From: Dillenia suffruticosa
Lineage: Eukaryota > Streptophyta > Magnoliopsida > Dilleniales > Dilleniaceae
Length of the DNA: 64,000 nt
Assembly (NCBI GenBank): GCA_033439265.1
Contig: JAVTVX010000027.1
Span: 12,601,001-12,665,000, forward strand
Direction of reading: 5' to 3'
In this document: piece by piece, positions 1-64,000 of the stretch
Position numbering within the stretch: position 1 is the stretch's first letter
Layout: every line of letters starts with the position of its first letter
The notes under the pieces: generated by a model
What the model was told of the DNA's origin: nothing
What the model saw: only the letters and a program-made list of their open reading frames with translations
The model's database searches: none
Made by a program: the position numbers and the translations under genes

Positions 1-199
1 ATACATTTTCACACATAGTATGGTAGCTAACCCCTTCACCAAACCCGTTACAAGAGATTTTTTTGTAGGATATAGAGAGGTTTTGGGTTTACATGTATTC
101 TGACATTTTTTTATTATATACTGGATTTATATTCTGATACCTATTATTGTTATATATGATATATGTGTGATATTTAGCTATGTTTTAAGCAAATTTATT

Positions 200-2257
200 G
201 TTATTCAACTAGAGGGGAGGGGTGAATAGTTGAATATAGAGTTTTTGAGAACTTTAGAGTAATTTAAAACAATATAACAATAAATGAAAACAAATAAAAA
301 GGACACAAAGAATTTTTATAGTAGTTCTATCAAACTCGGTGTACATTCACTTCCAAATTCTCTCTAAATTTTTCACTAAATGCTTAATTTACAAACTTGA
401 TTACAGGTTCAAGTTCAATCTCATACAGTATTATGTCTGAACACCGCAATTCAATCTTACTCGAACTGAATTTTGACTTCTCTAGATTTAAGGTAATGTC
501 ACACACTCCTTAGTCTTTAACACTTGTCTTAATCTATGAAATGAATGTCACAAATTAAAACTCGCTTTCCTCAGATTTGACAGTATGAAAAATCAATCGA
601 GACACTTAATACAATTTGAAGACTTTTTAAAGTGTACATAGATTTTTGTAGTATTCAATAGAGTTTTTAATTCAAGTCGTGTCTCGTTGTCATCTTCTCC
701 TTCTCTCGTTTCTCAATATTTTATTAAAACATTGAATAGATTCGTTGAACGTTGGTGGTGGTTGTTGCATCAAAACGTTGAACATTTAATTTCCGCCATT
801 AAAACTTTTGCAACTATTTCTTTGTTCGCGCTGAATTTTCGTTTCTTTTACTGATGTCTCTTTTGAATAAGCCAATCAAACTTTTGCTTGCGCTGCATTC
901 GAACATTAACTTTGATAGAAAATAAAACATTTTAGAAATCGAAAAAATAAGGGGTCCGTTAGACTCAAAATTGTTTTCCAGATCTGGTTTTTGACATACA
1001 CAGGTCAACAAGTCTATAGTGGATATCGACTTGAATTTGAATCATTTCTAGTGTATTTCTATGTAAACAGGTCGACAATATACTATTTCAGGTTGACAAA
1101 GAACTGTGCTAAATGAAATTGGTAGACATGTGATTTTTAATTGGTTGATGTGTTCACATGTGTCGACAAGTTTTCAGTCGTGTCGATGTGTAATATTTCA
1201 GACTTTATGCAGAGTAGGTCGATAGATCATTTAAGTGTATCGACATGTTCCTATTCATATAATAAATTGGTCACATGTTGAACTCAATTAGTCGATGTGC
1301 TTATGCTGTGTCGACAAGGAGATGACAGGTAGACGTGTATTTTAATGAGCAAACACTCATTAGGTCTACAGATCAGATAACATATATCGATATACCACTG
1401 TATGAAATTAAATTGGTAGACCTAACTAGTTTAATTAGTCGATGTGTTTCTACAGGTCCACAGTGATTCTGATTTATCGAAGTGTGTTTATTTCATAAAC
1501 ATAATGGACGGGTCGATATGTGTTTATCAGGGGTTGATGTGTTACTATTCATATATTGAATTGGTTGACGTGTTTAAGTGAATTGATTGATGTGTTCATA
1601 TGTGTCGACACGTATAGTAATGGATTGATGTGTGTATTTCATAATCAAAGACTGACAGATTGATGTGTCAAAATATTAGGTTGATGTGTTACTATTTGGA
1701 TTTTGAATTGGTCGACATAGTGTATGAAATTGGTAGACATGACACTGTTCAAATTGATGTGTTGTAAAACAAGTTGATATGTTTTTACAAAGTAGGTTGA
1801 TGTGTCACTATTCACAAATGCAATTGGTTGATATGTTGAGATGAATTAGTCGATATGTTACTATTCCTATAGCTTTATGTCGACAAGGTTTGTGCAGATA
1901 TCGATGCCCTAATATGTTCTATTTTCTTAATTTCGATGTCTGATATGTTCAAGTCAATGTGATTGAGCAATTGGTCGATATCTAATTTTTATATTGGTCC
2001 ACTTGACAACCTATGGGTTGATGTGTGATTGTGTAGGTCAAAGTATTCAGACATATGTTTTTATAGAAAATATTTAGCTCAAGTCGACAAAAATATTAAA
2101 CGGGTCAATGTGTGTGTGCGTGAATGTCACAGGTCGATATATTTTCAAAACAGGTCAACCTGTACTGTAGACTTCTGAATTTTCTAACTGTTTTCTTATT
2201 TTCTTGAACTATTTCCCTTCTAACCTTTCATTATCAAAACTCTATTAGGTCAACATT
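200..2257. repeat. Inserted repeat of about 2.06 kb with a GTCGA-rich interior
   Basis: Comparison with Copia copy B (44.3-45.5 kb) shows that this stretch is absent there and interrupts the 3' region of copy A. The left edge begins around CTAGAGGGGAGGGGTGAATAG, a start I recall from dispersed plant repeats. Bases 240-1000 are AT-rich and non-coding; 1020-2160 hold the motif array described separately. I see no reading frame, no clear terminal inverted repeat and no certain target duplication, so the class is open. Confidence 0.5.
1020..2160. repeat. Array of degenerate GTCGAYRTG motifs
   Basis: By eye about 20 copies of TCGAC/TCGAT followed mostly by RTG or AAG, and at least as many TTGATGTG or TTGACGTG variants, lie at irregular spacing of about 15-60 bases. 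The common variants are those expected if the CpG of TCGA is lost by methyl-cytosine deamination. Spacing is too irregular for a normal satellite. Confidence 0.6.
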
Positions 2258-3316
2258 TATATATTGTACTTATTTTTTGTCATATATTTTTTTGAAATGT
2301 GATATGATAAAAAGATATATCAGGCAGACAAATTTGATTTTTCCACAGGAATGACCACCTCTAACACTAAGTAAGCGAAGAAGAGATGGTTTTTAGAGGT
2401 AAGAGATTTAAGAATGGTTTTATTAAAATACAAGTCGCCCTGATATGTGTTTAGTATGAACTCATATACGATATAATCAAGATAAATATACCCACATCCA
2501 TATTACTAGTAAGTAATCAAATTTGAGATCTTAGATATTACCTATATTTAGTGATATTGTTTCTGAGTTACTTTATTTGAGATTTTTGGATAAAATTTTA
2601 TATGTAAATTGAGTCAGATAGTTGTACAGTGATAGAAAAATCTAACATATTTCATTTTGAAAGATGAGAGAATAACACTGTAGTACGTGTTTTATACTAT
2701 ATGATAAATCGACCATAGGATAGGGGGAGTTATTATATGAGATGATAATTTGATCTTGATTTCCGTGCCCACTATGTGAGACCACGAGACTCATTAGATG
2801 GGCCAAATAGTACCTTAATCACTTTTGCCTATTTTTTGAAGTTTTGGTTCAATATATGTCATTTTAGTTTGCTTACCATTATCTGGGAGATAATGAGATT
2901 AGCAGGACAAGTCTAAGAAAGCAATTGAATTGAGATTGATAGTTTCTAGTATAGAAAATGAATACCAATCGATATTATATTATTGTATTGTATTCATCAA
3001 TTGATCTGTTATATTTATCTGTGTTGGGATTCAATACATAATAGTAAATACACAGTTGAATAATGATAGAAGATCACTTTTGATAAGAAAAGTGGCTTGA
3101 TGGATGTAATGCGTTGTGTGTAGGTTACAACGAATGTTTTTGTGTTAATAATGACTTCTTGACCATTTTAACAGGTGTATTAAGAAATTTTTATTACATG
3201 TATAATCGCCAATTGCACAACACATGATTCTGTATGAAAAATCCTGAGGGGTGATATTGTAGATCACATGAATTGTGATCCCATACATAAAATACTCATT
3301 ATATGCAAACGAGACA

Positions 3317-3725
3317 TCTAAGATAAATATGCCTATAAGAATAGTTTTTTTCCTTTTTATATTTAAATTTAAAATTTAAATTTAGAGAAGGGGGAGAGAA
3401 CCACTCCCCCTGTTTTTCTCTCCATCACTCCCTTATTCTATGAGTATGAAGATTCAAGAATATTTAATTTGAGAGAGGTGAGACACATGTAGAAAATAAT
3501 TTTTTTCTCAAAGAAAAAATTATTAGGCATCATTTATATATTAATCATTTAGATTTAGAGTATCGTGTTATTGAAATTGATTGGTTCAACTTGTTTATGA
3601 TCAATAATACAATCGCCTTAAAAATGTTCATGAAGAATAATAATAAGAAAGAAATTATAACAGAAATCAACCACTATGAATTTTTATAATTTTTGTTTTT
3701 GTATTTATTTTTAGTAGAATAAACT
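3317..3725 (+). repeat. Probable 3' LTR of Copia fossil A
   Basis: This begins where the LTR of the related copy begins (position 45460 there) and keeps the order of features: short A-rich start, a central part with CTCTCCAT, and a T-rich end. Similarity is weak, so the right border is an estimate. The PPR promoter starts directly after it. Confidence 0.4.
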
Positions 3726-3983
3726 CTACGGAAAAACACAAAGTTATAGCGCCTTTGTTCCCATCCGCAAGTTCAAAAAATATTGGGTGCTAAAAACACA
3801 AAAATGATACATAATTCTCATCTTCAATTCGGTTTCATTTCGGTTACATTGTTCTTTGACGGTTTTAGCTCCACTGGACAGCAATCGGTTTAACAGTTCG
3901 GGTCCGGTCCTTCACGGGGTGGTCATGTCCACCGGTCCGATTCTTCTCGGCGTGGTCATATACACCCGGAGACGGGAGAGCAA

Positions 3984-3994
3984 ACGTGGCCAAT
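3984..3994 (+). promoter_or_regulatory. ABRE-type ACGTGGC and overlapping CCAAT box
   Basis: ACGTGGC (3984-3990) is the core bound by bZIP factors in abscisic-acid and light responses; CCAAT (3990-3994) overlaps it. Both lie just upstream of the TATA box of the PPR gene. Function is inferred from sequence only. Confidence 0.4.
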
Positions 3995-4005
3995 AGTCAA
4001 ATATC

Positions 4006-4012
4006 TATAAAT
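4006..4012 (+). promoter_or_regulatory. TATA box of the PPR gene
   Basis: TATAAAT lies 70 bases before the chosen ATG (4082). That predicts transcription starting near 4040 and a leader of about 40 bases without an upstream ATG. Together with the CCAAT and ACGTGGC motifs this is a convincing small promoter. Confidence 0.55.
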
Positions 4013-4081
4013 CCGACTGGAATGCTCTCGGTGTGGAAAGCCCGCTAAAGAGAGAGCAAGGACGTGGGTTGGGTTTCTCTT

Positions 4082-6439
4082 ATGCCAGTTGTCAATCAAA
4101 ACAATGTGTTCAGAGTCTCTCGTTTCCTTCCCTTCCTATCTTTCCACTCATCAACATCAATTTCTACCCTCACTAACCGCCGTTTTTCCTATTTCTTATC
4201 CCATAATCAAGTCTCTGACCTCCCTTCTCTCCTCCAATTTCATTCTTACATCATCACCACCGGCAATGCCAACAATATTTTCGTATCTGCAAAGCTTATC
4301 TCTCTCTACTCTTCATACAACCAACCCTATATCTGCACCAAAATATTTGATTCGATCAATCCCAAAGACAAAGACACCTTTCTTTGGAACTCTGTCATTA
4401 AGTCATATTTCTCAAACGGATACTACTCTCTAGCCCTTCAATTTTACAGTCAAATGCGATCTTCTAACACCACACCTAATCAATTCACCATTCCCATGGT
4501 TGTTTCTGCTTGTGCAGAGCTTCATTCAGTAAAATATGGCAAAGCAATTCATGGGTTGTCCTCAAAATTGGGAATTTTCGATGGTAATTCTGCTATTGGG
4601 TCGAGTTTTGTTTACATGTATTCAAAATGCGGTGAAATGGACGATGCCCACGTGGTGTTTGACGAAATTCTTGTTAGAGATGTGGTTGCTTGGACGGCTC
4701 TTGTTATTGGGTATGTGCAGAATGGAGAAAGTGAAAAGGGTTTGGTGTGTTTTAGGGATTTGCATAGGATTGGTAGAGATAATGGTGAAAGGCCCAATTG
4801 CAGAACCTTCGAAGGCGCTCTTCAAGCTTGTGGGAACTTAGGGGCTTTCTTGGAAGGTAGATGTTTACACGGTTTAGCAATAAAAACTGGAATTGTTCAG
4901 TGTGCGCAAGCTGTAGAATCCTCGCTTTTGTTTATGTACTGTAGATGCGGGACCCCACAAGAAGCATATTTTTCCTTTTGTGAGGTTTCAGATAGGGATC
5001 TTACATCTTGGACATCAATCATCAGTGTGTATGCAAAAAGGGGGTGTGTGAGGGAGAGCATGGTTCTGTTTTCTGAAATGCAGACTTCTGGGGTCCACCC
5101 AGATGAAATTGTTTTGAGTTGCATGCTTTTAGGTTTTGGTAATTCCATGAGGATTTCAGAAGGAAAAGCATTTCATGGGTATATTATAAGGGCAAGCTAT
5201 GAACTAGTTCAATCTGTTTGTAATGCATTGTTGTCAATGTACTGTAAATTTGGACTTTTTGATCGTGGAGAAAAGCTCTTTGGTGGAGTATGTGAGAGGA
5301 ACATGGAGTCTTGGAATATCATAGTTGATGGATATGGAAGGATAGGACTTGAAGCAAAGTGCATTGAACTCTTTAGAGAAATGCAGCACCTAGGTGTAGA
5401 ATGTGATTTTAGCAGCTTGGTCACCGTAATAAACTCCTGTTCCAAGTTAGGTGCAGCACAGCTAGGCATGTCTCTCCATTGTTATGTGATAAAAAAGTTG
5501 GCAGATGTAGATATCTCGGTTTCAAATTCCCTTTTGAACATGTATGGCAAATGCGGCAAATTTGAATTTGCTTGGAGTTTGTTTGGTAGGACAAGGAGGG
5601 ATACCATGACATGGAACACATTGATCTCAGTATACAATCAAAGTGGCCATTTCTGTGAGGCCTTATCCTTATTTGATAAAATGATCTCTGAAAAAGCAAA
5701 ACCAGACTCAACAACATTCAGAAACCTTTTGTCAGCTTGTTCGAATCTAGCATCTTTGGAGAATGGTGTGAGGATTCATAGTTACATAAAGAAAGAAAAG
5801 TTTGAATTAAATTTATCTCTTGCCACTGCACTTGTGGATATGTATGCTAAATGTGGTCAACTTGAAAGATCAAGAGAGGTTTTCAATTTAATTGAGGAAC
5901 GGGATGTTATTGCTTGGAATGTGATGATTTCTGGCTATGGAATGCACGGAGATGTTCAGTCTGCCATTGAGATCTTCAGACAGATGGAAGAATCAAATGT
6001 CCAGCCTAGCGAGGTCACCTTTCTCGCTCTTCTTGCTGCCTGTGCTCATGCAGGGCTTATCAAAGAAGGGAAGTATCTGTTCCATAGAATGCAACTTTAT
6101 GGTCTGTCACCCACATTGAAACACTATGCTTGCATGGTAGATCTTCTTGGCAGGTCGGGTGATCTGCTGGAGGCTGAATCTTTGGTTCTATCAATGCCGA
6201 TTCCTCCTGATTCAGGTGTTTGGGGAGCTTTACTTAGTGCTTGTCATTTGCACAATGATGTTGAGATGGGAATAAGGATCGGAAAGCAAGCCATTGATTC
6301 TGATCCTGAAAATGATGGGTACTATGTACTGCTTTCCAACATGTATTGGTCCATGGGTAAGTGGGAGCAGGCAGAACAAGTGAGAGGATTAATGAAAGAG
6401 AACAGAGTGAATAAGATTGCTGGTTGGAGTGTGACATAG
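4082..6439 (+). CDS. PLS-class (E-type) pentatricopeptide repeat protein, At4g39952-like
   Basis: This is an intronless 785-residue gene, as usual for plant PPR genes. The first in-frame ATG is 4082; the frame is open slightly upstream but without an ATG. Residues 1 to about 40 are rich in Arg, Ser and Phe and fit a mitochondrial transit peptide. Then follow tandem PPR motifs of the P, L and S kinds (for example WNSVIKSYFSNG, YMYSKCGEMDDAHVVFDE, MYAKCGQLERSREVF, NVMISGYGMHGDVQSAI) to about residue 690. The end (WGALLSACHLHNDVEMG to KIAGWSV) is an E motif; no DYW deaminase domain follows. Such proteins bind organellar RNA, and E-class members usually specify C-to-U editing sites, recruiting a DYW partner. 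Order and wording agree throughout with Arabidopsis At4g39952 as I recall it. The RNA target is unknown. The frame is intact and looks functional. Confidence 0.93.
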   Translation: MPVVNQNNVFRVSRFLPFLSFHSSTSISTLTNRRFSYFLSHNQVSDLPSLLQFHSYIITTGNANNIFVSAKLISLYSSYNQPYICTKIFDSINPKDKDTFLWNSVIKSYFSNGYYSLALQFYSQMRSSNTTPNQFTIPMVVSACAELHSVKYGKAIHGLSSKLGIFDGNSAIGSSFVYMYSKCGEMDDAHVVFDEILVRDVVAWTALVIGYVQNGESEKGLVCFRDLHRIGRDNGERPNCRTFEGALQACGNLGAFLEGRCLHGLAIKTGIVQCAQAVESSLLFMYCRCGTPQEAYFSFCEVSDRDLTSWTSIISVYAKRGCVRESMVLFSEMQTSGVHPDEIVLSCMLLGFGNSMRISEGKAFHGYIIRASYELVQSVCNALLSMYCKFGLFDRGEKLFGGVCERNMESWNIIVDGYGRIGLEAKCIELFREMQHLGVECDFSSLVTVINSCSKLGAAQLGMSLHCYVIKKLADVDISVSNSLLNMYGKCGKFEFAWSLFGRTRRDTMTWNTLISVYNQSGHFCEALSLFDKMISEKAKPDSTTFRNLLSACSNLASLENGVRIHSYIKKEKFELNLSLATALVDMYAKCGQLERSREVFNLIEERDVIAWNVMISGYGMHGDVQSAIEIFRQMEESNVQPSEVTFLALLAACAHAGLIKEGKYLFHRMQLYGLSPTLKHYACMVDLLGRSGDLLEAESLVLSMPIPPDSGVWGALLSACHLHNDVEMGIRIGKQAIDSDPENDGYYVLLSNMYWSMGKWEQAEQVRGLMKENRVNKIAGWSVT

Positions 6440-6720
6440 GCTAAAGACTGTGGTCATCAATAGCTATCAGGGTTGCTGTTTAAATTCATAAAGCAGCAGC
6501 AAATTGCAGCAGTGCAGATCTTTCCTGAGACCAAAAGCTGCTTCATGTTTTTAGATCAAGGGAAAGTGCAGTCACCAAAGGCATCGTAGGTAATTTACAA
6601 CATCATTATTGATTGTTATATAGTTATTTTTAATCTTCCCCTAGCAGGCATGCTTATTGTTTTCAGCAACTTCAATGATTTTCCTACGTGAATAGATTTG
6701 GTTTAGTTCCTAGTTGATTG
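6440..6720 (+). other. Probable 3' untranslated region of the PPR gene
   Basis: No coding potential after the TAG at 6437-6439. AGGTAATTT at 6587 could be a splice donor, but no partner is evident. No clear poly(A) signal was found. Confidence 0.3.
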
Positions 6721-6848
6721 TAGTGGGTCAAACTAAAGCAGGTTGTGCCAAGTACTATTTGCTTTTCCTGTGCTAGTTTAGTTTAGTGGATCAAACTAAA
6801 GCAGGTTGTGCCAAGTACTATATGCTTTGACTGTGCTAGTTTAGTTTA
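6721..6848. repeat. Two-copy tandem duplication, 64 bp unit
   Basis: Units 6721-6784 and 6785-6848 both read from TAGTGGRTCAAACTAAAGCA to the GCTAGTTTAGTT end with only a handful of differences, so the duplication is recent. It directly precedes the hAT-type MITE. Confidence 0.85.
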
Positions 6849-6861
6849 GTGAACTTTTAAG

Positions 6862-7271
6862 CAATGTTTTGAAACCCGGCCTGGACCGGCCGGTCTGACC
6901 GGCAACCGGACCAGCAGCCGGTCTAGGTTTGTTTATATAACCGGATTTTGAAAAAACCGATCAAAACCCGGGTTGGACCGGGGAATTGGATTGAACAGGC
7001 CCGGTCCAACCCGGGTTTTTTTAAGTGTGATAAAATTGCATAAAAAACTGCAGCATCCATGTTCGAACATGAGAATGGAATGAAAAATATACATAACTTT
7101 CACCACTAGGCTATGGCTTGTTTTGATCTAAGTACATAATAATTTAGTTTTATTTATGACTTCATGATAACGTCATCCGGGTTTTTCGTCCGGTCTGATT
7201 GGTTTAACCCAATGACCCATTGACCCCTTGGCACAACCGGTTCGTTTTCTGGTCTAGGTTTCAAGACAGTG
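6862..7271. mobile_element. Non-autonomous hAT-type MITE, 410 bp
   Basis: The left end reads CAATGTTTTGAAACC; the right end, reverse complemented, reads CACTGTCTTGAAACC. The element is flanked by identical 8 bp copies of CTTTTAAG (6854-6861 and 7272-7279), the target-site length of hAT elements, and the CA-start termini fit that superfamily. The ends are rich in CCGG-containing CCGGNCC words; the middle is AT-rich and has no coding frame. It lies about 420 bp past the PPR stop codon and would be mobilised by a hAT transposase elsewhere. Confidence 0.85.
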
Positions 7272-7279
7272 CTTTTAAG

Positions 7280-8700
7280 TTCCTCAATAATATTTATTGT
7301 TATTCTTTCAGCAAAAGCAGAACATTACGAGATATTTGATAGGGAAGACCCAAGAAAATGTATTTGAGCAAATTAAATTTCATTCCATCTCAATATAGGT
7401 TAATTTAGGTTTTTTAGTGCATTAACTTGTACATCTAACCCCTTGATACATTTGCTAATTTTCCAGTTGGATGATTAGTCATTGCTCAGGCTTGAATTCA
7501 TCATCAAGGCATAAATTAGTGTAGAATAACCTGCACAAGTTATGGGTGAGATAAAAGAGTGTTCTAAACTGTGAAATTGTTCAGAAGAAATTATTCGTGT
7601 TTTGACACAATAACTTGTAAAATGTGATAAGCTTTCCTAGAAAATAGATGAAGGTCTTAACTGATGATACTTGGAAGATTTAAATAGGCTCCTATAAAGA
7701 TATATACATGAAGAAATCCTTAGAAATTTGGAGAAACTTCTCCTACTACAATGTTTTTCTTGGCAAGGAGCCACATGGGTGACAAATTCTTGTATAAATA
7801 GGAAGAAAGGTGTTTTCTTTTAGAAACACATAGTTCATTAGTCATCTGTTGTTCCATTGTGAGTTGGCAAAAACAGTTTGAATTTTGCAATATTGTTCAT
7901 TTGGTTTTGGGCACCCCTTTGGTGTTGGATAAACTGAGTATGGTTTTTGGTGTTGAGAAATTTATCTCCTTTTTCTACCCTTCTGGTTGAGTCAGAGTAA
8001 GAGAAATAGGGAAGGGCGGAAGGGCATGACAGCCTCCTTATGATTCCACAAGCTCCTGATTGACCTTCCACTTCTAATCTAGAACATTTTACACTCCAAA
8101 TGTATCATTTTGCATTCCCTATTGTACACTTTTAAGCAGTTGGCTACCACTATCTTTGGGCCTCCTATTCTTGTTTCTTTATCCTGACCAGACGGTGGAT
8201 TGCAAAAAAAGTTGGAAAATCCTTTATGTAAGGAATGTAATCAGTGACGCCTGTGAAAATAATTGGTATCCTATTTAGTAGGCATGGTCATTTATTTTTT
8301 TAGAAATTGAATAGAGAATGCAAGTCTACATTTTTTGAAGCATAAGTTTTGCTCATCACTTGTGTTACCTGAACCTTGTTAATCACCTGAAAGTACCCAC
8401 GTCAACATGCCTCAGTATGCGTATGGGATCAGGGGTGGCTACTGGCCAAGATGTCTCTAATAGCCATGTCTAGTTGGAGGACAGAAAAAGAAGAGGACAA
8501 TAATGGGAAAGTTCCTCAATGCACAGACGTTTCCTATTTGCATATTGAGAAAATTTGGCCCTGTTGTTAAAATTTCTTGCAATTTATCAGGCTTTTGGTC
8601 CTTCTGGTCTTGAGTATCACTCTGTAGGGCCTTTAAAAGACTAGTTCAGTTGAAATTTCGGTACTTCTTTTTCTTTTTTCTTTTTTCTTTCTTTTTTTTT
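7280..8700. other. Non-coding interval
   Basis: About 1.4 kb with ordinary base composition. No frame, RNA gene or transposon end could be supported. It ends in a run of pyrimidines (8660-8704). Confidence 0.4.
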
Positions 8701-9990
8701 TTTTTACTTTTTTAAGAAAAAGTGCAAAAATGCCCCTTAACTATAGGTGAAATACAAAGAACCACCAAAACTTTAAAGAAATATAGAAACCTCTACTCAA
8801 CTATGAAAATGTATAAAATTAACTATTTGGCCTTCTTCTGTTTCTTAAATTAATAAAAAAATATAAAAAAAAATCAATTTTTATTTAAAAATTTGAGGGT
8901 AAGAAAAACAACTCTGCATCCCTCTCTCCCTTCCTCCTTCCTTCCACAACCATTCTCCCTCCCTCCTCTGCTTCCTCATTCTCTTTCCCCTTCCCCAATC
9001 TCTCATCCCTTTTTGCCCTCCTCCCCTGATTTCCTCGACTTTAGTGACCATGTTGAAGAAGATGAACCCCTAAATTCACTTTTCTGTTGTCTGAAACTGG
9101 CCACTTTGCTGGAATTCACCATGGCTACAAAAGCTTCATTGCCAAGTAAGAGAAGAAATACCTTTATGTCTTTCTTCAAATCTGATGTTTTAACTTTTCT
9201 GGAACATGATTTCAACGTCAATTTTAACTTTTCAACACTCCTTGTTGTTGCCCATGTAAATAGTCATCCATCAATGGAGAAGAAGAATAATCAACGGAGA
9301 AATCGATGGTGGTGACTTAAGAGATTGAAGGCAGTGGCGGATTCAAAGTCGGCAGTGAATCTGTTTGAAGCAATTGAACGATGGTGAAGTGAATCGAAGA
9401 CAGCACAAATAGAGAAGACGATGACGGTGGCTATTGAACTTAAAGACTGGAGATGCAATTGAAACAGAGATTGAAGCCATAGAGAATCGAGTGAAATAAG
9501 ATGGTGGCAAAGGAATTGAAGGCTGAACGTAGAGGGCAAACGGCATTTGAAAGTGAAGAAGGCGAACCGGAATCAGTGAAGGTGATACTCGAAGATGATT
9601 AATCTGCAATTGATGGTTGGGTAAATTGAAAGTGGTGTAAGGTTCAAGAACAACAAGTGAAGGCGATTGAAGACAAATGAATTGAAGCAATTGGCGATGA
9701 TGGTGATTTGAAGATGGAGGATGAATTGAAATTGGGCAACTGCCCCACCTCGCGGCTGAGGGTCTCTCTCCACCCACCAGTGTTGGAGAAAGGCTGCCCT
9801 TGCGGCAGCCTTCGCTAGGAGGCCAATGGCCAATGGCCACTGGCTGCTGGACTGCAACGTGGTGGCCATGGCTGCTTCAGCAGCCATGGCTACGCGAAGC
9901 TGGGGCTGGGAGAGAGAGAAGGAGAGAGAAAGAAAGAGTTGATTTTTTTAAAATTTTTTTACAATAATTTTTTTAATTTTAACATTACCC
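8701..9990. repeat. Unclassified repeat-like block with pyrimidine- and purine-biased halves
   Basis: The left part (8720-8890) has the wording of a dispersed plant repeat (AAAAATGCCCCTTAAC and similar). Bases 8915-9030 are almost pure C/T, while 9290-9730 repeat purine-rich GAATTGAAG words. Bases 9730-9900 are GC-rich and contain a perfect hairpin. Open frames here come from composition and show no family. A non-autonomous DNA element is possible, but I found no inverted ends or target duplication. Confidence 0.3.
9865..9890. repeat. Perfect inverted repeat, 11 bp arms, 4 bp loop
   Basis: GCCATGGCTGC, loop TTCA, then GCAGCCATGGC: all 11 pairs match. It lies in the GC-rich patch of the block above. 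No terminator-like U-tract follows, so a transcriptional role is not implied. Confidence 0.8.
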
Positions 9991-10793
9991 TTAACAAGGT
10001 TCAAATTATTGAAGTGACAAAGAATTAGAAAGGTTTCGCTGTTGAAATCATTAAAGCTTTCTAGAAGAGGATGAGCACTTGTTGAGGCAAAAGAATTCCT
10101 CCAAGATAGGTTTTAGTTATGTATATGAATGCTCAAATCTAAATATTAAAATTGTAAAGAAGATTCCTTTTATAATTAAGCAAATTAAAAAAGAAAGCAA
10201 CATCACTTCTCTATATTCAATTGTTTTTAGTTATTATCTTTTTTTTTTTTTGGGTGCATTTCATTAACAAGCACGCTTAGGAGAAAAATAAAATAAAATG
10301 TAAAATTAAATAAAAATAAAAATAGACTAGGATAATCTTTCTATTTATATTGCTTGATGTTAAATTTAAATTAAATTAAATTCCATTTATATTAAATAGA
10401 ATTTTAATTAAAATACAAGAAAAAAATCCCAAATAAATAAATAAAATAAAAGTAAATTTAAAAATAAAGCAAAAAACTAAAAAAAATATGTTACATATAT
10501 CATGCCTCGCTCCAATCAACAATTTTTTTTATTCTTCATTATTTTTTCATTATGCTTCAGAATTCTTCCTTGCCAATCTTAGATTTGCTTTTATTTGTTT
10601 ATTAATTTCTTATTTTTATTTTCTTTTGTATTTATTTTATACCTTGTCATCTTTTATATTTTACAGGTGTTGGCAGTTGCTGTTGTTATCTTTTATATTT
10701 TATAATTTGGATTTTAATTTATTTTGAGTTTTTCAAATTTAATTTAATAGTTTTAGGGTTTAATTTACTTTATCCTTATTGAGAAAAGAATTA
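9991..10793. other. AT-rich non-coding interval
   Basis: Mostly A/T with short T and A runs. Open frames are short, start without support and encode Phe/Tyr-rich low-complexity sequence. Nothing recognised. Confidence 0.4.
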
Positions 10794-10865
10794 GGTTCTG
10801 TAGGGTTTGAACCTACAACATGGGTTTTGGAGATCCATGTTCTGCCAAAGTAAACTAAGAACACC
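10794..10865 (-). pseudogene. trnW-CCA: Decayed organellar tRNA-Trp(CCA) gene in nuclear DNA
   Basis: Read on the minus strand, the 72 bases follow plastid trnW-CCA almost position by position: TTCTTAGTTTACTT for the D arm, GAACATGGATCTCCAAAAC with the CCA anticodon, and GTAGGTTCAAACCCTACAGA for the T arm. Most differences from the plastid gene as I remember it are C-to-T or G-to-A, the usual decay of organelle DNA in the nucleus, and acceptor pairing is damaged. Plant mitochondria carry the same plastid-derived tRNA, so the donor may be either organelle. I see no neighbouring trnP or petG, so the fragment is short. Confidence 0.8.
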
Positions 10866-11224
10866 TTCTTATTACAGCATATGGTCTCCATGTAGTAAAG
10901 TTTATGGAGTATATAGTTTGTCCTAGAAACCTATCCAAATGCATTCCTGCTAGGCATAGGTTGTGGTGATGACATTATCAAATAATGGGGAAAGTGTTGT
11001 GGCCAATATTGTGTTAGACATGGACATGGCTTCCATTTTAAGATGTCCATGCTCTATATGTTCCTATAATGTTTGATAACTTGGCCTCGTTTGGTCAAGG
11101 TAAAATGCAATTTGAATGAATGTGACTCTTTACTCTGCATTTACACATACGAGTGTGTGCTTTCTTTCTCTTTCATTTACTTGATTCTAATTTTCTGTCA
11201 TCTCTACCTGAACTGATCTAAGGG

Positions 11225-13010
11225 CCAATACAGGAATGGGGGAAGCCGAGATTGCCTCTTTAGACCAATTCTTGAGGGACCCTTTATTTGGACAGTATGT
11301 CAGATCCAGTTGCTTTGAATCTCAAGAAGGCCTAAAATGCTGGATCTGCATTTCAAGAAGGTAAATTTTCATTATTCATATAAAAAATCTAAAGATAAAA
11401 GTTAACCAGTTTGGATAATGCCCATTTGACCTACTTTTTCTAGCAGAAATCTTCATGGATCAACTGAAGAAGAATGGTGAGGCTCAATTTTTCACACAAC
11501 ATCTTCATTCATTTCTCTTGTGAAGTGAAGATGCAATAGTTGATTAATGTAAGGCCCATTCATCTGCTCAATGGTGGCCAGCTACGAAAAATGTAAGTGC
11601 TCCTAAATTTCAAATTTGTCTCAGGGATCAAGTTCTAGCACCAATTTTGAATTATGATTGACATTGATTTTGATTTGATTTGATTTGATTTTGTTTATTT
11701 ATTTTTGGGTTTCACTTGAAACATAATCTCTTTCCAGATTCTGGTGTATGTAGATGGAAGTTCATGTGGTTTTTGCAAATGTCCCACATCAGGTACTAGA
11801 AAAATTAGTTTTTAAGGCAACTCAAAAGGCTTTCCTTAAAAAATTCCAGTTGGACAACAACTAAAAGAAGATTGCTGATATGATTTGATTGCTATTGCTG
11901 CAGCCTCTATTGATTGGTTAGAGAATGGCTGTTTAAGTCTTTGAGATAAAAAGCTATTTTTGTCTGATGATGAGGGAAAAAAAAAAATAGCTCTTTGGTC
12001 AAACAATATGTGAACTTAGTATTTTTTTTTTTGATAGAAAAATTCGTGATACTATTTCTAAACCAACATGTTCATGACCTTCAGCAGGCGGAAGTAGCTT
12101 CAGCAGCAAGACATGAAGTTTGCAAATGGAAAAATTTAAGATGTGCAAGGAAAATCATCACAATGTTATCACGTATATAGGTGTTGGGGTTGTCCATACT
12201 TGTTCCTTCGGTTATTCTTTTGGCAACCGCATTGACATCATCATAGTCCACACTGATGGCTTCTCCCTTTTAGCCTTCTTTGCTGCTGGGTTCCTCTTTG
12301 AAAAACTTGCAACTAATGTTGAGCGTGCCTCCTTAGTGCTAATCACAGTGTTCAGAGAACTATTGTGCTCGAGATGAACCCACTTGATCTATCAACAATG
12401 CGCCTGTTTTGGGGTAATGGAGTTGCAATTTCTGGCTCCTTCTATTCCCTGCAAGTGAGCCCTCTCCTTTCAAAAGCCCTTACAGCACTAATAATATCCC
12501 TGAGTGGTAACACACTCCCACTCTCTCCCTGGTGCCATTGCGGGGTATTCTCTCCGCCCACTGCAGCACTGGCCACCATGAACTCCACCCGGACTGCCCC
12601 TTCCTCTGGAAGCCAAAGATGTCATAAGTACAGATGTTGTTATTATGGCCGTCGAACCCATCTGATTAGTGGTGCCATAATTCTCTCCCATTCCTCCACA
12701 TATATTGGGAAATTTCCAACTGAGTGTCTCCTAGGAGCCCATTGTAGAGAGTCTCCATGGATAGAAAGCAACAGGAGAGAACGGAAAGAGAGGCTTGGGA
12801 AGAAGAGAGAAATCGGAGGAGAGGTAGATGTATTTGTATGTATAAATCTCTCTTGAGATGGAATCTGTGTGCATGAATCAAGTTTGAATCTCTAGCGTGA
12901 TCCTTCTGAACCACACAACAGCAACTCCAACTGAATCAATCTTCTATAAGAATCATTAATCAGGTAATATGCCATTCTGACGTTCATTATTCCAAGCTAC
13001 CATTTTCCTC
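11225..13010 (+). other. Unidentified exon-like patches
   Basis: Several stretches look more like coding sequence than their surroundings. 11236-11362 reads MGEAEIASLDQFLRDPLFGQ... and runs to an AAG/GTAAAT donor-like site. 12061-12180 and 12180-12375 encode about 40 and 65 residues in adjoining frames, the second with hydrophobic segments. 12380-12850 holds further frames on both strands. I recognise no family, and the patches do not join into one model without stops. A decayed or mis-read multi-exon gene is the most economical guess. Confidence 0.2.
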
Positions 13011-14640
13011 CCTTAAAGACTTCTAGCCCTAGTATGACTGAGAAGAGCTAGGGGCAAGCAGTTGGCGGTTTCAGTTGAGAAATAGTGTAATATTGGCCAT
13101 TTAAGATGATGCTTGTTGCCATGACCTCCGGTGTCTGCAGAAGGTTTAAGTACACAGCAAGGGAGATAAGACACCGGTTATTGCGCCAGGAGTGTTGGAC
13201 CGCGTACCAAGGTGAACCGTCAAAATCCCAACGTACAGTTGAGATGTGGCATTATGTCTCTTAATCAAGATTTTAAGTTTGACTCACGACATGGACATAG
13301 TGCAAATTATATTGAAAGAGTAGTCCTCTCTAAATAGGTTACTATAAGTCTCGGATCAGTATGATTTCAGATCCTGATTGATATAGTACAAAAAAAAAAA
13401 AAAAAGGTGACATGTGAAAACACTATGTATTTCTTGGTGTTTACCTTACAAAGGAGGATGTTACCACAAAAAACACTATTGAATGTGATCCAATAATTAT
13501 CAACCCTATAGGTATCAGTACCCCAAGAATGATGGGAAATTTTATGGATACGATACTCCGATTTTTTCAAAAAGAGATTATTGAACGACCATATTTTGTA
13601 AATTCATTTGTAATTTCTTGTTCTATGATAGCATATTTTCCAATTTTATCATAGAATATTTTTTAATTTTACCCATATTGCTGGTTAGATTGTTTTATGG
13701 TATCATAGAGCATGTTTAGTATAAATGGACAATTGATTTAGTGGGATGTTCTTAATCAATTATATAAAATTCTTAAAAATCTTAATCCTTATTTATATAA
13801 TGTGTAGATGTGAAACACTAATTACATAAGTAAATTTTAAAATACAATGTGGTATTCAATTACGGCATGGATGACCTCGAGAGAGAAAATTAAGATATTA
13901 TAGCAGTAAGAGTTTCTGTAGAATTCGTGTTTGTGTATTTAATATTTCTTTTAGTCAAATAGATTTGAGTGTTAGTAATTCTAGTTTATTTAAATTTTGT
14001 TAGGATTAATCGATTTAATTCAAAGACCGATGGTTAATGATTGATAACTAATAGATGATAATTGTGTTAATTGATATTAATATTTAATTATTTAACTAAT
14101 ATCTATCTTTGTGTATTTGTAAAATGACTGGAATTAGCGAATTTATATTAGTTAAATTTGTTTTATTTTTTAATATTTTTCATATTATTACTATATATTT
14201 AAATATAAAATTTATTGATATATCATTCATAATTTTGTAAAATAATTAATTTAAATACATATTAAAAAATTGATGTAAATCATATAAATATTTGGAAAAG
14301 ATACGTTTTCCAACTATTTAAAAAGGATAATCAATTAATCTCCCTACATATCATAATAATAATTTAAATAAATCTTATTTTATAAAAAATTGAAATGTAA
14401 AATAATTTAGAAAAAAGTGAAAAAAAATATAATGGGTAAAAAATTTCAACTACTTAAACTGTTTCTTGTCATTAATATAAAATTGATAAAATTAATAAAA
14501 AAAATTATCTAAAATAGTTTTTGAAAAGTTAAAAGTTATTTTGAATAATCGATCATTTTTATTTTCAGTTTTTATATTATTAGTTGAACTGTCATCCGGG
14601 TCGTCACACGGGTCATCAAATGCCCTTAACCATTGAAAAA
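13011..14640. other. Non-coding, increasingly AT-rich interval
   Basis: Bases 13600-14560 are about 75-80 percent A+T by impression, with no supported feature. TGGTATCATAGAGC near 13699 resembles an LTR-element primer binding site, but no LTR could be placed beside it. Confidence 0.35.
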
Positions 14641-14899
14641 GTCAGATGGTTTAAAACGACGGTACCAAACGCCCCGTTCGAGGATCTATAGGCACCCCAG
14701 ATCTATAAATCTAATTAAAAAAAAAAAAAAAACCTTCTCAGTTCGAAAATATTTGAAATTTGAGTAAAGGGCGCCGAAGCGGCCGAAGCACAAAAAGTGA
14801 AAATTTGAATGGAATGAACTGTATACTCTGCACTGTACTGTTACCGTCGACAACACAAATAGGTTCAAATCAAGTGCGCGTGCTGCCTTACACTCGATT

Positions 14900-15320
14900 C
14901 GAATTTAACCAGGCGGGTTAAGTTAATGTCCACTCCAGGTCGCTCCCTTATTTTCAACTTCCCGCCTCTCTCTCTACCCATATTTCTGAATCCTGTGCAT
15001 TATTTGATCGAAACGAAACCCCTCTCCGCGCACGGGTCTTCTTAGGTTTCCCTCCCAAGGTCAGAGCCCAAAAACCTCTTCTTGTTTAGTTGATCTCTAT
15101 TTCATTTTATATATTGTCCAGGGTTTTTTTTTTTAATCACAGTCTTGATTTTGTTTCTTCTCTTTGAATTTTTCTTCCTGTGCTTTTGTTGTGTAGTATA
15201 TTTTGATTTGGGGTTGTTCTGGATCTCGATAGTGGTCGAATTGCTCATGGGTTTCAAGTGTTCGACGAATTGACGCTTATAAATTTGGATTTTGTGTTGT
15301 TCGAAACAAAGTGGTGGTTC
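14900..15320 (+). promoter_or_regulatory. Promoter and 5' leader region of the four-exon gene
   Basis: No TATA box was seen. A pyrimidine patch (CCGCCTCTCTCTCTACCC, about 14963-14980) of the kind common in TATA-less plant promoters is present. A leader intron is possible (donor-like AAGGTCAG near 15058, several AG acceptors up to 15200). A nine-codon upstream frame lies just before the start codon. Confidence 0.35.
15247..15273 (+). promoter_or_regulatory. Upstream reading frame (MGFKCSTN, stop)
   Basis: ATG at 15247 opens an eight-residue frame ending in TGA at 15271-15273, 47 bases before the main ATG and in another frame. If it lies in the mature leader it could lower or condition translation. 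Whether transcription starts upstream of it is not known. Confidence 0.4.
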
Positions 15321-16970
15321 ATGATGGGTAGTCATACCGATGAATCTAAAAAATCTCGTCCTCCTCTTGCGGAGATATCTAATCGCCTAAGGAAAAGGGA
15401 TTTTTCTATGATTTCTGGAAATTCTGATCTCAAAAACAATGATTGGTCGCATAAGAATTCTAATCCTGGTAAAGAAGATTGGGAATCTGGGTTTGCTCGC
15501 CGTGTGTCTCACTGTGTGGAAAAATTGGTCAAAGACAGATTGAACACAAAATCTGACAAAGATCCCAATGATGTGAACTTCGATTTGTTAGAGGGTAGCA
15601 GGGATCAATCTTTGCAAGACGTCAAGGTTTTAGGGATTTCCAAGAACCCATCTGGCGAAATTAAGGAAAAGTCGGATTGTTTAGATGGCGTTGTTCATTG
15701 TGAACAGGGTGAAACAATACCAGTAAGTATTGTAGAAGAAGGTGATTTGTCAAGTGAGAATCAAAATCCTAGCATTTCAACGCCAACAGCTGCTGTACCT
15801 TCTAAAGGAGACTTGAATGATGTTGAGAGAAATTGTGAAACTGTTTCTGATGTTTTGCAAAAGGATTCTGTCCATGGAACACTGCATGGTCTTATTTGTG
15901 ACCATGAACAAGGTGGCAAGGATCTTGAACTTCCTGGAAATAATGAGTTTGAGGCATCAAAAAGTTGTGTTTCTGCTGAATGTTCAACATTGCTCTCGTC
16001 ACAAAGTTCAAAGTCCTTTGAATTAGGAAGATGCTCTGGATTGAAGGTGGATGCAGATGCTGGAGTTGACCTGCTCAAATCTTGCGCTTGCTCTTTTTGC
16101 ACGAAAGGTATCTTGTTAAGTGTGTGCCTGAATGTCATTTGCTAAATGTGCCTTTTATTTTTAGGATATTGGTCTGTTAAATTATGAGAGTTGACATGCC
16201 TATTCTTTCTGATGGTGGCAATCAGCCGCTCATATTTGGTCAGACCTTTATTATCAAGATGTGAAGGCTCGGATTTCAGGTATGCTCCTTGATAATCCTG
16301 CCTATGGAATTGGTTTTTCTTTTTGCTAATTTTTTGTTCGCTCTCACGCCTCTGCCTTCACAGCGGTTAAAAAGAGCCAGAAGGAGGCAAACAGCTTGGC
16401 TCAGCGATACTGCAAGAGTGGGGAGGTCAGTGCCCTTGGTCAAGAAAATTTCAATAAATCCAAGTTAGAATCTGACCTCTTAGGTCATTGGAAGTCGCTC
16501 TTTCTTCACATGGAGGATGTCCTTCTTCGTGAAAACAACCAACTTGTGAGTTTAATCTTGCGTTCCATATAACTTGCTTCTCTCCCACTCAAATGCATCT
16601 TTGTGTTACTGGACAGCTTTTGCATGTGGGCCACTTGATGAATAAATTCATAATATACATTTTCAAATCCATATTCTGACTTTGAGAGAATTATGGGATG
16701 GTTTCACCTTTGATTTATGGTCACAAGCTCCTTGCAAGGTGTACGTTGAAGGTGCTGAATAAGCCTAATTTTGTGGCATGGCTCCTTGTTGGCTCTGTAT
16801 ATGCAGGATGATTCCTCTATGTCATTAATTTGGTTCTGTCAATACGAAATGTAATGAGATCTTTCAACTTTAAATGGCAGCATGCAAATTTGATTACATT
16901 AAAGGACTTGAGGGACAACTGCAAGATGGATCTGGAGATTATGAATGTGATGCCTCCAAAAACAGACTAG
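15321..16970 (+). CDS. Plant protein of unknown function with a destruction-box match, four exons
   Basis: Exons are 15321-16107, 16226-16279, 16364-16545 and 16881-16970, with introns of 118, 84 and 335 bp, all GT-AG, phases 1, 1, 0. They join into 370 residues ending MNVMPPKTD. There is no ATG in this frame before 15321; the ATG at 15324 would serve equally. Residues 13-21 (RPPLAEISN) fit the RxxLxxIxN destruction box read by the anaphase-promoting complex. Residues 22 to about 250 are Ser/Asp/Glu-rich and look disordered. Residues about 253-355 (KSCACSFC, AAHIWSDLYYQDVKARIS, KKSQKEANS, HWKSLFLHMEDVLLRENNQ) look folded, with two closely spaced Cys pairs and helical character. I remember similar plant proteins annotated only as uncharacterised. 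No function is assigned; cell-cycle control is a guess from the motif alone. Confidence 0.85.
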
Positions 16971-19270
16971 TGATTCCAATAATTCCAGCTGTGGGGTTTG
17001 CATAGCCACCTTAACCACAAGTTTTCTTGTACAGATGCTCATATCAGGTGGTACTATTTTAGAAGGCTTGCTGCACTTCCTGATCAATATGTAGGATTGT
17101 TGTTGTTTGTGTCGTATAGACAAAATTCTCACACTTGAGCGGTCAAACTTTTCAGTTTGCATCAACAAATGGAACAATCCTAAAATGCATTGCTTTTGAT
17201 ATGTATCTTTTTTATTGGATTTATGGTTTGCATTCTGTGATTCTTAATTTGAATTGCTGATTTGCAATTATGCTTATGAATTTGTTTGTGCATTTTGGTT
17301 TAAGATTTTGATTGGTAATGAAGATAATTGTGCAAATTTTACTTTGATTATACTAGTGTGTATTGTGTGCTTGAGTGTATCTTGATATGACCATGCATAA
17401 ATTTTGTTCCTTTTTGTGTTAGTATCACAGTGTAAGCAGGCAAGATGTGATGGTAGCATGCTAATTTAATAAAAACAGGAGGTGGAGTATTGTGGATAAA
17501 GAAAGCCATTTGTTCATGTTGCAATTGTTTTTGTATTTGTGGGAATCATGCTGAACTTGAAATGATGAAGTTCATAATGCATTAGTGCTAGGTATGATTT
17601 GTTTAAAATATTTATTGATAGTTAAATGTTATCTTCATAATAACAAGATATATTGTTTAGAAACTGGAAAAGTGGTCCATTTGGCATATCGATATTTGGG
17701 CATGCAATGTTTTCCTGACTGTGTATGTGTCAAAAGAAATGTTGTGGAGTAAGATTTAACTCTGCAAGTAACAAAAACATGAGTGTTACCACTTAAGATG
17801 GGTCTATGGATGTTAGCTTTTGAATTTTGGGTGCCAAGGGTCTTATCCTTAGTTTAATTTGCTGATGAATCATATGCCAAATGATAAGATATATTCAAGA
17901 AAATTTGTTGCCTAGGCAAATATGGCATTTGTTTCAAGCTGGAAGTGAGGGTAACTTGAAACTTTTATCTTTCTAGGAGTACTTGTGTGGTTTTAGTCAA
18001 TTGTCGGTCTATTTTGGAAGGGGACTAGTAAGCATTTAGATTTGCAGTTTTGCAAATTTCGTAACTGTTGTGGAACAAAGATGGTAGGGTTCCTTTTCTG
18101 ATCACCATCTGTAGTTTGATCTGTATTCAGAAATAGCATAGGCTTTGCTTTGCTAAGCTACATTGCAACCATATTGCATAGGCTAGTCCTCAATTATTTT
18201 ATTTTTGCTACTATTATATTTGCAATTTCAGCAGAATTCATAACATGGCCATGTAACCCTTGGTACAAGCTTGTGATCTAACCATTAAATTTTGCCACCT
18301 ATCATGGTTTGATGACTTCAATCCAAGATTAGTTTGTGTTCTGAACAATTCTAAAGTTCGACCAAATGCATGCATTGATATTAAGATTCTCTCATGAGCA
18401 TTGCTGTAGGAGATGGCATAGTGCTTGGATTGTATGTTCTTGATGCAGGATTGGCTGTTGACTCATTGTTTGGTTAGAAATGCTGTTTCTGTATGCTTAA
18501 TTGGTTAGGCCATATTTGCATGTTCATGTGACGTTCTTGGTTGTTGAGTTTGGGTAACTTTTGTTCTAAAAGCAATATGCATTCCGGCGAATGTTTGCCT
18601 GCTCTTTTTGGGAATTTCCATGTGCTTATGTACTATAGGGCATGATACATGCACCCTTTCACTGACAGCTCAGGAGATTTTATCCTATTTTCATGAGGAC
18701 ATCCTACAATTACTAATCACTTGACTATCCTGAATGTCTGTGTCTTATGAGAAATGGGTGCCCATTGGATTTATTCAACAGTTAAGAATTCCATGGATGA
18801 GGGTTATAGAGAATTCCATCACACGTGAAACACTTACACTATTTGTTGTGACCTGGGTCTTGGATCCTTTCACTTGCCCTGGCATAAGGACGGATAAAGT
18901 ATAAGAGGGTAAAGTTTAGACAGCCATTAAATAACTAAAGTTAGACCTCAAGGCTACCAACCTTGCATTTTTCTGTCCACGTCTTAGATTCAGCTTGGCT
19001 GACGTTGTCCACAGATTTGCATTTTCCATTAGATGCATGGAACTGGGCAAGGCATGACTCGTGACCATAAGGGGGCATTCTTTGGCTCAACTTCTATGCA
19101 TTGATATTTTCTCAATCAACTCGCACGGCGATAAAACTGAACTCTGGACAAATTTTAATTATGATCACTTATGGTGTTTCTAAGTCAAACAATTGCTTTA
19201 ATAGATGAACTTTGTCTGCTTTTGGCATGTGCAGATGTTGGAAGATGACCGGCATGTTGGCTAAGTAATA
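16971..19270 (+). other. 3' untranslated region, then non-coding DNA
   Basis: The first 200 or so bases after TAG at 16968-16970 are probably the 3' UTR. The remaining 2 kb have balanced composition and none of the repeat wording seen elsewhere, so they may be single copy. A short exon-like piece follows TGTGCAG at 19228-19234 (nine codons, then TAA), which might be an alternative last exon; weak. Confidence 0.35.
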
Positions 19271-21725
19271 CGTTCGAACTAGAATCATTTTCCCAGAAAC
19301 AAACAATGCATCATTTGTTTAATCATGGTTTTGATTTAATTTAGTACTAATAATTGGTAATCGCAAAAAAGGGCAAATCCGGGATCAATAATTGTTGACG
19401 ACCAATCAATATGCATAATTTGAGAAATATCAAGCATTGATGAAGTATTCTGCCGGCGATGGTTGATTTGCCGGAGAAGATGTAGAATCCCAATAACGGG
19501 TTTAATTAAGCAACTTGCTCTTCTCGTTTTTTTTGGTTAAAATTTCTACTAATTTCAATCAAGTTAATAAATATTTTAATTTGCTTTGCTTTTATATTTC
19601 CTCAATTGAACGAAGACGGTGAAGGTTTAAAAAAGGAAAATAAAAGAAAAGAAAAAAAAAAAGAACAAACTGTACATTAAAGTTGGAGTGATATTAAGAG
19701 AAAACCGGTGAAGGAGATTCTAATATTAAAGTCAGAAAGAACGATTTTAGAAGATAAGATTAAGAGAGTTAGCATACATGATAGTGTAGTAAGTGCATGG
19801 AGCGTAAAAATTGTACTTGCCGTATGGAATCTTTTAAAATTATAAAAATTATAGTAAGAGAATTTTTATAAATTTAGAGTTTTCTTTGATAGGAAGTTTC
19901 GATTATTATTGTAAAAGGTAAAAAAAGTTTCTGGTTTTAATAGATTTACTTCTTAATCTGTATAATATTAAGGAATATTAAAATTTAGTTAAGATTTATT
20001 TTCTTATTATGCAGTGAAGATTAAGAAGATTTAGACACGTTGCGTGATAGGAATAATTCCTGCAATAACCAAGAGGACCGGGAGGTTAAAGAGCATGGAT
20101 GTTGGAGAGTCCTTCGGGGGATTGCTTGGTTCTTCGTGGGTTTGATTGCAACCTTAGTAGGTCTAATGGAATTTGAGCTTCAGTGGTCTCGTGCTATTTA
20201 TTCAAGGCTCATCAAATCTAGTATCATCATTTATTTTTTTAAATACATATATTTTAAAAATTTTTATAATTGCTGAATTACATAAAAATATAAAAATTTT
20301 CTGTCAACTTCTGTCTCCCCTGCCGAAGAATTTGTCCCATTTCAAATTAATAGAATATAATATAGTAAAATTTAATTTTATTTCAGGAAAAGTGGTTTTG
20401 AATTAATTAGACCATACCGTGGTCAAGTAACTCAACTAGACCAAGGATGAGATTGTGTTTCTGTCCTCGATTTGCGGAAGTCCAAAGTGAAGCCAAAATG
20501 GCCTTTCGCATCCTCCTAGAATCCAATGCCCTCTGCCGCCGCAATCGACGAAACTTGTCCCCGCCCTTCTCGTTCTCCCATGCATCTTTCCTGCCCCTTT
20601 CCATCCTCTTAAATTCATTCATATTAAAAAATTTTGATGTCAATTCAAAATGTTCAATTTGGTAGACCGATTGGCTTGGCAATAAGTTGGGGTTTTTCTT
20701 TGTTTTGATAGTTTGATACGATAAAAAAGATAAGATTCGGTGGGTTTGAGATGTCTAAAAAGTTAAAATTTCTTCTCTTTTAAAAGTAAAAAAATAAAAA
20801 ATATTAAAATTAAATATTTTTTAATTCCAAAAATATCTTTTAAGAATTGAAATAAAATTTTTTATTCTCAATGAATTTAATTTTTTTTTCTTTTATACAA
20901 CTTTCAAAGAAAAAAAAAATTATAACTTTTTTTTTTTCTTTTCTTTTATTTCTTACTTAATCTTTTCTTTTCTCCTCGATGCTCCAAACGTAAAAGAGTT
21001 GGCAGAGAGGAGAGAATTAAACATCGGAGAGCATATGCAATATTTTACTGTTTTTGCTCTTTGACAAAACAAGGGTGCCTTATTTCGGCCCTTTCAAATC
21101 TGGCCTAAATTTTAAAATGCAATACGAGGCACATTCCTAAAAATGCAACACGTGTATCCACAAGATGGACTTTGTCACTTGATATGAAAAAGCAAAAAGA
21201 AAAAAAATATAGGATGATACATAAAAAATATAAAATATAAGAATTTTTATAAAAAAAATATAAAATACCTGAAAATAATATTTATAATAATAAAAAATAA
21301 AAACATAAAAAATGTGTAAATATAAAAAATATAAAATTTTTTGAATAAATATTAATTTTATAAAAATAATAATATAATCATATTTTATAATAAAAATATA
21401 AAATAATCAAATATAAAATTATTAATCACATAAAATAATATAAAAGATAAAATTTATAATTAAATAAGTAAATAATATATAAATATTAATTAATTTATAA
21501 TGTTTAAATATTTTAAAAATGAGAGAAGTCTTAAAAATAATAAATGTTAATAGCGAGAGGTTTATGCATAATTATTTTTTCTATAGTGGATGTCCATCTG
21601 TAATGTAATTGGTCGTTCTTCTTTTTATCGAAATTGACAAGATAATAACAGAGAGGTAGAATAGTACATGAGGAGGAAAAAACAAGGGCTACAGACAGAA
21701 AATTCGTCTCCTTTTTTTTTTTCCG
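19271..21725. other. AT-rich intergenic region
   Basis: Bases 20700-21560 are strongly A/T-rich. Bases 20040-20275 and 20407-20682 contain open frames of 70-90 residues; the first has a hydrophobic segment but no ATG at its start, and neither matches a family I know. Nothing is firmly supported. Confidence 0.35.
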
Positions 21726-21740
21726 GGGGGTGGGGGGTGT
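21725..21740 (+). promoter_or_regulatory. G-tract upstream of the RAP2-4-like gene
   Basis: Two runs of six G separated by one T (GGGGGGTGGGGGG, followed by TG) lie about 20 bp before the TATA box. Such a run can fold into a G-quadruplex, with the C-rich partner on the other strand. Role inferred only. Confidence 0.4.
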
Positions 21741-21759
21741 TGTTGGTTTACAGGACTTC

Positions 21760-21768
21760 TATAAAAGG
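21760..21768 (+). promoter_or_regulatory. TATA box of the RAP2-4-like gene
   Basis: TATAAAAGG at 21760, which predicts transcription starting near 21790. The leader of about 390 bases then contains no ATG at all before 22180, which supports both the promoter and the start codon. Confidence 0.65.
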
Positions 21769-22179
21769 GGCTCGGTGTGAGCGAAAGAAAACAATAGTTG
21801 TGAGGCAACAAGGACAAAAGAGAGTGGTAGGTTTTTAATCTACCCCTGAAATTTCTTGAACAATTCGACTGTTCTTCTTCTTCTTCGACCGTCCCTGTTA
21901 TCCTGGCTTCTCTGTTTCCCTTTCTGTCTGTCTGTTTTTCAAATTATTAAAAATTGTAAATTTGTTTTCACTTTTAGATTTTGTTGGAAATCAGGTGATT
22001 TAGAACAGAGATCCAGAGTAATTTTTCCTTTTTTGGATCAACTAAAGAGGGTTTATTTTTCTCTCCCTCTAAAGGTTGGATCTTAACTGAAGGAAAGAAA
22101 AGGGTTTGTTTATTGAGACCTCTTTACTTAATTTTTAATCTGATTTTGTGTTCGTAAAGATTTTTGATAGAGAAGCAAA

Positions 22180-22341
22180 ATGGCTGCGGCTATAGATTTG
22201 TACGGTAGCAGAGCAGTGTTCTCAAATCCCTCGAGTGCAGAAGAGCTAGTAAAAGCCCTTGAACCTTTTACGAAAAGTGCTTCTTCCACCACCTCTTCTT
22301 CTCCATCAACTTCATCACAATCTCCTTTCTCTTTCCCCTTC

Positions 22342-22372
<31 letters not shown>

Positions 22373-23130
22373 CTTCTTCTTTATACTCAAACCCTGAAAT
22401 TTATCCAGATTTCTTGAGCCAAGACCAAATGGGTATTTCTCTACAAAGTTCATTTGGTCTAAATCGTCTCACCTCATCTCAAACTGACCAAATTCAGACC
22501 CAATTTCAGATTCAGCAACAACAGTTAGCTGCTGCTAGTTCTCTCAACTTCCTTAGCCCGAAGCCTGTCCAGATGAAATCGGTTGGAGTTCATCTGAAGC
22601 CAACGAAATTGTACAGAGGAGTGAGACAGAGGCATTGGGGAAAATGGGTTGCAGAGATCAGACTCCCAAAAAACAGAACTAGACTGTGGCTTGGCACTTT
22701 TGATACTGCTGAAGAAGCTGCTTTAGCTTATGATAAAGTGGCTTACAGGCTCAGAGGTGAGTTTGCCAGACTCAATTTTCCTGATTTAAAGCACAATAAA
22801 GCTTCCTTGCATTCCTCTGTTGATGCGAAACTCGAAGCTTTATGTCAGAGCTTGGCTGATTCTCAGAAACAGGGGAATTCCCAATTTGTCTCTGAATCAA
22901 AGAAAACTAAAGTTGGGAAATCGAGGAAGAATTCGGTCTCGGAGGAACCACCTCAGCCAGTGAATTCAACACCGGAATCGGAGTCTAAGACATCGTCGTC
23001 AGAATCTGAAGTTACTTTAATTGATCTTGCAGAAACAGAACCAGATTGGGCAGAATCTAATGATCTGATGCTACTTCCCAAGTATCCCTCAACTGAGATT
23101 GATTGGGATTCTATTCTGTCTCAGATGTGA
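22180..23130 (+). CDS. RAP2-4: AP2/ERF transcription factor, RAP2-4/RAP2-13 type (DREB A-6)
   Basis: Intronless, 316 residues, in the size range of Arabidopsis RAP2.4. The start [10 protein letters not shown] and the [13 protein letters not shown] segment are typical of the subgroup. A Ser-rich stretch (residues 32-70) includes a pure Ser run coded by a CTT/TCT microsatellite. The AP2 domain spans about residues 144-201: [19 protein letters not shown], then the [16 protein letters not shown] helix. Val at domain position 14 and Leu at 19 fit DREB subgroup A-6. [20 protein letters not shown] follows, and the acidic C-terminus ends in EIDWDSIL, both conserved in this group. Family members are nuclear, bind DRE/GCC-type elements and act in light, drought, salt and cold responses. 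The symbol is at group level; RAP2-13 is equally possible. Confidence 0.93.
22341..22381 (+). repeat. Trinucleotide (CTT)n microsatellite inside the coding sequence
   Basis: About 13 uninterrupted CTT units encode the poly-Ser run of the RAP2-4-like protein. Triplet length changes would keep the frame, so the tract may vary between individuals. Confidence 0.9.
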
Positions 23131-23483
23131 TCGTTTAGATTTTAATTCGTGTGTTAGGCGGGGTTTGTAGTTGGAGTCCTCTGTTTCTTCTGCAATGAAT
23201 ATTTTTATTTCATTTGCAGAAGTGTAGTTTGTAGTCTATGTCAATATGTACAAAATCTCACGTCTGTCAGGTTGGCGAGTTTTTAATCTAATCTGACCTG
23301 TGAGAATTGCTAGTACCATTAGCATGTATGCTGTGTTTACTTCTGTAGTATCATTTCTGTATTTGAAGCTCATCCTACACCCCCGCAATATATTTCATGT
23401 TCCCTACAAATTCTATTCTCCATTGTATAATTTAGTGATGGTGCATGCTAGGTTTAGGTATTCTAAGTGTCACGGTGTAACGA
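23131..23483 (+). other. 3' flank of the RAP2-4-like gene
   Basis: T-rich non-coding sequence, probably 3' UTR for the first 150-200 bases, then the boundary of the Gypsy fossil. No separate feature seen. Confidence 0.4.
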
Positions 23484-23800
23484 TTAACACCGGAAAGATA
23501 TAGAAGGAAGATAATAAAGTTTTCAAAGGGGTAAAACCTTAAAACTTTAAACAACAACGACAAACTAAAAATTAAAACTTCCAAAAAAATTTTATTATTT
23601 CAAAAGAAATATTATCAATAAAGTTTTCAAAATAAAGAAACACCATAAATATTTATAAAGTTAATACAAACTCTAAAATTAAGAAATTAAAAAATTAAAA
23701 AATTAAAAAAGTAGAAAAATTAAAAAATTAATTAAAAAAAAAAAAACTTAAAAGGGTCAAAAAGTGGTTAAAAAGATTTTGGTAGCAAACATACACCACA
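23484..23800 (-). repeat. 3' LTR of the Gypsy fossil
   Basis: Shares an ordered series of words with 29546-29850 (CAGGAAAGATA-like start, TTTTCAAAATAAAGAAACAC, ATAAATATTTATA, AACTCTAAAATTA). A-rich and much diverged. Confidence 0.65.
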
Positions 23801-26064
23801 AAGTCTTCTTGAAATTCAGGGAAGTATCAAACATACACCACAAAGTCATCCAGAAATGGCTAATGATCTGAAATGATAGATTTTGGTACACCATATAAAT
23901 GTACTACTTCCTTAAAGAAAAATTGTGTCACATGTGAAGCATCCGAAGTCTTCTTGCACGGAATAAAGAACACCATTTTTGAAAACTTGTTGACAACAAC
24001 AAAAACAAAATCGATCCGACGTTGAGTGCGGGGTATCCATAGATAGATCTTCCCAGATAGGTTCAGGGACTGGTATGTGTAGCAATGACTCACGAACTTG
24101 GCCACGTCTCGCTTTAATTGAGGCCAATAATACCATTCCTCCAAATTGGATAGTCTTCTCTTGCCCCAAATGTTTACTCAAACCACCCCATGCAAGTCAT
24201 GAATTAATTTTTTCCTTAAAGAGTGTGGGGTATACACAATCGATTTCTCTTCAAGAGATACACATTGTGTTTATAAAAATTTTGAAAGGAGACCTTTCCT
24301 TGTATGTCCGCAAAGTTATCGTTATTAGCATATAGTTCCAAAGGATCTCAAAACCCATAACCTCATGACTCAAAGTCACTAACAAAGTTGCACGCCTACT
24401 CAAGGCATCGGCGGCTTTATTCTGGCTTCCCAACTTATGCTTCAACATGAAGGAAAATTGCTGCAAATAAGTAATCTACTTGGCATGTATCTTGTTAACA
24501 TTTTTCTAGTTGTTAATATACTTCAAAGCCTAGTGAACGGTATATAGAACAAACTGGTCTTGGATGAGATAGTGCTTTGAATTCCTTAAAGCCCAAGCAA
24601 TAGCATAAAGTTCTTGGTCGTAGGTTGACCATTATTGGCATTCTTCACTCAACTTCTCAATGAAATAAGCAGTCATCCCTCTTCCCCAACTCCAACTCCA
24701 CAAGCATCACATTCCACAACAAATAATTTATCAAAGCTGGGAAGTGCCAACACGGGGGGCTGTACACAACTTTTCTTTAATCAAGGTAAAACTTTTCTCC
24801 TGCTCAACACTTCATCTAAACTGGCCCCCTTTTTAAACAATCCGTTAAAGGCGCTACAATAGTGCTGAAATTGTGAATGAATCTCCTATAAATGGTAGCT
24901 AGGCCATGGAAATTTCGGACTTCAGATACTAACTTTGGTGTTGGCCAGTCTCAAATTGCCTTCACTTTCTCTTCATCTACTTGAATCCCTTCACGACTAA
25001 CTACGAATCCCAAGAAAATTAGGCTTGACTGCAAGAAATTACATTTCTTCAAATTAATATACAACTTATTCTCTTATAAAATAACCAAAACCTATCGCAA
25101 ATGCTCCAAGTGCTCGGCCTTATTAGTGCTGTAAAATAAAATATCATCAAAATAAACTATAACAAATTTATCAATAAATGGTTTCAGCACCTCATTCATC
25201 AACTGCATAAAATATGCTGGGAGCATTAGAGACTCTTCTTAGTCTCAAAAGATTTCTTCACTCATCTCTCGATCTGATTCGGATATGATGATACCCACTT
25301 TGCATATCATTCTTTGTGAAGACTGTCGCACCAAAAAGCTTATCAAACATATCCTCAAGGCGAGAAATTGGGAACCTGTACTACACCATGATCTTATTGA
25401 TTGCCTAGCTATCCATACACATTCGCTAGCTCCCAACCTTCTTTGGGGTTAATAAAGCATGTACTACACATGAAATCTTCCTGACTCGGACAAACCCCTT
25501 GTCAAGCAACTCCACCATTTGCTGTAGGATCTCACTCTCTTTAGAATTCATATGATAATGGGTAGATTTGGCAAAATAGCCCCAAGTACCAAATCAATGG
25601 CATGTTAGATATCTCTCATTAGAGGGAGTCCCACCGGGAGTTCATCAGACATTAGCTCCTGAAACTCGTTCAACAAATCACGAGAGATAAGGTAATTGTT
25701 CACCCATCCTTTTGAAACCGGTAAGTATTATTGTAAGTTGCATCCAAATCATACTGCCAAGGTCTACCAAACAATAAATAGCAAGCATCCACTATTTCAC
25801 ACATTATTTCATCCCTATAATATTTACCAATAGTTAACGGTACTCGACACCTTTCTATCACTCTAATTCCCTCTCCGTTTGCAATCCACAATGTTATAAC
25901 ATTAAGAATGTTTTTCAACAGGTAATTTCAAAACATCCATCAAGTCTCATGAAATAATATTTTCATAGCTACCATTATCTATAATTAACTCAAAAACATG
26001 ATTAGAATGTGTGCACCTCGTTCGAAACAGTACATTCCCACTACAAAAAAACACGGCATCGGGG

Positions 26065-26630
26065 ACAGATTTAGCGACAGAAATCTTAGAAAAATTCGTC
26101 GCTAAATATTTTAGTGACGGATTTGGCGACGATATTTTTTCGTCTCTAATACGACGTCGCAAAAGTTTAGCGATGGAAATATGATATTCGTCGCCAAATT
26201 AGCAACGAAAAATACTTCGTCCCAAGTTTTCGTGGCTAAATTAGCTACGGATTTTGTGACGGACTATAATTGCCTCGCTAACGTTAGCGACAGACAACGG
26301 AGTCCATCGCTAAACTCTGCGACGGACAGGGTTATCCGTCGCTGAATTTAGCGACGGACATTTACATCCGTCGCTGAATTTTGCGAGGGACAGATATATC
26401 CGTCGCTAAATTTTGGCGACGGACATCGGTATCCGTCGCAAAGCTCAGCGACGAATGCCTTGATCCGTCGCAAAAGTTAGCGACGGAGAGTCGTATCCGT
26501 CGCGAAACTCAGCGACGAATAGTCGTCTCCTTCGCTAATCTCGGTCAATATTTGGCGATGGAAATACTTATTCGTGGCTAACTTGATGACGAATTTGAAA
26601 ATCCTTTGGCGACGGACTTTGCTACGAATC
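26065..26630. repeat. Left subterminal hairpin array of the CACTA element
   Basis: Roughly 36-40 bp units, each an inverted pair such as AGCGACGGA, 7-9 bases, then ATCCGTCGC; most use the GACGGA form. These are the presumed binding sites of the TNPA-type protein in this superfamily. Confidence 0.85.
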
Positions 26631-27121
26631 TTTAAAATTTTTTAAAAAAAATTCCGTTTGTTTTAATGTCCAATTGAACAAACCCTGTGCAACCAACATT
26701 CAGATATTCAATCCAATTAAATCTGTGCAATAAAATTTAAATATCCAACATTGAAATATCCTTGTTTAGGAAAAAAAAACCTGTGCAACCAACATTCAAA
26801 TATCCAATTGAACAAAAAAATCCATCAGTCACTATCCAATCCAATATTATTCATATGCAACCAAATATTCCATTCATATGCAATGGAACCAAAAATCCAT
26901 CAATGTTTGGCCAACGAACTTCTATATAATAAATTTACAAATATTTCAATCCAACAAACATCCATCGAATAAGAGTTTGTGCATCGAACAAATTGTGAAT
27001 TAAATGAAAGTGAAACAAATGTAAATAGTCTAATGTCCAACATCAAAGATAATAATAACAAAATAAATATCGTCCAATATCTATCCAAGAACAATATGTG
27101 AATAATATCGAACAAACAAAC

Positions 27122-27196
27122 ATCTGAAATCTGGTCGCATAGCTTGTCCGGGTGACCCTCGTTAACAGACTCAGAGGTGAAGAGGAAGGTATCCAT
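27122..27196 (-). pseudogene. Captured 5' fragment of an S-adenosylmethionine synthetase gene
   Basis: Minus-strand ATG at 27194-27196 opens 25 codons, [20 protein letters not shown] followed by DQISD, identical to the N-terminus of plant SAM synthetase, the enzyme that makes S-adenosylmethionine from methionine and ATP. After residue 25 the match stops and the frame runs into unrelated sequence, so this is a fragment without catalytic residues. Just upstream on the same strand a TTGTGCTGTGCAG acceptor-like site (near 27230) resembles the end of the leader intron usual in these genes, which suggests capture from genomic DNA. A 22 bp tandem duplication overlaps the start codon. It lies wholly inside the CACTA element. 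Confidence 0.88.
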
Positions 27197-27225
27197 TGCT
27201 GCAGAGGAAGGTATCTATTGCTGCA
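27182..27225 (-). repeat. 22 bp tandem duplication across the captured start codon
   Basis: 27182-27203 and 27204-27225 differ at one base; one copy has the ATG of the SAM synthetase fragment, the other reads ATA. The duplication may be from the donor gene or may have arisen during capture. Confidence 0.85.
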
Positions 27226-28779
27226 GAGCTGCACAGCACAAGCAAAGGTAAACACTTTATTATACAAGCATTTAGTGGCGAATGAATCTCTTGTTGTGAA
27301 AAGTCAGACGAACCTCATCGGATCCTCTAGAATAAAGAACATCTTAAAAGAACATGCTTATTCCTCAATAGCGATGAAGATGCCTTGTAATGAATTCCTA
27401 TCGTGGGCAACTCCGGAGAATCAGATTTCAAGGTGGTCTTATAATGTTGAATGGATCAACATTATTGAGTAGAAGAACAAGAACATTGTAACAGGAGTAT
27501 TTTACCTTTTCCCCATACTTCAGTTACTCATCTCTATACCTTAAGTTCATCATAGCATTTCCTGGAGTAGGCTTATCAACGCAAATAGAGAAGCGCCAAA
27601 TGAGAAACACAAGAAAAGCATCCAGTTCAGCTTCACATTGAAATAATAATCCAGGCTAATCCCAATACAAGAAGATGAAGAAAAGTAAAATGCCAGAAAA
27701 AAGGAGCCAGATTACTCATAAAAGGAGAGTAACAAGATAATGAAATAAGCCCGCCCAATAAGTGAAAAATAACAAACAAGTCAAAGTAGAGATTTTGAAC
27801 CCAACCCTTTGGGGGTTTGTGGTGACAAAACAATACATTAGTGGTTCAAATAATCCCCCTTCTTCTCCAATTAGAAAAGGAAAAGAACAAAGTTAATCAG
27901 AGAAGGAAAAAATAGTCATGATAGATACCTTCATTAAATTGAACACTTTTACCAACTATTCTTTCAGCATTGCCAACACCTCAATATCCAATCTTGCTGC
28001 ATCAACTTGATTAACTCTATAAATCAAAACTGGGATAGTTAACTGCTGAAAATTGTTGAAAGAAATTGTAGTTTGGAGAATCTAAAATATTGATCCCAAA
28101 GCAACTTGCAAGGAAAAATTTCTACCATGGGGATCTAATGCATGTGTAATTAAGCATGGGCACACAAAGAAAAATCCTCATAAATGCACATAGAGAAGCA
28201 TGTACACGGGAAAATAGTGACCACCTAGATAAATATTGAAGAGGTAAAAGAAAGATCGGATAATCTTAAATTCAACTAACTGTATTTATCAATGAAAGGA
28301 ACAAGTGATTTCCTTAAATATAAAATGACATAGTTCAAATGCGAAGTAAAACTCCATCCAAGAGTTCTCGTGTTTGTTTTAAAGACAATTTGCGATGGAA
28401 GTTTGCCTATGAAATAAAAAAGAGAAAAAAATTCTCCAAGTCTAAACCTTGTAACCATTCGCTACCTTGAGAATTTGATCCACATACTTTAGATTGCAAA
28501 CCTAGCATAATTATGGAAAAATAAAAAGAATCTATATTCTTTTTCCCGGACAAATCTACACAAAGATCGAGAGTTTCGTAGTGATTGAAAAAAAATTACT
28601 TTTTAGAGATTGATTATATATTATTTATTGTTGAAAATTATTTATTTAGTGAAATTTGTAATATTCACTATATATTAAACTCCATTTTGTTAGTAAAAAA
28701 GAGAGATACGGTTCAAAATAATTCGTAATAGAGTACAGAAGAAATTTAGCTATGAAATTAGCCATTAATTTTGAAATAC

Positions 28780-29185
28780 AAGTCATGATTTTGCGATGAA
28801 TTTAGCTACAAAATTTTATTTGTGGCTATTTAGTGATGATTTTAGCTATGAAAATGGAAGTGAGTTCGTTATTAGCCACGAAAATAGCGACGAATAACTT
28901 TTGTGGCTAATTACTGATGAAATTTCCGACGAACAATTTTTTCGTAGCAAAATTTAGCCACGAAATTTCTATTCCTGGCTAAGTGGTGACGAATTTTGCC
29001 ACGAAAAAGTTTTCGTGGCCAATTACCGACGAATTTAGTCACAAATATTTTATTCGTCTCTAATTTGGAGACAAATAATTTCTGTTACGAATTTCGTTGG
29101 AAAAGGGCGACGAAAAAAAATGCCGTCGCTAATGTCGTCGCCAATTAGCGATGAAACTATTTCATCGCTAAAATCCATCGCTAAT
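28780..29185. repeat. Right subterminal hairpin array of the CACTA element
   Basis: Same design as the left array but with GACGAA, CCACGAA and other variants prevailing, and more diverged (for example GCCACGAAAATAGCGACGAA). Confidence 0.8.
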
Positions 29186-29545
29186 CCCGTGTTATTTTGT
29201 AGTGTCCGTTATGTATCATCTTGCTTAGGGCCCAACAACACCTTTCTAACCATCAGAGTTTGCACATCTTCGTTTAAAGAATTATCCTCGTTGGTCTAAA
29301 CCCTATGAGATTGTTGGGGTAATACAGGATTGATGTGAGGTCCCTGAGCAATTCTCCTGGTGCGACCTTCATCTCCTATTGATTTCCCTGCAACGTCTGC
29401 AGTTCTGTTTTTGCCTACTCCATTCGAATGGATAGAGTTTGGACTGCAGTTGTCATGATTCGCATCTCTCTGAGTACGTAAAAAAGAGTACTACCTTCAC
29501 TGCTCTGGTTGGCCATCGTAAGGAAAAGCCTTGACTCTGATACCA

Positions 29546-29880
29546 TCTAATACAGGAAAGATAGAAGAAAGACAATAGGTTTGCAAATGGATAAAACTCT
29601 AGAACTTTCAAAGAGAATTATTATTTAAAAAAAATAGTATAAATGAAGTCTCCAAAATAAAGAAACACTATAAATATTTATATAATCAATACGAACTCTA
29701 AAATTAGGAAACTAAAAAAAGTAGGAAACGAGAAAAATTAAGAAATTAGATAAATTAGAAAATCAGAGAAGTTATGAAACTAATTAAAAAGACTTGAAAA
29801 AGTCGAAAAGTGATAAAATGATCAAAAGTTTACGGATTCCTTTTCTTTTCTTGGACTGATCCCACATAACTCAATAATTA
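29546..29880 (-). repeat. 5' LTR of the Gypsy fossil
   Basis: Adjacent to the primer binding site (29533-29545) and similar to 23484-23800. The far end was not determined. Confidence 0.65.
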
Positions 29881-31320
29881 TCTAAAACCTATTCCATATC
29901 AATAAAACATTATGCAATAATGTTGTCAAGTAAGGACAATATTTCCTTAAATTATAATTAAACTGGAAGACATTTTCCTTTTGATATTGTAATTTATTCC
30001 TTATTAAAAGATAGATTTTAGTTCAATTACTCTGCCTAGGATCCAATGACGACTACCCAATATATGCCACGGGCATGTGTAGGGATGATGTCAAATTAAT
30101 TTAAGCTAAAGTAATTTAATTGGTAAATAAATTCTAAAACATGGAATCAAAATAAAATTCATGTAATAATGAATTATAATTCAATTGATACCATTTAATT
30201 TTTTTTTTTAAAAATTTGGAATATGAATTTCTCTTGTGTATAAAAAAATAAATAAATTCTTTGTTTTATTAAAAACTATATTTAATATAATCTTGAGGAG
30301 TACTTTTATGGATAAAACCTAAGATAAGCCACAAGGATTTTCATCGATTTTTTTGTAAGATTTTGTTTTAGATCGATAGGTGTCCGAATTTATATTTTAA
30401 TTAATTCGATTTAAAATTTATTGAACTTAATTTAAGAGATTACTTTCTAAACGTAATTTTTTTTTATTTTCATGTTTTGAAATTTGAAATTTGATTAAGA
30501 AATTTAATACCCTAATCGATTAGATATATATATATATATATATATTAAAGATTTGAAAGGGAAATATAAGCAGAGAAAGGATAATGAATGCAACCATCCA
30601 AATAAGTGTCGACAAATCCCTCGTTGACTTACTTTTTTTTTCACAAAAACGCAACATTCAAGTGCTCCAATTATTGTAATGCATGGAAGGCATTGCTTCC
30701 GGCATTCATTCAACCACAAGCTTGAACAGTTGCCTGGCTCCAAACATCACATCCCCCCGTTGCCTTCTCCAATCCCTCACATGCTGAACATGCAAACCAT
30801 AACCTCCCTCTTGACTTATGAAAGTTCAATTGTTTGTTTTTTATTAAGAGTTAAAAAAATTATTATTTATAGAAACCACCAAGATCATTACATCTCTAAT
30901 TTGGTCGATTAAAGAAATCCACCTTAATCACAAGTTATCTATAATTTGGAATAAATGAATTATTTATTAATATACATCATTGGAGTGCTTTCTATAATCG
31001 ATAATTTGGTCCATTGGAGCGCTTTCTATCTAAACTTTCTCAGATTCAATGTCTAAACAAAACATAATTAGATAATAAGCCACCATGTTACTGTAATTTG
31101 AAATACAAAACTCCATTGACATTGTTAAAGTCACCTCCTGAAAAAGTAATGATCATGAAAATCTACAACTATGCTATTCCATGACTACTTATCACACTAC
31201 CTGTCTATGGCTCTTTTATGGTCTGATTTTGCCACAAGAGTAAGAAAGCTGTTCATAGGCCAAATAGAGCACATAAAAAAGTTTCTTGCCAAATTCTTGA
31301 AACGTGGGATGGATCACGAT
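29881..31320. other. AT-rich intergenic region with a (TA)n tract
   Basis: A (TA)11 microsatellite lies at 30523-30544. Bases 30590-30800 have balanced composition and a 79-residue minus-strand frame without a known family. Nothing else supported. Confidence 0.4.
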
Positions 31321-32603
31321 TAGATCTCTAAATTTAAAAAAAAAAAAAAAAACTAAAAACTAAATACTCAAATTTTGAGAAATACAAAAAATTGATAAAT
31401 ATCGTTGCATTAATCATTAAATGAAGAGTTAATATAATGTGACGTGTAACATAAAATGATAATTATTGATAATCATTCATGTTACATAAGTGAATTGTTG
31501 ATGCAGTGTACACACTAATTCCGCATCATCAAAATTTAATTTTAAAAATATTAATTTTTTTGATTAATATAATTAATTTTAAATTAATTTTTTATTAATT
31601 AATTTTAATTCTCTCTCATCTCTTCCACCCTCTTTGGATAACACCTCCTTATTTGTGAAATCGTGCATCTTAGACGCTTCAATCTCCATCTTTTTTCATT
31701 TTTTGTTTTTATGGTTTTCTTTGATTTCACACTCAAACAACAATTACTGAGTTCGAAAGCGTGAATCATTGTTTTTTTTTTGCCAATCACTTCATTCAAT
31801 CCATAATTGACTAAAATGGATTTTATAGACAATAGGGGAAATCGAGGGCAGAATGATTTGATAATAATAAAGTGGCCAAATCGAAAATAGAGATGGTGAA
31901 TTTGAGATGAATCAAATTATAGCCAAGGTGAATTTAAAATGGAGAAGTCAAAGCAGTGGTAGAATCTGGAACAGAGACAATTGTGAATGGTGCAAATAAA
32001 GGTTGTGTAGAAGAATATTATAGAAATAGGCGGTGATGACCAATGAATTGAGGTCGTACAAAGCTTTCTCCTTCTTAATTGAGCCCCAAATCATGAGATT
32101 TCTAGGTTTTAGTTACCTTCTCCCTTCGTCTGCCATTAATTTCAACGAAAAGCTTCATCTACTGCCGTTTCGCATCTTCTTTGTTTAACCAAGTTTGAGT
32201 CACCACTTCACCACTTTGATTGCTGTCTTCATCATCGCCGACAATGGCCATTAGTTGACGATTGTCAACTTTTCCTATTCTTTGCCTTCGGGTTGTGTTC
32301 TTCAAATTCTTTGCCTTGGAAATAGCTATTTCCACCTTAATTCATTTGTAGTCCTTGATTTCAATTCCTCCGTCGTTCCCCTAGTTTGCTTCGGCATCTC
32401 TACCTTCAAATTTTGTACATTCATCATCACTGCCTTGAATCGCCATCATCTTCACTGTCTCCGCCATTCATCTTAGTTGCCATAGAGTCTTCTCCACCCA
32501 ATCGCCATTGCAATTCATTGTCTGTGCCATTTATCATTACCGCTGCTGACTAGTTGTTACAGATCTCGAAAAAGTCATAGAAGCCATTGAGCATACCATA
32601 GTA

Positions 32604-34830
32604 TGTCATACACCGACCTTCAAATTAAGTACGTAAAAACCACCGCATTATCTTAGAATACAAGTAAGCCCGACTCGTATATCAAAATACCTTAAGGCAT
32701 TTATTGATATCTAACTATTTTTCAAAATAATTCAACAAATCCAAATAAGTCAACATACATTTATTACACAACCAAAGGATCGGACCGGTCTAGTCCTATT
32801 CAAAATATATATGTGTAAGAGTAACTCGGCCATCCAAAACCAAATACATGCATAGTGCCAACCTGGCTATTCCAATCAAATCCATAGAAAATAAAATAAG
32901 CCTCATATTTAAGGGATCCGAACCAACTCAATTAAAAATAATTCTCAAATAAATTTTCAGTTAATTAAATAAGTTTTCAATATATGCATTCAAAACCAAA
33001 CAAAATTTAAAGTCTAGAATCAGTAAAGATAATATTTAAGATAGTTTTTCAAAAATAGTTACAACCAATACCTCTATAACAGTTTACTAATATCTCAAAA
33101 TATAATCAAAAGAAATCGATACCTGAAAAACTCATCAAACTATTTTTGGTCCGACTCAAGGCAAAGGCTAACCCCTAAACTAGACATCCTATATAAAAAA
33201 ATAAAAATGAGATGAGAGGAATGAATATAAATAGTACTCAATGAGTAGAATTACATATTATACAATGAATGATGGATAAGTGTAGACATGCCAAATAGTA
33301 TTTTCAAATTCTTTTTCAACGTAATCAAATATATCAATAGTTATAATAAAAGTTAAGATTTTCAATTAAATCCAATCATCATGATTAGATAAAATTTTAT
33401 GCATCCAATGTAATTTACATTTTTTTCAAACAAAGGGCAACCAAAATTATTGTTCCCGATAAAAATCTACCATGACCTAGAACGGGATCACCAAGAGTTT
33501 TTAGAAATTTAAATTCACAAATACCCCCATCCTTGGCGTTGGATGTTGTGTTTCATTGGTGATACAACCAATTATCTCACGACCTTATTTATAACATTTG
33601 TCCATTAAGGCATCACACGTGCACAGCTACCTCTCATGATCAACTAATCCAATTGCATCACTCTGTCAGGTAACGCCGTAGAAGGAAATGACTAGTCATT
33701 TAATAAAGATTTAGACTGTTAGTCCAATCCAATTATATACACCATTTCACGAGGTTCACAAATCCATTTCATATGCCAAATTTAATTCAACAATTTATCA
33801 AGTCAAGTCATACTCAATATATCGTATAAAATATGACAGACTATTCATTTATAACAAATTGGATGCATAAATATATTAAATTTACATATAGGGACATTTC
33901 ACATCCACAAAACATTTCAAACTCATTTTAAAAAAATTAAGTAAAATATTTTACTCATTTAAAATATAATATATAATTCACTCAACTCTTGAGAGGGTAT
34001 CTACTCCCAAAATTCCAACCAAATAAGAATTATTTCTCTTTTAACCTTTCCAATACCTTAACTTAATTCATTGGTCATTACTTAATAATTAGATTTAAAT
34101 TTGGTATTAGGATTAATTGGTATCCTATTACCAATTTTTATGAACAATAATTCACATAAAATTGATATATTATCATAAATCACTTGAGGAAAGTGTCTTA
34201 TCTCAACTTATGTAACAAATTTCATCACCAATTCCATCCCAACAAAACCAAATTTTTGTGACTCTACACAAATTTCCAAAAATTATTTAAATTATCAATA
34301 CAACCATAAATAACTCAACGATATGTTAGGAAGGTATTATTATTTTGATTTGAGACAACAATCTTATCCAACACCTAAATTCTCAAATATCTAGATTTTC
34401 TCTCTCTAAAATTTTATAGATTTTTCACTAGAGTTTTGTTCTAGGGTTGATATATTTAGGTGTTTGGAAGTTTCAACAATTAATTTTAGATATGGTTTGA
34501 ATGAATTCTAGGAAGAGAAAGAGAGAGCTTGGCAGAGTAGGAAAGAGTTGGGTCTCGGGTAATAGGGGAAGAAGAAAAGAGGGGAAGGGGAGAAGAGAGA
34601 CAAAAAAAAAAGAAAAAAGAAAAAAAAAGGGAGAGGGAAATAGCACGTAGGGGAGGGGAGAATGGGGATAAGGTGGTGTTGGTAGGCTTCTCTTGTGTCT
34701 CTCATCTCTTTTCTTGGTTTTTTTTTCTTCCTTTTTTGTCGATGTTACTCGGTACACGAGCCGCACTCGAAGGATGCATGTGACCCGCACTTAGGCAATG
34801 AGTTACCCAATGCCATCACCTAGCCACGAT
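32604..34830. repeat. Probable solo or terminal LTR of a large LTR retroelement
   Basis: Starts TGTCATACACCGACC and has the layout of a long plant Gypsy LTR: AT-rich body, no frame, then purine-rich 34500-34700. No matching partner in the window. A fossil of uncertain limits and orientation. Confidence 0.35.
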
Positions 34831-36730
34831 CAAGTAGAGGAATCTAGAAGGATTTAAGACTCCCAAAAAGCCTAAAATACATAGGAATGCTCCAAAAAAG
34901 TGAGACAAATCAAGCAATGGCTCATGGAATACAAGCCATAGAGCCACATGCCAAGGAGTCCTACTCAGACATGATTTCTTCAGGGGCCCGAAGCAGTTGC
35001 AATACAAAGGAGAATTTGACTTGAACAATCGAGATGATTAAGGAAATGACTATAGAAAACCAAAAATCAGGTGAATTGGATAAGATCTACTTAGTGGAGT
35101 CGAAAATCTTAGCGAAGTAGGGACAAGGTCTTATACAGATTCGAATTCTTCAGAAACTCCAGGCAAATGTAATGTGAATGAAGTTTTGACCCAAGAACTA
35201 AAGTAGAATGAGGAAATGGCTTACGAAATCTATAAATCATGAAGAGAGGATGAGAATTGCCTAGGGAACCAGATTCTTATTGGAGGAACCAATACCAACG
35301 CCAAACAAATTGATTAGTCCCTGGGAAAAAGTGTGCGAGGTATTCCAGAGTCCTAGAGGAAGATGAGAATATGCTAATATGCTAAATCATGGGTAGAAAG
35401 GGGAACCAACTGAGCACTAAAGACATGAAGAGCAACCCTAGTTCGCATGAGCATTTGGGCGAGGAACTATGCTCTGTGACCATCAAGCTTAACCAGGAGC
35501 TGAACAGCGTTAATGGACAAGTCCTAGTCCAACTTGGTGACCTAAAGACACTAGACAATGAGGAAGAACATATGGAGACAGACCTAAGAGAAGCCGTAGC
35601 TTAAGAGAATATGGAACATGTACCAAGACTCAAGGGAGTTCAACCTCAAGGCCAAGAGCTTAAGGGCTCATGCATAAGAGTCCTAAGTCAACTAAGATTC
35701 TTAAGAGATTCAGGATAAGCAAAAGTTGTTTTCAAGATCTGAGAACTAGGTTCGACTCATGAAGATTCCGATTTGGATCCGCAAGTCCAACCTGAGCTAA
35801 GCCAAGCCCTAGCCGAACCAAATTTCTTAAGGTGCTCCAAGCAAAGTACCACGATTGATAAAAGTGATTCGAGCAATCAACTTAACTCTGAAAATGGCTT
35901 AAAGAAATAAAAAATCAGGCAGAAAGAAGAATAGTGTTCCGATGAAGTTCAAAACCACCCTAAGTTAGGTGAGCAAACTCTAACTAAGGGAATAAAGTAT
36001 AGGTTGATTAGAGTTCTAAATCCTGAAGTTGTTCCAAGTCAACAAGAAGTCATGAAGGAGAAAGAAGTCCTAAGGCAACAAAGAGTCTAAGAGGAGCAAG
36101 GAGTTCCAATACCACAAAGAGTCTTACATGAGCAATAAGTTCTACCTAAGTTAGGAGACCTTAAACAATGCAAAGTCTTATCTGTGAAGAAGTCAAAAAA
36201 GTTGAGAAGTCTTAATTCAAGTAAAGTTTATCAAGAGAACAGTTGACTTCAACTAGAAGTTTAGCATCCAAGTCCTAGTGCGACACTCCAAGAACAAGAC
36301 AAGTTAGACTAGGAGTTGTATTTTAGTATTTTGGTCTTAGTAAGGGATTAGAAATGATAATATTTGATTTAAATTCAGATCTAGATCTGAATTGGGTCTT
36401 AGAGTCAATATAATTTAGTTCTATAAATATCTAAAGAGACCAATTGTAATAATCAAGCTTTTGAGTATATTTCTTTAATATACCATCAAGTTAAGTTCTT
36501 CCTTCAAGGACTTTTCTTATGAGCGTGAAGGAGACTTGTTTTTCCTAGTATTATACTACCTTTCGAGAGATCCCTGAGGTGTAGAAAAGTGAGGTTTTCA
36601 ATTAAGTCATGAGTGAGAGAGAAAGAGATAACTACCTAACCCTAAACCTAACCCCTAATCCATTCGTCAAAGCTATCCTTTCGTATGACATAGGTGCTAC
36701 GAGTAGAATTTGCACTCCATATCACCCTTC
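34831..36730 (+). repeat. LTR-like sequence of an unclassified retroelement
   Basis: Bases 36330-36600 read like the end of a plant LTR: a TATAAATAT promoter word near 36421, ATCAAGCTTTTGAGTATAT, then a leader. 34831-36300 is non-coding with repeated AAGTCCTAAG-type words. No gag or pol domain seen. A fossil; limits uncertain. Confidence 0.3.
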
Positions 36731-36984
36731 CAATCATGTTCCATAGCTTGAGACCCCAACATTAGTTCAACTTCTTCGCCCCTTATTCTATCGCCATTAC
36801 CAACAATTGCCAAAATCCAATCATCCATCTTCTTCTTGAGTCGTTGTTGGGAGTGTTGCCTTCGTCAGTTGCGATCATGGTCATCATTATCATTGAACAT
36901 ATCCTCTATTGTTTGGCTTGGGGATTTACATTGCCTCTCCCTCTCGTGCTCTTTGACTTTTTCTCTCTATTTCTCTCTAATAAT

Positions 36985-39010
36985 CTGAGGACCCAATTAA
37001 GCTAATGTGGCTCAGAGCTAAAACCATTGCCTTTAAGGCTTCAGTACTCGAATAACTTATCACACTTTTTGATGTGCATGCCAGAATTTTTCCCCTTCCG
37101 TTTACAAAAACAACACCAAACCCACCTTATGCATCTTTCATAGGATAGCATGTGTTCAGTTTGACCATCTCTACCGCAAGAGGACTTGAGCTTTGCAAAA
37201 GGCCAACACCTTTCTCTTCTTCTTTATCCTTTGAGTTTAACAAGCTCTTGAATTCATTAAGCATATATCGTGCTCAACTAGCCACTACTTATGCAACCCA
37301 GCAAACACCCTCATATTGTACCTTGTTTTTCGTAAACCTAATTTGGTAGCAAGTAATAACAAAGGGTGTTAACTCATTACTCGGCAACCTTAGGGTGGTA
37401 TTAACTCATGATGCCTGCCTAAGACAATTAACTACCTTACGGGGCTTTTGTTTTCTGAATTGAACTCCGAAGGAGATAAGAAAAAGTTAATCAAGAAGCT
37501 ACGCATTCTTTAGGAGGTACCAATGGAGTTCTACTCGATCCCCACTCTTCACCACATACATTCCACTAGAATGGATTCTAGTATTGGACTAATAGTAGCA
37601 TTTCTAAAAGAATTTTGTCCCACATTGCCTGTGAAAAATATTTTTTTACTGAGATTGTAAAAGATCTTAAAGGGAATATGAGTAGAGTAGTTTATGTTCT
37701 TTTATATATATATTTTTTTGACTTTTGTAAATAATAATTAAAGTCAAATCTCCAAATTAGTTCCACTTCATTTTATTTCTACTCTATTTTTTTGTTACTA
37801 TTCCAAAATATTCTCCAAGATATTTGTCCACGTTAGTATTTCCTACTATTTTACATATTATTAACTATCAAGCCCTTTTCAAGGACCTGCTAACATTATT
37901 ATTTTCTTCTATAAATAGGTGTTGGGTTTTACATTAAATATAGATCATATATATTTTTCTTTGTTGTTCTTATTATATACATAATATATAAATTCTGTTG
38001 AATTATGAGGGATTACACCTATACAATGAAATAATGTGTTCCGATTTACCGCTACTTTGGAATTTATATCTTACAACTACTCCTCTGTGACATGCAGAGC
38101 ACAACATAATTTCCCTAGTCCAGTAAATACCAAGAGGGAGTAATTCGTGAAAAATCAGTTGAAAACCTATCAAGCTTCATCAATTAACTTTGAAACCGTG
38201 GCATTTGGCCCCCCGGGGGGGGGGTTATTTGTACATGCCGGGGGGACACAATCCAAAAAGTGGTCGGTTTCAGGATCTATCTGTCCGACCACAATTTTAT
38301 CCATTTTCTATTACCAACGCGCAAATGCAATCCTCCTTGCAACACCACCCAGCCCGGTATGATTTTTTTTGGTACTATGTTTTGAATACCACCCAGTATC
38401 TGGGGTTTTGCCATGATTAATTTGGATCAATCGTTATAATAACTCTTTTTAAAGAGCGGGTCTTTTAACGAGAAACGCTCCATACACATGAGAACCCGAT
38501 ACTTCTAACGAAATCGAATCTCAATCATGCTTAACGATACTCAACTTGTTAAATATTTAGTTCGACCATCTCTACCGCAAGGATACTCAACAATAAAGTC
38601 GCATCCCTCGAAATATTTAGTTTTTAATGGTATATAAAAGATTTCTAAAGAGCCTCCACTTCTATTTTGCTAGCAAAGCCTGGTTAAAGCCCTCCAAGTC
38701 CTGGAATCCAAGGCCTCCTTCATTTTTCAGCCACCATAATTTGTTCCAACTACAAAACTTCAAGCATGCTCCGATAGTTGTTGACCCACGAAAACTTGCT
38801 AATCATTGCTTAATATCCTGACATAGAGCAGTGTGGAGTGAAAACATCGTATAAGAGAAGGTGGGATTGCCTCCGCGACCAATTTCATCATGGGTTTCTT
38901 AACTCCATTTGAAAGAAACTTCTCCTTCTATCCCTACAATTTTGAAAGAAATTTAAGATCGCCCAATCCAAGTCGGTACACCGAGACGAAATGCATGGCT
39001 CTGAACTTGT
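36985..39010 (-). mobile_element. L1-type LINE remnant, minus strand
   Basis: Minus-strand translation of about 38640-39000 gives reverse transcriptase C-terminus (AIPPSLIRCF) and the following zinc-binding region (NEGGLGFQDLEGFNQALLAK, KWRLFRN). About 36985-37130 gives an RNase H-like segment (GVVFVNGRGKILACTSK, YSSTEALKAMVLAL). The order RT then RNase H fits plant L1 LINEs with a 3' RNase H domain. Frameshifts and stops are frequent, the 5' half is missing, and about 1.4 kb of other sequence (37181-38561) separates the two parts. Non-functional. Confidence 0.75.
37161..38581. mobile_element. Insertion in the LINE flanked by 20 bp direct repeats
   Basis: 37161-37180 and 38562-38581 are 19/20 identical (TTGACCATCTCTACCGCAAG against TCGACCATC...). 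The sequence between (37181-38561) contains a LTR-promoter-like TATAAATAGG near 37912, a G-run at 38214-38222 and a coding-looking patch at 38190-38420. A 20 bp duplication is long for LTR or DNA elements and suits a target-primed (LINE-like) or recombinational event. The inserted element itself is not classified. Confidence 0.4.
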
Positions 39011-39263
39011 AGCACTTGCATACCAACTAAAGAGGATGGCCTTTCCTCCACAAAATTTGAACTGAAGGACGACATCTCTTAGTATTTTTGTCTACATTAA
39101 ACAAGAATTTGAATTATTCGCAATATACTCACACTTTCAAAAGTAGTTTTGGGTAATTTAGAAGTTACATCACTATCAATAAATTTTTATAAAGATTTTT
39201 CTAAACCAAACTCAGCTGCAAAATTCTAACTATGTTAAAAATTTAAGTAATTTATTTTAGAGT

Positions 39264-39727
39264 TGTAGATTAGTGTGCCCAAGAGGGGCATTATGGTACC
39301 TTAGGGATAATGGGGTAACTCCTATTATCCCACTAACCACCTAATTAACTCCCTAATAATGACTTGCCTAAAAGGTTAGTGCACATACCAAAAAGGTGAT
39401 GGGGTGACCTTTTCTCTCCATTCCCGAGTGAACAGAAACAGAGAGGAAGAAGGCTAACGATTGTACTTCTCTAGAGAGAGAAAATAGAGTGAAGGATGGA
39501 GATTTTCGTATAGAAAAATCTCCCATCGTCAAACGATTCACTGGACATGAGACTTGTGGCGTCGTGGATTTGCGGTAGTGGTTCGATGTGATCACCATCC
39601 GACCGTGCGATCCGTTCGAGGGACATCACGACACGGTGGATTTTGGAGACCACTCTATAGAGGTATTTATCTCGAAAAATTCTGAACTGTTTATTTTACG
39701 CTTCCGCATGTACGATTAAATTCAATA
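39264..39727 (+). repeat. 5' LTR of Copia B
   Basis: Starts TGTAGATTAGTGTGCCCAAG; about 93 percent identical by eye to 45460-45922. Followed at once by the initiator-Met primer binding site. Confidence 0.92.
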
Positions 39728-40059
39728 TTGGTATCAGAGCGATCGTTGAATTTAATTTAAATAATTTTCAGAATTATTTTTTGGGGTATAAAATTTTGGG
39801 GTTCGGATCACGGATGAGTTTCGTGAATCCGAGAACACCGTAGGAATACCCATGGCTCAGGGATTACAAAACTATATTTTGTTTAATTTTCGGAGTATGT
39901 TTAGGTCATGAAACGTCCGGTCAAAATTTACAACCGTACGGACATGAAAACCTTAGATCTATGGCTTTAGAGGGTGGATCGATGCATGAAAATGTTATAA
40001 GTGGGTTCCTTGCATCTAGAACTAGTCGAAAAACTCATTACAGAACACGTCGGGCGAAG

Positions 40060-40475
40060 AAGAAAGGCCCTGACCCGCGGGCGCGTGAGACACACGCGCC
40101 CTAAGGCGCATCCAGTAGGCGCGTGTACTTCACGCGCCACACATGCCTGTGAAATGGGGGGAGTCCCGGTTCGGGTCGGACCCTGACCCGGTCTGACCCG
40201 CAACCGACACCATCGGTTGGATCCCGACCTGTTGATTGGACGGTCGGGTTAAACCCTGACTCATTGACCGACCCGGTATGACCCGGCTCAACACGGCTCA
40301 GCACGTGAAAGCGCGTGAGCCGTGCGCCTCGACTGTGCGCGCTTGAGCCGAGTCGCGTTAGGCGCGTGGCTGAGCGTGTGAGGCGCGCCGCGCATCTAGG
40401 GCGTGCGCCAGGCTACTGCCAGTGCGTGGAGGCGCGTACCACCGGGGTGCGGGCGCGGCGGCGCGTAAGATCGTT
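40060..40475 (+). other. CpG-rich segment in the Copia B leader/gag region
   Basis: About 410 bp of strikingly GC-rich DNA with at least ten GCGCG or GGCGCGTG words and repeated GACCCGG words, in an element that is otherwise AT-rich. It lies between the primer binding site and recognisable gag. No domain was recognised in it. Confidence 0.7.
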
Positions 40476-43400
40476 TAAAATTGAATTTTTTCAACTTTTT
40501 GGGGGTCCTATATCCATGAATGTGACTTTTTGTAGGTTTTTGTATGTCGAATCAAAGTTCAAATGGTAAGATGCGATTCCGAGTTGTGGTATATGGTGTC
40601 CGTTGACTCATACGCTCGCTTTGGGGTCTGTACTCAAGTCATTTTGGTCTTGATGATTCGTAGGACGTACAAAAATGTGATAATAAGCATCTCCAAGTCA
40701 CAAATGTCTCTCTTAATAAATTGAGAACTGTCGTATTAAATTTTTGCAAGGAGAGTAAACTGAATGATTTGATTTACGAGATTTTATATCAGTAGATTCA
40801 GTTTATTCTCGAGAGACAAAATCTAACGGGAATATGAGATACGAGATGATGGGCCCCAGGGTAGGCACCGCGCCTCAGAATATATGAGATAAAGAGATCT
40901 ATTGTGTATGGTAGAAAAGAATTGCCAAGTTAGGGCAATTCTTATCAGTGACATGCACGATGATTTAATCTCATTCTACGAGTCATATCCTATGGATATG
41001 TCGGTTCGACTCACCTTATAAGAGCATTGTGTTGCTCTCTTCCGCTCCTAATGTGAGGATGCAGAAGAAAAGAGTTGATCATACAATGATGCAAATGTCG
41101 AGTATGATCATCGAGTTAAGAAATACGGATGAGCAAATTTCGGATGAAATTTAGGTATTGGATGTGATCCAATTTTTACATGATTTATGGGAAACTGTGA
41201 AAACCTATCTCACACTTGACGAAAGTATTCGTACTTTTAGTTGACGTGAATACGTAATGTAAGCTCAATGAAGAGCACCTAGAGGCGAGTAGGCCACACT
41301 TGAGTCATGCTAATTCAGAGGAGTCGAGTAAGGACTTCCCTGGCGCTAAGCCAATAGCATAAGCATGTGAACGAGACTTGAGATCTCGGTAATTAAAACC
41401 ATCCGAGAAAACCGACAACGAGATACAAAAGCGCAGGGAGAAGGAATTTGATTAGACCAATGTAAATCGCTACGTTTGAAGTAATTTGGTCATTTCGCTC
41501 GTGAGTGTGACAGCAGAAATTAATATCCTTCTTCTTTACGTGGTGTGAGATTTGTCTCATTCACTATAATGCTCGCTAATTTATTTCCTTTGTAATCATG
41601 AGCAACAGACCACGTAACTCGAGACAGGAGTGCGTAAATAAAGTTCCGTCAAGTGAATCCTTAATTTTGGAGGGTTTACATCAAGGACAGAGCATTTGTC
41701 GTTGTCAGAGGGAATGACACTTGCCATGACGTTCTTTAGTACCTTGTCTAAGATTGACTAAAATATGCATAAAATCATCCTTTTTTTAATAATATGACAA
41801 TTCTCTAATTGTTCTGGTTTTAATCCATGATAGATTGTATGCATCGGGTGTTGCTCCTTCTAATGGTTTCTTGTCGTTCTACCATTGTCTTTACATCTGA
41901 TTGTGTAGATGATGATGTAAATGAATGACATAGTAGACTTAGACACATAGGGTAAGAGATGATGAATCGGTTAGTACCGAGAGGTTTAACGGACCCGCTG
42001 ACCAGATTCGAGTTACCCGTATGTGAGTTTTGTCTAACCGATAAAATGACGAAAAACCATTTAGCAATGCAATGAGAGTTGGGACTCCATTGCAGTTAGA
42101 CCATTGTGCTTTTCTTTTTTTGTGGTCTTATGAGCATGAAAGCCGAAAATGGAGTTGTGTAGATAATTATAGACGTTTACGTGCGTTTCGGTTCATCTAT
42201 CTGATCTCGCATAAGTCTGAGGCATTAGACTGCTTCAGGAGGTTCATAAGCGAGATTAAGAATCAATTAGATTTGAGAGTAGAAACTCTCAGAACCGATC
42301 GAGGATGCAAGTATTCGTCTAAACTACATATGGAGCTCTGTTTCGAGAAGAGTATTACGAAATTACTAACTATTAGTCAGTTTCCCATTTGAACTTTGAA
42401 CAGGGAGGCAGCCTGACCTTAGCCACTTAAGGTTATGAGATTGTGCCACGATTTCTCGCATTCACAAGGTGAGTTAGGCCTGCGAGAAAATATGTGTTCC
42501 TAGGCGAACACGGACGGTAATATAATCGAGATTGAGTCTCGTAATACCGCATTACTTGAGAATGATTTTCCTAAGAGAGGTGAAATCACTTTGGACCTTA
42601 CCCTTTATACGATCGATGAGTCTAGTGGCTCAGGGAGCCCAATGGCGGGATACAAGAATCCATTATAGATCTTGATCTCAGTGGGAGCGATCCATCAATA
42701 GGTAAAAATTTTTCTTTTCTCATAAGAGTATCGAGAATGCGTATTTAAAGGTTGTTTCTCGATTGAGGGTGAGACCCTCGTTACGACTCTAGAGGATGAT
42801 GAGAAATTTAAAACGGTTCAAGAGACTGTCGAGGGTTTTGCAAAAGATGCAAAAGACCGTTTATTGAAGGCCATAAATGAAGAGAAGGAGTTGATGAGAA
42901 TCAACGAGATCTGGGATCTAGTTGATTTGCCTGAGGGCGGAAGGACTATTGGGAACAAATAGGTTCTCAAAGTCAAGATAAAAGTCAACGGATTGATGAA
43001 GAGGTAAATAACCCGTCTAGTAACCAAGGGTTACACTTTGACTGAGGGGTGAACTATCGAGGAGTCATAGTCCAATTTATCTCAATCCGTTTATTTTTTA
43101 GCGATTGTCATAAACATGGATCTAGAGTCACATCACAAGGACGTAAAGACCGCTTTCGTAGTGGAAGTCTAGATAATGCGATTTACATGAAGCATTCCAT
43201 TCCTCTGGGTTCGTTCTAGTAGATTAGGTGGATAAGGTCTGTTGATTTTAGAAATCAAAATACGACCTTAAGCATCATCCAGACAGCGGCGCCTGAGATT
43301 TCACGAAAAGGTGATATCTTATGATTTTGTAATGATCGAGTAGAATCATTGTATGTATCTGAAATGTCCCGATGGCTTTTTTATGAGCACGTTCTTATAT

Positions 43401-44289
43401 GTAGGTGACATTCTATTGGCCGGGAATAACAGAGAGTATCCAATGATCATTGTAACATGGTTATGAGATTTTAGTTCATTCTCGGATTTTGGATTCATAG
43501 GGATCACTTGAGAATGGTGTTAACTCTTTAACAAGAGTTTTATATCAGGTAGATTCTTGAGCATTTCGAGATGAGCGATGATGACCTAATATATACTCTA
43601 TCGCTAAAAGTAAAAACCTGATTCTTGACATGTGTCCTAAAATTTATCAACCAGTGCAATGTACATTCTAATGTATGCGATGAGGTATACACATGCGATA
43701 TACAGTTTAATGTATGCGATGAGGCATACATGACCAGACGTTTATTTTGCAGTCGATCTGATGAGTAGGTATTAATAGAATCCTAGAATGGATCACTGTA
43801 GAGCAGTGAAAAAAGATTCTGAAATATCTTATTGAACTGCGACCTCTCCATATGTTACGGATGAGGTGATTTGCGTTTTTCGTTGGGATTCAGATACTGA
43901 CTGGGAGTAGTGATTTGAATAAACGCAAACTAACATTAGGTTTTATCTTCTTAGAGCAGTAAAAAGAGAACCTGTATATCTCTAAAGATAGAGACTGAGC
44001 TTATAGTATACTCAATTATAGTTCATGAGAATGGTTGGTTTCAGAAATTTATGAATGACTTAAGGTCGTGACAGATAGTGGGAGGTCAGTGATAGTTATT
44101 GTGATAATCAGACTGACACTGTCAACAATGAGACCCTAAGTGTTATAGTAAAGTTAAACATATTAATACCGAAGACCACTTTGTGAGAGATATTACCGAG
44201 AAGGGTATTATGACAGCTAAGTACACCTTGACATACAGTATGATAGCTGATCTCTTCAGAAAACCCGTTGTGAGAGATTCCTTTGTGAG

Positions 44290-45459
44290 ATAAGGAATCA
44301 TTAGATTTAGTATACTTTTAACATTTCTCATTATGTATTGTTTTAGATACTTATTGAAATATATGACATGCATGCATTATTGGGTTACATATTTATTTCA
44401 TGCATTATTTATTGTCATATATTGTGATCTTGTGATAAAAGATGTGTCAGGCAGGCGTTGTCGACTCTCTCACACGAGTGACCACCTCCGACTCTGAGTG
44501 AGTGGAGATGAGATGGATTCTAGTTGTAAGAGGCTTTAAGAGTGGCCCTACTAGAACATAAGTCGTTCTGATATGTGTTCAGGATTAGATCATATGCGAT
44601 ATGACCGACATGGAAATAATCACATCCATGTTGCCTGTAAGTAGCCAGGTTTGATATCTCAGATATCACCTGTGATTTGTGATATTGTCTCTGAGATGTT
44701 TTCTCTGAGATCTCTGGGTAAAATCTTATATGTAAACTGAGTCCCATACCTGTACAGTGTTAGAGAAATCTGACATATGCCCTTTGAGAGATGAAGGAAT
44801 AACACTATGGTACGTGTTTCATACCACGTGTGATAAGACGACCATGGGACAGTGGGAGCTATTATTTGAGACGATAGTTTGATCTTGATCCCCGTTCCTA
44901 CTGTGTGAGATCTGAAATCCATTGGGTGAAATCTCTTATACTCTTATTACTTTCGGCTGTCTTTAGAAGTTTTGGTTCAGTGTTGTTACTTTAGTCTGTT
45001 TACCTATGGTCCGGAAGATAAATTGAGGTCTAAGGGGCAGGTGTAGGAAAGCAGCTGAATTGAGACCGATAGATTCAAGTTTGGGAAAAGGAAGGCCAAT
45101 AGACATTACATCATTGTCGTGTATTCACAGGTCGACATATTATCTTAATACATGTTGGGATTCAAAAATAATAATGAATACATAGTCAAGTAAATTGATT
45201 GAAAATCACTTTCGATAAGAAAAGTGGCTCGATGGATGTAAATACATTGAGTCTGGGGTATAACGAATTATTTTTATACTAACGGTGACTTCTCGATTAT
45301 CCAAACAGGTGTATCGAGAAGTCTTTGCTTGCAGGTGTACTCGCCGGTTGCACGACGCGTAATCCAGTATGAAGGTCCAGTAGGGTGATATGATAGATCG
45401 CATAAGTTGCGATCTTGTGATTGACGGAAATGAAATACCCTCATGTGCAAGTGAGAGAT
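44290..45459 (+). other. Long non-coding stretch between pol and 3' LTR, shared by Copia A and B
   Basis: No frame longer than about 110 codons and none with a recognised domain. Homologous sequence lies at about 110-200 and 2258-3316 in Copia A, so it is an old integral part of the family. Words such as GGCAGGCG and ATGACCACCTC-type blocks are kept in both. Confidence 0.65.
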
Positions 45460-45922
45460 GTAAATTAGTGTGCCCAAGAAGGGCATTATGGTACCTTTGG
45501 GATAATGGGGTAACTCCCATTATCCCACTAACCACCTAATTAACTCCTTAATAATGACTTGCCTAAAAGGCTAGTGCACATACCAAAAAGGTGATGGGGT
45601 GACCTTTTCTCTCCATTCCCGAGTGAACAGTAACAGAGAGGAAGAAGGCTAACGATTGCAGTTCTCTAAAGAGAGAAAATAGAGTGAAGGATGGAGATTT
45701 TCGTATAGGAAAATCTCCCATCGTCAAACGATTCACCGGACATGAGGCTTGTGGCGTCGTGAATTTGCAGTGGTGGTTCGATGTGATCACCATCCGATCG
45801 TGCGATCCATTCGAGAGATATCGCGACACGGTGGATTTTAGAGACCGCTTTATAGAGGTATTTATTTCGAAAAATTCTGAACTATTTATTTTACGTTTCC
45901 GCATATGCGATTAAATCCAACA
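45460..45922 (+). repeat. 3' LTR of Copia B
   Basis: Starts TGTAAATTAGTGTGCCCAAG, ends AAATCCAACA and is followed by the target duplication AGAGT. Confidence 0.92.
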
Positions 45923-45927
45923 AGAGT

Positions 45928-48560
45928 TTTCTCTGAACTATTTTCAGTGAAATGAGTTTTATCAAATACATACGCTTAAACTCTGTTGACTGAAAATTAT
46001 TTAAAAATATGTTAAATATAGCACTAATATAAAACTGACATAATATTAATATAATATTAACATAATTAGCCAAACTCTTTTAATTAAAAAAAATTTATAT
46101 TTTTTATTTTATAATTAATATTATTCTCCTTTGATCTTAACTTTTCCCAACTGCCTAACCTCAAATCTAATCGGGACATGATTTTTCACAAACCTAAGGA
46201 GACTAGACCATAGTGGTAAGCACGCGGGATCTCTCCGCAGCCTTGGGCACCTTAAGAGGCTAAATTGCCTTTTCTTATAATTAAATTGTCCAATTACTCT
46301 CCATTTTTTTCTTTTTGTATTTTTGCCTGGGACGTGGGAGTAGCAAAACCATGAAAAGTTGCCAAGCCAATAACTTCCTCTCTGATAAAAAATGAAAACA
46401 AATATTATCTTATATTGAGAGAGCCGCATAGGATAAGCCCTCATGCATCATTCTCTATCTATCCTTTCTAGTTGGTTGTTTTTTATGCTTTTCCTCACAA
46501 TATGCAAAGATGGGTTCATACGTTACACTCAAGCTAAGCCACTTTTAGAGAGGGGGGGGGGGGGGGAGGGGGAGAAACTCTGGAAAGGTCTTCCCGGGCC
46601 ATTAGGAATCCTGGCAAAAGCTGAGAACACACGTCTTATTTTGGCTCTCCTTTACTTTGTTGTCCAAGATCACTCTTGGGATAATAAGATATACTTAAGT
46701 TTTTCTTTTCCAAGTTGTATCTTTTGCTAGAGATTCTTCCCTAATCAGAACAAAAAAGATGCCAAAAGGGATGTGAATGACATGAGGCCGTAGAATTTAG
46801 GTTTAATGCTACATTTGCAAGGGAGGAGGAACCTTTGGAGATCTAGAAAGGTCACTAGACCCAACTTGGTTATTTCACTTTACAGGTTTTGATTATGGGG
46901 CTACTGGGTTCTATGCCTTCTCCTTTCTCACATCACTAAGAATCTTTCATTTCCTTCATCAGCATTTTTGTTTTGGTATATCTTGGAGTCCTTTTGCATT
47001 GTGTGAGATACTTCATTGACACCCTTAGGTTACTTTATAGAAAGTGATAAAAAAATAAGAATCAGGGAGACTGCATGAATCGTCGTCTAAAATTTATTGA
47101 TTATTTTATTTTATAAAAATATTATATAATTAAATAATAATTTAATAATTATGTGTAGTTTGGGTAATTCTTTGAATTGCAAAATATGTTAATATAAATA
47201 AATATTAGAATCTATTTTATGTATTAATAACATATTTAGCTCCCTTCATAATTAGACCTTTAAACCGAACACGGTCTTTAATTTGAGTCCCGAGGCTTTT
47301 GGACATACTATTAATGACTTCAACCCATAATTCACACTCCCAAAAAATGCCAATAATGACCAAAATATCCATCTCTAAAATTTGCTTTCGGTTTTCATCT
47401 AAAGCATTTGCACCGAGTTGTCCATATGTCAATGCGAGTATTATCAAGGCCTTTGCACCATGGTTAAGCGCGCTTCCCTTACCAAGGAGGACCAGATTCC
47501 ATCCTTTCAGCTTCTCAATGTGGAAGTTCACATGATTTATAGATTACTCACCTATATTTAAATATTATCGGCGCAACTTTTAAGTTTATTCTGAATTCTT
47601 AAGAAAACAAAACGAAAAAAAAAATTCTTTTTTACGTGACTTTTCATAATCTTAGATATTACAGAATTTTGTGACATGGTCCTTTCGCTTTATGTAAGCG
47701 ACAGACTTCGAGGACTTGGTGTTGAACACAATATGGAATTATTTGGAGGGCCCAAGACAAAAGGGCTAATTTTTTTTTTCGGTGTATATATATATTTTTA
47801 TGGACCGATAGGTATTCGAAATTATATTTTGAATAATTTAATTTGAATTGTTGTTGAATTTTTTTTAAAAAAGAGTTCTTCCGATATTATTTTTTTTATT
47901 CTCAAAATTCAAACTGAATCTTGATTAAGAGATTTAACGTCTTTTTTATTAGATCAACTGTCTATCGATAATATATATAATATATTAGGATAAATCATTA
48001 AGTGAAACGAATCCATGTGGTTTTTATTTACATAAAACAAAACAAACAGACAACTCTTTTGATATACATAAATTATAAAATTTTTATAGAAAAAGAAAAA
48101 AAGAAAGAAGAGATCACATGAGCCCATCTCAAAAGATAATTTCTCATACGATAGATTAAAGTTTCGAAAAAAGAGAGGCCCCCGGGGGATGGGGGGGGGG
48201 GGGGGGAACCAAGGGCCCGCCCCTGAATCTGTCCATGACCACCGGTGAAGGTCAGATGTCCAACTAATCTAACACATTGAACCTCTAATTTTCATGCTAA
48301 AATCAACTTCACAATGGGTAATATTATATAAATTAAATAAATTAAATAAATTAAATAAATTAAAATTTATATAATAATTTATATTCATATGTTATATTCT
48401 TTTTATAATAACACCCATAAAAGAATAGCGGGTCAATTTTAAAAGTGAAAAGAGATGGAATTTCCTTCCAATTTCAATGACCAACCTTAATTTGATTGTT
48501 CTATTTTATTATAAAATTTAAAAATTATTGGTTTTTAGAAAAAAAAAATCTTCCCAAGGG
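45928..48560. other. Intergenic region
   Basis: Includes poly-G runs at 46551-46566 and 48191-48206, AT-rich stretches, and a short AAATAAATT-type repeat at 48328-48366. Bases 46190-46260 and 47440-47480 contain tRNA A-box-like words (AGTGGTAAGC, ATGGTTAAGCGCG) without a complete tRNA or SINE. No gene supported. Confidence 0.4.
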
Positions 48561-50770
48561 TAAGAATCAAACAGCCAAATTATGCTTTTTGACGGTACAT
48601 GCTCTGATAGCCTATAACCACAAGAACAGCACTACTCAAGCCCATTGGGCCATATTGTCTTTAGGCAACCGAACACGCTTGCAGTCTCTTAGCCGAGAAC
48701 TCTCTCAATCAAGCACTTCTCATGACCCTCTTGATCAACTCAGCTCTCGGTGTTCAAGTTACTCGGTTACTCCGTTCCTTGGTGGACACGTTCCATTAAA
48801 ACAAATGTAATTCATTCCATAACGCGATAGACACAACTTGAAGCCAATCATTAAGGAAGTAAATCTTTGATGAATTTAAAATTTCCTTAATCGGATATAT
48901 ATTTTCTCTGTTCTCAGAAAAATCTCTTTCAAAAAAGAAATATATATCGGTCGTCATTTCTAATAAGGTAGAAAGTCTCTACGACAACTTGAGTTTTCCT
49001 TAATCAATAAGATACCAAATCCCCTACAATCTTTTTTTACAATCCCTACAATGTCAAAAAATTCTCAGCAATCTTTATAAGGAAATTAGGGTTTTTACAC
49101 TTCTAAACTCATATGAGACTTATCATGCACATAAACTATTATATCTAGCATCGGCAACTAGGTAGGTATGTTCAAGAACTCCACACAAAGGCATACAAAA
49201 GACATTACTGGGTTAACACTGAGTTCTCTTTAACCTGTTTCTCGTTTCCTAAAAATGTTCTTTTTGATTTGAATATCGGAGTCTCCCCCGTTAGAACATC
49301 TTTCAACAGTATTTGCAGGTTTGATCTCTCGTAAAGTTTCGGAGTATCTCTCAACATCAACTTCACATCCGGGTCAGCGGAGTAGGTATCTATGGAGTCT
49401 AAATCCACCTCTAACAGATTGACACTATCTGTGGGAACATGATAGGAATAGACTCATTTCCTGCCCCAGTCTTTCATCATCGTTGTCATCATGCCACAAA
49501 AAAGAAAGAGATCACTAATTGGTTTTGACAATAATGATCTAGTTGGAGTTATTTCATATCACCATGATCTATTAGTCGTCAAGGCCAAGATAGGTCTATA
49601 CTCTACGAGAAGAGTTCTCGTCGATCAAAGAGCAGATTATGATCTTCTCTATTGGGATACTTTTCAGCAGATAGGTTTCACCCCTATCAATCTACAACCT
49701 TAGACGACTCTCCTAAAAGGACTCTCTGGGGAATGGTATACCCCGAAGGTTCTATATCACTTCCTGTGAATTTGGGGATACCCTCAAATCAAGCTACCAC
49801 TGTGACCACGTTCAGCGTAATCAAAACTCAATCTCCTTGTAATGCTACCCTAGGCCGTCCTAGTTTAAACAACATGGAAGCCTTGTCAAGCACTAAACAC
49901 ATGAAAGTTAAATTCGGAACAACAAAGAGTATCGCGACCCTCAACTACGACCCTCTTCTACAGACATTACCTTCATTTGAAGGGAGTAGAGAAAATCTCT
50001 CAATAGAGACAACAGAATTTAGGGACGATACTATGGAGATAGAAAAACCATAACCTGCAAAGTGGATAATCGAGATCCCAATCTTGGACATCCCTTGACA
50101 AACCGTTCAAGTTGGAACTCATCTGTCATCATCGTCGTGCGAGGCCATCATTGAATGTCTCCATTGCCATTCTAAAGGTTTCACATGGTCACCAGAAGAT
50201 ATGTCGGGGATCCATCTCTCGGTGATTATCCATAAATTGACTGTGGATCCGAGTTGCAAGTCTATGAAATAAAAGAAAATGGTATTTGCAATAAAGCGCT
50301 AACGCGCAATTTAAGAAGTCCAAAAGCTTCTAACGGTAGGGTTCATTAGAGAAGTAAAGTATCCCGAATGATTGGTCCATATAGTCAGGGTAAAGAAGGC
50401 AAGTAATAAGTAGAGGATATGTGTTGACTTCATTAATCTCAATAAAACATGCCCAAAAGATAACTATCCGCTCTCTAACATGAATAAACTTGTAAATAAC
50501 TCCTCGAGTCATTAGCTTTTAAGTTTTATGGATACATATTCCAGTTATAATCAAATTCGCATGGCCCTAGAGGACAGTTAGAAGACAAACTTTGTTACAG
50601 AATTTGGTACTTACTACTATAGAATTATGCCTTTCGAATTGAGAAATGCGAGAACAACTTTTCAACGATTGGTCACAGAGTTTTCAGTGAATAGCTCTTA
50701 TGACGACCCGCTATCTAAATGTTGTATCTCTAGCAAAAGGAGTCAGACATGCAAATGTAGAAGTGACCAA
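48560..50770 (+). mobile_element. Ty3/Gypsy fossil of the Tat lineage, 5' part
   Basis: A probable LTR end (about 48600-49418) is followed by GACACTATCTGTGGGAAC at 49421, the characteristic primer-site wording of Tat-type elements. 49500-50050 encodes the protease region (LVGVISYHHDLLVVKAKIG, RRVLVDQRADYDLLYWDTFQ, CNATLGRPSLNNMEALSST). 50080-50700 encodes reverse transcriptase (GFIREVKYPE, SFMDTYSSYNQIRMALEDS). The rest is absent, cut off by the next Gypsy LTR. A fossil with several breaks. Confidence 0.8.
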
Positions 50771-50780
50771 CACAATTAAA

Positions 50781-52493
50781 ATGCGACGTCTAGACTCACG
50801 ACAGTCACACTCCCTATGTGTGATCATACGGAAGAAGATTTAAATTTAAAAAAAAAAAATCAATTACTTGTCCTTTCCAAAAGAAAAATTGGTGGTCTCT
50901 CCTATTTAATGATTATTTAACCATTTGGGGTTAATATAAAATCTGATAAAACAAATAGAACACTTCTAATATCAAACAATCTGACATCTATGGATTTCTC
51001 GGCCATCCAGCACAACGCACCATGGTTTGTGATCATAATATAAACAAAACTATATATATAAAGCTCTTCTTGGCTATCAACTATGCATATACATATAGAT
51101 CATAATTCATACAATCCCAAAGAAAATACAAAGACTACATGCCTTAACAAAATAGGTGGTCAGAAATGAGTAGAAATCTAAATCACTTGGCTCAAAGGTC
51201 TTTACCCTGTGAATCTCTCTCATTTCCCTGATCACCTAAAAACAAGGATATCGGGATCAGTATAAACTGAACAAGTATATAGAGAACCAATAGCATGCAT
51301 AACAAGCAAATAAGTATAAGAATATCAACATCACCATATAAATAACGTAAATATAGTGGAGTATGCAAGAGATACACATTGTCTCAAGAAAACAATTGTG
51401 ATTGTCACTTTTATAATCATTACCCATATCCATCTATATCGATACAATTTAATCTTAGTAATTAAAGAAAAGAATAAAATATCGAATCAAGATAATGTAT
51501 GAGAGTCTGAAGAGTAAGTTAAAATTTGGGATTCCTAAATGAATCTAGATTTTTTTTTGGGTTTAGACCCTCAAACTTTTCACTTGTTTCTAATTCCACC
51601 CTCATAGAGAGAAGAGATCCATCCGTGGTTCCTCAAGTTTCACCCGCCGGCTTTGCACAAGCTTTTGAAACTCTTTGTGCAAACCATATTCCTTAAACTT
51701 TGACCATAGGCTTCACACAAGATTTTGAAGGTATTTTTATATTATCACTTTCTCTTTATATCTCTTTATGATTCTTATGATATAATAACCATAAAGACCA
51801 CAATCCATCACAAGTTTTACACAAAAGTTGCAATCCAACATCATAATTATACATGTCATACATCTCATTAAGCACTCAACAAATTTCCAGCACAAGTAGT
51901 TTAGAAAAAGTGTCATTACTCAAACTACAGTTCTCCGATTAAGGAGATTCCAACTATTACTTAAACATAAGACACAAGATTATAACTTTTATGTCTATAG
52001 CTAGGTTCAATTCCAATTACACAGGAAATCCAAATCAATCAAATTTACAACTTAAAATTCACAATACAGCTTATGTAGTATGGTTATACTGTGAAATAAG
52101 GCAAAATCTCCTAGTTTCCATACCTTATATTCAAGCTTCGAAAATTTTCTCCCTCTCTAACTCTACTCTTATCATAGCATGATAACAATTTAAGAAACAT
52201 GATTTACATGATCTTTAAGTATCAATTGAACAAACACATGTAAGGTATTTGCCTTCACATGCCTCTAATTTCACTTTACTCTTCTACATCAAATTTCCTT
52301 GCTTCCTTTGTGCTTCTCAGCTTGTTTTACAACTTTTGTATGCTTCTTTATGTTAGGAACACTAGGTATATGGATGGAGGTTATTGAATCTAAGCTTAAA
52401 GGACAGTTTTAATGGAGTTAAGGTTTGGTTTTGAGGGGGAGAAAAGTGAGATGCGGGAATAAAACAATCTAGAAGATGAAAGTGTGTGTTAAG

Positions 52494-52585
<92 letters not shown>

Positions 52586-52961
52586 AATTACTAAAGTGGA
52601 AAGTGGGCCCTCCCCCAAGCACATGTGATATCCATAAATGAGCCATGTGTTTGCCCTATGCCTTGTAATTGTTTAACATGTGCTCATTGTGAGTCCTACA
52701 CCAAATCCTAATTTGGTTCTATTGTTGATTTATATCGACCATTTTCATTCACCAATATATCCCATTAGTCTATACTAATTTTAATATACTCGATCTATCG
52801 TCAAACCACAAACATAAAATCCAGACATACATTGCACATAAAAGTTTCAACAATTTTAGTATAAAGCAATGCGAAACATATTTAAATATACTCAACAAAA
52901 TAATAATGCAAATGCAAATGTAAATATATGTATTAACGATCTCTCAAGATGCGGCATTACA
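50781..52961 (-). repeat. Long LTR of a second Gypsy element, minus strand
   Basis: On the minus strand it starts TGTAATGCCGCATCTTGAGA directly after a purine tract (AGGGAGGGAAGGA-like, 52962-52973), as a 3' LTR does after its polypurine tract. About 2.2 kb, non-coding. It contains a (CT)n(TA)n microsatellite. The left border, near TGCGACGTCTAGACTC, is a judgement. Confidence 0.65.
52497..52583. repeat. Compound (CT)n(TA)n microsatellite
   Basis: About 23 CT units run straight into about 20 TA units with no interruption. Expected to be highly variable in length. Confidence 0.97.
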
Positions 52962-52984
52962 TCCTTCCCTCCTTAAGCGATCCG

Positions 52985-53185
52985 GTCCTTCGGATCATTA
53001 CTCATGGTTAAAGAGGTATGGATATTATTCCCTTATTTCTGATTCCAACTCCCATGATGCCTCCTCGGAGGTGTGATGTTTCCACAAGATTTTTACTAAT
53101 TTGATAGTCTTGTTTCTCAATTTCTGCTCTCGAGAATCTAAAATTTGGATTGGTTGCTCAACATAAGTTAAGTGTTCTGTGAAAG
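52985..53185 (-). mobile_element. Gypsy integrase C-terminal remnant next to the LTR
   Basis: Minus-strand translation reads YVEQPIQILDSREQKLRNKT, then KILWKHHTSEEASWELESEI and YPYLF, the well-known end of Gypsy pol. The polypurine tract and the LTR (50781-52961) follow in the right order, so this is the 3' tail of one fossil; the rest of it is not in the window. Confidence 0.85.
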
Positions 53186-53671
53186 CCGAACCGGTTCACC
53201 CAATTTTTTCCTTTATTTTTGTTTTTTCTTTTTCTGCAAATGCACACTAACCATTTTTTTCTTCCTTTCTTTCTTACTCTTCCTTTTTCTTTTTCTTTTT
53301 CCTATTTCTTATCTCACTCTCACATTCTTTTTATTTTCTATCTCACTCTCACTCTCACTCTATTTTTCCCCCTTTTTTCCCTTCAGGGTCATTTTTTTCT
53401 CTCTTTTTTTCTTACTTAACTTTCGTTACTTCTAACCCTATCCCTAGCCCTAAAGAGAGAATTTAGAATTAGATTTAACTTAATGTAATGTAATGTAATT
53501 GTTTAAATGAATTTAGATGAATAAATTATAACTTAATTTATATTTTCGAATATGATTTCGTGATTGAATTAAATATATAGATTTTTTATATTATTCATAT
53601 ATTATAATTTTATAATTTAAATTTATTCATGAAAGCTGATCTTGAGTGCACAAATAAATTTCATATAAATT

Positions 53672-53715
<44 letters not shown>

Positions 53716-54677
53716 GCGGAATTTGATGTATCATTTTAAAAAATTAATTCGAAAAACAAAGTATTAAAAAAATAAGATATGAAAGTAATTATAATACAAA
53801 AATGGAAAAAAAAATGAATGTAAAAGTATAAACGATTTGCTAAATTATCACTTACCACAACTTATTTTATCTTATCGCAACTTATCATCCTACTATCATC
53901 CTATGCTGAAATTCCTTGTTTACTCACCACAACTCTTATATATTTCCTAACGGTTTGTCTTGTCATTAAAAAAGTCATTAATTATTACAAACTTACAAAT
54001 GCAAAATAATATTATTATATTATATTATCGCTTGTTATCTTGTTATCAAAAACTTACCACATATTATCATAAACACCAATTATCACTATATTACCACTAA
54101 TTATCACAACTTACCACAAGTTTTATTATTACTATATCACCACTAGTTATCACAAACTTATCACAAATTACCATAAAACAGTATTATATAAATTACTAAT
54201 TTAATATCATTTCAACTTACCACTAACTTATCTACCATGAAGTTACCATTTACTTACCATTACCTTTTTACTATATACTTACCACAACTATATATCAGAA
54301 ATTTATCCCAAACTTACCACTATATAAACTTATTTACCTATTTATCACCTAATGACTACTTACCACCTACTTATTTACCTATTTACTACCTACTTACTAC
54401 GTATCACCTACTTACCTAACTACTGCTACTTATCATTATCAGCCACTTACTTAACCATCACTATCATAAATTTTCCACAAGTTAGACTATTTTCAAATAC
54501 AAAGATATATGATACAAATATGATAACAATCCGGTTTTTACGAATATTACAATATATAGGTTAATATAAATAAAATTTATACAAACGGTTTATTCTAATA
54601 GTAAGAATTGAATATAGTTTTAAAAGACGGTGAAATTTGTGTGTTACCATATATATAAAACCTATGGAGATGGTATT
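53186..54677. other. Low-complexity interval
   Basis: 53200-53430 is T/C-rich with short TCTCAC repeats. 53674-53710 is a (TA)n tract. 53850-54480 holds many copies of TTACCAC/CTTATCAC words. No gene; the frames here are products of composition. Confidence 0.5.
53850..54480. repeat. Degenerate TTACCAC-word array
   Basis: By eye more than 25 copies of TTACCAC, TTATCAC, ACTTACC or CTACTTAC are spread over 630 bp at irregular spacing of about 10-30 bases, with AT-rich linkers. It looks like a decayed simple tandem repeat. Confidence 0.6.
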
Positions 54678-54689
54678 CATTACAAAAAA

Positions 54690-55280
54690 ACACGGCTTTT
54701 GCGACGAACTTTTACGACAAACGTTTTTTGTTGCTATTTTGCGACGAATTTATCAACGAAAATATTTTTCATAGCCATTTGCAACGATATTAGAGACGAA
54801 AGAAAATTCGTAGCTAACTTAGCGACAACTACAAATTCGTTGCTGATTTCAGCGACGAAAAACTATTTCGTCGTAGATTTCAGCGACGAACAGATGTTTC
54901 GTCGCTAATTTCAGCGACAAATACAGTTTTCGTCGCTTTAATAGCAACGAAAAGAGCGTTTCGTCGCAGATTTCAGCGACGAACAGGAGAATCGTCGCTG
55001 ATTTCAGTGACGAACCTTCTTTTCGTCGCTGATTTCAGCGAGCGACGAACTTTGTTTTCATCGCTGAATGTAGCGATGAACAGGAAATTGGTCGCGGATT
55101 TCAGCGACGAAATTAATATTTGTCGTTGAATTTTAAAATTTTACGACAAATGAAGCAACAAAATATATATTTGTCCCTGATATGTGCGACGAAACATGGT
55201 TCGTGATGAGAAAAATCCATTGTTGATGCCTTTCAACGATGGAAATGGGATTTTCAGTGATGGATTTTTCCGTCGATAAA
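54690..55280. repeat. Subterminal hairpin array, first block
   Basis: Units of about 36 bp such as AGCGACGAA, 6-9 bases, TTTCGTCGC, joined by TGATTTC linkers; at least ten units. They belong to the same motif family as in the 26-29 kb element, with GACGAA in place of GACGGA. Confidence 0.9.
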
Positions 55281-55299
55281 AGTTTGTTTTCTAGTAGTG

Positions 55300-55925
55300 A
55301 ATTTTCTGCTTTATTTTTAATTTTTAATAAAAATTAGAAAATGTTTAAATTTTACACGACATTTTTCCTAATCAAATATAATTATAATTAAATGAAAGTG
55401 CGCATTTTTATATATAAATCAAGTATTGTAATAGTTAAATGAAACTGCCGAGAGCGTTGCAAGTGTTGATTTATGCATAATTCTTCATGCATTTCCTCTA
55501 TATTTGTATGATTTGCCCCTCACGAATGCACCAATTTGTGCTTAAGGCACTTTGCCTAAAAGTAGGAAAGGGAACCCAAAGCTCATGCATTTGGAGCCGA
55601 AATACGTGGCAAGGATGCCAAAAGGAAAAGGAAATCAACTAAGGTAGAGAAGCCGCAACCACGGATGTCTATAGTAACCACCGGTTAGACTAATAAATAA
55701 TAATAGTAATTAATTGATATAACAAAAAAATATAATCAGTTAGTTAGTTAGTAATAGTAATTAATTAAGTAAATAGTTAGTAATTAAAATAATTAAAAAA
55801 ATATATAAAGATATGAGATGAAAAAATAATAATAGCATGTCATGAAATTGATTTTTGAGCATACTTTCTCTTCCGTAGACATGTACAAAATTAATTCAAA
55901 AAAAAAACTTTAAAATAACCTAAAA
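55300..55925. other. Unique-looking spacer between the two hairpin blocks
   Basis: About 625 bp without the hairpin motif and with no frame or recognised family. It is either native to the element, a later insertion, or ordinary genomic DNA if two separate elements are present. Confidence 0.4.
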
Positions 55926-55929
55926 AGGT

Positions 55930-56400
55930 AATGATTTTAGCGACGAACAGCTAGTTCGTCGCTGATTTCAGCGACGAAAATCTTGTCCATTGCTGATTTC
56001 AGCGACGAATTAGTTTTTCGTCGCAAATTCCAGCGACGAAAACACATTTCATCGCTGATTTCAGCGACGAAGTAGTGTTTCGTCGCAGATTTCAGCGACG
56101 AAAACTCGTTTCGTCGCAGATTTCAACGACGAAAACTCGTTTCGTCGCAGATTTCAGCGACGAACAAATGTTTCGTCGCTGATTTCAGCAACAAATATAA
56201 AATTTGTGGCTAACTTAGCAACAAATATGGAATTTGTCGCGGATTTTAGGGACAAAAATAAAATTTGTTGCTGAATTTAGCGACAAAATTAATATTTGTC
56301 GCTGATTTTGTTGCTAAATTCGTTAATTTTGTGACAAAAACAGTTTGGTTGCTGATATCAACAACAAATTAAAATTTGTCACTGATTTCGTCGTAGAATT
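55930..56400. repeat. Subterminal hairpin array, second block
   Basis: About 12 units, several nearly identical in tandem (56060-56190: CGACGAAAACTCGTTTCGTC recurs). No CACTA terminus precedes it. Confidence 0.9.
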
Positions 56401-56459
56401 TTTTAAATCACACACAAAATTCCTCTCCCTCTCTTCCCCATTTTCCCGTCCCTCTCTTC

Positions 56460-56840
56460 CCCGCGGTGCGTCTCCCCTCTGATTCACGGGTTCAAGGAGG
56501 TACTCTCTTTCTCTCTCTCTCTCTCTCTCTAGATCCGGCGGCATCCGGCCACAGAGGCCAGATCTGGGGAGGGGGCGGGGCGCCTCCCCCCACTGAGATT
56601 CGGCCACAGAGGTCGGATCTGGGGAGGGGACGTCCCCGCCTGCCCCTCCCCCGACTTTTTGTGATTAGAGGGGGAGGCGCCGCAGTGCCTCCCCCTAGGA
56701 GATCCGGCCGCACGGCCGAATCTAGGGAGGGGACGGCCCTCCCCTTCCGTCACCAAGGCGACGGGGGAGAGTCCTCCCCCTCGCCCTATCCGACGCTGTT
56801 GCCGCCGGATCTGGGCAGGGGAGCGCCTCCCCCATCCCCC
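56460..56840 (+). other. GC-rich repetitive leader of the CACTA element
   Basis: About 380 bp rich in GGGGAGGGG and CCTCCCCC with a recurring AGATCCGGCC...GATCTGGGGAGGGG unit of about 60-75 bp, preceded by a (CT)n tract (56508-56530). It stands between the hairpin array and the TNP2 gene and is very probably the promoter-proximal non-coding leader; an intron to about 57290 or beyond is possible. Frames on both strands are low-complexity Pro/Arg/Gly and are not taken as genes. Confidence 0.6.
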
Positions 56841-57660
56841 TTAATTTTTTTTCTTAGAATTTATATATTATATCATTAACTTTATATATAATTTATTATA
56901 AATTATTATATATTATAATTTTAATAATATTATAATATTATATATTATAATTTTAACATTATAACATATATTATAACATATTATATTTTATAATTTTATA
57001 AGATTATGTATTATAATGATTTGAACTTATTTTATATATTATATATTATAATTACGGTAATTATAACATAATTATAATTATATAATTTTATATAATGTTT
57101 TCTGATATATATATATATATAATAATATATAATATATATAATGCAGAATTTGAAATGGATAATATTCTCTACATATTTAAAAATTTATAATACATATAAT
57201 GCTATATATAGTTAATATATATTGTTAATCTTATATAATATATTTTAATATTAGATTAATTCTAAATAACATTAATGATTTTGTATTGCAGATGTGTTTG
57301 CTCTGATTGGACGTGTTGTTCAATTAGAGGGGAGAAATTCTTGTCTTGAAGCGGTCGAGGTATATATTTTTTCTTCGCATAGTTTCTTTTATTTTCTTTG
57401 TTTTATATCCCTTGTTTCTAGTTTCCATGTATATATGTTGTATATTCGCGAAATGCAATAGTTATAAATTTTTTTGTTATTTTTTTCGACTCAAATTTTT
57501 ATATTTGTTAAATTTTCTGAAAATATGTTAATATTTTTAAAATGTTTTGTTATTAGATGTTCATTATTTTTTATTAATGTTTTTTTTTCAATATAATATA
57601 TAGTTTGTTAATACTTTATTTATTAATATTTTATAAATTTTATTTTTGTAAATAGCGACA

Positions 57661-60600
57661 ATGCAAAACGAAAGAAATTGGATGTATAATAAGAATTTAC
57701 CTGATCGTCGTGGTTTAACTGATAAATTTATTTGTGGGGTGGAACAATTCTTGAATTTCGATACTAGTAAAGTTGAGTTTATAGATGGGAATAAGTTAAG
57801 ATATCTGTGTATAAAGTGTGGTAATGGCAAATTTTATATATGTGATAAAGTTAGGAAATATTTTTATAGATTTGGTTTTACTTTTAATTACTACAATTGG
57901 ATTTGTCATGGTGAACCGTTTATATCTAATGAAGAGTATGTACAAAATATGGATTATTCAGTTAGAGGGGATAACAATTATTATGATCAGTTAAATCCAT
58001 ATTAGCAGATGATATTTGATGCAGCGGGTCAAAATTTAGTTCCCCAATCAAACTATGCAAGTTCTAGTTTTGTACTAATAAATCAAGATGTACCTACAAG
58101 TTATGCATCACCATTGGAGGGGGTAGAAGCAACATATGTCAATGAGAATGTGCAAGATGAAAATTATTTATCTAACCAATTTCAAGAAATGTTGAGAGCT
58201 ACAGATGAACCGTTATGGGTTAGTTGTGACACCCACACTAAGTTGTCATTAACGGCTAGAATGTTAAATGTTAAGGCAGAACATAATTTGTCTGAGAATT
58301 GCTTTAATGATATTGTTCAAGTAATAGGAGAAGTATTGTCTCGTGATCATATAATGCCGAATGACTTTTATAGTATGAAAAAGTTGGTGAATGACTTGGA
58401 TCTTCCGGTGGAAAGAATTTATGTATGCAGAGATGGTTGCATTTTATTTTGGAGAGCTGATGAAAATGTACAATTTTGTAAATTCTGTAACCAAAGTAGG
58501 TACAAGAGTACTAGGACAGCAGGTCATAATCAGCGACCTAAACCATTCAAGCAAATGTTTTATTTGCCCTTGACTCTTAGATTGCAAAGACTTTATACAT
58601 CGAAAACTACTGCTGAATATATGACTTGGCATGCAAATCATCAAACAGAAGAAGGGTTAATGTGTCATCCTTCGGATACAGAGGTATGGAAAAATTTTGA
58701 TATGACATATCCTGAATTTGCAAGAGAGACTCGAAACATTAAGTTAGGTCTTTGTGCTGATGGGTTTGCTCCATTTGGAAAATTAGGGAAAACTTATTCA
58801 TGTTGGCCAGTGATATTAACTCCGTATAATATTCCTCCGGGTATGTGTATGAAAACACCCTATATGTTTTTGACATTGGTTATACCGGGCTTGCAAAATC
58901 CGAAGAAGTTGATAGATGTTTATATGCAACCGTTAATTGCGGAGTTAAAACAATTATGGGATGATGATGTTCTTACATATGATGTTAACACTGATCAGAT
59001 GTTTGTAACGAAGGCAACTCTTCTTTGGAAGATAAATGACTTCCCAGCTTATGGCATGTTATCGGGATGGAGTACTGCTGGGGTTTTAGGATATCCAATA
59101 TGCATGGAGAGATCTAAGTCATTCAGATTGAAATACGATAAGAAGACGTGCTATTTTGATTGTCATAGACAATTTTTGGCACAAAATCATAAATTTATAA
59201 GAAATAAAGAAGAATTTATGAAGAATAAAGTTGAAAAAATACCTCATCCGTTAAGATTAACTGGTCAACAAATTTGGGAGCGAGTGTCTCACTTTCCATC
59301 TATTATTGAAGACCCACATGGTACAACGTATGGATATGGAAGTGTGCATAAATAGACCAAACGGAGAATATTTTGGGACTTACCATATTGGAAGACCCAT
59401 CTGATTCATCATAATCTCGATTTGATGCATATCGAGAAAAATGTTTTCGAAAATGTGATTAATATATTGATGGATGTTTCTGGAGAAACGAAAGATAACT
59501 TAAATGCGAGAAAAAATATGCGGCTTCATTGTAATCGGCCTACATTTGATGTGGATGGAAGTAGTAAGGGACCAAAACCAAAGGCAATTTATACAATAAA
59601 TAAGGATCAGAGACGGAATGTTTGTGAATGGTTGAAATCGCTTAGATTTTCTGATGGTTATGCCTCAAATCTTGGGATATGTGTCGATATGAAAGAATGC
59701 AAGTTGATTGGTTTGAAAAATCATGATTGTCACATATTTATGGAAAGATTGATTCCGATTGCTTTTAAGGAACTATTACTAGATTTTGTATGGGGCGTCA
59801 TTACAGAGTTAAGTATTTTCCTGCATGATATTTGCTCGATAGTATTAAAGGAATCACATATTGCGAAATTAGAGAGAGATATCCCTATCATTTTGTGTAA
59901 TTTAGAAAGGATTTTTCATCCATCATTTTTTGATTCCATGGAACATATTTTGGTTCACTTGCCTTATAAGGCCAAAGTTTGAGGTCCCGTCCAATATCGA
60001 TAGATGTATCCATTTGAAAGGTAAATTTTGCACATTCTCTTCATAACAATATTTAGAGTGCATGCCATTGTACTAAATTCATTATATCTCATTTTCTGAT
60101 ACACTTTATTTAATTACAATTAGATTTTTATATCATTTGAAAAGAAAAGTGAAAAATAAGGCACGGGTTGAAGCCTCTATTGTTAATGCATACATTGCGG
60201 AGGAAGTGACAACTTTTGCTTCATATTATTTCGAACCTCATGTCCAATGTAAGAGACGGCGAACGGGCAGAAATGATGAGGGTTCTATTGATCCTAATTT
60301 AAAATCATTCTCTATTTTCAACTATCTCGGTCGACCAAGTGGATCATGTAAAGTTAGATATTTAACTGCTAAAAAATGGCGGGCAGCCCATACATAAAGA
60401 ATGGCGTGTGTGCGATGAAGAATTTGCAGTATGGTTCAAAACATATGTTAGTTTTGCAAATGTTAAATTTTATAAATATTTGATTATTAAAGAAATAACA
60501 CATTTATTTTACTTCAGGTTCAATGTAATCAAGATCAAGTTGAACAAGAATTGTTATTAATTAATCTGTCATGGGGTCCAAATTCAACGGTACAAACTTG

Positions 60601-61245
60601 GAAGTCGTATTTTATAAACGGGTACAATTTTCACACTCAAGAATATAGAACCGGAAAAACTACTATGAATAGTGGTGTTTGCATTCAGTCATCCAACGAT
60701 GGAGGTGTAAAAGATGAGTTTTATGGTTTGTTGGATGAAATTATTGAGGTTGAGTACATTGGAGCAGAGTTGCGAGTCGTTTTATTTATGTGCCAATGGT
60801 TTGACCCCGTAAAAGGGATGGATGTGCATCCAAAGTTTAATTTGGTTGATATAAATCATAAAAAATTTTATAAAAAATATGAACCATTCGTATTGGCACA
60901 ACAAGCGATTCAAGTGTATTGTGCATCATATCCTAGTTTGAAACGTGACAAATTTGATTAGTGGGCTGTTTGTAAAACGAAAGCATGAAAGAAAATTGAC
61001 GAACGTTGGGAAGACATAGCATATCAACAAGAGGAAGTTGCCTACACGTTTCAGACTGAGGAATATATTATTCCAACATTACGAGATCTACGTGAAGTAA
61101 TGATAGATGTGGATCAAATGAAATTCATGATACTAGCGATGAAGAACCTGATTTTGAGACAGATGATGAAGATGAGTATGAATTTGATGTTAAAGAATCT
61201 AATAATGAGGATGATGATGACAATGATGATTTTGATTTTTGATCA
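57661..61245 (+). pseudogene. TNP2-type CACTA transposase gene, interrupted
   Basis: ATG at 57661. Domains in order: transposase-associated (NWMYNKNLPDRRGLT; CIKCGNGKFYICDKVRKY), TNP2/Transposase_21 (MFYLPLTLRLQRLY; NIKLGLCADGFAPFGKLGKT; YDVNTDQMFVTKATLLW), DUF4218 (HHNLDLMHIEKNVFENVI), and DUF4216 (EVEYIGAELRVVLFMCQWFD) from 60551. The first frame stays open in one register from 57661 to an intron donor at 60021 except for stops at 58003, 59353, 59980 and 60001; the next exon starts at 60124. Another TAG lies at 60959, where relatives have Trp. An acidic tail rich in Asp/Glu ends near 61240. The protein would cut and join the element ends. The few stops and good conservation point to recent loss of function. 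Confidence 0.88.
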
Positions 61246-63427
61246 TCGGTAAGTATTATTTTTTTAAGATATATTATAATTGTCTAACATCAGATTAAAT
61301 TTTATTTTACTGTTTGAATGTGAAAATACATTTAGATTTGCATATTTCATTTCTCCATTTGTATGTTATATTTAGTGGCTCATGTTTCATTTTCGAAATA
61401 TTATTTGCTAATATGTTTTTTTTTTTATAGATCATTTCGGACGATAATTTAAATATGGTATGTTTTTTCATATACTCTATTATATTTTTTATAAACATGC
61501 AATTTTCATTGTTTGCAAGAAAAAACTCTTTTACAGTTTCAACGTGGAGGACATAGACGATCTTCTGATACAAGACCAAACTCTTCGGCGTCACCGTCCG
61601 TTTCAGCTGCACCTTCCCATGCCCCTTCACCTTGTACTGATACACCTTTACCGTTTCCTTCAGTTGCACCTTCAATTATACCTTCAATGCAAGATTCACA
61701 CGTTGAGGGGGAAGATACGCGAGAGGTGATATCCCCTTGCGGAGATTCGTAAGTAATAAATTTTGAAATATTATCACAATTGTTTCTTTATTTATATAGC
61801 TGATTAGTTTATTTAAATATTTTTTTTACTAACCATTTTTTTTGTTTCTAATTTTATGATAAATTCACAAATTCTGTGTATGTTATTCATGAGCTGAATA
61901 GAATCATTAACAACCATTGGGGAGGAGTATCGATGTCTTACACAAGTATTCCAGATGATATCAAAGAGTTATGGTAGAGAGAATTCAAGGTAAATGAGAC
62001 CTCTAAGTTTAAATATAAAAATAAGTGTATAATTTAAATATAACAAATTGCTTTTTTTATTGAAGTGAAAGTTCAATTGGGATGAGACCGAGGAGCTTGA
62101 AATAAGAAGAATATTTTAAAAAAAATACGGTCATCACATCCGAGGTGTACTAAATCAAGCAAAAAAGAGCCGAAAGAAGCCACACTGCATCACCGAAGAA
62201 AATTGGCTTAAGATTTTAAACTTCTGGGATTCCGATGAGAGTCGACGGAGGAGTGAGCAGAATAAAAAAAATCGATCTTATAATTCTGGGGAATCATCTG
62301 CTACTTATGCGGGAGGCTCAATCAATATTGATGAGTATAGAAATAGAATGATAATTTCGTTCAATTATTATTTTTTGAATTTAATTCATTTATTTTTTCA
62401 TTAATTCATCTAACAGTGTTTTTTTTAGACCAAGAAAATGGGATCACCGCCATCATTTAGAGAGACTTTCGTACGTACTTTTCAGAAAAAAGACAAGACC
62501 TGGAGTGGGGAGAGAGATAGAGTGGTTATGGTATGTAATTTCAAAATTTTAAATTGTTTTATAGAAACTTTATAACAAAGATTTTAACATATTATGCTCA
62601 ATTTATCATAACAACATTAGAACAAGAATTTAATAGATTTGTCTATTCAAATATTTTTTCAACTACTTAAATTGAACTTTTCATTTCTAATTTATATATA
62701 TATATATTTAATTATTAATTAAAATTAGAAAATACATAATATCAAATTTGTTACGTCAATTCCAAATGGTTGGTTCATTATGTTACGTACTAGTATAACT
62801 TTTTCTTTTATTCAATCTGTTATAGTTTCAAACTCGTAATAGTAGTTGAATTTTAATTTCAATTACAACACTCATCATCATCTAAATATCATTCTAATGG
62901 ATTAAGCAACTAAATATATAAATATAAGTATGTGTAATTTTAATTCCATAAGTATATTAAATTTATAATAATTGATTCACATATTAATTTTTGTGTCTTA
63001 TTGTTTACTGTCAATCGCTTAATGAGAAATACAATTTTGTATTTTGATTTTATTTGTTAGATTTTTTATTACATTGTTAAACTGTTAATTGACACTTGTA
63101 TTTCTTTTGTTGGATATTTTAGTATATTGTTATTTTAATTTTCTTCTAATTTCTTATATGACAATGCATGAGAAATATGATAAGTTTCTACTTAGAAATT
63201 CCAGTGGTAGTGATAATGCTGCTACGTCTGAGTCATCTGTTAATGATATGGCTTTATGGCTCGAGGCTACTGGTGGAGCAAAGCAGAGAAGAGTACTTGG
63301 GATAGGCTCGTTGAGCAGAACTTGCAGACTCAGTGGTCTATGTTCTTCCGCCCAAACATCAGTAAGAGCAGAATTAATGCAAATGAACCAAGAGCTGAGC
63401 CGCATGAAGGAGCTGTTAGCACAAAAA

Positions 63428-63525
63428 GACAATGAACTTCAAGCCATGCGCGTAGAGTAGCAACGAAGAGACAATGAACTTCAAGCCATGCGCATAGAAC
63501 AGCAGCGAAGAGACAATGAATTTGA
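63428..63525 (+). repeat. 42 bp tandem repeat in the coiled coil of the TNPA-type gene
   Basis: Starts at 63428, 63470 and 63512 are 42 bp apart and code for DNELQAMRVE..QRR, a 14-residue (two-heptad) repeat, as expected for lengthening a coiled coil in register. Confidence 0.85.
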
Positions 63526-63616
63526 AAAGTTTCGCGCACAACAGAGGCTTATAATGTTACATCTTCAGCTAGTCTTCGTTTCAAGTTCGATTCCCCCTTT
63601 TCTATCTCCTCCAAAT

Positions 63617-63737
63617 GATGGTGATGATGATTATGACATATTTGGTGATGGTGATGGTAATGGTGATGGTGATGGTGATGGTGACGGTGACAGTGACGAT
63701 AACGGTGATGGTGACGATGATGGTGATAATGTTTTTT
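63617..63737 (+). repeat. GATGGTGAT/GAC hexamer repeat coding an Asp-Gly tail
   Basis: About 20 (GAY GGT)-like hexamers encode an acidic DGDGDG run at the end of the TNPA-type frame, ending in TTTTGA at 63735-63740. Confidence 0.85.
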
Positions 63738-64000
63738 GAAACAATTTTTATTTCACGTTTATATTTAATTAGACTTGTCATTAGAATTTCGTTTATACTT
63801 CTACATATTTGATATTTTGTTACTTATTTATTACTGTTTATTATTATTTCATGACGATAGTAGTGTTTTTATAATTATTATTTGATTGATAGTATTAGAT
63901 GGTTAGTTGTTTGAATGAGTAGAGACTACATAAATTTCGTATTATTGACTGTTGGATGGTACCCTAGATGATTTGTTGATGATGATGTTGGCGGTTTAGT

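Follow-up and report, generated by a model that had tools for sequence, protein, structure and literature searches.

CACTA transposons carrying pieces of host genes have been described from several plants. The soybean element Tgm-Express1 holds five host gene fragments together with their introns and gives rise to chimeric transcripts (PMC1947982), and on wheat chromosome 3B 140 CACTA capture events were reported, 17 of the captured genes representing potential exon shuffling (PMC4290129). For Pack-CACTA elements, capture has been attributed to neighbouring insertions that are mobilised as a single unit (PMC8903248; PMC13317346). The element described here, 3166 bp long and located in a 64-kb window (the whole stretch of DNA that was analysed) that is plant DNA judging by its genes, resembles Pack-CACTA and other Pack-TYPE elements, which have terminal inverted repeats, target site duplications and coding DNA captured from one or, in some cases, several loci, and lack transposase (PMC8903248); within the window it is seen as one copy, and it may or may not belong to a multi-copy cluster of that kind. 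We identify it with high confidence as a non-autonomous Pack-CACTA transposon holding genomic fragments from two host genes unrelated to each other, S-adenosylmethionine (SAM) synthetase and peroxin 2 (PEX2), that were taken up as DNA, a confidence which applies to identity and uptake as DNA and not to the route of uptake. Its features are listed in Table 1.

Table 1. Features of the CACTA element, with positions in the window and the basis on which each was assigned
Feature	Position	Strand	Basis
Non-autonomous CACTA element with two captured host gene pieces (Pack-CACTA)	26039-29204	no strand	inverted ends, target site duplication, length, transposase family absent among 60 segments
Target site duplication TCC, left copy	26036-26038	no strand	flanking triplet
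Left terminal inverted repeat, CACTACAAAAAAACACGG	26039-26056	+	end search
Left subterminal repeat region	26088-26640, limits approximate	no strand	repeat motifs
Open frame of 98 codons (25 SAM synthetase codons and 73 more, then stop)	26900-27196	-	open reading frame
First 25 codons of SAM synthetase, ATG included	27122-27196	-	phmmer against PDB, Pfam
22-bp tandem duplication over leader and start codon	27185-27228	-	sequence reading
Intron-like DNA ending in acceptor-like TGTGCTGTGCAG	27229-27527	-	composition, splice-site reading; origin inferred
PEX2 exon, block two, PGLLFQCEAELDAFLVFLIWRFSICVDKPTPGNAMMNLRYRD and two bases of the next codon	27528-27655	-	Pfam, splice sites, alignment
Retained PEX2 intron, 273 bp, GT...AG	27656-27928	-	composition, splice sites, gapless protein alignment across it
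PEX2 exon, block one	27929-28045	-	frame reading, Pfam, splice sites, alignment to presumed plant PEX2
T-rich stretch 5' of the first PEX2 exon, 41% T on the minus strand	28049-28560, approximate	-	composition only
Right subterminal region, same kind of motif but sparser	28740-29186, left limit approximate	no strand	repeat motifs
Right terminal inverted repeat, inverted copy of CACTACAAAAAAACACGG with 1 mismatch	29204-29187	-	end search
Target site duplication TCC, right copy	29205-29207	no strand	flanking triplet

The element occupies positions 26039 to 29204. Its terminal inverted repeats are 18 bp long and begin with CACTA, as in the CACTA (En/Spm) superfamily, and the flanking duplication is of the 3-bp size typical of that superfamily. 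The initial annotation had described an element with 18-bp ends and TCC duplications, and both were recovered, with a single mismatch between the ends. When up to three mismatches were allowed, the end sequence was found three times in the window against a mean of 0.05 in shuffled sequence, a count of three being reached in 0 of 100 shuffles; the third match belongs to a relative at 54678. The motifs GCGACGG and CCGTCGC, present in both orientations as is usual for CACTA elements, are closely packed over the left 600 bp but infrequent at the right end, and CCGTCGC recurs at six positions from 26336 to 26497 with a spacing of 32-33 bp and with GCGACGG or GCGACGA in between. The left end gave 0 matches in viral_contigs, and blastn of the element against the 64-kb window revealed no second copy of the interior, only short matches of the subterminal type at 54697-56310.

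No Rfam family reached its gathering score inside the element. At a loose threshold, positions 25000-30000 yielded eight matches to four families (MIR6297, AaHKsRNA41, mir-3913 and MIR6136), all within 26286-26524. They score 28.8 to 42.3 bits, below the gathering scores of these families, which run from 97 to 114, and we ascribe them to the symmetry of the subterminal repeats. As a guess, microRNA families such as MIR6297 and MIR6136 may themselves be derivatives of CACTA ends.

To describe its coding content, the element was scanned against Pfam as 60 segments running from stop to stop, none shorter than 30 codons. The best match was S-AdoMet_synt_N (2.7e-11) and the second Pex2_Pex12 (0.0014), while 12 other families matched at 0.0039 to 0.27 and were regarded as noise; among the latter, Flp_N, the N-terminus of Flp recombinase, appeared at 0.038 and was set aside as a match at chance level. 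None of the 14 families matching at E <=0.5 was a transposase family, and as none of the 60 segments matches one, the element is considered non-autonomous, with no internal transposase and with host coding DNA from SAM synthetase and PEX2 between its ends. Transposase domains are encoded by the relative at 54678, approximately 25 kb away, whose end differs from that of the element by one mismatch and reads CATTAC. This relative spans to at least 60961, and downstream of its end lie the domains Transpos_assoc, Transposase_21 (3.2e-75), DUF4218 and DUF4216; its second end was not found within the window. The transposase frame of the relative has in-frame stops, since it is made up of three adjacent stop-to-stop segments of one frame in 57652-59982.

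The surroundings of the element suggest that it was probably inserted in the remains of an old retroelement. Reverse-transcriptase-like pieces lie around it on the minus strand in the region 23485-29827. Four flank pieces gave RVT_1 at 25202-25095 (9.6e-6; 25.9 bits, under the Pfam cut-off of 29.6), RVT_1 at 0.091, an integrase model at 0.07 and nothing, and the three other flank pieces that were searched (3/3) had no Pfam match. Diverged A-rich direct repeats at 23485-23775 and 29548-29827 flank the element, agreeing at 157 of the 213 columns of their best alignment. They are possibly long terminal repeats, but given their A-rich composition and an alignment run without low-complexity filtering they are only suggestive of this. 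Elsewhere in the window, the plus strand carries a frame for a PPR protein with an E motif (4049-6436) and another that encodes an AP2 domain (22171-23127), and a tRNA-Trp (CCA) was located on the minus strand at 10792-10864 by both ARAGORN and Rfam, representing either a nuclear gene or an organelle-derived insert.

The SAM synthetase piece was recognised at high significance. In a phmmer search of PDB its 25 residues retrieved 45 sequences to E 1, named as SAM or methionine-adenosyl synthases or transferases, with the top three E-values at 1.8e-11, 2.0e-11 and 2.8e-11; we take these three to be the Arabidopsis enzymes. The best two, S-adenosylmethionine synthase 1 and 2, agree with the piece at 24 of 25 residues, with E for D at residue 2, in line with the earlier reading that the minus strand encodes the first 25 residues of the enzyme including the ATG. 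Pfam S-AdoMet_synt_N scored over its cut-off on the piece (1e-11), and NCBIfam metK gave 35.4 bits on a 26-residue version against a whole-protein cut-off of 309.4, a shortfall expected at such length. A pattern made from the piece had 0 matches in viral_contigs. The 73 codons that follow, up to the stop codon at 26900-26902, do not resemble SAM synthetase, and their inclusion lowers the Pfam score from 45.7 to 44.3 bits. An equally long open extension arose in 155 of 20000 first-order simulations, which is a weak signal as the test was picked after the frame had been noticed. A full SAM synthetase frame continuing across 27121, which the initial annotation had named as evidence against capture, is absent, the frame departing after codon 25. 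The inverted ends, the target site duplication, the 25 codons and this departure of the frame together bear out its central proposal that a CACTA element captured the start of a SAM synthetase gene.

Upstream of the ATG on the minus strand, acceptor-like TGTGCTGTGCAG ends at 27229, 32 bases ahead of the start codon, as had been noted of the leader. The leader and start codon are covered by a tandem duplication, also picked up in another register as repeat D5, whose copies at 27228-27207 and 27206-27185 differ by one mismatch, ATA in the first copy and ATG in the second. A leader intron is present in many plant SAM synthetase genes. In sunflower, however, all 58 SAM synthetase genes are reported as single-exon and without introns (PMC11598334). 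An intron remnant upstream of the leader is for these reasons plausible but not proved, and the SAM synthetase part of the element comprises the first 25 codons, the leader and probably the end of a leader intron.

A second captured gene lies on the same minus strand, as two exons of PEX2 with the intron between them in place, so that the pieces of both genes are sense on that strand. Block one starts at 28045 or 28042, as two CAG follow each other, and ends with ...NLMK ahead of the donor GTATCT; it includes an in-frame TAG at KE*LVK. The intron that separates the blocks has 46% T on the minus strand. Block two is preceded by TTGGGATTAG and followed at its end by donor-like GTAACT, into which it was extended by one base to supply the E used in the Pfam search and in the alignment to plant PEX2 described below. 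With the exons joined by hand, after the protein had been recognised by eye, and the in-frame TAG given as X, Pfam Pex2_Pex12 scored 26.4 bits (E 6.9e-6), narrowly over its cut-off of 25.1. Block two by itself matched the same family at 0.0014, under the cut-off, and block one by itself had no Pfam match; a single block is insufficient, because noise in the same element starts at 0.0039 against the 0.0014 of block two.

Searches of PDB with each exon singly gave nothing to E 1, and the joined piece retrieved a single sequence to E 10, Peroxin-2, weakly (0.33) and with no individually significant stretch, while NCBIfam had no match for it. The strongest match, 65 of 79 residues identical and gapless through the splice point, was to a sequence that we take to be plant PEX2. 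When checked, this reference sequence gave Pfam Pex2_Pex12 at 2.1e-39 together with a RING finger, and Peroxin-2 in PDB at 1.9e-27. A pattern derived from the PEX2 piece, which took only GAT for the first Asp, had 0 matches in genome_contigs. The T-rich stretch 5' of the first exon is, judging from its composition, probably also PEX2 intron, and the captured PEX2 part would thus consist of two exons, the internal intron and probably parts of the flanking introns.

For the PEX2 piece, the retained 273-bp GT-AG intron rules out a processed retrocopy or a copy of spliced RNA, from which introns would have been removed, and its persistence supports capture as DNA. The initial annotation had argued for capture at the DNA level from an intron remnant of SAM synthetase. 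Uptake as DNA stands, mainly on the neighbouring PEX2 intron, but the intron-like DNA upstream of the SAM synthetase leader cannot all derive from that gene, because PEX2 was captured there as well; positions 27229-27527 should hold the junction of the PEX2-derived and SAM synthetase-derived sequences. Likewise, the extent of 26900-27260 proposed for the capture does enclose the SAM synthetase piece, but the captured DNA goes further, as the exons and intron of PEX2, the gene overlooked in that reading, occupy 27528-28045, and on the PEX2 side it is probably wider still.

As for how these pieces came together, the arrangement fits the published capture by neighbouring insertions. Along that likeliest route, related elements would have inserted close together beside host genes, after which the outer ends would have moved jointly, a process that may have taken two steps. 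Transposase may have been supplied in trans by a relative, for instance that at 54678, and the element would afterwards have jumped into the old retroelement. The same identity could have been reached by another route, in which genomic DNA from PEX2 and from SAM synthetase was inserted independently into an existing element, for example as filler in break repair, without fusion of neighbours. We regard this as possible though somewhat doubtful: the two genes are unrelated, and a review states that another, undiscovered mode of capture may exist for unlinked gene fragments (PMC13317346), but the present sequence is equally compatible with fusion of neighbouring elements. The 22-bp tandem duplication can be counted for separate insertions, being of the scar type that break repair can leave. 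That the 25 codons are instead the remnant of a native SAM synthetase gene broken by a CACTA insertion is almost certainly wrong, despite the presence of an ATG and an acceptor-like leader, as the codons lie ~1.1 kb within the element and not at its edge, the frame past codon 25 is unlike SAM synthetase, and a six-frame reading by eye of the joined flanks (25300-26038 and 29208-29900) contained no SAM synthetase.

Within the Pack-CACTA element, the captured pieces are most likely neutral passengers at present. The speculation that they are active, with a chimeric transcript of the element or small RNAs lowering the expression of SAM synthetase (and PEX2), appears very unlikely to us. Sense-oriented exons with plausible splice sites speak for it, as do the chimeric transcripts recorded for Tgm-Express1 (PMC1947982) and, weakly in view of the 155/20000 simulations, the frame of 98 codons from the SAM synthetase ATG, 73 of them past the captured part. 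However, little sequence is shared with the host gene (75 nt of codons, or 108 nt counting the duplicated leader), there is a stop within the PEX2 part, minus-strand RNA of 27260-27060 folds no better than its shuffles (z 0.88; 162 of 200 at least as stable), and the element has no Rfam family at gathering score. The initial annotation's suggestion that a transcript could pair with the host mRNA finds no support in the sequence: since both captured pieces read in sense from the minus strand, only plus-strand or double-stranded RNA would be able to do so. If the element is transcribed, the leader of SAM synthetase could become the splice partner of the PEX2 exons; carried through such a splice, the PEX2 frame runs into the duplicated leader and reaches a stop 18 residues on, in a frame other than that of SAM synthetase. 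Exceedingly improbable, in our estimate, is a young exon-shuffled gene in which minus-strand transcription, such splicing and the SAM synthetase start codon would yield a chimeric protein of 98 residues, or alternatively small RNAs that would couple the supply of methyl donor, and through it DNA methylation, to the activity of transposons. The methyl donor used in transposon silencing comes from SAM synthetase, and for that reason the finding would weigh more, but only if expression were seen in RNA data.

In open-licence PMC text, none of the matches listed described a CACTA element that had captured SAM synthetase or PEX2, the pair of these genes was not found in one transposon among the matches listed, and the matches listed did not include the end sequence of the element or the PEX2 peptides. 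Five of the papers listed contain 'peroxin' together with a single 'cacta', among them one on a plant genome (PMC9618406), and 'captured gene' occurs in none of the five. The words 'adenosylmethionine' and 'peroxi' are absent from the main text of the reports on Tgm-Express1 (PMC1947982) and on Pack-TYPE elements (PMC8903248), and 'adenosylmethionine', 'peroxisome' and 'peroxin' from the main text of the wheat report (PMC4290129).

The locus shares with wheat chromosome 3B the capture of host genes by CACTA elements, but whereas 46% of the captured wheat genes have a likely functional structure, both pieces here are fragments (PMC4290129). Short host gene fragments also lie inside CACTA elements of Chenopodium, where they come from Neprosin and AP2 and the elements also code for transposase domains (PMC8978399). 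The likeness is to Tgm-Express1, which belongs to the same superfamily and likewise carries fragments of several unrelated host genes with exons and introns retained; its fragments differ, however, deriving from an unknown protein, CDC2, FPK, malate dehydrogenase and cysteine synthase, and it is inserted within an expressed gene's intron and is itself transcribed (PMC1947982), whereas the element here, described from its DNA, lies in an apparent old retroelement. What the locus adds is one more well-bounded CACTA mix of unrelated gene pieces, in which an intron and a start codon have been kept and a transposase-bearing relative with a like end lies ~25 kb off. As an object it is of an ordinary kind, a multi-gene Pack-CACTA element like soybean Tgm-Express1, the pickup of genes being a well-known habit of CACTA elements.
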